37,467 nucleotides of DNA from Thermoflexus hugenholtzii JAD2. Lineage in GTDB: Bacteria; Chloroflexota; Anaerolineae; Thermoflexales; Thermoflexaceae. Position 1 is the first letter of the stretch. The number at the start of each line of letters is the position of its first letter. The stretch spans positions 1 through 37,467 of the forward strand of contig NZ_FYEK01000061.1 of assembly GCF_900187885.1 (NCBI RefSeq), given 5' to 3'. Shown here piece after piece: positions 1-37,467 of the stretch. Under the pieces are notes generated by a model that was not told the DNA's origin, ran no database searches, and worked only from the letters and a program-made list of their open reading frames with translations. The translations under genes and the position numbers were made by a program.

Positions 1-876
1 CTGCCTTTGGCACCACGCCTCGAAGGCCTGCCGCTGGTGATCTGCTTCCTTCCGGCTGGGTGCGTGCGCCACAGCCCGGAGCATCTGCTGGGTTTTGGGG
101 AGCGGGTCCAGCACGTTGAGGATCTTGTGGTTCCAGCACCGCTGCTTGGCCGTCTCCGGCCAGATGTTCCGCACCGCCCCCCAGATCCCCAGGTGCCCAT
201 CCGTGATGACCCGCTGGGGCGCCCGCAACTCCCCGGTCCCGCAGGTCCCACTTCCCCCGGCTCCACGCTCCCCACCCCCTTCCGGCCGTCCACCCACCCT
301 ACGATCACTACCAGCACCGCCGCCTTCTCCTTCTCCGGCCCCGCTCGCACATATCCCCCATCCGCCCACAGGTACACCGGCTCCAGATCCTCCAGCCACC
401 TCCTCCGCCACGCCTCCCACTCTGCCTGCCACGGCTCCTTCAGCCGGGCCACCGTGCTCGCGGACAGGGAAGCGTCCTCTCCTAAGTAACCCCCGCAGGG
501 CCAGGTCAAAGTCCCCCTCCGCCAGCCCGTGCAGGTGCAGCTCCGGCAACAGCTCCCCCACCTCCTGGGTTCTCCGGGCAAACAGCGGCAGGATTCGGCT
601 CACAAAGCGCTCCTCCAACCCCCGCACCCGGGGCTGCCGCAACGTCACCGTCCCCAGGGGTGTGGTCAGCTGGCGAGGCTTCCCATACCCGTTCCGGTAC
701 CCCGGTAAGGCGCCTACCTCCGCTCGCCGCTGGCACCGAGCCCGCCCCCAAAGCTCCGTCACCTCCGCCGCCAGGACCCATTGGACGAGCTCCTGCATCC
801 GCTCCCGGAGCTACTCGTGGAGGGTCTCCCAGGTAGGAATTGACAACTGCTCCCGGTGCGTGCTGTGCTGCTGCAT
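1..876 (-). pseudogene. Decayed IS256/Mutator-type transposase, 3' end beyond window
   Basis: Would encode a DDE transposase of the IS256 (Mutator-like) group. The ATG at 876 follows a GAGGAGG-type ribosome site. The frame meets an in-frame TAG at 811-813, continues to about 484, then must shift by one base to keep family-like sequence (ARLKEPWQAEWEAW, then VYLWADGGYVRAG with the first catalytic Asp). It breaks again between about 228 and 285, where a short stretch also seems missing, before VITDGHLGIWGAV (second catalytic Asp) and KQRCWNHKILNVLD, which resembles the family RCWxHK motif. The catalytic Glu would lie beyond base 1. At least one stop and two frame breaks mean it is dead. Family assignment rests on remembered motifs. 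Confidence 0.8.
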
Positions 877-1006
877 GGCGGTGTCCTCCCTCCTCAGGCC
901 TGTAGCCCGTGGTTTTCTTCTTAACTAAGGGTACACCGCCCTCGCCTTTTCCACACCCCTCGAGGGTACCTCGCTTCCGGCGGTTCCGCTCCGGATGGGG
1001 GTGACT
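877..1006. other. Probable outer end of the IS256-type element
   Basis: This 130-base gap separates the transposase start from the 3' end of the ABC permease gene. It holds a stretch at about 927-957 (GGGTACACCGCCCTCG onward) that could be the terminal inverted repeat of the insertion sequence. The other end is outside the window, so neither the repeat nor a target duplication can be confirmed. Confidence 0.3.
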
Positions 1007-2266
1007 TCAATCGAAGCGGAAACGCCACACGCCGAGGCCGAAGAAGGCCGCCGCGAACGCCGTCAGGGCGCCCACTTTGGGCCATACTTCCTGCAGCCCG
1101 TATCCGCGCACCAGCAGATCCTGATAGGCGTCCAGCGCCCAGGCGTGGGGCGTGAGGAGACCGAGCGTCTGAAGCCAGTCCGGCATAACGAAGCGGGGGA
1201 CGAAGCAGCCACCGAGGGCGGACATGGTCAGCAACAGCAGGACAGTGAGGCCGCCCGCCTGGGCCTCGGTGCGCACGATGGCTGCGACTAACACCCCCAG
1301 CCCGGTGGCAGCGGCCGCGGCGGCCAGGCTCACGGCCAGCAGGGCAAGGGGGGAGCGCCCGAGGCTCAGGCCGAACAGCCAGCTGGACGCCCCGAGCATG
1401 ATGGCGATCTGGATCAGGTTGATGAGGTAATAGGGCAACAGCTTTCCCGTCAGCATCACCGCCCGGCTCATCGGCGCGGCCAGCAGCCGGCGGAAAGTTC
1501 CTTCGCGCTTTTCCTGCAGCACCGATCCGGCCAGCAAGCTCACGATCCAGAAAACGCCGTAGATCGTGTAGCCGGGGACGTTTTGCTGGAAGGTGTTTGG
1601 AAGTTTCTCCACCCGCATCCCGGGCGGGGCCGTTCGTTCCAGGGCGACCACGGGCTCCTCTCCACCGAGCAGGCCGCCGGACATCGCCTCCTGAGCCCGG
1701 GCTTTGAAGGCCTCGCGCTGCTCCGGGGGGACCTGGGGCGCCAGCTGCGTAAAGAGATAATCCAATCCCTTGGGCATCATCGCGGTGTAAGTGCTCCGCT
1801 CGATCAGGCCCTGCAGTGTGCCCAGGATGGGCTCGACGAACGGACTGGAGGTCGCCGGGTCTACGATCACCCATATCCGGGTGCGGCGGCGCGGCGTGGC
1901 CCCTGGATCCTGGGCCAGGACCTCGGAGAAATCGGGAGGGAAAACCAGGGCCAAGTTGCGCTTTCCTTGGAGGATCAACTTCTCCGCCATCTCCCGGGTC
2001 AGGGGCTGGCCTTCCCAGGCTGTTTCCACCTGGAAGGCCTCCATTTCGTCCAGTTGCCGGATGATCGTCGCCGCCTGGGTCCCCATGTCCTGGTTCACGA
2101 CCAGGATCCGGATGGGGTCTTTGCCGGGCTCAAACAGGCCGCCCAGGGCATAGCTCATCACCACAATGAACATGAAAGGCTGCAGGAAGATCAGCGCCAC
2201 CGCTCCGGGATCCTTAAAGAAAATCTTAAGATCCTTCCAGGTGAAGGCGAGGATCTGGTTCAACAT
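1007..2266 (-). CDS. ABC-2 type transporter permease
   Basis: Membrane subunit of an exporter, 419 residues. One membrane helix lies at about residues 22-44, then a soluble external stretch of roughly 180 residues, then a C-terminal group of about five helices, which is the usual ABC-2 (drug, lipid or polymer export) layout. The ATG at 2266 follows AGAGGGTG. The gene starts 10 bases after the stop of the ATP-binding gene, so the two form one transcription unit and presumably one transporter. The sequence gives no firm clue to the substrate. Downstream lies the dead transposase, so the operon probably ends here. Confidence 0.9.
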   Translation of the reverse strand: MLNQILAFTWKDLKIFFKDPGAVALIFLQPFMFIVVMSYALGGLFEPGKDPIRILVVNQDMGTQAATIIRQLDEMEAFQVETAWEGQPLTREMAEKLILQGKRNLALVFPPDFSEVLAQDPGATPRRRTRIWVIVDPATSSPFVEPILGTLQGLIERSTYTAMMPKGLDYLFTQLAPQVPPEQREAFKARAQEAMSGGLLGGEEPVVALERTAPPGMRVEKLPNTFQQNVPGYTIYGVFWIVSLLAGSVLQEKREGTFRRLLAAPMSRAVMLTGKLLPYYLINLIQIAIMLGASSWLFGLSLGRSPLALLAVSLAAAAAATGLGVLVAAIVRTEAQAGGLTVLLLLTMSALGGCFVPRFVMPDWLQTLGLLTPHAWALDAYQDLLVRGYGLQEVWPKVGALTAFAAAFFGLGVWRFRFD

Positions 2267-2276
2267 AGCGCACCCT

Positions 2277-3230
2277 CTAATCGCGCAGCCGCTTGCCTGT
2301 GAGGTGCAGAAAGACGCTCTCCAGGTTGGGCTCCAGCACCTCCAGGGAGAGGATAGGGATATCGCGGGCGTTGCATAGTTGGATCAGCTCCAACAGGGCC
2401 GGGCGGGCGGCGCGGGTTTCAATTTTGAGTTGCCTGTCCCGGGAAGAAGCCGCTCGCACATGAGGCAAGGCGCGGACAGCGGACAGCAGATCCTCCATAT
2501 GTTCCGCTGCTACCTCCATGTGGATGACCCCGCCGCCCAGCAGGCCGATCAGCCCTTTGGGCGTGTCCAGGGCCAGGATGCGTCCCTCGTCCATGATCGC
2601 CACCCGGTCGCAGAGCTGCTCCGCCTCCTCCATGTAGTGAGTGGTGTAGAGAATGGTCATCCCCTCCGCCCTCAACCGCTCGATGTGCTCAAAGATGAAA
2701 TTGCGCGATTGAGGGTCCACCCCCACGGTGGGCTCATCCAAGAGGAGAAGGCGCGGCCCGTGGATGAGGCCGGCGGCGATGTTGAGACGGCGCTTCATCC
2801 CACCGGAGAAGGTGCGCACCGTGTCCCCCGCGCGATCGCGCAGCCCCACCAGGTCCAGCACAGTAGTGATGCGTTCCTGGAGGGCTGTCCCCCGCAGGCC
2901 GTAGATGCGGCCGAAGAAGGCCAGGTTGTCCCAGGCGCTGAGGGTGGGGTAAAGGGCCAGCTCTTGGGGGACGAAGCCGATGAGCGGTCGGATCCGATCT
3001 GCTTCTCGTCGCAGATCATATCCGCAGATGAGGACCTGTCCTTCGTCCGGGGGAAGCAGGGTGGCCAGGATGGAGATCAGCGTCGTCTTTCCGGCCCCGT
3101 TCGGCCCCAGCAGGCCGAAGATCTCTCCCTCACGGACGGAGAAGCTCACCCCGTTGAGAACCACCCGATCGCCATATCTCTTGACCAGCCCGTCAACTTT
3201 GATCACAGAATTGGGTGTTCGCTTCTCCAC
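2277..3230 (-). CDS. ABC transporter ATP-binding protein
   Basis: Cytoplasmic ATPase of 317 residues that powers the permease encoded next to it. Walker A GPNGAGKTT is at residues 42-50, the Q-loop Gln at 89, the signature FSGGM at 141-145, Walker B LLLLDEP at 161-167 and the H-loop His at 198. About 100 residues follow the ATPase core, as in daunorubicin-resistance (DrrA/CcmA-like) exporters. The start is a GTG at 3230 with an AAGGTGA-like site upstream; a later GTG eight codons in is possible. First gene of the two-gene ABC unit. Confidence 0.93.
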   Translation of the reverse strand: MEKRTPNSVIKVDGLVKRYGDRVVLNGVSFSVREGEIFGLLGPNGAGKTTLISILATLLPPDEGQVLICGYDLRREADRIRPLIGFVPQELALYPTLSAWDNLAFFGRIYGLRGTALQERITTVLDLVGLRDRAGDTVRTFSGGMKRRLNIAAGLIHGPRLLLLDEPTVGVDPQSRNFIFEHIERLRAEGMTILYTTHYMEEAEQLCDRVAIMDEGRILALDTPKGLIGLLGGGVIHMEVAAEHMEDLLSAVRALPHVRAASSRDRQLKIETRAARPALLELIQLCNARDIPILSLEVLEPNLESVFLHLTGKRLRD

Positions 3231-3285
3231 GAAGAAATCACCTTACGGAGCGGTGATATCCATGGACCGCGGATGATAGGCACGT

Positions 3286-3759
3286 TCAGGCCATATTAAT
3301 AAGCACAACGAGGAGTATCGCTACGATGAAATATAAAACAACCGCCATAATAGATACAGATCCGGTAATGATATACTTTAAAACACTGTTTATATCTGTC
3401 CTGAATACTTTAGCGTTGATAATGGCGCCGATTGATCCTATCAATGCCCCAAGCGCCCCACCGATAAAAACAAGAACAATCGGTAAACCGATCCATACCC
3501 ATTGATACCACTTTAGAGGTTCTACAATGTCGATCAATTTGTCGTCCACGATAAGTTGTGGAACATCTAAACCCAGGAACCGCGGCTTCCATTTAGCAAT
3601 TACCTGTCTGCCATCGTTACGTTGTAGCAACATTTCGCCGCGTTTACTCCCTTTGGGTGCAGACTGATTGTTAACAAGAAGCTTTGGACTCGACCAAAAA
3701 CTTATCTTGACCTCAATGTTTTGTCCTTCAAAGCCCTCTAAATTCAATTTGTAGCCCAT
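3286..3759 (-). CDS. A+T-rich orphan membrane protein
   Basis: Unrecognised 157-residue protein. Residues 1-80 look soluble and beta-rich, and two hydrophobic helices follow at about 86-114 and 128-155, so it would be held in the membrane by its C-terminal half. The start at 3759 has a textbook AAGGAGGAG ribosome site, and a good sigma-70-type promoter lies about 160 bases upstream. Base composition is about 40% G+C by hand count over most of the gene, while its neighbours are near 65-70%, with many AT-ending codons. This suggests recent acquisition from a low-GC donor. It is not in an obvious operon with the ABC genes; a 55-base gap separates them. No function is assigned. Confidence 0.8.
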   Translation of the reverse strand: MGYKLNLEGFEGQNIEVKISFWSSPKLLVNNQSAPKGSKRGEMLLQRNDGRQVIAKWKPRFLGLDVPQLIVDDKLIDIVEPLKWYQWVWIGLPIVLVFIGGALGALIGSIGAIINAKVFRTDINSVLKYIITGSVSIMAVVLYFIVAILLVVLINMA

Positions 3760-4330
3760 TTTTACTCCTCCTTAGTGTTGTAAAAGATCCGGGAAGGGGA
3801 TTGCTATGCCTCCTGTGAAAGGGAGCCTCGCCCCTTACCCAGAACCCGGCCCTTCGCACCATTTCCCTGCCTTCCGGGTAAAGTCCTCTACGAAGGTGGT
3901 GGATCCTGTCCTCCTTGCATATATCTCAAAAAGGATGATTTGTCAAGAGCGACCGAATGGAGCTCCTATCCTCTTTTATTGTCCCATCTTGAGGGAGCAA
4001 GTGGATGGGATCGGCAGGTAGGTATTGGGCGCAAAAGGGGAGGATATATAGAAGGGAATGGTCGCAACCGGGTGGCTGGGCAGTGGGGCCAAGCTCCGGG
4101 TCCCAGAGGATGCGGATGCAGCGGATAAGCCCGGGCGTTCTCATCCGGTCTGTAAGGGTCCCGGGCAGCGCCACAAGGAGGATCGCGATGGCTTGTGAAA
4201 GGCCTTCCGGATGACTCCTGAGCAAACCATGGAGGGTCGGGGGCCGGTGCGGTGGATGGTTTTCCCGGCCCCCGTCTTCCGGTTCGTCTGCCGCCGGGCG
4301 GGGCGGACATCGAGGGGTCTGCCGCGGGGT
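3760..4330. other. 571-base gap without a recognisable gene
   Basis: Apart from the promoter at 3918-3946 and the leader it would produce, I see no gene, RNA or repeat here. Short open frames on both strands have no family-like sequence and no ribosome site. Composition is intermediate between the A+T-rich gene on one side and the G+C-rich DUF1641 gene on the other, so the border of a transferred segment may lie inside this gap. Confidence 0.5.
3918..3946 (-). promoter_or_regulatory. Sigma-70-type promoter for the orphan membrane gene
   Basis: On the minus strand TTGACA (3946-3941) is followed after 17 bases by TATATG (3923-3918). The -35 box is a perfect match and the spacing is ideal. Transcription would begin near 3910, leaving a 5' leader of about 150 nucleotides before the ATG at 3759. 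Confidence 0.6.
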
Positions 4331-4843
4331 TCAGGAGGCGACGGCCGCGGCCTGGCGTTCCATCTCCGCCCGCTGGCGGCGCAGCTCCGCGAGGGTCTTC
4401 TCCGTGGCCTCCATCAAGGCCATCAGCTCCTGGCTGGAGCGGTCGAAGGCGCGCCCCAGCACCCGCAGGAACAGGAGGAGGATCCCCAGGCCCCGCTGGA
4501 CGTCGGGGTCCGCCAGGGCCTTCATCAGGGAGACCGGCCCCACGCGGGGGAGCTCCTTCATCCGCTCCGGCGTCAGCTCCCGGTTGAGCTCCTCCACCAG
4601 GCGGCTCATCATCACGGTGATCAGGGTCGGCTCTATCAGCTCCACTACGTGCAGCAAGTAGGCCAGGTTGGCCCCGATCTTCAGCAGCCGCGGATCCATC
4701 AGATACGACAGGGAATCCGGGAGCAGCTCTACCGTGTCCTCCAGAAAGGCCAGCGCCCCCGTCTCGTTCATCCGGATCAGGAGCGAGAGGGTTCGCTCCA
4801 GCGCCTCCTGAGCCTTCGGATCCTGAAGGATTTGCTCCGTCAT
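4331..4843 (-). CDS. DUF1641 family protein
   Basis: A 170-residue, mostly helical protein with the DUF1641 character: a centre with LxxAxxDPDVQRGLGILLLFLRVLG, conserved in the family. The family is often encoded beside flavin-dependent quinone reductases and is thought to be an accessory part of such complexes; its biochemical role is not established. The C-terminal 40 residues (after RSSQELMAL) look like a charged coiled coil. The ATG at 4843 follows GGGAGG. It starts 22 bases after the stop of the sulfide:quinone oxidoreductase-like gene, so the two are surely cotranscribed. Confidence 0.85.
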   Translation of the reverse strand: MTEQILQDPKAQEALERTLSLLIRMNETGALAFLEDTVELLPDSLSYLMDPRLLKIGANLAYLLHVVELIEPTLITVMMSRLVEELNRELTPERMKELPRVGPVSLMKALADPDVQRGLGILLLFLRVLGRAFDRSSQELMALMEATEKTLAELRRQRAEMERQAAAVAS

Positions 4844-4865
4844 GGCCGTGGCCTCCCGGTCGGGT

Positions 4866-6017
4866 TCAGCTCAGGTAAGTGGCGAACCATATGGATTCGA
4901 AGAGCATCTTGATCAAGCGGATCGCTTTGCTGCGGCCCAGCACGCCGCAGGAAGGCGGGCCGGATAGATCCAGGATGCGGGTGAAGTCGCACATGGGCAG
5001 CACGGCGTCGTCACCGAAGTCCATGATGCACATGGCGACGGGGGTGAAGCTCTCGCCGATGTAGGCACCCTTGAGCTCGGCCAGGATCTGGTTGGCCACG
5101 AACTCCGCCTGGAAGTGGGCGACCACGCCGGCCGCCGGCAGGTTGATGGCCGGGTTGACCATGTCCCCGATGGCGAACACGTCGGGATCCGCCAGACAGC
5201 GGAAGGTCTTCGGATCGACGAGGGGGAAGCCGGCGGGGGTGAGGAGGCCCGGGCACATCCCGGCCACGCTGGGCCGATGCGGCGGGACCATGATCAGCAG
5301 ATCGAAGGGGATCTCCCGGCCGTCCTGCCCGAGGAGCAGCCGCCGCTCCGGGTCGATGGCCTTAGCGTGAAAGTTCCCCTCAAACCGCACGCCCTTGGCG
5401 GCCAGGATCTCGGTGATCACCCCGCTGATGGCTGGCCCCATCGCCGAGAGCGGCTGCGGGTGAGGATGGGCCAGGACGATCTCCGATTTGTCCCGCAGCC
5501 GGCGGGCGCGGAGGGCGAAATCCAGCTGCCCGGCGATCTCATAAGGCGCGGGGGGACAACGGTAGTAAGGCCCGGAGACGCCGATCACGATGCGTCCCCC
5601 CTCGAACCGCTGGATCGCCTCCCGCATCCGGAGGGCCCCTTCGATGGTCCACGGATGGTAAGCCGCCTCGAATCCGGGCATCAGATCCGGCTTCACCTCC
5701 GCCCCCAAGGCGACCACCATCAGATCGTAGGAAAGATCCTCGCCGTTCACGCGAACGCGTTTCTCGGGGATGCGGATCTCCCGGACCTCGCCCTGAAGCA
5801 CCCGGACGCCTTTCTTCTCCAGGTTCTTCAGGGGCCGGCGCACCTGCTCCGGCTCCTTGAAACCCAGGGCCACCCATGGGAAGGAGGGCATGAAGTAGTG
5901 ATAGGGGCTGCGGTCCACCAGAAGGATCTCGTGGGAGGTCCCACGCAGGCCGCGGGCCAGTTTGTTGGCCACCACCAGGCCGCCGCTGCCACCGCCCAGG
6001 ATCATGATCCTCGCCAT
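4866..6017 (-). CDS. Sulfide:quinone oxidoreductase-like FAD-dependent oxidoreductase
   Basis: Flavoprotein of 383 residues of the SQR/NDH-2 superfamily, which passes electrons from sulfide (or another reductant) to membrane quinone. The N-terminal FAD-binding GGGSGG is at residues 8-13. The family motif around RCPPAPYE supplies Cys154, and Cys330 is in the motif MCIMDFGDD; these are the likely redox cysteines. There is no Cys near residue 125, where three-cysteine SQRs have one. GDMVNP at 285-290 is the second FAD-contact motif. The C-terminal SIWFATYLS end may be a membrane-contacting helix. The ATG at 6017 follows GGAGGTGG. Paired with DUF1641. The precise substrate is inferred. Confidence 0.82.
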   Translation of the reverse strand: MARIMILGGGSGGLVVANKLARGLRGTSHEILLVDRSPYHYFMPSFPWVALGFKEPEQVRRPLKNLEKKGVRVLQGEVREIRIPEKRVRVNGEDLSYDLMVVALGAEVKPDLMPGFEAAYHPWTIEGALRMREAIQRFEGGRIVIGVSGPYYRCPPAPYEIAGQLDFALRARRLRDKSEIVLAHPHPQPLSAMGPAISGVITEILAAKGVRFEGNFHAKAIDPERRLLLGQDGREIPFDLLIMVPPHRPSVAGMCPGLLTPAGFPLVDPKTFRCLADPDVFAIGDMVNPAINLPAAGVVAHFQAEFVANQILAELKGAYIGESFTPVAMCIMDFGDDAVLPMCDFTRILDLSGPPSCGVLGRSKAIRLIKMLFESIWFATYLS

Positions 6018-6187
6018 CTGCCACCTCCAACCTGAGGCTGAGGATGAGGAGATCCAGGGTGGATCCCCTCCATCTCATTGGATGCGAGACGCCCGGGCGG
6101 GTGACATGGGAGCAGCGCCGCGCGGTTGAATGTTTAGGATAGTGAAAGAGGTGCGGGGCAACTCGCAGGGCCGTCAGGGAGGGCCGG

Positions 6188-6361
6188 ATGGCCACGCGCA
6201 GGATCTTCCTGGAAATCCCCGACAAGGTGCTCCTGGCAGGGAAAATGGATGAGGAATCTTTCGCCCGGGAGTTGCGCATGCTGGCAGCCGTGAAGCTCTA
6301 TGAGATGGGACGCCTGTCCTCCGGGCGAGTCGCAGAGCTGGCCGGGCTGTCCCGGGTGTAA
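6188..6361 (+). pseudogene. Truncated UPF0175 antitoxin-like gene
   Basis: Encodes 57 residues starting MATRRIFLEIPDKVLL and including AAVKLYEMGRLSSGRVAELA, which is the recognisable core of UPF0175, a small helix-turn-helix family usually paired with a DUF3368 PIN-domain toxin. The frame stops at TAA (6359-6361) exactly where the family normally continues with a Glu codon after SRV. The sequence after the stop still reads FLLSLERY in the same frame, as the intact family does. So a G-to-T change made a nonsense codon, and the C-terminus was then also lost to a deletion. The start has a good GGGAGGG site, so a short product could still be made. Confidence 0.8.
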
Positions 6362-6395
6362 TTTTTGTTGAGCCTGGAGCGATATCAGAGTTTAG

Positions 6396-6663
6396 GCCAC
6401 CATCGCTGTTGTTCACGAGCTGGAAGAAGGACAGCGGAGAGGCTACGATGTGCATGATCCCCTCAATGATTCATGGTTGCGTGCAAGGGATCCGCAGCAG
6501 CCACCCTTTGAACGGTTAGCCCCGGATCTGGGGCCTGAGGAGCTTTCTGTGATTGCTCTGGCTCTGGAGAATCCCGGATGATAGACTTGCCCGGTGGATC
6601 GCGCAGGCAGCCGGCCTGGCGGTCTGGGGAACCCTGAGGGTTCTGCTGGAGGCCAAAGCCTGA
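6396..6663 (+). pseudogene. Remnant of a DUF3368 PIN-domain toxin gene
   Basis: From 6396 one frame reads ATIAVVHELEEGQRRGYDV and on to PEELSVIALALENPG before a stop at 6579-6581. A +1 frame then continues DRLARWIAQAAGLAVWGT and ends at TGA 6661-6663. Both parts resemble the middle and C-terminal end of DUF3368 proteins, PIN-like nucleases partnered with UPF0175 antitoxins. The N-terminal part with the first catalytic Asp is absent and the acidic motif usual after the IALALE stretch is gone. No start codon or ribosome site remains. It follows the UPF0175 fragment after a few dozen bases, so one deletion seems to have removed the junction of the two genes. Confidence 0.72.
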
Positions 6664-6692
6664 GGGTGGACCGATCGAATCGGCCCTCTTCT

Positions 6693-7574
6693 CTACTCCC
6701 CCGCTTCGAGGCCCAGGTTGCCGGAGAGCAGGAGGGGGCGATCCTCCTGTTTGGCCTGGCGTTTGAGGGCGGCTAGGTGGCGGATCAGTCGCTCCAGATC
6801 CGGCCCCCGGCTCGGATCCACCACGCCGCCGACGATGGAGACCGAGAGCTCCGGGGCGCCAACAGCCTGAGGGAATTTCTCCAGGATCTCCCGGGAGACC
6901 GGGCTGAGCACATGGGGGCGGGTGAGGAGGACGAAGTCGTCGCCCCCGATGTGGCCGATGAAGTCCCGGGTGGGATCCCCGTAAGCGGCCATGGTCTCCT
7001 GCAACAGCCGGGCGAAGGCTTGCAGCACTCGATCCCCTTCCCGGAACCCATAGCGATCGTTGAAGTCCTTGAAGGCGTTCAGGTCCACATAGGCGATCCC
7101 GAAAGGCTCCCCGCTGCGGAACCGTCGCATGATCTCTGCCTCGATCTCCGGGTTCCCGGGGAGCCCGGAAAGGGGATTGGTGGCCCGCTCCCGCCGGGAG
7201 CGGCGCAGATGCATCTCCACCCGAGCCAGGAGCTCGGGGATGGCCACGGGCTTGGTGAGATAATCGTCCGCGCCCGCCTGGATCCCTCGCAGCTTGTCCT
7301 CGATGCGCCCCAGGGCGGTGAGCATCAGCACGGGGACGGTGCGCAGATGCCAGAGCTCTCTCACCCGGCGGCATACTTCAAAGCCGTCCAGGCCGGGCAG
7401 CATCACATCCAGAAGAATGAGGTCCGGCTGCCGGCCTCGGATCCACTCTAGGGCGGCCGGGCCGTCCTCCACGGCTTCTACCTCGTAACCGGCTTTGCGC
7501 AGGACGGTGGTGAGCAATTCCCGCAGGGCGGGGTCGTCTTCCACCACCAGGATCTGAGCGGGCTTCTCGGACAT
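6693..7574 (-). CDS. Response regulator with GGDEF-type domain
   Basis: Cytoplasmic signalling protein of 293 residues. Residues 1-120 are a receiver domain with acidic pair Asp13/Asp14, phospho-acceptor Asp56 and Lys108. Residues about 130-290 form a diguanylate-cyclase-like domain with NPLSGLPGN, AYVDLNAFKDFNDRYGF and the signature GGDDF at 210-214. GGDDF differs by one conservative step from GGDEF, so activity is possible but not certain; no RxxD inhibitory site is seen. I chose ATG 7574 because GGAG lies upstream and the protein then begins directly at the receiver fold; an ATG nine codons earlier has no ribosome site. No sensor kinase lies nearby. Confidence 0.88.
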   Translation of the reverse strand: MSEKPAQILVVEDDPALRELLTTVLRKAGYEVEAVEDGPAALEWIRGRQPDLILLDVMLPGLDGFEVCRRVRELWHLRTVPVLMLTALGRIEDKLRGIQAGADDYLTKPVAIPELLARVEMHLRRSRRERATNPLSGLPGNPEIEAEIMRRFRSGEPFGIAYVDLNAFKDFNDRYGFREGDRVLQAFARLLQETMAAYGDPTRDFIGHIGGDDFVLLTRPHVLSPVSREILEKFPQAVGAPELSVSIVGGVVDPSRGPDLERLIRHLAALKRQAKQEDRPLLLSGNLGLEAGE

Positions 7575-7604
7575 CGCGTATGAGCTCCATCCGGGTGACA
7601 AGGT

Positions 7605-8600
7605 TCAGCCCTCGCCAGCGATCTGGGCCTCGGCCAGGCAGGTCTGTGCCTCTTCGAGGAGCGCGCGCCACGGTGCCCAGGCAGGGTCTTGGGAGGCCTC
7701 CTGGAGCAGTCGCTCCAGCGCCTCCCGGCCGGGGAAAGACCCAATCACGCCCCAGACGGTGCAGGCCAGGGCGCCGGCCGCGTTACCCAACAGAGCGGCT
7801 GCCGCCGGGGAAGCGCCCCGGGCCAGGCCGAGCAGGAAGCCGGCGTCGAAGGCATCCCCGGCGCCGGTGGTATCCAGCACCGGAACCCGGAAGGCGGGCA
7901 CGGTCTGTTCTTCGCCTGCTCGCCCCAGCAGGCGGCATCCCTGCTCGCCCCGTTTGAGGACGATCCAGCGCAACCGAGGCGCCTCCCGGAAGCCGGACCG
8001 GGGATCGAGCCCGAACAGGAGGTCGGCTTCGGCCTCGTTCAACAGCAGGATCTCCACTTCCCGGAGGGCCTCCCGCACCGCCTGGGGAGCCATCCGACAG
8101 GCCGGCAGCCCGGGATCCAGGGCGCAATGGAGACCTGCTGTTGCCGCTTCCCTCAGCATGGCCATTGCCGTGTGGAGGAGCGGGCTCTCTTCCAAGAGGG
8201 CGTAGCCGGAAAGATGGACGAACCCTGCCGGCGGAAGGGGGAACTCCGGGAGGCGGGCGAGCCGGCTGGCTCCCCGGTGGGAGAGCATCGTTCGCTCCCC
8301 TTCCGGCGTCACGAGAACAGTGATCACGGAGGTGGGGGCCTCAGGACACCGCTGGAGGAGCTCGATCTCCACGCCGCTGGCGCGCAGCTCCTCCGCCACC
8401 CACTCTCCCAGGGGATCCTGACCGATCGCGCCGATCAGGCGGGCCGGGAGCCCCAGCTGGGCGGCCACCGCGGCGGTGTTGGCTGCGGATCCCCCGGCCC
8501 GCAGGATCATCCGGGCAGCGTGCAGATCCTCTCCGGGCTTCGGGAGGCGGGGGAGGGCCAGGTAGAGATCCACCGTGACATCGCCGATGGCCAGCAGCAC
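7605..8600 (-). CDS. PfkB family carbohydrate kinase
   Basis: ATP-dependent sugar or nucleoside kinase of the ribokinase fold, about 331 residues. The N-terminal AIGDVTVDLYL and AGGSAANTA mark the substrate-binding half. DTTGAGDAFDAGFL near residue 245 holds the catalytic Asp and the anion hole. The substrate cannot be read from the sequence. A GTG at 8600 is preceded at proper distance by GGAGGG and begins right at the conserved first strand; an ATG 12 codons upstream (8636) has no ribosome site and would add an unlikely Cys-rich tail. It ends 30 bases before the preferred start of the response regulator. Confidence 0.85.
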   Translation of the reverse strand: MLLAIGDVTVDLYLALPRLPKPGEDLHAARMILRAGGSAANTAAVAAQLGLPARLIGAIGQDPLGEWVAEELRASGVEIELLQRCPEAPTSVITVLVTPEGERTMLSHRGASRLARLPEFPLPPAGFVHLSGYALLEESPLLHTAMAMLREAATAGLHCALDPGLPACRMAPQAVREALREVEILLLNEAEADLLFGLDPRSGFREAPRLRWIVLKRGEQGCRLLGRAGEEQTVPAFRVPVLDTTGAGDAFDAGFLLGLARGASPAAAALLGNAAGALACTVWGVIGSFPGREALERLLQEASQDPAWAPWRALLEEAQTCLAEAQIAGEG

Positions 8601-8663
8601 GCAGCAGGACCCTCCGTTGGGGTTGTGTTGGTCCATTGGCCGAGGCGCGCCGGCGGCCCCGCT

Positions 8664-9179
8664 TCAGGATGCCGGGGCGTGGCGCGCCCGGGCCCGGGCG
8701 AGGGCGCGCGCCACGGCTTCCTCCGGCGAGGAAACCGTCTCCATCGGGACGGTGATCCCCGGCCGGTGCAGCGTCCATGTCCCCAGGCCGATGACCGGGA
8801 TGCCCCATTTGAGGGCCAGGGCGATCTCGGAGAGGGTGCCGAACTCCCCCCCGATGGCGATCACGGCCTCCGCGGCTCGCACGACCAGGGCGTTGCGCGC
8901 CTCGCCCAGCCCGGTGGGCAGGGGGAGACGCACGTAAGGGTTGGCCTCTGCGGGATCGCTCCCGGGGAGGATCCCGACGGTGAGCCCGCCGGCCTCCACG
9001 GCGCCCCGGCAGACGGCCTCCATCACCCCGCCGCGGCCGCCGCAGATCACCACCGCGCCGGCCTCGGCTAGCCGGCGGCCCACGGTGTAAGCCCAGGCTT
9101 CCTCCTGGGGCGTGGCCTCGCTGCTCCCCACCACCGCGATCCGGAGCGGCCGTTCAACGCTCCAGCCGCTCGACTTCAT
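8664..9179 (-). CDS. TIGR00725 family protein (LOG/DprA-related Rossmann fold)
   Basis: A 171-residue Rossmann-like protein. VVGSS near the N-terminus, CGGRGGVMEAVCRGA and IGGEFGTLSEIALAL are the hallmark motifs of TIGR00725, a family related to LOG (cytokinin riboside 5'-monophosphate phosphoribohydrolase) proteins and DprA. The LOG catalytic motif PGGxGTxxE appears here as IGGEFGTLSE, so the catalytic Glu is retained but the leading Pro is not. Nucleotide binding is likely; the reaction is unknown. Its ATG at 9179 lies inside the 3' end of proC, a 26-base overlap in a different frame, which points to translational coupling. Confidence 0.82.
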   Translation of the reverse strand: MKSSGWSVERPLRIAVVGSSEATPQEEAWAYTVGRRLAEAGAVVICGGRGGVMEAVCRGAVEAGGLTVGILPGSDPAEANPYVRLPLPTGLGEARNALVVRAAEAVIAIGGEFGTLSEIALALKWGIPVIGLGTWTLHRPGITVPMETVSSPEEAVARALARARARHAPAS

Positions 9180-10008
9180 CGGCGGCCCCCCGGCCCAGCT
9201 GCCGTGAACGCACGTAAGCTGCCCAGATGGCGCGGGAGATCACCGTGCGGAAGCCACCCTTCTCCAGGTGATACAGCGCCTCCGCGGTGGTGCCCCCCGG
9301 GGAGGTCACCTGGTTGCGCAGCGCCGCCAGGTGCAAACCGGACTGGCGGGCGTAGAGGGCGGAGCCGATGACGGTCTGATACACCAGCTGCTCGGCCACC
9401 CGTCGGGAGAACCCCAGATGGACCCCCGCGTCCACCATCGCCTCCATGAAGAGGAATACATACGCCGGCCCGGTCCCGGTCAGGGCGGTGGCCATATCCA
9501 GGTAGCGCTCATCGTCCACGTAGACTTCCTCGCCCATCGCCCGCATGAGCAGGATCGCCTGCTCCCGCTGGCGCGGGGTCACCTCTTCCGTGGCCGTCCA
9601 CACGGTGACCCCCTGGCCGATTTGGGCAGGGGTGTTGGGCATCGCCCGGATGATGGCGGAGACCCCCAGGCCTTCCCGCAGGGTGGCGATGCGCACGCCG
9701 GCGGCGATGGAGAAGACGAGGGCCTGCGGGCGGATGTGGCCGCGCAGCTCCGGGAGCACGCGGGGGATCACCTGGGGCTTGACGGAGAGGACCACGATCT
9801 CCGCCTCGGCAGCCGCCTCCGGGTTGTGCACGGTGGCGCGCACCCCATAGCGGCTCCGGAGCTCCTGCCCCCGCTCCGGCCGCGGCCCGCTGGCGATGAT
9901 GTCCTGGGGGTCGATCAGGTTGTCCCGCAACAGCCCGCGGATCATCGCCTCGGCCATCACCCCGCTGCCGATGAAGGCGATCCGCGGCAAACGTCCATCC
10001 ACCGACAT
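9154..10008 (-). CDS. proC: Pyrroline-5-carboxylate reductase
   Basis: Catalyses the last step of proline synthesis, reducing pyrroline-5-carboxylate with NAD(P)H. The 284 residues include the N-terminal dinucleotide fold ([16 protein letters not shown]), the central VLSVKPQV and [12 protein letters not shown], and the C-terminal signature [19 protein letters not shown] and [18 protein letters not shown] typical of ProC. Length is normal (about 270-285). Start ATG at 10008, directly followed by residues leading into the fold. Divergent from rpmH; a promoter candidate lies 96-124 bases upstream. It overlaps the downstream TIGR00725 gene by 26 bases. Confidence 0.95.
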
Positions 10009-10103
10009 CGTCCCCTCCCTTCCGAGTTCACTCCAGATCCTGCGCCCTCGCTGCTTCTCCGAAGCAAGGCGTTTTCAGGCCCCCGCTTCATGGTTGTTTG
10101 TGG

Positions 10104-10132
10104 AGTATAAGAAGATCCGCCGGCCCTCGCAA
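10104..10132 (-). promoter_or_regulatory. Candidate sigma-70-type promoter for proC
   Basis: Minus strand TTGCGA (10132-10127), 17-base spacer, TATACT (10109-10104). Four of six -35 positions and five of six -10 positions match. Transcription would start near 10097, giving a leader of about 90 nucleotides before the proC ATG. Confidence 0.5.
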
Positions 10133-10200
10133 GATCGAAGTAGAATTAGGGAAGCGGCCGCTGGCGGATCCCCGGGCCTGGCCGGAGCGGCGGCTTCGGT

Positions 10201-10206
10201 TATAAT
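10201..10206 (+). promoter_or_regulatory. Candidate -10 box for the rpmH operon
   Basis: A perfect TATAAT stands 47 bases before the rpmH start in otherwise G+C-rich DNA. No convincing -35 box is seen at 16-18 bases upstream, where the sequence is G+C-rich. No DnaA-box clusters (TTATCCACA) are seen in the gap 10009-10252. Confidence 0.4.
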
Positions 10207-10252
10207 TATCCCTTGCGTTGCTTTCCAGCCTTCGCGCGGAGGTTCCGACGAG

Positions 10253-10456
10253 ATGCCCAAGCGGACCTATCAGCCCAAGCGGCGGAAGCGCTTGAAGGTG
10301 CACGGGTTCCTGGCCCGCATGCGCACCAAGGGCGGGCGGCGGGTCTTGAAGGCGCGGCGGCTGAAGGGCCGGTGGCGGCTGACCCCGCAATATGAGGGGG
10401 CCAAGCGCATCAACTGGAAAGGGAAGTATCGCGGCCCCTCCGGCCGTAAGGATTGA
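10253..10456 (+). CDS. rpmH: 50S ribosomal protein L34, C-terminally extended
   Basis: Encodes a 67-residue, very basic protein starting [19 protein letters not shown], the classic L34 start, and then [17 protein letters not shown]34 is normally 44-49 residues and usually ends soon after the RLT element. Here about 22 more residues follow ([19 protein letters not shown] and RKD). The ribosome site is GGAGG at 10238-10242. The stop overlaps the TTG start proposed for rnpA. Part of the rpmH-rnpA-yidD-yidC-jag block that is conserved across bacteria. Confidence in identity is very high; the extension is real in this sequence unless there is a sequencing error near codon 45. Confidence 0.96.
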
Positions 10457-10854
10457 TCTCCCCGGTCGCTGTGGCCTCGCTGGTCCGGCTGCGTCACCGC
10501 AAAGCCATCGAGCGGGTCCTGCGGGAAGGGCGGTCCTGGTCCACCCCGCTGCTGAAGCTGATCGCCGCCCCGAACGACCTGGGGGTCACCCGGGTGGCGG
10601 TCATCGCGGGGCGGCGTGCCCTCGGCAAAGCGGTCCGCCGGAACCGGGCCAAGCGCCTGCTCCGTGAGGCCGCCCGTCTGCATCTCCACGAGATCCGGCC
10701 GGGCTGGGATCTGGTGCTCATCGCCCGGCCGGATCTCCCGGAGCGCAAGCGGCAGGATGCGGAGGCAGCGCTATGCGAGGCGCTCCGCCGGCTGGGGCTG
10801 CTGGTGGCTTCGCGGGAAGGGCCCGGGGAGAGCTTCCCTAAGGAGACGGAGTGA
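10453..10854 (+). CDS. rnpA: Ribonuclease P protein component
   Basis: Protein cofactor of RNase P, which trims the 5' leader from precursor tRNAs. The 133 residues carry the family core [26 protein letters not shown], with the RNR motif as RRNRAKR. The start proposed is TTG 10453, overlapping the rpmH stop in a TTGA arrangement, preceded by GTAAGGA. A GTG at 10468 is an alternative. The C-terminal tail beyond the fold is about 15 residues and acidic. Next gene yidD begins four bases after the stop. Confidence 0.93.
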
Positions 10855-10858
10855 AGAG

Positions 10859-11089
10859 ATGGGAGGTGGAAAGGATCTCCCGGCGCGGGCGGCGATGGGG
10901 TTGATCCGCCTGTATCAGCGGTGGATCTCTCCCTTCCTGCCTCCCAGCTGCCGGTTTTATCCGAGCTGCTCTCAATACACCTATGAGGCCATCGCTCGCT
11001 ACGGATTGCTCCGGGGAGGATGGCTGGGCCTCAAACGGATCGCCCGTTGCCATCCGCTTCATCCCGGCGGTTACGATCCGGTCCCATAG
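10859..11089 (+). CDS. yidD: Membrane protein insertion efficiency factor YidD
   Basis: A 76-residue protein of the YidD (DUF37, haemolytic-like) family. Residues [19 protein letters not shown], then [16 protein letters not shown] and [12 protein letters not shown] are the family signature, including the conserved Cys pair. It is thought to help YidC insert membrane proteins, sitting as an amphipathic protein at the inner face of the membrane. The ATG at 10859 has AAGGAGACGGA upstream. It follows rnpA directly, the standard order, but here a repeat block and a lipoprotein gene separate it from yidC. Confidence 0.95.
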
Positions 11090-11110
11090 GGGAGCAGGGG
11101 CGCCCGGGGG

Positions 11111-11342
11111 CGTCGAATGAATTCGACCGGATGAGGCCTTCGGCCAACGGTCGGCCTACGCCGACCGAGGAACGTCGCCCGCGTCGGTGGAGGCCGACGC
11201 CTGGCGCGGGGGGCGCCGAATGAATTCGGCCTCCTGGGGCCTTCGGCCGACGGTCGGCCTGCGCCGACCGAGGAACGTTGCTTACGTCGGCGGAGGCCGA
11301 CGCTCGGCGCGCAAGCGCCTGTAGAGGCCGATTTCAATCGGC
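11111..11342 (+). repeat. Modular hairpin repeat block, copy A (about two units of 103 bases)
   Basis: Two tandem units start at 11111 and 11214. In order each holds: a 7-base stem with GA loop (11112-11127 GTCGAAT/ATTCGAC; in unit 2 11215-11230 GCCGAAT/ATTCGGC, a compensating change); GGCC-TTC-GGCC (11135-11145); GGTCGGC-loop-GCCGACC with loops CTAC (11149-11166) and CTGC (11252-11269); a GTCGG-GGAG-CCGAC hairpin (11181-11200 with a T-G wobble, and 11285-11302). After unit 2 come GGCGC-GCAA-GCGCC (11306-11319), a GNRA-type tetraloop, and GCCGATT-TC-AATCGGC (11327-11342). The same set recurs, inverted, at 34144-34411. No protein-coding content. Confidence 0.9.
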
Positions 11343-11377
11343 ACAAAGGTCTTCGGAGCTCCGGTCTTGCATCTCGG

Positions 11378-11398
11378 CCCGGTCCTCCCAGGACCGGG
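11378..11398 (+). other. Perfect hairpin just before the beta-propeller lipoprotein gene
   Basis: CCCGGTCCT, loop CCC, AGGACCGGG: nine perfect base pairs followed by only three Ts. It could be a weak terminator of the yidD transcript or a structure in the leader of the next gene, whose ribosome site GGAGGTGG begins six bases downstream. The sequence does not decide between these. Confidence 0.45.
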
Positions 11399-11422
11399 TT
11401 TCCGGAGGTGGCACCGTTGCGG

Positions 11423-12538
11423 ATGTCATTGCGGAACATTCTGAAGGGATTGGGGATGCTGACGGGGGTGGTGCTGGCCGCCTGCAGCGGCGCCCCCCCG
11501 AACTGGCCGGGGATGCAGGTGGGGGATCAGACCCTTTACGTTGCGGATCTCGATCACGTGCTGGCAGTGGATCCGCAGTCCGGTCAGGAGCGCTGGCGGT
11601 TCCCTCCGAAGGATGGGAACGCGGGCGCCTGCGGCGGGGTTTACCATGCGGCCCCTGCGGTCGTGGCGGAGCGGGTCGTCATCGCCGCGGAGAACCCGGG
11701 CACGGGGGAGAGCCGCCTGTGCGGGCTGGATCGGGAGAGCGGAGCCCTGCAATGGGTCTATCCGCCGGCGGAGCAGCCGCCCCTGGGCCCCATCTTCGCC
11801 GGCCTGATCTCCGATGGGACGCAGGTCTTCGCAGGCACCGGAGATGGCTGGGTGATCGCCCTGGATCCGGAGACCGGACAACCGCGCTGGCGGACGCGCC
11901 TGCCCGAGGCCGGACGGGGGGCCGCGCGGATCTGGTCCACGCCCGTCCTCTCTGGAACGCTTCTGGTGGTGGGGACGATGGATCATCGGCTGCTGGCCCT
12001 GGATCGGGAGAGCGGGGTGCTCCGTTGGCCGGCGCCCTTCCAGGCCGGGGGGGCCATCGCGGGCGCCCTGACCCTGGACGGGGAGATCCTCTACGCAGGG
12101 GCCTTCGACGATCACCTCTACGCCGTGGATCTGTACAGCGGGCAGGAGCGCTGGCGCTTCCGGGCCAGCCATTGGGTGTGGGATGGGCCCGCAGTGGCGG
12201 GCGATCGCCTGATCGTCGGGGATATGAGCGGGAAGGTGTGGGCCCTGGATCGCCAGGGACGTCCCCTCTGGGCTCAGCCCTTCCAGGCCAACGGCCCGGT
12301 CCGCGCCCGCCCGCTGGTGGTCGAGGATCGCGTGTATGTGGCCGACGAGGCGGGATGGCTCCATTTGCTGAATCTGGCGGATGGGACGAAGGTGAAATCC
12401 GTGAACCTGGCGCCCGGGCGTCTCCTCACCTCGCCGGTGGCGGCGGCGGATCGAATCGTGGTGGCTCCCACCGGCGGTCCGTCCCGCGTGGTGGCTTTTC
12501 ACCCGGATCTCCGCGAGGCCTGGAAACTGGCTCGCTGA
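11423..12538 (+). CDS. PQQ-like beta-propeller lipoprotein
   Basis: About 371 residues. An N-terminal signal ends in a lipobox (VLAACSG), so the mature protein is anchored by lipid at Cys. The rest is a series of blades with repeating cores such as LDRESGALQWVYP, LDPETGQPRWRTR and VDLYSGQERWRFR, typical of PQQ-binding-like/BamB-type propellers; there is no enzyme signature. Its place right before yidC suggests a role in membrane protein or envelope assembly, but that is inference. ATG 11423 was chosen; TTG 11417 and GTG 11408 are in frame, the latter overlapping the ribosome site GGAGGTGG. Confidence 0.85.
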   Translation: MSLRNILKGLGMLTGVVLAACSGAPPNWPGMQVGDQTLYVADLDHVLAVDPQSGQERWRFPPKDGNAGACGGVYHAAPAVVAERVVIAAENPGTGESRLCGLDRESGALQWVYPPAEQPPLGPIFAGLISDGTQVFAGTGDGWVIALDPETGQPRWRTRLPEAGRGAARIWSTPVLSGTLLVVGTMDHRLLALDRESGVLRWPAPFQAGGAIAGALTLDGEILYAGAFDDHLYAVDLYSGQERWRFRASHWVWDGPAVAGDRLIVGDMSGKVWALDRQGRPLWAQPFQANGPVRARPLVVEDRVYVADEAGWLHLLNLADGTKVKSVNLAPGRLLTSPVAAADRIVVAPTGGPSRVVAFHPDLREAWKLAR

Positions 12539-12578
12539 GGGGAGCCAGACCCTTCGGGATAGCCGGTAAGGAGGCCGG

Positions 12579-13460
12579 ATGAATCCGATCACGTTGATCA
12601 CGAATCTGCTGTTCTTCCAGCCGCTGGTCAACCTGCTGCTGGTGCTCTACGCCCTGTTGGGGCGGAACTTCGTCCTGGCCATCGTGGCCCTGACGGTGTT
12701 GATCCGCCTGCTGCTCTATCCGCTGATGGCCAAGCAGCAGCAGGCAATGAAGAAGATGCAGGAGCTCCAGCCCCGCCTGCAGGAGCTTCAGAAGAAATAC
12801 GGGAAGGATCGGGAGAAGCTGGCCCAGGAGCAGATGAAGCTTTATAAGGAGGCAGGGGTCAACCCTCTGGGAGGGTGTCTCCCCCTCCTGATTCAGTTCC
12901 CGATCCTGATCGCTGTCTACCAGGCCATCATCCACGTCCTGGCCCTTAATCCCATCATGGTCATCGACCTAGCCAAGCTGCTCTACCGGTTCAATGGGTT
13001 CCCCGCCCTGGCCACCCTCCTTCCCATCCAGAGCCAGTTCCTGCTCTGGGACCTGGGGCGGCCGGAGCGGATCTTCGTCCCAGTGGGTGGGATCCTGATC
13101 CCGCTGCCGCTCATGACCCTCCTGGTGATCCTCACGACGTGGTGGTCCCAGAAGGTGATGACCCCGCCGAGCACGGATCCCCAAACGCGGATGACCACCC
13201 AGCTGATGAACCTGTATATGCCGCTCTTCTTCGGGTGGATCAGCTACAACCTAGCGGTGGGGTTGAGCATCTACTTCATCGTCACCAACCTGATCTCGGT
13301 GGTCCAGTTCGCCTTGGTCACGCGGGACTGGCGAGGAGCGCTGGCCCGCCGCTTGGCCCCGGGCCGGGCCCCGGTTACTCCTTCATCTTCAGCATCTTCG
13401 GGACCTGCCACGCCGGCGCCGCCTGCCCGCCCGCGCCGCAAGGCCCGGAGCGCGAAGTGA
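12579..13460 (+). CDS. yidC: Membrane protein insertase YidC/Oxa1
   Basis: Inserts proteins into the cytoplasmic membrane, alone or with Sec. The 293 residues lack the large periplasmic domain of enterobacterial YidC, so it is the short (Oxa1/SpoIIIJ) form. The first core helix carries the groove arginine in LTVLIRLLLYPL. A charged coiled coil (MKKMQELQPRLQELQKKYG) follows, then LPLLIQFPILIAVYQAI and three further helices. The C-terminal tail is basic and Ala/Pro-rich, fit for ribosome contact. Start ATG 12579 has AAGGAGG. Jag follows after 70 bases, as usual. Confidence 0.96.
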   Translation: MNPITLITNLLFFQPLVNLLLVLYALLGRNFVLAIVALTVLIRLLLYPLMAKQQQAMKKMQELQPRLQELQKKYGKDREKLAQEQMKLYKEAGVNPLGGCLPLLIQFPILIAVYQAIIHVLALNPIMVIDLAKLLYRFNGFPALATLLPIQSQFLLWDLGRPERIFVPVGGILIPLPLMTLLVILTTWWSQKVMTPPSTDPQTRMTTQLMNLYMPLFFGWISYNLAVGLSIYFIVTNLISVVQFALVTRDWRGALARRLAPGRAPVTPSSSASSGPATPAPPARPRRKARSAK

Positions 13461-13530
13461 GAGAAGAGCGGGGGACGGCCCTCGCCTTCCTGATCACCGT
13501 TCCGGATCTCCACAAAGAGGTGAGCGATTG

Positions 13531-14244
13531 ATGACGGATCTCGGATCATCTCCGGAGCTGATTGTCAGTGGTCCGACCATCGAGGCGGCCATCCAGGCCG
13601 GGCTGGCCCGGCTGGGGGTCCCCCGGGAAGCGGTGGAGATCGAGGTGCTGGATCCCGGGAGCCCGGGCTTCCTGGGCCTGGGGGCGCGGGAGGCCCGGGT
13701 GCGCCTGATCGTGCGCCGCCCGCCGGAGACACCTCCTCCACTTCCAGCTCCGGAGCAGGTCGAGGAAGCGATCGCGGAGGCTATCCACGGCCTTCTGGAA
13801 TCCCTGGGGATGTCGGCCCGGCTCTCCATCGCCCAGGAGCCGGTGGAAGGGGCGGAGGGCTCCGAGCCCTCCACCATCTGGGCGGCGCGGATCGAGGGCC
13901 CCACGGCTGGGCGCCTGATCGGCCACCATGGCCGCACTCTTTATGCCTTCCAGACCCTGGTGCGGGCCATCGTGGCCCGGCGCCTCGGGGCGTTCGTCCC
14001 CCTGATCGTGGACATCAATGGCTACCGGGCGAAGCGGGCGGAGGCCCTCCGACGCCTGGCCCTGAAGAAAGCCGAACAGGTGATGGCCACCGGCCGCCCG
14101 GTCGAGCTGGAGCCGATGCCGGCCGCTGAACGCCGGGTGATCCACATGGCCCTGAAGGATCATCCGCGGGTGACCACTTACAGCATTGGGGAGGGCGAGG
14201 AGCGGCGGGTGGTGATCGCCATGCGCTGGACTACTGAGGAGTGA
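13531..14244 (+). CDS. jag: Jag/KhpB RNA-binding protein
   Basis: Cytoplasmic RNA-binding protein, 237 residues, with three parts: a Jag-N domain (residues about 8-55, VSGPTIEAAIQAGLARLG to GFLGLGAREARVRL), a KH domain (about 75-155, with EGPTAGRLIGHHGRTLYAFQ) and an R3H domain (about 160-237, with ELEPMPAAERRVIHMAL). It acts with YidC in many bacteria and binds RNA with the partner KhpA. ATG 13531 is chosen over the TTG immediately before it; AGAGGTGAG lies seven bases upstream. The next gene begins two bases after its stop. Confidence 0.94.
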   Translation: MTDLGSSPELIVSGPTIEAAIQAGLARLGVPREAVEIEVLDPGSPGFLGLGAREARVRLIVRRPPETPPPLPAPEQVEEAIAEAIHGLLESLGMSARLSIAQEPVEGAEGSEPSTIWAARIEGPTAGRLIGHHGRTLYAFQTLVRAIVARRLGAFVPLIVDINGYRAKRAEALRRLALKKAEQVMATGRPVELEPMPAAERRVIHMALKDHPRVTTYSIGEGEERRVVIAMRWTTEE

Positions 14245-14246
14245 CG

Positions 14247-15083
14247 ATGTCCCCCGTGGATTACGTGATCATCGGCCATGTGTGTCGGGACCGGACGCCG
14301 GCCGGCCCGATGTTCGGAGGGACAGCAGCCTACGCCGGGCGGACGGCCCTGGCCCACGGCTGGCGGGTGGGGGTGATCACCAGCACTGGCCCGGACTGGG
14401 ACCCCCGGCCGGCGCTGGATGGGGCGTATCTCATGAACCTCCCGGCGGAGCGGACCACCGAGTTCGAGAACGTGTATACCCCGGAGGGACGCCGGCAGCG
14501 CGTGCATGGCGTCGCCGAGCGGCTGCTCCCGGCCGCGGTCCCCCTGGAATGGCGCCGACCCCGGGTGGTCCACTTGGGCCCTATCGCTGGCGAGGTGGAT
14601 CCCTCCCTGTTGGAGGCCTTTGAAGGCGCCCTGCGCGGGGTCACCCCGCAGGGCTGGATGCGCGCCTGGGATGCTCAGGGCCAGGTCTATCCCCAGCCCT
14701 GGCGGGAGGCAGAGTGGATCCTCCCCCGCGCCGATGCGGTGGTCTTCAGCGAGGAGGACATCCAGGGGGACTGGGAGACGGCCCGTCGCTGGGCGCGTCA
14801 GACGCGCATCCTGGTGGTCACTCAGGCGGCCCGGGGCGCCACTCTTTTCCTGGACGGCCTCCCCCATCCGATCCCGGCGTATCCGGTCGAGGAGGTGGAT
14901 CCCACCGGCGCGGGGGATGTCTTCGCGGCGGCCTTCTTCATCCGGCTCTGGGAGACGCGGGACCCCTTGGCGGCGGCCCGGTATGCCGCGCGGGTGGCGG
15001 CCCTTTCGGTGACCCGACCGGGCCTGGAGGGCACTCCCCGGCCCGAGGAGATCGCGGCCATCCGGCGGGAGATGGCCTTCTGA
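14247..15083 (+). CDS. PfkB family carbohydrate kinase
   Basis: Ribokinase-fold kinase of 278 residues. GGTAAYAGRTALAHGWRVG marks the N-terminal substrate-binding region, and DPTGAGDVFAAAFFIRL holds the catalytic Asp and phosphate loop. It is shorter than usual (300-330) and lacks the lid segment typical of ribokinase, like the group of small PfkB proteins of unknown substrate in Chloroflexota. The ATG at 14247 is preceded by GAGGAG spanning the jag stop codon, so translation is probably coupled to jag. Why it stands between jag and parA is unclear. Confidence 0.85.
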   Translation: MSPVDYVIIGHVCRDRTPAGPMFGGTAAYAGRTALAHGWRVGVITSTGPDWDPRPALDGAYLMNLPAERTTEFENVYTPEGRRQRVHGVAERLLPAAVPLEWRRPRVVHLGPIAGEVDPSLLEAFEGALRGVTPQGWMRAWDAQGQVYPQPWREAEWILPRADAVVFSEEDIQGDWETARRWARQTRILVVTQAARGATLFLDGLPHPIPAYPVEEVDPTGAGDVFAAAFFIRLWETRDPLAAARYAARVAALSVTRPGLEGTPRPEEIAAIRREMAF

Positions 15084-15107
15084 TCCCGGGCGAGGGAGCG
15101 CCGAGCG

Positions 15108-15908
15108 ATGCCGGTTTACGCCTTCGCCAATCAAAAGGGTGGGGTGGGCAAGACGACCTCGGCGGTGAACCTGGCGGCGTGTCTGGCGGCCGCCGGGCGC
15201 TCGGTGCTGCTGGTCGACCTGGACCCCCAGGGCAACGCGACGGCCAGCCTGGGGATCGATCGCTCCGCTCTCCCGCGCTCCGTCTATGAGGCGCTCGTGG
15301 ACGGCGCGCCCCTCCCGGAGCGGATCCTGCCCACGCGCTGGGAGGGCCTGCATCTGGCCCCGGCCGCCGTGGATCTGGCCGGCGCGGAAGTGGAGCTGGT
15401 TTCGGCGCCGGAACGGGAGTTCCGCCTCCGCCGGGCCCTGGAGGAGGTCCGCTCCGCTTACGATTACGTGCTGATCGATTGCCCTCCCAGCCTCGGCCTG
15501 CTGACCCTCAACGCCATGGTGGCAGCGGACGCCTTGATCGTCCCGGTGCAATGCGAGTATCTGGCCCTGGAAGGGCTTTCCCGCCTGCTTCAGACGATGA
15601 CGCGGGTGCGCCAGCGGTTCAACCCCCGCCTGCACGTGCGGGGCTTCCTGCTGACTATGTTCGACGCCCGCTCGCGGCTGGCCCAGCAGGTGGTCGAGGA
15701 GGTGCGGCATCATTTCCCGGGGCGGGTGTTCCGGACGGTGATCCCCCGCAGCGTGCGCCTCGCGGAGGCGCCCAGCTACGGTCTCCCAATCATCGCCTAT
15801 GCCCCGAATTCCCCGGGCGCCCTCGCCTATACGGCCCTGGCTCGGGAGCTGCTGCAGGGGGATGGCCTGCCGGTCCCTTCGCTGGAAGGAGGCGCGTATG
15901 GGCCGTAA
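15108..15908 (+). CDS. parA: Chromosome-partitioning ATPase ParA/Soj
   Basis: Deviant Walker A ATPase, 266 residues. KGGVGKTT at residues 10-17 has the signature lysine Lys10 and the P-loop lysine Lys15. VLLVDLDPQGNATASLG is the Walker A' motif and YVLIDCPPSLGLLTLNAM the Walker B region. It binds DNA non-specifically in the ATP state and moves ParB-parS complexes during chromosome segregation. It lacks the N-terminal helix-turn-helix of plasmid ParA types, so it is the chromosomal form. It overlaps parB by 11 bases. Confidence 0.95.
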   Translation: MPVYAFANQKGGVGKTTSAVNLAACLAAAGRSVLLVDLDPQGNATASLGIDRSALPRSVYEALVDGAPLPERILPTRWEGLHLAPAAVDLAGAEVELVSAPEREFRLRRALEEVRSAYDYVLIDCPPSLGLLTLNAMVAADALIVPVQCEYLALEGLSRLLQTMTRVRQRFNPRLHVRGFLLTMFDARSRLAQQVVEEVRHHFPGRVFRTVIPRSVRLAEAPSYGLPIIAYAPNSPGALAYTALARELLQGDGLPVPSLEGGAYGP

Positions 15909-16746
15909 ATTCGGATTGGGGAAAGGCCTGGAGGCCCTGCTGCCGGCCGGCGAGGCCGCAGGCCTTCTGGAGGTCCCCATCGAGGCCATCGAGCCCAATC
16001 CTCACCAGCCCCGCCGGCAGATCGACGAGGCGGAGCTGGAGGAGCTGGCCCAGTCCATCCGGGAGCACGGCCTGCTGCAACCCCTGATCGTCACCCAGAC
16101 CCAGGCGGACCCGCCGCGCTACACCCTGATCGCCGGGGAGCGCCGATGGCGGGCCGCCCGACGGGCCGGCCTGACGACGGTGCCGGTGGTGGTCCGCGAG
16201 GTGGCCCCCCAGCAGATGCTGGAGCTGGCCCTGGTGGAGAACCTGCAGCGGGCGGATCTCAACCCCATTGAGGAGGCCCAGGCCTACCGGTATTTGATCG
16301 AACAATTCGGCCTGACCCACGAGGAGGTCGCCCGCCGGGTCGGCCGGAGCCGGGCGACGATCACCAATGCCCTGCGCCTGCTCCAGCTGCCGCCCTCCAT
16401 TCAAGCCCACCTGATGGAGGGGCGCATCACGGAGGGCCACGCCCGGGCCCTGCTGATGCTCCCCCACCCGGCCCAACAGGAGATGGTCCTCCGGCGCATC
16501 CTGGAGGAGGGCCTGAGCGTGCGGGCGACCGAGGAGCTGGCCCGCCGCCTGCAGGGCCAGCGCCCGGCCCGGCGGAAGGCAGCCTCCCTCCCGCCCGGCC
16601 TGGCGGAGCTGGAGGGCCGCCTGCGTCAGGCCTTGGGCACCAAGGTCCGGCTCTCTCATAACCGCAAAGGCGGGCGCATCGTCATCTACTACTATTCTGA
16701 GGAAGAACTGGAGGCCCTCCTTCGCCGCTTGCTCGGCTCCTCGTGA
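15898..16746 (+). CDS. parB: Chromosome-partitioning protein ParB
   Basis: CTP-dependent DNA clamp that loads at parS sites, 282 residues. Starts with the typical [14 protein letters not shown]. The N-terminal CTPase domain has [13 protein letters not shown] and the ENLQR motif ([19 protein letters not shown]). A central helix-turn-helix ([19 protein letters not shown]) recognises parS. The C-terminal dimerisation domain ends in [17 protein letters not shown]. The ATG at 15898 overlaps the end of parA and has GGAGGCG before it. No parS-like 16-mer (TGTTTCACGTGAAACA type) was found in this window by eye. Confidence 0.95.
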
Positions 16747-16779
16747 TCCCATCATCCACCTCGACCCGGAGGTCCTTCC

Positions 16780-17976
16780 ATGCCCAACCCGGCCCTCATC
16801 CGTGAGAAGGTGCGGCAGGCCATTGCCCTCCTGAACGAGAAGGGGATCGACGCCTGGCTCACGTTCGTCCGGGAGACAGAGCAGACTCGGGATCCCGTTC
16901 TGGATCTGATCCTGGACCTGAACGTCACTTGGATCTCGGCCTTCATCCTCACCGCCCAGGGGGATCGCGTGGCCATCGTCGGCCGGTTCGACCGGGAGAA
17001 CGTGGCCGCCCTGGAAGTCTGGGATCCGGTCATCGGCTACGATGAGAGCATCCGGGGGCCCCTGGTGGAGACGCTCCAGCGGCTGAACCCCCGGGAGATC
17101 GCCATCAATTACTCGGAGAACGATCCGGCGGCCGACGGCTTGACCCACGGGATGTGGTGCATGCTCCACCGGCTCCTGAGCGGCACCCCCTTCGTCGGCC
17201 GCCTGATCTCGGCGGAGGACCTCATCGGAGCCCTGCGCGGCCGCAAGACCCCCCTGGAGCTGGAGGCGATCCGGCGGGCGGTGGAGACCACCGAGCGGCT
17301 GTTCGCAGAGATCGGGGCCTTCCTGCGTCCCGGTCGCACTGAGCGGGAGATTCAGGCCTTCGTCCACGAGCGGATGCGCGCCTATGGGGTGGAGCCGGCC
17401 TGGGATCCGGATTACTGCCCCATCGTCGCCGTGGGCCCTGAGGCCCCGGCAGGGCACGCGATGCCGGGGGATCGCCGGGTGGCGCCCGGCACCCTGGTCC
17501 ACGTGGATCTGGGGATCCGTCAGGAGGGATTCTGCTCGGATCTGCAGCGCGTCTGGTATGTGCTGGGCGAGGGCGAGACGGAGCCCCCGCCGGAGGTCCA
17601 GCGGGCGTTCCGGGCGGTTCGGGAGGCGATCCAGGCGGGCTTTCAGGCCCTGCGGCCGGGCGTTCAGGGATGGGAAGTGGACGCCGCCGCCCGTCGCGCC
17701 CTAACCGGGCAGGGCTATCCGGAGTATCTGCACGCCTTGGGGCATCACATCGGGCGGACCGTGCATGATGGCTCCACGATCCTGGGGCCACGCTGGGAGC
17801 GTTATGGCCAGACCCCTTACGGGGTGGTGGAGGCCGGCAACGTGTTCACGCTGGAGTTGGGCGTGCGGGTGCCCGGGTATGGCTACGTCGGGCTGGAGGA
17901 GGACGTGCGGGTCACGCCCCATGGGGCGGAGTGGATCAGCCATCCGCAGGCGGAGCTCTGGGTGATCCGACCGTGA
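16780..17976 (+). CDS. M24 family Xaa-Pro-type metallopeptidase
   Basis: Creatinase/prolidase-fold protein of 398 residues. The N-terminal domain (1-160) is the creatinase-N fold. The C-terminal pita-bread domain has all five metal ligands expected for an active di-metal peptidase: Asp243 (HVDLGIR), Asp254 (CSDLQR), His322 (LGHHIG), Glu359 (TLELGV) and Glu373 (GLEEDV). The usual role is to remove N-terminal residues preceding proline. GHHIG replaces the common GHGIG. Start ATG 16780 follows GGAGGTCC. Its stop overlaps the GTG of the sigma factor gene (GTGA). Confidence 0.9.
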   Translation: MPNPALIREKVRQAIALLNEKGIDAWLTFVRETEQTRDPVLDLILDLNVTWISAFILTAQGDRVAIVGRFDRENVAALEVWDPVIGYDESIRGPLVETLQRLNPREIAINYSENDPAADGLTHGMWCMLHRLLSGTPFVGRLISAEDLIGALRGRKTPLELEAIRRAVETTERLFAEIGAFLRPGRTEREIQAFVHERMRAYGVEPAWDPDYCPIVAVGPEAPAGHAMPGDRRVAPGTLVHVDLGIRQEGFCSDLQRVWYVLGEGETEPPPEVQRAFRAVREAIQAGFQALRPGVQGWEVDAAARRALTGQGYPEYLHALGHHIGRTVHDGSTILGPRWERYGQTPYGVVEAGNVFTLELGVRVPGYGYVGLEEDVRVTPHGAEWISHPQAELWVIRP

Positions 17977-18554
17977 AGGAAGCAGGCTATGCCGATCTCG
18001 AAGACGCTGTGCTCCTCGCGCGGATCGCGGGAGGCGACGAGCAGGCGCTGGCGGCCCTTTACGACCGGCACGCGGCCCGGGCCTTCTCCCTCGCCATGCG
18101 CATCCTGGGCGACCCCGAGACCGCTGAGGAGGTGGTCTTGGATGTGTTCTGGAGCATCTGGCAGCACGCCGGGGCCTTCACGCCGGAGCGGGGCCGCTTC
18201 ACCACTTGGCTCCACGCCATGGTGCGCCATCGGGCCATCGACGCCCTGCGCCGCCGTCGCGCCCGGCCGCCCCAGCTCCCGGAGCCCCCGCAGGGGGAGG
18301 TGGAACCTGCGCTCCCGGACCCCTCGGTGGAGGACCTGGTGGAGGCCCGGGAGCTGGCCCAGGCGATCCGGGAGGCCCTGGCGGCCCTCCCGCCTGCCCA
18401 GCGGCAGGTGCTGGAGCTGGCCTATTTCCGGGGATGGACCCATCGGGAGATCGCCGCGCATCTGGGCGAGCCCCTGGGGACCGTCAAGAGCCGCCTGTAT
18501 CTGGCGCTGCGGAAGGTCCATGACTGGCTGGCCGAGCGGGGAATGATCCCATAA
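17973..18554 (+). CDS. RNA polymerase sigma factor, ECF-type (sigma-70 family)
   Basis: About 193 residues. Region 2 includes YDRHAARAFSLAMRILGDPE and AEEVVLDVFWSIWQHAGAF; region 4 is LPPAQRQVLELAYFRGWTH and GTVKSRLYLALRKV. No region 1 or 3, so it is an ECF-type (group 4) factor. The GTG at 17973 overlaps the peptidase stop codon; no strong ribosome site is seen, so coupling is likely. The putative anti-sigma factor gene follows after 151 bases, a normal pairing, suggesting release upon an envelope or redox signal. The target promoter sequence is not evident. Confidence 0.9.
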   Translation: MKEAGYADLEDAVLLARIAGGDEQALAALYDRHAARAFSLAMRILGDPETAEEVVLDVFWSIWQHAGAFTPERGRFTTWLHAMVRHRAIDALRRRRARPPQLPEPPQGEVEPALPDPSVEDLVEARELAQAIREALAALPPAQRQVLELAYFRGWTHREIAAHLGEPLGTVKSRLYLALRKVHDWLAERGMIP

Positions 18555-18705
18555 GGCGATCCGGGAAGGATCCTGAAGTGGGCCCCGTGCGTATCACGGA
18601 TAGAGAGAACGCTACAAATCCGCGCGCGGCAGGGGCGCTACCTCTGGGGATGCTTCCGGAGGAAACCCGGATCACCGGGTCCCGTGGATGGAGCGAGGCG
18701 AAGCG

Positions 18706-19359
18706 ATGGAGCACGAGATCCTGGAGGAAGAGCTGGCCGTTTACGCCCTGGGAGCGCTGCCGCCGGAGGAGGCGGCCGCGGTGGCGGCTCACCTGGCCGG
18801 GTGCCCGGAGTGCCGGGAGCGGGTGCGCCGTTACCGGGAGGCCGCCGCGGCCCTGGCCTATGCTGCCCCCCTGCGCCGTCCCTCGCCGCGCTTGAGGGCG
18901 CGGCTGCTGGCCGGGGCGCGGAGGACTTCACGGCGCAGCGAGCGCTGGCTGGGGCTGGGGATCGTCCTGGTCATCGCGATCCTCACGCTGGTGCTCTTTG
19001 CTCCCTCACTCCTCAGTTTCCGATCTGCGACGACGCCTCAGGTGTTCTCGCTTCAGGGGGCGGAGGCGGCACCGGATGCGCAGGGTTATCTCATCCTGGA
19101 AGACAGCCAAGGCCTGCTGGTGACCAAGGGACTGGCGGTCCCGCCGGAGGGCCAGGTCTACCAGGTCTGGTTTATGGACGCCGCCGGGCGCCGTGTCAGC
19201 GGCGGGATCTTCCGCACCCAGCCCCGACCGTATGGGGTCTATACGGTCACCGTTCCCCTCCCGTTGACGGCCTATGCGCGTATCGGGGTGACCCTGGAGC
19301 CGGAAGGCGGCAGCCCCTCTCCCACCGGCCCCCAGGTCCTGCGCGGCGTCCTGCGTTGA
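18706..19359 (+). CDS. Membrane-anchored anti-sigma factor (zinc finger, RskA-like)
   Basis: About 217 residues. The N-terminal cytoplasmic part has the anti-sigma zinc-binding pattern HLAGCPEC (His-x3-Cys-x2-Cys) after a helix EEELAVYALGALPPEE. A single helix WLGLGIVLVIAILTLVLF crosses the membrane near residue 85. The external part resembles the RskA C-terminal domain (VYQVWFMDAAGRRVSGGIF). It should hold the upstream sigma factor inactive until a signal releases it. ATG 18706 is chosen because GAGGCGAAG precedes it; ATG 18688 is in frame without a ribosome site. Confidence 0.87.
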   Translation: MEHEILEEELAVYALGALPPEEAAAVAAHLAGCPECRERVRRYREAAAALAYAAPLRRPSPRLRARLLAGARRTSRRSERWLGLGIVLVIAILTLVLFAPSLLSFRSATTPQVFSLQGAEAAPDAQGYLILEDSQGLLVTKGLAVPPEGQVYQVWFMDAAGRRVSGGIFRTQPRPYGVYTVTVPLPLTAYARIGVTLEPEGGSPSPTGPQVLRGVLR

Positions 19360-19406
19360 TGGATTCCGGATCTTCGCCGCGTTCGGCCCTTGATCCGGAG
19401 GTGCCC

Positions 19407-20996
19407 ATGCAGGCTGCGGACTGGATCCTGTGGAACGCCCGCATCTACACCCAGGACCCCGAGCAGCCGGAGGCGGAGGCCCTGGCCGTGGTGGGGGAAA
19501 CCCTCGCGGCGGTGGGCCCCATGGAGGCGGTGCGGGCGTGGCAGGGGCCTCGCACCCGGGTCCTGGACCTGAAGGGCGCGACGGTGCTCCCGGGCCTGAT
19601 CGACGCCCACTTCCATCTGGAGGGATATGCCCGCCTCCAGATGGGAGTGGACGTCGACACGCCGACCCTCGAGGAGGCCCTGGCCCGGGTGGCCCGGCAG
19701 GCGGCCACCCGGCCGCCCAGGGAGTGGATCGTCGGACGAGGATGGCTGCAGGAGCGCTGGGGACGCTTCCCCACGGCCGATGATCTGGACCGGGTGGCGC
19801 CGGCCCATCCGGTGGCTCTGTGGGCCCGCAGCGGCCATGCCCTCTGGGTCAACCGGGAAGCGATGCGCCGGGCGGGCGTCACCCGGGACACCCCGGATCC
19901 CCCAGGGGGGCGGATCGCCCGCGATGCGGCCGGGGAGCCCACCGGCCTCTTCTTCGAACGGGCCATCGACCTGATTGCTCAGATCATCCCCGAGCCGTCC
20001 GTCGAGGAGCTGGCAGAGGCCCTATATGAGGTGCTCTACGAGCTGGCCACCCTGGGGCTGACAGCGGTGCACAACTTCGATGGCCCCCGCAGCTTCGCCG
20101 CCCTCCAGATCCTCCACGCGCGGGGGGATCTCCCCCTGCGGGTGGTGCAGCACATTCCTTTGTCTGCGCTGGATCACGCCCTTGCCGTCGGGCTGCGCAC
20201 CGGGTTCGGGGATGCCTGGCTGCGCATCGGGTCAGTGAAGATCTTCGCCGATGGGGCCCTGGGGCCGCGGACGGCGTGGATGCTGGAGCCCTACGAAGGG
20301 GAGCCGGAGAACACGGGGATCGCTTACACCTCCCCCGAGGTCATGCGGGAGGCCGCCCATCGGGCGACCCTCGGGGGCCTGTCCCTGGCGATTCACGCCA
20401 TCGGCGACCGGGCGAACCGGGAGGTCCTGGATCTTTTCGAGGCGTTGCGGGCGCTGGAGGCTCAGCGCGGCATCCCACCGGAGGCCCGGCGGCACCGGAT
20501 CGAACATGCCCAGCTCGTGCACCCGGCGGACATCCCCCGTTTCGGCGCCCTGGGGATCGTGGCCTCCATGCAGCCGATCCACGCGGTCTCGGATCGCCCC
20601 ATGGCAGAGCGCTACTGGGGGAGCCGGTGCGCCACCGCCTACGCCTGGCGCCGCCTGAAGGCGGCGGGGGCCCGGCTGGCCTTCGGCTCCGACGCCCCGG
20701 TGGAGCCCCCGAACCCGTGGTGGGGCCTGCACGCGGCGGTGGTCCGCGACGGCTGGCATCCCGAGCAGGCCCTTTCTCTGACTGAGGCCCTGGAGGCCTA
20801 CACCATGGGCCCGGCCTGGGCCGCCGGCCTGGAGCGATGGCAGGGCCGGCTGCGGCCCGGGATGTGGGCGGACCTCATCGTGCTCCCCGAGGATCCCTTC
20901 CGGATTCCCCCGGATGCCCTGCGGGATCTGGAGGTTCTGGGGACCATGGTCGGCGGCCGCTGGGTGTTCCGAAAGGGGAGCCATCTTCTGGACTGA
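19407..20996 (+). CDS. Amidohydrolase family protein (YtcJ/Amidohydro_3 type)
   Basis: A 529-residue TIM-barrel metal hydrolase. DAHFHLEG carries the first pair of metal-binding histidines, [16 protein letters not shown] and [15 protein letters not shown] the later ones, and [19 protein letters not shown] the catalytic Asp. [12 protein letters not shown] with the loop after it is usual in YtcJ-like enzymes. The substrate class (amide, ester or similar) cannot be named. Start ATG 19407 follows GGAGGTGCCC. It is preceded by the anti-sigma gene at 47 bases and ends the plus-strand gene series, with a hairpin beyond it and a convergent gene. Confidence 0.9.
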
Positions 20997-21028
20997 ACGC
21001 ATTTGGAGGATCCCCATCTCTCGCAGGA

Positions 21029-21051
21029 GGGGCGCAGCGCCGCTGCGCCCC
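21029..21051. repeat. GTAGGGGCG-type hairpin between convergent genes
   Basis: GGGGCGCAGC, loop GCC, GCTGCGCCCC: a perfect 10-base-pair palindrome followed by TACA, so on the minus strand it begins TGTAGGGGCG. No T-run follows, so it is not a classic terminator, though it stands between the convergent amidohydrolase and EamA genes where one would help. Two similar hairpins occur at 26049-26125. Confidence 0.7.
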
Positions 21052-21142
21052 TACAGACCGGGTGTGGGAGACCCGCAAGGGCCTTGACAATCCCACCAAC
21101 ATCGAAGGGGATGACCCGATAGAAGCCCTTCTTCGATCGTGA

Positions 21143-22030
21143 TCATAGGGATTCTTCCGCTGGCTGGCTCCCAGCAGGTCGGGCGGTAGGGGCGGGGGAT
21201 CTCTGAAAGGTGAGCAGCACTCCGACGAGGATCAGCGCAGCCCCGAGGTAGCCCAGCGGCCCGAAGCGTTCCCCCCAGGCCAGGTAGGAGACGAGCGCTG
21301 CGACCACTGGCTCCACGGTGGCAACCACCGCTGCTCGGGTCGCCTCCAGCCGTCGCAGGCCAACGGAGTAGGTCAGATAGGCCAGGTAGGTGGAGCCCAC
21401 GGTGAGGAGAAGGACGGCGCCCCAAGCGGGTAGGGTCGGCGGATGGAAGGAGACCAGGGGCAGCAGGGCAAGGGCACCCACCGGCATAGCGTAAGCGAAG
21501 AGCGTCGGCGTTTCGTAGCGCGGAAGGTAGAGCTTCCCGAACAGATAATACAGGGCATAGGTGAACCCGGCGGTCAATCCCCAGAGGATGCCAGCGACGC
21601 TGATGCGCACGGTGCCTCCTTGAAGGCTGACCCCTGCCACCCCGAGCAGGGTGAGCGTCAAAGCGGCCAGCTTGCGCGGCCCCATCGCCTCCTTCAAGAA
21701 GATCCAGGAGAGCAGGGCCACCCAGGCGGGGGCGGTGTAGAGCAAGACCGCAGCCATCGCCCCGCCGCCGGCTTGCACCGCGAACTGGAAGGAGGCGTAA
21801 AACAGCGCCACACCGACGAGGCCGAAGGCGACCACGATGGGAAGATCCCTTCGAGCCACGCAAACCCGGCCGAGGCGGAGGGCATGGAGGCCGAACAACA
21901 GGCCGGCGAGAGCCGCCCGCCAGAAGGCCACCTCCAGGGGTGTCCATCCAGAGGCGAAGGCCAGCCGGCTCAGCGGGCCGATCAGTCCCCACAGGCAAGC
22001 GGCGGCGAGGACGTAGAGGTAACCGATCAT
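21143..22030 (-). CDS. EamA/DMT family transporter
   Basis: Ten-helix membrane protein of 295 residues with the duplicated EamA fold: the first half runs from GYLYVLAAACLWGLIGPLSR, and the second half starts SVAGILWGLTAGFTYALYY. Members export metabolites or small organics; the substrate cannot be told. ATG 22030 overlaps the miaA stop as ATGA, and CCGGAGG precedes it inside miaA, so translation is coupled. The C-terminal tail after the last helix (residues about 272-295) is Pro/Ala-rich and polar. Confidence 0.9.
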   Translation of the reverse strand: MIGYLYVLAAACLWGLIGPLSRLAFASGWTPLEVAFWRAALAGLLFGLHALRLGRVCVARRDLPIVVAFGLVGVALFYASFQFAVQAGGGAMAAVLLYTAPAWVALLSWIFLKEAMGPRKLAALTLTLLGVAGVSLQGGTVRISVAGILWGLTAGFTYALYYLFGKLYLPRYETPTLFAYAMPVGALALLPLVSFHPPTLPAWGAVLLLTVGSTYLAYLTYSVGLRRLEATRAAVVATVEPVVAALVSYLAWGERFGPLGYLGAALILVGVLLTFQRSPAPTARPAGSQPAEESL

Positions 22031-23028
22031 CCGGAGGACTCCGGGGACGGGTTGGGATTCTGCGCAGGGCCGGCCGGGGTTGCCTCCTGGAGCCGGCGGG
22101 CGAGCTCCTCTCGCAACCAGGCCTCGATGTCCTCGACGCCGACGCGACTCAGGTCGAACCACCGGATGCGAGAGTCTTCCAGCCGGAACCAGTTATACTG
22201 ATGATGCACGAAGGCGCGGGTGGCCGATCGGATGCGGCGGATCGCCTCCTCCAGCGGGATCTCACCCCGCAGATACGCCCCGATCTGCCGGTAGCCCAGG
22301 CCGGTCATGGCCGGGAGCTCCCACGGGTAGCGCTCGGCCAAGCGGCGCACCTCCTCGATCAGCCCCGCGGCGATCATACGCTCCACCCGCTCATCGATCC
22401 GCCGGTAGAGCTCCTCCCGGGGCCGCGTCAGGCCGATCATGATCGTGGCGTAAGGCGGCGGGTTCTTGCGCCGCTGGGCGGAGAAGGGCTGCCCGGTGCG
22501 GTAGCAGACCTCCAGGGCGCGGATCACCCGCCGCAGGTTGCGGGGATCGATCCGGGCCGCCGCTTCGGGGTCCAGCCGGCGCAGCTCTTCATACAGGGCT
22601 CCGGGCCCCTCCCGTTGCGCCCGTTCCTCCAGGGCCTGCCGTAGCGCGGGGTCCGGTGGGGCCGGAGGGATCTGCCAGCCCTCCACCACCGCCCAGACGT
22701 AGAGCCCGGTCCCCCCGACCAGGAAGGGCAATCGCCCCCGCCGGTGGATCTCCTCAATGGCGGCGTAGGCCATGCGCTGGTATTCGGCCAGGGTCAGGGG
22801 GCAGTCCGGGTCGGTGACATCGATCAGGTGATGGGGGACGCGGGCCCGCTCCTTCGGCGTGGGCTTGGCGGTGCCGATGTCCATCCCCCGGTAGATCTGG
22901 CGGGAGTCGGCGGAGACGATCTCGCCGTTCAGTCGCTCCGCCAGGATCAGCGCGACCTCGCTCTTCCCGACGGCAGTAGGCCCCACGATGGCCACCAGGG
23001 GGCGCGGAGGGGAAGGGCGCTCTGTCAT
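22027..23028 (-). CDS. miaA: tRNA dimethylallyltransferase
   Basis: Transfers a dimethylallyl group to A37 of tRNAs reading codons with first base U. The 333 residues contain the P-loop GPTAVGKSEVALILAERL, SADSRQIYRGMDIGTAKPT, HHLIDV, and the characteristic GGTGLYVWAV. Helical insert and C-terminal GLTRPREELYRRIDERV complete it. Length is usual (300-330). Start at 23028. It lies ten bases after the stop of the small membrane gene and overlaps the EamA gene by four bases, so hflX, the small gene, miaA and EamA look like one operon. Confidence 0.96.
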   Translation of the reverse strand: MTERPSPPRPLVAIVGPTAVGKSEVALILAERLNGEIVSADSRQIYRGMDIGTAKPTPKERARVPHHLIDVTDPDCPLTLAEYQRMAYAAIEEIHRRGRLPFLVGGTGLYVWAVVEGWQIPPAPPDPALRQALEERAQREGPGALYEELRRLDPEAAARIDPRNLRRVIRALEVCYRTGQPFSAQRRKNPPPYATIMIGLTRPREELYRRIDERVERMIAAGLIEEVRRLAERYPWELPAMTGLGYRQIGAYLRGEIPLEEAIRRIRSATRAFVHHQYNWFRLEDSRIRWFDLSRVGVEDIEAWLREELARRLQEATPAGPAQNPNPSPESSG

Positions 23029-23038
23029 CCCCGATCCC

Positions 23039-23269
23039 TCAGAGGACCTCCGCGATGAGCCCGCCGAGCAGGGCGGTAAGCAGCCCCAGGTAGAGGAAGC
23101 AGTGCAACCCCGCCACCAGGTCCACGAGGGGGAGACCCGGCGCCAGACGGTGGAGGAGGACCATCAGGAAGTCCAGGAGGATCAGGCCGACCCCGATGAG
23201 GATGGGCAGGCCCTTGTAATGGGCCAAGAACTCGGCGGTGCGATCGATCCAGCGGTTCAGATCCGGCAT
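23039..23269 (-). CDS. Small two-helix membrane protein
   Basis: A 76-residue protein from ATG 23269 (83 from the GTG at 23290 that overlaps the hflX stop). Two hydrophobic stretches, KGLPILIGVGLILLDFLMVLL and VDLVAGLHCFLYLGLLTALL, give two membrane helices. I do not recognise the family; similar short proteins are common in Chloroflexota next to housekeeping genes. A GGCGGGGG stretch serves as ribosome site. It is set between hflX and miaA, two translation-related genes. Confidence 0.7.
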   Translation of the reverse strand: MPDLNRWIDRTAEFLAHYKGLPILIGVGLILLDFLMVLLHRLAPGLPLVDLVAGLHCFLYLGLLTALLGGLIAEVL

Positions 23270-23286
23270 TCGGGCCCCCGCCGGAT

Positions 23287-24591
23287 TCACCGCACGGGCT
23301 CTCGTGAGGCCCGTTCGGCCTCGGAGTGTTCCAGATAAGGGCGGAAGGCAGCCAGCAGCCGGGCGGGCAGCCGGCCCGAGAGGGTGACCTCGCTGTCAGT
23401 GTGGGCTTCCCACTCCACCATGCCCTGCTCATAGAACAGGGCGATGAGGTCCCCCCGGCTCAGGGGCAGCCGCACCCGCACTGACGTGAGGCTCTGATAG
23501 AGGATCGCCTCCACCTTGCGCAGCAGGTCCTCCAGGCCGATGCCGTAGGCGGCGGAGATGGCCACGAAGTCGGGATGTTCCGCGGCCAGGGCGCGGGCCT
23601 GCTCCGGGTCCGGAAGCCGGTCGATCTTGTTGAGGGCGGTGATCATCGGGATGTCCTGCACCCCGATCTCCCGCAGGGTGCGGATCACCACCTGGGCCTG
23701 TTGCCGGGCGTTGGGATGGGTGATGTCGAGGACGTGGATGATCAGGTCGGCCTCGTTGATCTCCTCCAGGGTGGCCCGGAAGGCGGCCACCAGCGGATGG
23801 GGGAGCTTCTGGATGAACCCGACGGTGTCAGTGAAGAGGGCGATGCCTCCCGCGGGGAGCTTCACCCGCCGCGTGGTGGGGTCCAGGGTGGCGAAGAGCT
23901 GGTCGGCCACCAGGACGTGGGCCCCGGAGACGGCGTTGAGGAGGGTGGACTTGCCGGCGTTGGTGTAGCCCACCAGGGCGACCACCGGGATCTGGGCGCG
24001 GCGTCGCCGCTCGCGGTAGCGCTGGCGGTGGGCCCGCACCTCCTCCAGTTCGCGCTTGAGATGGGCGATGCGCTCCTTGATCCGCCGGCGGTCGATCTCC
24101 AGCTGCTTCTCGCCGGGCCCCCGCAGGCCCACCCCGCTGATCCCCCCGCGGCCGAAGGAGCCGCCGGCCTGCTGGGCCAGGTTCTGCCAGCGCCGGGTCA
24201 GCCGGGGCAGGCGATATTCATACTGGGCCAGCTCCACCTGGAGGGCCCCTTCCCGGGTGTGGGCATGCTGGGCGAAGATGTCAAGGATCAGGGCCGTGCG
24301 GTCCAGCACCCGCACCTCGTCGCCAAAGGCGTTCTCCAGGTTGCGTTGCTGGGAGGGGGAGAGCTCATCGTCGAAGATGACCATGTTGGCGTTCATGGCC
24401 CGGACCAGGGCGCGGATCTCCTCCACCTTCCCGGGCCCGATGTAGGTGGCGGGGTGGATCCGGCGCAGGCGCTGGACCGCCCGGCCGACGACCTCCACGC
24501 CGGCCGTGCGGGCCAGCTGCGCCAGCTCGTCCAGGGAGTCCTCCACGGGCAGCAGCCCCGGCTTCCCATAGACTTCCGTGCCGACCAGCAC
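23287..24591 (-). CDS. hflX: GTPase HflX
   Basis: Ribosome-associated GTPase that can split stalled or hibernating ribosomes. The N-terminal domain (residues about 1-160) starts LVGTEVYGKPGLLP and holds the linker GRGGISGVGLRGPGEKQLE. The G domain has G1 [13 protein letters not shown]3 DTVGFI and G4 NKID. The C-terminal part is as usual. The stated start is GTG 24591. An ATC at 24636, in frame and well spaced from AAGGAGGTG, may be the real start, giving 15 more residues (ending TAPVDRA); no ATG, GTG or TTG occurs between, and the frame is closed at the TAA of the 37-residue gene upstream. Confidence 0.93.
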   Translation of the reverse strand: MLVGTEVYGKPGLLPVEDSLDELAQLARTAGVEVVGRAVQRLRRIHPATYIGPGKVEEIRALVRAMNANMVIFDDELSPSQQRNLENAFGDEVRVLDRTALILDIFAQHAHTREGALQVELAQYEYRLPRLTRRWQNLAQQAGGSFGRGGISGVGLRGPGEKQLEIDRRRIKERIAHLKRELEEVRAHRQRYRERRRRAQIPVVALVGYTNAGKSTLLNAVSGAHVLVADQLFATLDPTTRRVKLPAGGIALFTDTVGFIQKLPHPLVAAFRATLEEINEADLIIHVLDITHPNARQQAQVVIRTLREIGVQDIPMITALNKIDRLPDPEQARALAAEHPDFVAISAAYGIGLEDLLRKVEAILYQSLTSVRVRLPLSRGDLIALFYEQGMVEWEAHTDSEVTLSGRLPARLLAAFRPYLEHSEAERASREPVR

Positions 24592-24657
24592 GGCGCGATC
24601 GACCGGGGCCGTCGTCTCCCGGGTTTCTCGTCCGATCGGACACCTCCTTGTCCGCGG

Positions 24658-24771
24658 TTAGGGGCGCGGGGCACCGGACCGGCGTCCTTCTCGCCAGGCG
24701 GTCCAGAGCGCCCATCCGAAGACCAGGGCTTCGAACAGGGCAGCGGCGATGAGATAGGGCTCATAGCTCAT
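24658..24771 (-). CDS. 37-residue single-helix membrane microprotein
   Basis: ATG 24771 lies three bases after the aminotransferase stop, with GGGTGAGGG as ribosome site. The product begins MSYEPYLIAAALFEALVF and continues with GWALWTAWREGRR and a short Pro-rich end, giving one membrane helix followed by a positive cytoplasmic tail. The frame ends at TAA 24658-24660, just before the AAGGAGG of hflX. It is too short for most gene finders. No family is recognised. Tight packing between two genes of the same direction supports translation. Confidence 0.55.
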   Translation of the reverse strand: MSYEPYLIAAALFEALVFGWALWTAWREGRRSGAPRP

Positions 24772-24774
24772 CCC

Positions 24775-25953
24775 TCACCCTCCCAGAGCCTGCTGGAAGG
24801 CCTGGATGCGGCGCGCGGCTTCCTCCAGGCGGGGGACCGGCTGGACCAGGGAGATCCGGATGTAGCCTTCGCCGGCCTCGCCGAACATGGCCCCGGGGGC
24901 GACGGAGACGCCGGTGGCCTCCAGCAGCCGGGCGGCGTAATCGGCGCTGCGCCAGCCCTCGGGCAGCCGCGCCCACACATAAATCGTGGCACGGGGCCGC
25001 TCCGTCGTCAAGCCCGCGGCGTTCAGGGCGTCCACCATCACGTCCCGCCGCCGGGCGTATTCGGCGTTGCGCTCCGCCATCCACTCGTCGTCGTGGGTGA
25101 GGGCCACGGCCGCGGCCTCCTGGATGGGGCGGAAGTGCCCGGAGTCGATGTTGCTTTTGAGCCGGGCCAGGGTGCCCACCACCTCCGCGTTGCCCACCAG
25201 CATCCCCACACGCCAGCCGGCCATGTTGTGGGATTTGGAGAGGGAGTAGAACTCCACGGCCACCTCTTTGGCCCCCGGGACGCTGAGGACGCTGGGGGCT
25301 CGGTAGCCGTCGAAGGCGACGTCGGCGTAGGGGTTATCGTAGGCCAGGAGCAGGTTGTGCCGGCGGGCGAAAGCCACCGCCTCCGTTAGGAACTCCGGGG
25401 TGGGGCAGGCGGCGGTGGGATTGTTGGGATAGTTCAGCCAGAGGATCTTCGCCCGGGCCAGGACCTCGGCGGGGATCTCGGAGAAATCCGGGAACCAGCC
25501 CCGCTCCCGCCGCAGCGGCATGTAGAAGACATCGGCCCCGGCCGCCAGGGCCCCATCCGTGTAGGTGGGGTATCCCGGGGAGGGGACTAAGGCGACATCC
25601 CCTGGGCCCAGGTAGGCCAGGCTCAGGTTGAAGATCCCCTCCTTGGAGCCGATGAGGATCAGGACCTCGCGGTCGGGGTCGAGCGCCACGCCGAAGCGGC
25701 GGGCGTAGAAGCGGGCCACCGCCTGGCGCAGGGCGGGGATCCCCCGGTAGCCGGCGTAACCGTGGGCCCGGGGGTCCCGCGCGCTTTTTTCCATGGCCTC
25801 GAGGATGAAGGATGGGGGGGCCATATCCGGGCTGCCGATGTCCAGGCGGATGACGTCGCGGCCCTCTGCCTGGAGCTCCGCGATCCGCCGCTCCAGGGCG
25901 GCGAAGGGATACGGCTTCAGGCGCTGCATGCGCTCCGAGGGGGCAGGCGGCAT
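24775..25953 (-). CDS. Class I/II aminotransferase (LL-diaminopimelate aminotransferase-like)
   Basis: PLP-dependent transaminase of 392 residues. SLSKSHNMAGWRVG includes the PLP lysine; YPNNPTAACPT and DIGSPDMAPPSFILEAM are the other fold-type-I markers, as in LL-DAP aminotransferases, which convert tetrahydrodipicolinate to LL-diaminopimelate in lysine and cell-wall synthesis. The GYPTYTDGALAAGA element also fits. Substrate remains inferred because related enzymes act on Asp, Ala or aromatic acids. ATG 25953 is chosen over an earlier one at 26010 because GGAGGTGGAAGGGAG is directly upstream. Confidence 0.85.
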   Translation of the reverse strand: MPPAPSERMQRLKPYPFAALERRIAELQAEGRDVIRLDIGSPDMAPPSFILEAMEKSARDPRAHGYAGYRGIPALRQAVARFYARRFGVALDPDREVLILIGSKEGIFNLSLAYLGPGDVALVPSPGYPTYTDGALAAGADVFYMPLRRERGWFPDFSEIPAEVLARAKILWLNYPNNPTAACPTPEFLTEAVAFARRHNLLLAYDNPYADVAFDGYRAPSVLSVPGAKEVAVEFYSLSKSHNMAGWRVGMLVGNAEVVGTLARLKSNIDSGHFRPIQEAAAVALTHDDEWMAERNAEYARRRDVMVDALNAAGLTTERPRATIYVWARLPEGWRSADYAARLLEATGVSVAPGAMFGEAGEGYIRISLVQPVPRLEEAARRIQAFQQALGG

Positions 25954-26048
25954 CTCCCTTCCACCTCCATGGTTTCCCCCTATTGTATCTGGCAGACAGG
26001 AAATCCGCATAGGATGGCTGGGGTGCAGGGCCTTTCAGATTTTCTGGG

Positions 26049-26125
26049 CGTGTAGGGCAACTGCTCGCAGTTGCCCCACATAATGCGCGGGTCCGGTAGG
26101 GACGACCCGCCGGGTCGCCCGATCA
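26049..26125. repeat. Two GTAGGG-type hairpins
   Basis: First: GGGCAACTGC, loop TC, GCAGTTGCCC (about 26054-26076), a perfect 10-base-pair stem. Second: GGGACGACCC-GCC-GGGTCGCCC (about 26098-26120), with one mismatch. Both are led by GTAGGG, as is the hairpin at 21029-21051 on the minus strand. They fill the gap between the aminotransferase and the PHP gene; no gene or RNA is seen besides them. Confidence 0.7.
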
Positions 26126-26944
26126 CGGCCGGCGCGCGCGCAGCCGGTCCACCGTGTGGGGGGGGACCGGGAGGGCTCCGAGGAGGATGCGGCCGTCGGG
26201 GGTGGGACCGTGGAAGTCGCTGCCGCCGGTGGGGACCAGGTCGTAGATCCGGGCGATCTCCATCAACCGGGCGGTGTCGGCCTCGGAGTGGTCAGGATGA
26301 TAGACCTCCAGGCCGGCCAACCCGGCCTCCCACAGGCTCCGGAGATCCCGGGGGAGGCCGGAGCGGCCCGGGTGGGCCAGGACCGCCACCCCCCCGGCGG
26401 CCCGGATCCGCGCGATGACCTCCTGGGGATCCACGGGCCGCCGGGGCACATAGGCCGGGCGATCCCGTCCCAGGTAACGGCGGAAGGCCTCCGCCTCGTC
26501 GGCCACGTAGCCTTGTTCCACCATCGCCCGGGCCAGATGCGGGCGCCCCAGCACGTCCCCCCGGGCCAGCTCCAGCACCCGCTCCCAGGGGACCGGCAGC
26601 CCCAGCCGGGCTAGGCGCTCGGCCATTGCCCGGATCCGCTCCACCCGCTCCGCCTGCATGGCCTCCAGCATACGGAGCAGCTCCGGGTGGAGGGGATCGA
26701 TGAAGTAGCCCAGCAGGTCGATCTCCTCCTCCGGGCCGCCGACGCTGATCTCCACACCGGGGATCACCTCCAGGGGGGTGCCGCGGGCATGGGCCGCCGC
26801 CTCGAGGACACCCTGGGTGGTCTCATGGTCGGTGATGGCCAGGTATCGGAGGCCGCGCGAGAGGGCCTCCTGCACCACCCGGGCGGGGGTCCACAGGCCA
26901 TCCGAGGCGGTGGTGTGGACGTGGAGGTCGAGGCGGACGCTCAT
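26123..26944 (-). CDS. PHP domain phosphoesterase
   Basis: Metal-dependent phosphoesterase of 273 residues. HVHTTASDG near the N-terminus, ITDHETTQG, the Glu in PGVEISVG, and AHPGRSG and GGSDFHG together give the four PHP metal-site motifs. Similar proteins (YciV/TrpH, RNase AM) hydrolyse 3',5'-nucleoside bisphosphates or RNA ends; which applies here is not known. ATG 26944 overlaps the spoVS stop by four bases as ATGA, so the two are translated together. Confidence 0.9.
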   Translation of the reverse strand: MSVRLDLHVHTTASDGLWTPARVVQEALSRGLRYLAITDHETTQGVLEAAAHARGTPLEVIPGVEISVGGPEEEIDLLGYFIDPLHPELLRMLEAMQAERVERIRAMAERLARLGLPVPWERVLELARGDVLGRPHLARAMVEQGYVADEAEAFRRYLGRDRPAYVPRRPVDPQEVIARIRAAGGVAVLAHPGRSGLPRDLRSLWEAGLAGLEVYHPDHSEADTARLMEIARIYDLVPTGGSDFHGPTPDGRILLGALPVPPHTVDRLRARRP

Positions 26945-27201
26945 CGCTTTTCGATGACGAAGCGGATGGCTGTCCGCTCCTGGTCGTTGATCTTGACGTC
27001 GGTGAACTCGGGGATGCAGACGATGTCGATGCCATCCTGGGCGAGGTAGGTGCGGGCGATGCAGATGGCCTTGACCGCCTGGTTGACGGCCCCGGCCCCG
27101 ATGGCCTGCACCTCCGCCCGCCCGCGCTCCCGGATGACACCTGCGATGGCGCCGGCCACGGCTGTGGTGCGTGACTTGGCAGCAACCTTAATGGTATCCA
27201 T
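26941..27201 (-). CDS. spoVS: Stage V sporulation protein S (SpoVS)
   Basis: 86-residue Alba-like protein. The start MDTIKVAAKSRTTAVAGAIA, then RAEVQAIGAGAVNQAVKAI and a C-terminal ERTAIRFVIEKR match SpoVS along nearly the whole length. SpoVS affects sporulation and septation in Bacillus but also occurs in non-sporulating Thermus and Chloroflexota relatives, where its role is unclear. ATG 27201 with GGAGGGAG. Overlaps the PHP gene, so the pair may act together, for instance on nucleic acids. A TATAAT and a small palindrome lie upstream. Confidence 0.94.
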   Translation of the reverse strand: MDTIKVAAKSRTTAVAGAIAGVIRERGRAEVQAIGAGAVNQAVKAICIARTYLAQDGIDIVCIPEFTDVKINDQERTAIRFVIEKR

Positions 27202-27346
27202 GCTCTCCCTCCGTGGGGCTGAAGGATGGCGATGGGAAACCGCGGCCTGTGGTGAGGGATGCGCTTTCCGGTTGAGCGGCAGACCTCCTCCCGTGGATTC
27301 AGGGCAACGGAGGGAGCGACCCGCCGTTGCGGCCGGTTTGGGGAAT

Positions 27347-27375
27347 ATTATAACCTGGAGCGCCACAATGTGGCG
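27347..27375 (-). promoter_or_regulatory. Candidate promoter and operator-like palindrome before spoVS
   Basis: Minus strand TATAAT at 27352-27347 is a perfect -10 box. Just upstream, at 27361-27375, is a perfect 6-3-6 palindrome CGCCAC-AAT-GTGGCG, where a -35 region would overlap. No good -35 hexamer is seen. A repressor could bind there, but this is inference. Confidence 0.4.
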
Positions 27376-27410
27376 TAGGGCTTGAGGGAGCCGGCAGCGC
27401 AGCCCCGCCT

Positions 27411-27647
27411 TCAGCGGGACAGCCGCCGGACGATGCGCCCCCGGCTCAGGTCGTAGGGGGAGAGCTCCACCAGCACCCGGTCCCCCAGGAGCACGCGAAT
27501 GTAATACATCCGCATCCGGCCGGAGAGGTGGGCCAGCACCTCATGGCCGTTGTCCAGGCGGACCTTGAACATCGTATTCGGAAGGGTCTCCACCACAGTG
27601 CCTTCCACCTGGATGACATCCTTGGCCTTCTCGCCGCCTTTCGCCAT
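27411..27647 (-). CDS. infA: Translation initiation factor IF-1
   Basis: Binds the ribosomal A site during initiation. 78 residues, an S1-type OB fold: [39 protein letters not shown], and [18 protein letters not shown] are nearly the consensus. Slightly longer than usual (72) because of a short MAKGGEKAK lead. ATG 27647 with GGGAGG upstream. It stands alone here rather than in the ribosomal protein operon, where it is often found between secY/map and rpmJ. Confidence 0.96.
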
Positions 27648-27700
27648 CGAGCCTCCCGGGACCTCGAGGGTTGTCTCTTCGGACGCGATGCTTCATCCAT

Positions 27701-27706
27701 ATTTTA
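27701..27706 (-). promoter_or_regulatory. Candidate -10 box for infA
   Basis: TAAAAT on the minus strand, 53 bases before the infA start, with a poor TTCTCC 17 bases further upstream. It is the only A+T-rich stretch in this gap, hence listed, but support is weak. Confidence 0.3.
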
Positions 27707-27746
27707 GCGGGGATCCGGAGGGAGGAGAATCCGCACGGACTCCTCC

Positions 27747-28121
27747 TCATCGCCCCTGCAGCCGCATCCACCAGGCCTGCCAGGGGAGGGGAGTGGGGGT
27801 AGGGGTAGGAGGAGATGGCGGAGGAGAGGCCGACGGGGTCCACGATAGGCGGTAGGGGGTTTCGTTTGGGCGGACCATCCCGGCCTCCAAGCGGGCCCAG
27901 CGGGCGACGAACTCCTCGCTCTGGACGTAGCGGGCCTGTTCGGCCAGGCGGGTTGCTCGGGCCTGTTCGGTGGCGATGGCCGCGCGCAGGCGCTCCGCCC
28001 GTTCCACCCGCTGCCGGTAGATCTCCAGGTTCTCCCAGGCGATGTGGGCCAGGGCGAGCAGGGCGGCCAGCACGGTGAGGCGGACCCCCCAGCGCCATAT
28101 CCGATCCAGCCAGCGGCGCAT
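27747..28121 (-). CDS. FtsB/DivIC-like septum formation initiator protein
   Basis: 124 residues in the FtsB/DivIC layout: a short basic cytoplasmic start (MRRWLDRIWRWG), one membrane helix (LTVLAALLALAHIAW), an external coiled coil (YRQRVERAERLRAAIATEQA), and the usual short YVQSEEFVARWARLEAGMV stretch with the family's (E)xxAR-x3-(M)V-like pattern, here ARWARLEAGMV. The last 30 residues are rich in Pro, Ser and Thr, unlike most FtsB proteins. It would join FtsL-type proteins at the division site. ATG 28121 follows AAGGAAG. Downstream of the tRNA terminator, so it needs its own promoter, which is not evident. Confidence 0.8.
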   Translation of the reverse strand: MRRWLDRIWRWGVRLTVLAALLALAHIAWENLEIYRQRVERAERLRAAIATEQARATRLAEQARYVQSEEFVARWARLEAGMVRPNETPYRLSWTPSASPPPSPPTPTPTPLPWQAWWMRLQGR

Positions 28122-28161
28122 GCGGCGCTTCCTTACTCAGGAGTTGGACAGGCGCTTTTCT

Positions 28162-28197
28162 CAACAAAAAGCCCGGAGGCGGGAGCGGCCTCCGGGC
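28162..28197 (-). terminator. Rho-independent terminator after tRNA-Leu
   Basis: On the minus strand GCCCGGAGGC (28197-28188), 7-base loop, GCCTCCGGGC (28180-28171), then TTTTTGTTG. A perfect 10-base-pair G+C-rich stem directly followed by a T-run, starting two bases beyond the tRNA. Confidence 0.92.
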
Positions 28198-28199
28198 AG

Positions 28200-28283
28200 T
28201 GCCGGGGGCGGGATTTGAACCCGCACGGGCGCATGCCCACCACGCCCTGAACGTGGCGCGTCTGCCAGTTCCGCCACCCCGGC
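28200..28283 (-). tRNA. tRNA-Leu (anticodon CAG)
   Basis: The 84-base sequence (minus strand) starts GCCGGGGTGGCGGAACTGGC and ends with the T-arm GGGTTCAAATCCC and the matching CCCCGGC plus discriminator A. The anticodon stem CCACG/CGTGG encloses the loop TTCAGGG with anticodon CAG, reading CUG, which is common in this G+C-rich genome. A long variable arm (GGGCGCATGCCC) marks it as class II. CCA is not encoded. Confidence 0.96.
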
Positions 28284-28295
28284 GTTTCGTTTTCA

Positions 28296-28323
28296 ATTCT
28301 ACCAGGGCCGTCCGGGATGTCAA
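28296..28323 (-). promoter_or_regulatory. Sigma-70-type promoter for tRNA-Leu
   Basis: TTGACA (28323-28318), 16-base spacer, TAGAAT (28301-28296) on the minus strand. Transcription would start near 28289, a few bases before the mature 5' end at 28283. With the terminator at 28162 it makes an independent transcription unit. Confidence 0.85.
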
Positions 28324-28361
28324 ATCCGCCGGGGCGGCGGCTTCATCCTCCGGAAGCTCCC

Positions 28362-30623
28362 TCACCGAACGCCGGCGAGGGCCTGGGCGCGCTCCTGAGC
28401 GTCCAGGGCGGCGATAGCCGCGATGAAGACGATGTCCTGGACCTCGTCGCCGGTCTGGAGCACGTGGACGGGCTTGCCCATCCCCAGAAGGATCGGCCCG
28501 ATGGCCTGGGCGTTCCCGAGGCGCTGCAGCAGCTTATACGAGACGTTCGCCGCCTCCAGGTCCGGGAAGACCAGCACGTTGGCGTCCTTCACCCGGCTGA
28601 AGGGGTAGCGCTCCTCGATGATCTCCGGCACCACCGCCGTGTCGGCCTGCATCTCCCCGTCGATCAGGATGTCCGGCCGCCGCTGGCGCACGATCTCCAC
28701 GGCCTGGCGCACCTTCTCGGAGAGCGGGTGGCGGGTGCTGCCGAAGTTGGAGAAGGAGAGCATGGCCACCCGCGGCTCAATGTCGAAGCGCCGGGCGAAG
28801 TCGGCCGCCATGATGGCGATCTCCGCCAGGTCCTCGGCTGTGGGTTCGATGTTCACCGTGGCGTCGGTGAAGAAGTAGACCTTCTCCTTCACGATCATGA
28901 TGTAAAGCCCGGCGACCTTGCGCATGCCCTCCCGGACCCCCACGACCTGGAGGGCGGGGCGGATGACGGCGGGGTAGTCGTAGGTGAGGCCGGAGATGAA
29001 GGCGTCGGCGTCCCCCATCTCGACCATCATGGGCCCGAAGTAGTTGGGCTCCCGCATCAGCGTGCGGGCCAGGGGGAGGGTGACGCCTTTGCGCTGCCGC
29101 TTCTCGTAGAGGCGCTGGGCGTATTCCTCCAGCCGCGGGAACTCGGGCGGGTAGACGATCTCCGGCTGGCAGCGCAGCCCCAGCTCCTCGATGCGCCGGC
29201 GGATGACCTCGGGGCGCCCGATGAGGATGGGCCGGCCGATCCCCTCCTCCTGGATCAGGGCGGCGGCCCGCAGGATCTTGGGCTCCTCGCCCTCCCCGAA
29301 GGCGATGCGCTTGGGGGCCGCCTTCGCCTTGTTGATGATGAAGCGCATCACCTGGGTGCCCTTGCCCAGCCGGGCGGCCAGCCGCTCCCGGTATTCCTCG
29401 ACGTCGATGTGGATCCGCGCCACGCCGGTCTCCATGGCCGCCTGGGCGACCGCCGGCGCCTCCCAGAGCATCACCCGCGGGTCCAGCGGCTTCGGGATGA
29501 TGTAGTCCGGCCCGAAGCGCAGCGTCTCCAGCCCGTAGGCCTTCAGCACGCTGTCCGGCACGTCCTCCCGGGCCAGGGCGGCCAGGGCCCGGGCCGCGGC
29601 CAGCTTCATCTCGTCGTTGATCGCCCGCGCCCGCACGTCCAGGGCCCCGCGGAAGATGAAGGGGAAGCCCAGGACGTTGTTGACCTGGTTGGGGTAATCG
29701 CTGCGGCCGGTGGCCACGATGGCGTCGGGGCGGACCTCCTTGGCCAGCTCGTAGCGGATCTCGGGGTCCGGGTTGGCCAGGGCGAAGATGATGGGCCGCT
29801 CGGCCATGGATTTCACCATCTCGGGGGTGAGCACGTCCGCCACTGAGAGGCCCAGGAAGACGTCGGCTCCCCGGATGGCCTCGGCGAGGGTGCGGGCCTC
29901 GGTGTCGGCGGCGAAGCGCTCCTTGTAGGGGTTCATCCCCTCCTTGCGTCCCTTGTAGATCACCCCCTTCGTGTCCAGCAGGATGAGGTTCTCCTTGCGC
30001 ACCCCCAGCTTCACCCAGAGATCGGCGCAGGCGATGCCGGAGGCCCCCGCGCCGTTGATCACCACCTTGATCTCATCGATGCGCTTGCCCACCAGCTCCA
30101 GGGCGTTGAGCAGGGCGGCCGCGGAGATCACCGCCGTCCCATGCTGGTCGTCGTGGAAGACCGGGATGTCCAGGGTAGCCCGCAGGGTTTCCTCGATGTA
30201 GAAGCACTCCGGCGCCTTGATGTCCTCCAGGTTGATCCCCCCGAAGGTGGGGGCGATGGCCTGCACCACCCGGATGAACTCATCCGGATCCCGGGTGTTC
30301 ACCTCGATGTCGATGGCATCCACATCGGCGAACTTCTTGAAGAGCACCGCCTTGCCTTCCATCACCGGCTTGGAGGCCAGGGCCCCCCGATCCCCCAGGC
30401 CCAGGATGGCGGTGCCGTTGGAGATCACCGCCACCAGGTTCCCCTTGATGGTATATTCATAAGCCAGGTCTGGGTCCTTCTCGATCTCCAGGACCGGATA
30501 CGCCACGCCCGGGCTGTAGGCCAGGGAGAGGTCCCGCTGGGTGATCATGGGCTTGGTGGGGACGATCTCCAGCTTGCCCGGACGGCCTTTGCGGTGGTAT
30601 TCCAGGGCGTCTTCCCGGAGCAT
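28362..30623 (-). CDS. maeB: NADP-dependent malic enzyme with phosphotransacetylase-like domain
   Basis: 753-residue two-domain enzyme. The N-terminal part (about 1-425) is a malic enzyme, with [32 protein letters not shown], the NAD(P) motif [13 protein letters not shown] and ANPDPEI; it decarboxylates malate to pyruvate. The C-terminal part (about 430-753) resembles phosphotransacetylase ([33 protein letters not shown]). In MaeB the C-terminal domain is regulatory, often for acetyl-CoA, rather than catalytic. Start ATG 30623 with AAGGAGG. Not in a clear operon with the radical SAM gene, 144 bases upstream. Confidence 0.94.
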
Positions 30624-30767
30624 GGGAACCTCCTTGCTGGGTAAGCTGTGCCGGATCCGCGCCTTCCACCTTACCCCCGCGCCGGAGGCCCGGCAAACCG
30701 GTCCGGGGCGGGCTGTCCTGGGACTTCCTAATCTGTCCTGAATGGAGTTACGGCGCCGTTACATCGT

Positions 30768-32003
30768 TCAGTAAACGAATGCCTCCAGTGCGTAGGGGGC
30801 GACGCGGGGGCCTTCCCCTCCCGGGGCGCGCAGGCCGGCGCGGAGGGCCTCGGCCTGTGCCCGGCGCTCCGCCGGGGAGAGGGGGCGGATCCCCCAGGCC
30901 TCCGCTGCCGCGCGGTAGGGCGTCCCCGGCATCTCCACGAAGTCCGAAAGGTAAACCAGATCCCGTCGGTCCAGCGGCATGGCCTTTAAGACGGCCAGCG
31001 TATCCTCCACGTGACCATGGGCGAAGCGGTCCCCGCCGACCCCGATCATGACGATCACCCCGACGGAGAGGCCGGCAGCCTTCAGCCGACGCACGGTCTC
31101 GATCATCCCTTCCACCGTCGCGGGCTTGCGCAGGAACTCCAGCAGGGGCGCATGCCCGCTCTCCAGGCCGATGTAGACCCGGCGCAACCCCATGGCGCGC
31201 AGCTGGGCGTAATCCTCCACGGTCTTCCGCAGCCCGGTGAAGCCGTCCAGGAAGGCGTAGATCCCGGCGAAGCCGCGCCCGGAGCCGTCGGCCTGCAGCG
31301 GGAAGGCTTGTCGCAGACGCTCCAGGAGGGCGATCAGGCGGGGCATCGGGATGGCGAGGGCGTTGGCGCTGCCCAGGAAGATCGTCCGCCGCATCCACAG
31401 GCCCTCGCCGAAGAAGTCGCGGATCGCATGCAGGTGGGCCTCGAACGCCTCGGGGGAGCGCACCCGGAAGGGCACCGACCGATAGAACCCGCAGAAGATG
31501 CAGGTGTTGAAGGGGCAGCCGGTGGTCGCCTGGACAACGAGGGAGAGATACTGATCCGGGGGGAGGATCCCGATGGGGGCGTAGACCTCCGTGAACCGTC
31601 GCGCGTCGGCCTCCAGGGCTTCGAAGTCCATCGCGGCCGCTCGCCGGAGCGCCTCCAGGATGCGGAACCAGTCCTCCGGATCGGGAGGCGGGGTGATCCA
31701 GCGGAGGGAGGGGGTGGAGAGCGCGCGAAGCAACTCCCGAAGCCGCCGGGCGAGCTCCTCCTCCAGGGCGCGGACTTCCTCCCGGGAGAGCCAGCGACGT
31801 TGGAGCCCCTCGGGGGTCATCCGGATGGCCTGGATCCGGTTGTCGAGCCCGCGGCGGTAGGTGAGCTCCCCAAGGGTGGCGCTCCAGAGGCGGCCGGCGC
31901 GATCATAGGCCAGGACATCGCGCCCGTAGAGGTGAAGGGAGAGGGCGCCGGGCTGCAGGTTCAGGGTCACCGGTCCTTCCCGGGTCTCCAGCCGGACCAT
32001 CAT
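30768..32003 (-). CDS. Radical SAM protein (CX4CX2C type)
   Basis: About 411 residues. A [4Fe-4S] site is formed by Cys163, Cys168 and Cys171 (GCPFNTCIFCGF), a CX4CX2C spacing seen in one well-known subset of radical SAM proteins, versus the usual CX3CX2C. YIGLESGHAPLLEFLRKP is the conserved beta-4 region with the SAM ribose contact. The N-terminal 150 residues (ahead of the iron-sulfur loop) are a separate domain. The reaction is unknown. Start is uncertain: ATG 32003 is preferred as it begins at the conserved part, but GGCGAGG abuts it; a TTG at 32075 is in frame with no ribosome site. Confidence 0.85.
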   Translation of the reverse strand: MMVRLETREGPVTLNLQPGALSLHLYGRDVLAYDRAGRLWSATLGELTYRRGLDNRIQAIRMTPEGLQRRWLSREEVRALEEELARRLRELLRALSTPSLRWITPPPDPEDWFRILEALRRAAAMDFEALEADARRFTEVYAPIGILPPDQYLSLVVQATTGCPFNTCIFCGFYRSVPFRVRSPEAFEAHLHAIRDFFGEGLWMRRTIFLGSANALAIPMPRLIALLERLRQAFPLQADGSGRGFAGIYAFLDGFTGLRKTVEDYAQLRAMGLRRVYIGLESGHAPLLEFLRKPATVEGMIETVRRLKAAGLSVGVIVMIGVGGDRFAHGHVEDTLAVLKAMPLDRRDLVYLSDFVEMPGTPYRAAAEAWGIRPLSPAERRAQAEALRAGLRAPGGEGPRVAPYALEAFVY

Positions 32004-32075
32004 CCTCGCCGCCTGGGGCGAATCCCGGGCCCCTCTTTCCACCCTCAGTTTATACACGTGGAAGGCATTCGGCAA

Positions 32076-32455
32076 GGTCTAGGGCGGAAGTTTGGAGGAG
32101 CGGCTTTCGCCGTGACCCGGACCCTGGGTGCGGGCCGAAATCCATTTCGGCATCCCTGTGGTGAGGGGTAAGGGGCCGTCCGCGAATGGGAACACGAATA
32201 CACGAATGCGGGGAATCTATTCCGTCGGGGCGGATGCCGCCGCGAACCCTTGCGGGATCGAAGACGCGAAGCTCGGGGTTGAAGTCCCCTATGTAAGCCG
32301 AGATTCATTTCGGCCTCCATGCGCAGCAGCGGCTTTCGCCGCAAACCATTGCGTCATCGAAAACAGTGGTTCGGGGCTGAAGCCCCTCCTACAAAAATCA
32401 TCGACCTGGCATCCACGCGGTAGCCGCGATCCTTGCCCCATCGAGTGGAAGCCCC
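32076..32455. repeat. Degenerate hairpin repeat block between radical SAM and nitrilase-like genes
   Basis: A 380-base gap with no gene. Hairpins include GCCGAAAT-CC-ATTTCGGC (about 32133-32150), an imperfect GCCGAGAT-TC-ATTTCGGC (about 32297-32314), GCGGC-TTTC-GCCGC twice (first copy with mismatch, about 32100; second about 32329), and GGGGCT-GA-AGCCCC (about 32373-32386), followed by TCCTACA. A second, weaker form GGGGTT-GA-AGTCCCC is at about 32274. The stretch GAACACGAATACACGAATGC near 32190 is a type of repeat common in genomes of this kind. The first hairpin type is closely related to a module of the blocks at 11111 and 34144. Confidence 0.7.
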
Positions 32456-33475
32456 CTACAGCAGGGGCGCGTCCGGGTGGGGGACGCGGGCCGTCAGGAT
32501 CTCCTCGCCGTCCTCCGTGGCGGCCACAGCGAGGAACCCGGGCATGGGCCCGAGATCCCGGTATCCTCGCCCCTCGGGGGCGAGGCGCGCGTCCCGGGCG
32601 AAGAGGGCGGATTGCCCGTAGAAGGCCAGGTCGAACAGCGCCCCGGTCATCATCGGGTTCAGGGCGTAGGCGAAGCGACCCTCCTGCACGGTGGCCGCCC
32701 ACGCGCCCCGCAGCCAATCCGCTTGCTGTTCGGGGGTCCAGGGGCCCGGGTTGGCTGAGGGCTGGACCAGGATCTGCGCCCCCTGGCGGGCGAGGAGCTC
32801 CCGCACCGGGGATTCCGGGACGAAGGCGTCCAGGCAGACGGCGATCCCGATGCGACCGACTTCTGTGTCGAAAACCCGGATCGCCTCCGGCGCCCCAGGG
32901 GAGAGATCCAGCCCGGCGGGGCCTTCCAGGTCGATGAGGGCGACCTTGGTCTGGAGCCCGATCAGACGCCCGTCAGGGCCGAAGAGGGCCGCCGTGTTGT
33001 AGACCGCTGGACCCCGTGGGCGTAGCGGGCGGGGAAGTTCCCCTTCACGGATCCCGTAATCCGCGAGGGGGGCCGAGCCAGCGACGAGGTAAATCCGGTG
33101 GGCACGGGCTAGCTGGGAGAAGGTCTCCAGATAGAGGCGGGCGAGGAGGGGGTTGATCGTCAGCAGAAGGGCGCGGGCCCAGCTGACCCGGTGGCGCAGG
33201 CGCCGGTAGAGGGCGGGGAGGAGCCGTCGGCGCAGGGCGAAGGCCATCGCCGCCGCCATCGAGGGCTGGCGGATCAACCCCGGGGGGAGGATGGCCAGGG
33301 CGGCGAGCAGCCCGACATCCTCCGGAAGGGCCACCAGGGCCGGCGCCCGGGGATCCAGGGGGGCGCACGCCTGCTGGAGCAAGGCAGCCATCCGGGCGGC
33401 GAAGGCCTCCGGCGAGCGCCCATCCGCCACGCTCCAGCGCATCTGGACGGCGACCAACTGGATCGTCAGGGACAC
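32456..33475 (-). CDS. Carbon-nitrogen hydrolase (nitrilase superfamily)
   Basis: 339 residues. The catalytic triad can be placed: Glu52 (ALPEDVGL), Lys177 (LQTKVALIDLEG) and Cys214 (IAVCLDAFVP). The usual KxHL after the Lys is replaced by KVALIDL, so this is a divergent branch. The region between Glu and Lys is longer than in most members, with a hydrophobic stretch (about residues 62-115). Substrate not predictable. It begins 23 bases after the nadD stop, same strand, so it is probably cotranscribed with nadD; a link to NAD metabolism is only suggestive. Confidence 0.85.
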   Translation of the reverse strand: MSLTIQLVAVQMRWSVADGRSPEAFAARMAALLQQACAPLDPRAPALVALPEDVGLLAALAILPPGLIRQPSMAAAMAFALRRRLLPALYRRLRHRVSWARALLLTINPLLARLYLETFSQLARAHRIYLVAGSAPLADYGIREGELPRPLRPRGPAVYNTAALFGPDGRLIGLQTKVALIDLEGPAGLDLSPGAPEAIRVFDTEVGRIGIAVCLDAFVPESPVRELLARQGAQILVQPSANPGPWTPEQQADWLRGAWAATVQEGRFAYALNPMMTGALFDLAFYGQSALFARDARLAPEGRGYRDLGPMPGFLAVAATEDGEEILTARVPHPDAPLL

Positions 33476-33498
33476 CGGGCTGGACCTCCTCCAAGGGC

Positions 33499-34119
33499 TC
33501 AGGGGGTGGAAGGTCGATCCGCGTTTCGATACAGGCCGTGGGCGTGGATGTAGGCCTCCACCTCCGGGGGGACCAGATAGCGGATGGAGCCGCCCTGTCG
33601 GACCCGCCGACGCAGGTCGTGGGAGGCGATGTCCAGGAAAGGGGCGTCCAGCCAGATCAAGCGGCGGCTGATCCCAGGCAGCGCCTGCTCCAGCAGCGGC
33701 ATGTGGACCACATAGCCGGGCCGCGGCATCACCGCCAGCCAGGTCATCTGGATCAGGCGGTGCGGATCCCGCCAGCGAGGGAGATCCACCAGGGAGTCCG
33801 AGCCCATCAGGAAGAAGAACTCCGCCTCCGGGTAGGCCTCCCGCAGGATCGTCAGCAGGTCCACGGTGTAATGGGGGCCGGGGCGATCGATGTCCGCCCG
33901 GGAGATCTCGAAGAAGGGGTTGCCGGCGATGGCCAGCTCCAGCATCTGCAGGCGGTGGGCGATGGGGGTGACCTCCGCCGTCGGTTTGTGGGGCGGTTGC
34001 GCGGCGGGGATGAACAGCACCCGATCCAGCTGCAGCTGGATCCGGGCCTGCTCCGCCAGCACCAGATGTCCGTAGTGGGGAGGATCGAAGGTCCCTCCCA
34101 GCAACCCCAGGCGTTTCAT
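33499..34119 (-). CDS. nadD: Nicotinate-nucleotide adenylyltransferase
   Basis: Makes nicotinate adenine dinucleotide in NAD synthesis. 206 residues: GGTFDPPHYGHLVLAE (phosphate-binding HxGH) at the start, MGSDSLVDLPRW in the middle and a C-terminal SHDLRRRVRQGGSIRYLVP. The usual ISSTxIR motif here reads IASHDLR, a modest departure. ATG 34119 is chosen because the fold starts right there and GGAG lies 12 bases before; the frame stays open for 49 further codons upstream, but these lie in the repeat block and are not protein-like. Confidence 0.93.
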   Translation of the reverse strand: MKRLGLLGGTFDPPHYGHLVLAEQARIQLQLDRVLFIPAAQPPHKPTAEVTPIAHRLQMLELAIAGNPFFEISRADIDRPGPHYTVDLLTILREAYPEAEFFFLMGSDSLVDLPRWRDPHRLIQMTWLAVMPRPGYVVHMPLLEQALPGISRRLIWLDAPFLDIASHDLRRRVRQGGSIRYLVPPEVEAYIHAHGLYRNADRPSTP

Positions 34120-34143
34120 CGGGCTCGCTCCGAAGGCCTTTGC

Positions 34144-34411
34144 GCCGATTGAAATCGGCCTCTTCAGGCGCTTCGCGCCGGGCGTCGGCCTGCGCCGACG
34201 CGAAGGGTGATTTTCCGGTCGGCGGAGGCCGACCGTTGGCCCAAGGCCTTTCGAGGTCGAATTCATTCGACGCGTTTTGACGCCGATTGAAATCGGCCTT
34301 CTAAGGCGCTGCGCGCCGGGCGTCGGTCTACGCCGACGCGAAGGATGCTTTCCCGGTCGGCGCAGGCCGACCGTTGGCCGGAGGCCTTTCGAAGGTCGAA
34401 TTCATTCGACC
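34144..34411 (-). repeat. Modular hairpin repeat block, copy B (two units of about 137 bases)
   Basis: Two tandem units, at about 34144-34272 and 34281-34411. Read on the minus strand, the direction of obg and nadD, each has: GTCGAAT-GA-ATTCGAC; GGTCGGC-loop-GCCGACC with loops CTCC (unit at 34216-34233) and CTGC; GCGTCGGC-loop-GCCGACGC with loops GCAG and GTAG (the last with a wobble pair); GGCGC-(GAA or GCA)-GCGCC; and GCCGATT-TC-AATCGGC. This is the same order as in copy A at 11111-11342. It fills the space between obg (stop 34421) and nadD (start 34119). Confidence 0.9.
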
Positions 34412-34420
34412 CCCATCGCC

Positions 34421-35734
<1,314 letters not shown>

Positions 35735-35739
35735 TTATC

Positions 35740-35745
35740 ATTTTA
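35740..35745 (-). promoter_or_regulatory. Candidate -10 box for obg
   Basis: TAAAAT on the minus strand, 26 bases before the obg start, set in an unusually A+T-rich patch. No clear -35 box. Confidence 0.35.
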
Positions 35746-35925
35746 GTCGGAGTCCTGCCCCTTGCCGCCCGCCCAGCGGCTGCAACAGGTCGGAAGGCTC
35801 AAGCGGACACCGTCTTTCCCGATGCGGCCTGCTGGAGAGGCCATCCGGTGCTATCATGGCTTCCGGAGCGGGGCGGTTTGCCGCAGGGCCGCGCGATGCC
35901 CGGTGGTGAGACAAGGGGGGAAACG

Positions 35926-37467
35926 ATGCGCCGTCCATCCCTCCACGCCGTGGGACGCAGACTTCGGTCCCGGCTTTTTCGCCTTTGGATTTATGATCTC
36001 CCCCTCCTCCTCGCTTCCCTGGTCCAGGGCCGAGGAGAGCCCGTTCCCCTTGTCCTCCTGATCACCGGCATCGTTCTCTTCCTGGTTGGGCTCTTTCCTC
36101 TTCCCGTTTCGGATTCAGAACCGTTGGTGGAGTTTCGCCTGGGTCCCTTCAGGATCGTCCTTCCCATACGCGCACTGGCCCGGTATGGAATGGGGCTTGG
36201 TTTCGTGTTGATCGGAGCGGGGATCGTCATCTGGATGGCCGGGCGCTGGGGAGCGTCCCGCGCCGGGTTCTGGAGGGCCCTGGAGGACCTGGGGGTCCGG
36301 GTGGTGTGGGATGGGGAAGCGGAGGGCTTCCGGGAGCGCCTGGATGCGGCGATGGGCTTTGCCCTCGGCCGGGGCCCCTCCGGCCGGCTGCTCCCCCTTT
36401 ATGTGCCCCGGCGGGAGGAGGAAGAAGCCCTCCGCATTCTCCAAGAACACGTTTGGGGCTCTGAGAAGCAAGCCTATGGGGTGGTGATCGCCGGCCCGCC
36501 GGCGGCCGGCAAGACCCGGACGGCGATGGAGCTCGCGATCCGCCTTAACCCTCCCCTCGTCCTGGTCTGGCCTCGGGGGAGGAAGGAGGGGGCCCAGCCC
36601 TTCCCCCGTGGGATCAAGATGCCAATCCCCCGGGCCCCTGTGCTGGCGGATGACCTTCCCCTGCGGCCGAGAGGGGAGGGTCCCTCCCTGCCGGAGGGGC
36701 TGATGGATCTGCTTTGGGCGTGCCCCGATCTGGCCCTCCTCGCCACGGCGCGGACGGACCGCATCCCTCCGGATGTGCGGGAGGTGCGGGTGGTGGAACT
36801 CCAGGCGATGGGTCGGGAGGATTGCCAGGGGTTGGCGCAAGCGGTCGCGGAGGCGGAGGGGCGGCGTGTGGAGGAAGTGTGGGGGCGCTTCGCCGGCCAT
36901 CCCGGGAGCCTGGTGGCCGGGTTGGATGTATTCAAACAGTGCTACCGAGACCTCCCTGCGGAGATGGGCCGGGTGTTAGGGGTGCAGGAGGCGGCCAGGC
37001 GAGATCGGCTGGGGGAGATGGGACAGCGGTTTCTGCAAAGCGCCCGGGCCCTGTGGGACCTGGGGGTTCGGACCCTGACCCTGGAGCGGGTTTGGGGGGT
37101 GGTGGAGAGGGCTGGAGGGGCGGCCGTGACGCCTGCGGACCGGGATCCGGTGCTGAGGGCGCTGGAGACGCTGGCCTTCCTGCGCGTGGAGCGAAAGAAG
37201 AGGGGAGAAGTGGCGAGGTTCTACGAAGGGATCCTGACCAAAGCGATCCCTCCGCCGGAGGCGGAATGGGAGCGAACGGCCCGGGAAACGCTCCGGGAGC
37301 GAAAAGACGCTGCGGCTTTTATAGAGATCGGGAACACGTGGGCGGAAGAATACAGTCCGGCCTACCAGCGCAACCCTCGGGAGGCCCTGCGGCGGGCGAT
37401 CGCAGCTTATGAGGAGGCGCTGCGTTTTTACACTCCCGATGTGGCCCCGCTGGATTATGCCAGGACC
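35926..37467 (+). CDS. Membrane-anchored STAND-like ATPase with TPR-like repeats, 3' end beyond window
   Basis: The reading frame is open for all 514 codons to the window edge. Two membrane helices (about residues 41-59 and 88-106) come first. A P-loop domain follows: Walker A GPPAAGKT at 190-197, likely Walker B PVLADDLP at 238-245, LLATARTDRIP at 271-281 as a sensor-1-like strand, and FAGHPGSLV at 322-330, which resembles the GxP motif of STAND NTPases. After a helical region, residues 484-512 (PREALRRAIAAYEEALRFY then TPDVAPLDYA) match the start of a TPR type common in CHAT and STAND proteins of Chloroflexota and cyanobacteria. ATG 35926 has AAGGGGGG. Function unknown; a signalling or defence role is possible. 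Confidence 0.82.
   Translation, partial: MRRPSLHAVGRRLRSRLFRLWIYDLPLLLASLVQGRGEPVPLVLLITGIVLFLVGLFPLPVSDSEPLVEFRLGPFRIVLPIRALARYGMGLGFVLIGAGIVIWMAGRWGASRAGFWRALEDLGVRVVWDGEAEGFRERLDAAMGFALGRGPSGRLLPLYVPRREEEEALRILQEHVWGSEKQAYGVVIAGPPAAGKTRTAMELAIRLNPPLVLVWPRGRKEGAQPFPRGIKMPIPRAPVLADDLPLRPRGEGPSLPEGLMDLLWACPDLALLATARTDRIPPDVREVRVVELQAMGREDCQGLAQAVAEAEGRRVEEVWGRFAGHPGSLVAGLDVFKQCYRDLPAEMGRVLGVQEAARRDRLGEMGQRFLQSARALWDLGVRTLTLERVWGVVERAGGAAVTPADRDPVLRALETLAFLRVERKKRGEVARFYEGILTKAIPPPEAEWERTARETLRERKDAAAFIEIGNTWAEEYSPAYQRNPREALRRAIAAYEEALRFYTPDVAPLDYART

Follow-up and report, generated by a model that had tools for sequence, protein, structure and literature searches.

Is the run of short hairpins between yidD and a PQQ/BamB-like lipoprotein gene in the hot-spring bacterium Thermoflexus hugenholtzii JAD2 a structured RNA, or is it a piece of DNA that moves? 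A preliminary description of the window (the whole stretch of DNA analysed, 37,467 nucleotides of contig NZ_FYEK01000061.1) had favoured selection on RNA structure and named a mobile non-coding element as its second option. The hairpins form array A (Table 1), which lies within the rnpA-yidD-yidC cluster and contains a direct repeat of 2 x 103 nt with 85% identity. A hairpin search of the window found its stems to be perfect at the positions listed. Six kinds of hairpin in fixed order in two tandem units had been reported; this holds for unit 2, which has all of H1 to H6, but unit 1 lacks H6 and stops in H5, which is fused to the next H1. Other details of that description are present in the DNA, namely the compensatory change between the two perfect H1 stems, the H4 wobble and the GCAA loop of H5. 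The core GAATGAATTC occurs four times in the window compared with 0.05 expected, and array A folds much more stably than shuffled sequence, with z-scores about equal on the two strands (-6.1 on + and -6.9 on -). A further hairpin just 3' of array A, at 11378-11398, has its loop inverted in JAD2 relative to locus L112 of another Thermoflexus genome, G004 (CGGTCCTCCCAGGACCG versus CGGTCCTGGGAGGACCG), which may be a sign of loop flipping at palindromes.

Table 1. Hairpin arrays of the window, their component hairpins and the genes next to array A
Feature	Position	Strand	Description
yidD	10859..11089	+	Pfam YidD; precedes array A, with 22 nt between its end and H1
Array A	11106..11342	+	Two tandem units, unit 1 truncated; between yidD and PQQ/BamB-like lipoprotein gene
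H1 unit 1	11112-11127	+	GTCGAA(TGAA)TTCGAC
H2 unit 1	11135-11145	+	GGCC(TTC)GGCC
H3 unit 1	11148-11167	+	CGGTCGGC(CTAC)GCCGACCG
H4 unit 1	11181-11200	+	GCGTCGG(TGGAGG)CCGACGC; T.G wobble beside loop
H1 unit 2	11215-11230	+	GCCGAA(TGAA)TTCGGC; compensatory to unit 1 H1
H2 unit 2	11238-11248	+	GGCC(TTC)GGCC
H3 unit 2	11251-11270	+	CGGTCGGC(CTGC)GCCGACCG; left half-element ends here
H4 unit 2	11285-11302	+	CGTCGGC(GGAG)GCCGACG; right half-element begins here
H5 unit 2	11306-11319	+	GGCGC(GCAA)GCGCC
H6 unit 2	11327-11342	+	GCCGAT(TTCA)ATCGGC; imperfect inverse of H1
PQQ/BamB-like lipoprotein gene	11417..12538	+	Pfam PQQ_2; downstream neighbour of array A
Array B	34139..34414	-	Two complete six-hairpin units; between GTP1/OBG-domain GTPase gene and nadD-like gene

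The JAD2 genome comprises 3,216,964 bases in 78 contigs (PMC8129789). The element, a unit of ~130 nt with hairpins H1-H6 in fixed order, gave 80 matching pieces when searched against its own genome; merging left 40 loci of at least 100 bases, counted within the stretches fetched around copies, and 35 units could be aligned over ~134 positions. The 3' end of a gene often lies directly next to an element, many elements being no more than about 15 nt from a stop codon, and H1 itself contains the end of some genes, with the TGA of GAATGA apparently serving as the stop codon. Their orientation relative to the flanking genes is mixed. In co-directional gaps, 17 JAD2 copies have the same orientation and 8 the opposite (p = 0.11), and adding ten G001 and G008 regions gives 22:8 (p = 0.016), all counted on gene calls of a home-made ORF scorer that missed yidD. 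Random orientation of the copies had been named in advance as evidence against an RNA; the same-strand bias found is a weak tendency and not a rule, the orientation not being fixed. No description of this repeat was found in the open literature (subscription papers and ISfinder lay outside the search). Another dispersed repeat, roughly GAATTCGTGTATTCGTGTCTTGATTCGTGGA, lies 3' of several copies (right flanks, L060, L063, L068 and L077), and GTAG-type REP hairpins (GTAGGAGCGGCTTTAGCCGC) adjoin the elements in Thermoflexus (L058 at ~790-830).

The architecture extends well beyond JAD2. Covariance-model matches were obtained in 25 of 60 relatives, representing 17 of 49 genera, and in a few other Chloroflexota. 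The order of the hairpins and their loops are conserved on different stems, with TGAA - TTC/TGC - CTNC in H1-H3 and GNAG - GNA - TTCA in H4-H6, individual copies departing from this consensus as exceptions. H3 and H4 have 22-24 distinct 7-bp stems over 36-37 genomes, a tally of perfect stems that describes diversity and is no test of pairing; pairs 2, 3, 5 and 7 from the loop switch Watson-Crick type, while pairs 1, 4 and 6 are nearly fixed. Since the right half is in design the left half reverse-complemented, its three loops being the reverse complements of the left three, both strands carry one architecture. H1 and H6, compared by eye, are imperfect inverses (17 of 20 nt). In two genomes, G014 (L228-L245) and G021 (L248-L267), the six-hairpin set lies within larger dispersed repeats that have different inverted ends of their own (in G014, for example, AGAGCATGTCTGAAAATTAG ... 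CGAATTTTTAGACAGCCTCT), as if it were the cargo of DDE-type MITEs. Within the genus Thermoflexus, copy number ranges from 0-1 units (G005, G007) to at least 56 (among G000, G001, G004 and G008); G005 is 94% complete, so that incompleteness alone does not explain the unevenness.

Occupancy also differs between orthologous sites. At the site of array A, the element is missing from five other Thermoflexus genomes, and the site is degenerate in a sixth (isolate 629H.11); copies also lie in either orientation, so that the proposed role in an operon of yidD and the propeller gene finds no support. The site of array B is empty in G001, G005 and G008. Flanks of empty sites are strongly diverged from those of occupied sites, a site polymorphic between G008 and G001 being unalignable through the gap, and with flanks so diverged no target duplication was found in the Thermoflexus copies. 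JAD2 and G004, whose flanks are ~95-97% identical, have essentially all loci in common, and recent transposition was not seen in this comparison. Two JAD2 copies (L069) are missing from G004 and present in G008, indicating that loss also occurs. Median array length is 230 bases in JAD2 versus 627 in G004, the G004 array being longer at 29 of 34 loci, a gap that is probably due in part to collapse of repeats in the JAD2 draft assembly.

A Y1 transposase was not detected in JAD2, nor was a RAYT. In relatives, Y1/HUH tnpA genes are found amid or beside the elements in G003, G004 and G008, as well as in G051, G044 and G053 from other families. When 396 genomes of the class were searched for the G004 protein, 74 had a match, and 25 of the 30 best homologue loci carry diagnostic hairpins on both sides. 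In at least five of these 30, tnpA is nested between H3 and H4; at L273, L275, L278, L281 and L286, the closest hairpin is H3 on the left side and H4 on the right. At L216/L275 of G053, the spacer of a single element holds the gene (H1-H2-H3-tnpA-H4-H5-H6). At most tnpA loci, complete elements or arrays lie alongside the gene in place of this clean half-gene-half form. Hairpin density at tnpA loci is 6.8 per kb; in G004, 617 windows of 800 bases free of the element gave 0.08 per kb. When the H3 and H4 types only were counted, there were 93 in 24 kb of tnpA loci versus 4 in 494 kb of element-free DNA. Among Y1 genes of classes 1.1 and 2, those inspected (L215, L226, L227) had no H3/H4 hairpins in their flanks. 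Across genomes, element number tracks the presence of any Y1 gene only loosely, other classes of Y1 gene being common, and no close tnpA was found in several element-rich genomes (G001, G014, G052 and JAD2). More distant members have a four-hairpin form (H1-H3-H4-H6) or other iterated hairpins, and two homologues on Bacteroidota plasmids have, by eye, similar hairpins on both sides.

The TnpA protein scores 76 bits with the Y1_Tnp profile and 58.3 bits with the IS200/IS605 profile NF033573, passing its cut-off of 55. Its motifs (DHLH, WQ, YIQRQKEHH) match those of TnpA-Y1 subclass 1.2 (DH[x]H, WQ, YxxxQxxHH; PMC6006769), an assignment made from sequence motifs and not from a profile. Three further observations concern such genes. 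At L209 in G051, an open reading frame on the reverse strand (368-790) is a tnpA whose sequence nearly matches that of the Thermoflexus genes; G051 belongs to an unrelated family, and the HUH motif of this tnpA is deleted. The gene may have been transferred recently, with an enzyme that is probably inactive, or be a MAG binning artefact. Around other subclass 1.2 tnpA genes (L212, L213, L214 and L220-L225), the tandemly arrayed repeats also have several hairpins but are of quite different kinds, and each kind seems confined to a single clade. A RAYT-like gene of class 2 (YIEENP) is also present in G004 (L227), separate from these, and many TGAA/TTCA-type hairpins lie close to it.

The observed architecture, the conserved loops on changing stems, the linkage of tnpA to the hairpins, the presence or absence of copies at orthologous sites and the change in array length are best explained by a repeat that is probably a non-autonomous, tandem-amplified derivative of an IS200-like single-strand DNA transposon. 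The second option of the preliminary description is thus supported, mobility being what we infer for the element. The parent would have consisted of a single gene, encoding a Y1/HUH TnpA of subclass 1.2, between two three-hairpin ends, the left end comprising H1 (TGAA), H2 (TTC) and H3 (CTNC) and the right end its inverse, H4 (GNAG), H5 (GNA) and H6 (TTCA). Copies in the window would correspond to a left end plus a right end from which the gene has been lost. When the locus becomes single-stranded, for example as lagging-strand template, the ends would fold into hairpins, the TnpA tyrosine would cut and then rejoin the DNA, and copies would be moved in trans or multiplied into arrays. The action of TnpA on these particular hairpins and the single-strand route are predictions. 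JAD2 copies are presumably immobile now, because no tnpA was found. Since JAD2 has only one unit at the locus that is array-tnpA-array in G004, recombination between the arrays may have removed its source gene, or the assembly may have missed it. The embedding of the hairpin set within larger repeats in G014 and G021 counts against our reading and makes other mobilisers possible. Also against it are the near-complete sharing of loci between JAD2 and G004, the element-rich genomes with no close tnpA and the minority of tnpA loci that show the half-gene-half form.

A wider proposal, about which we are evenly divided with a slight lean to doubt, is that subclass 1.2 constitutes a distinct single-strand DNA system with its own cognate repeats. 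These would be two inverted hairpin sets that owe their identity to the loops (TGAA, CTNC, GNAG, TTCA) and not to a guide tetranucleotide; the enzyme would recognise the loops and a few positions in the stems, which would themselves drift through paired changes. If true, this would be a third recognition mode beside those of IS608 and RAYT, distributed across Chloroflexota and possibly Bacteroidota.

The closest competitor, which we consider unlikely, is a REPtron-like arrangement: instead of an insertion sequence that leaves deletion derivatives, a domesticated TnpA that does not move would have its cognate repeats dispersed, as RAYT/REP systems do. In this case too TnpA would have the repeats as its DNA substrates, and the two readings differ mainly in whether the gene-bearing form still moves. 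Domestication would suit the low copy number of tnpA, mostly one per genome, and the whole elements or arrays that flank the gene in G003, G004 and G008. However, no GT[AG]G tetranucleotide is present at the hairpin foot in the consensus of 35 units, the catalytic motif is Y---Q--HH and not Y---NP, and the REP_Tyr_transpos profile (NF047646) gives 25.4 bits, far below its cut-off of 80. The nesting of the gene between H3 and H4 in several genomes also argues against it, as does the near-identical tnpA in the unrelated G051, which suggests transfer of a module.

We return to RNA. A structured RNA made from one transcribed strand tolerates G.U pairs and not A.C pairs. Among 162 units, whose hairpins were re-extracted without covariance-model fitting, stem departures comprised 68 G.T and 76 A.C, with overall no strand preference; by genome the ratios were 22:31 in JAD2, 27:40 in G004 and 19:5 in the G001/G008 lineage, which leans to G.T. 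A G.T excess in model-fitted alignments (59:32 and 60:12) came partly from hit selection and from one outer H3 pair, and was set aside because the model-free re-extraction gave 27:40 and 19:5. Against the covariance model, a unit scores ~150 bits and its reverse complement still reaches ~100 bits. As to the covariation check first suggested, pairs did covary more than in shuffles: two-sided changes that keep pairing occurred at six pairs versus 2.3 expected. This covariation is real, but is explained as well by hairpin-level DNA processes, among them the flipping of loops and the replacement of entire stems from genus to genus, and kept, covarying pairing alone does not show RNA. Some copies do have flipped loops (H4 CTTC for GAAG at L087 and L088; H3 GCAG at L076), as would be expected from DNA-level template switching or inversion at palindromes.

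A processing, stability or regulatory RNA kept by selection on one transcribed strand could draw on this covariation, on the strong folding, on the G.T excess of the G001/G008 copies and on the same-strand tendency that includes their sites. It is nevertheless very improbable, given the overall G.T to A.C count, the fit of the reverse complement, the sister species without the element at the site, the absence of an Rfam match and the very uneven presence and copy number inside one genus. Because G.T and A.C are equally common and orientation is not fixed, the strand-specific selection on RNA structure that was originally put forward is not supported, and an RNA gene or riboswitch was rejected for strand symmetry, empty sites and the lack of an Rfam family. 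Just as improbable is that tnpA elements merely prefer pre-existing hairpin repeats that are an unrelated DDE-type MITE or host feature: the embedded sets of G014 and G021 would fit, but the association holds in more than 15 genera, and also in G053 with almost no other copies, and is not seen at the class 1.1 and class 2 flanks checked.

The transposon reading links an orphan group of HUH transposases to its likely DNA substrates, and the conserved loops on changing stems offer a directly testable recognition code. It also cautions that dispersed palindromic DNA can covary and fold strongly without being RNA. In the Anaerolineae the repeat is class-wide and very polymorphic, and short-read assemblies probably collapse such repeats.

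How does the element compare with known systems? IS200/IS605 elements have non-autonomous derivatives, e.g. PATEs. Shared with these are a Y1/HUH TnpA, subterminal hairpins and gene-less copies of two ends; three hairpins per end, symmetric ends and tandem arrays set the present element apart. Linkage of TnpA to the element is found in relatives and not in JAD2 itself, and hairpins at both ends with the gene between them occur at L216/L275, L273, L278, L281 and L286, an arrangement that is unusual in Thermoflexus. REP, BIME and REPIN sequences with their RAYT (TnpA_REP) are similar in being dispersed intergenic hairpins in inverted pairs, with the transposase gene flanked by its own repeats, but here there is no GTAG/GTGG foot, hairpins number 3+3 compared with one or two in REPs, and the transposase is not of class 2. 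CGTC- and GTAG-tagged REPs (PMC3733652) are small dispersed palindromes located mostly downstream of coding regions, as here, but their unpaired tag motif and single-stem units are not found; a CGTC-tagged REP is ruled out, since CGTC lies inside the H1/H4 stems. In the survey by Quentin et al. (2018, PMC6006769), subclass 1.2 enzymes come mainly from Cyanobacteria and Bacteroidetes and are listed with 'no' REP and generally no terminal structures. Our genes resemble them in the HUH motif DH[x]H, WQ, Y---Q--HH, a length of ~145 aa and low copy number, and differ in belonging to Chloroflexota and in being flanked by iterated hairpins.
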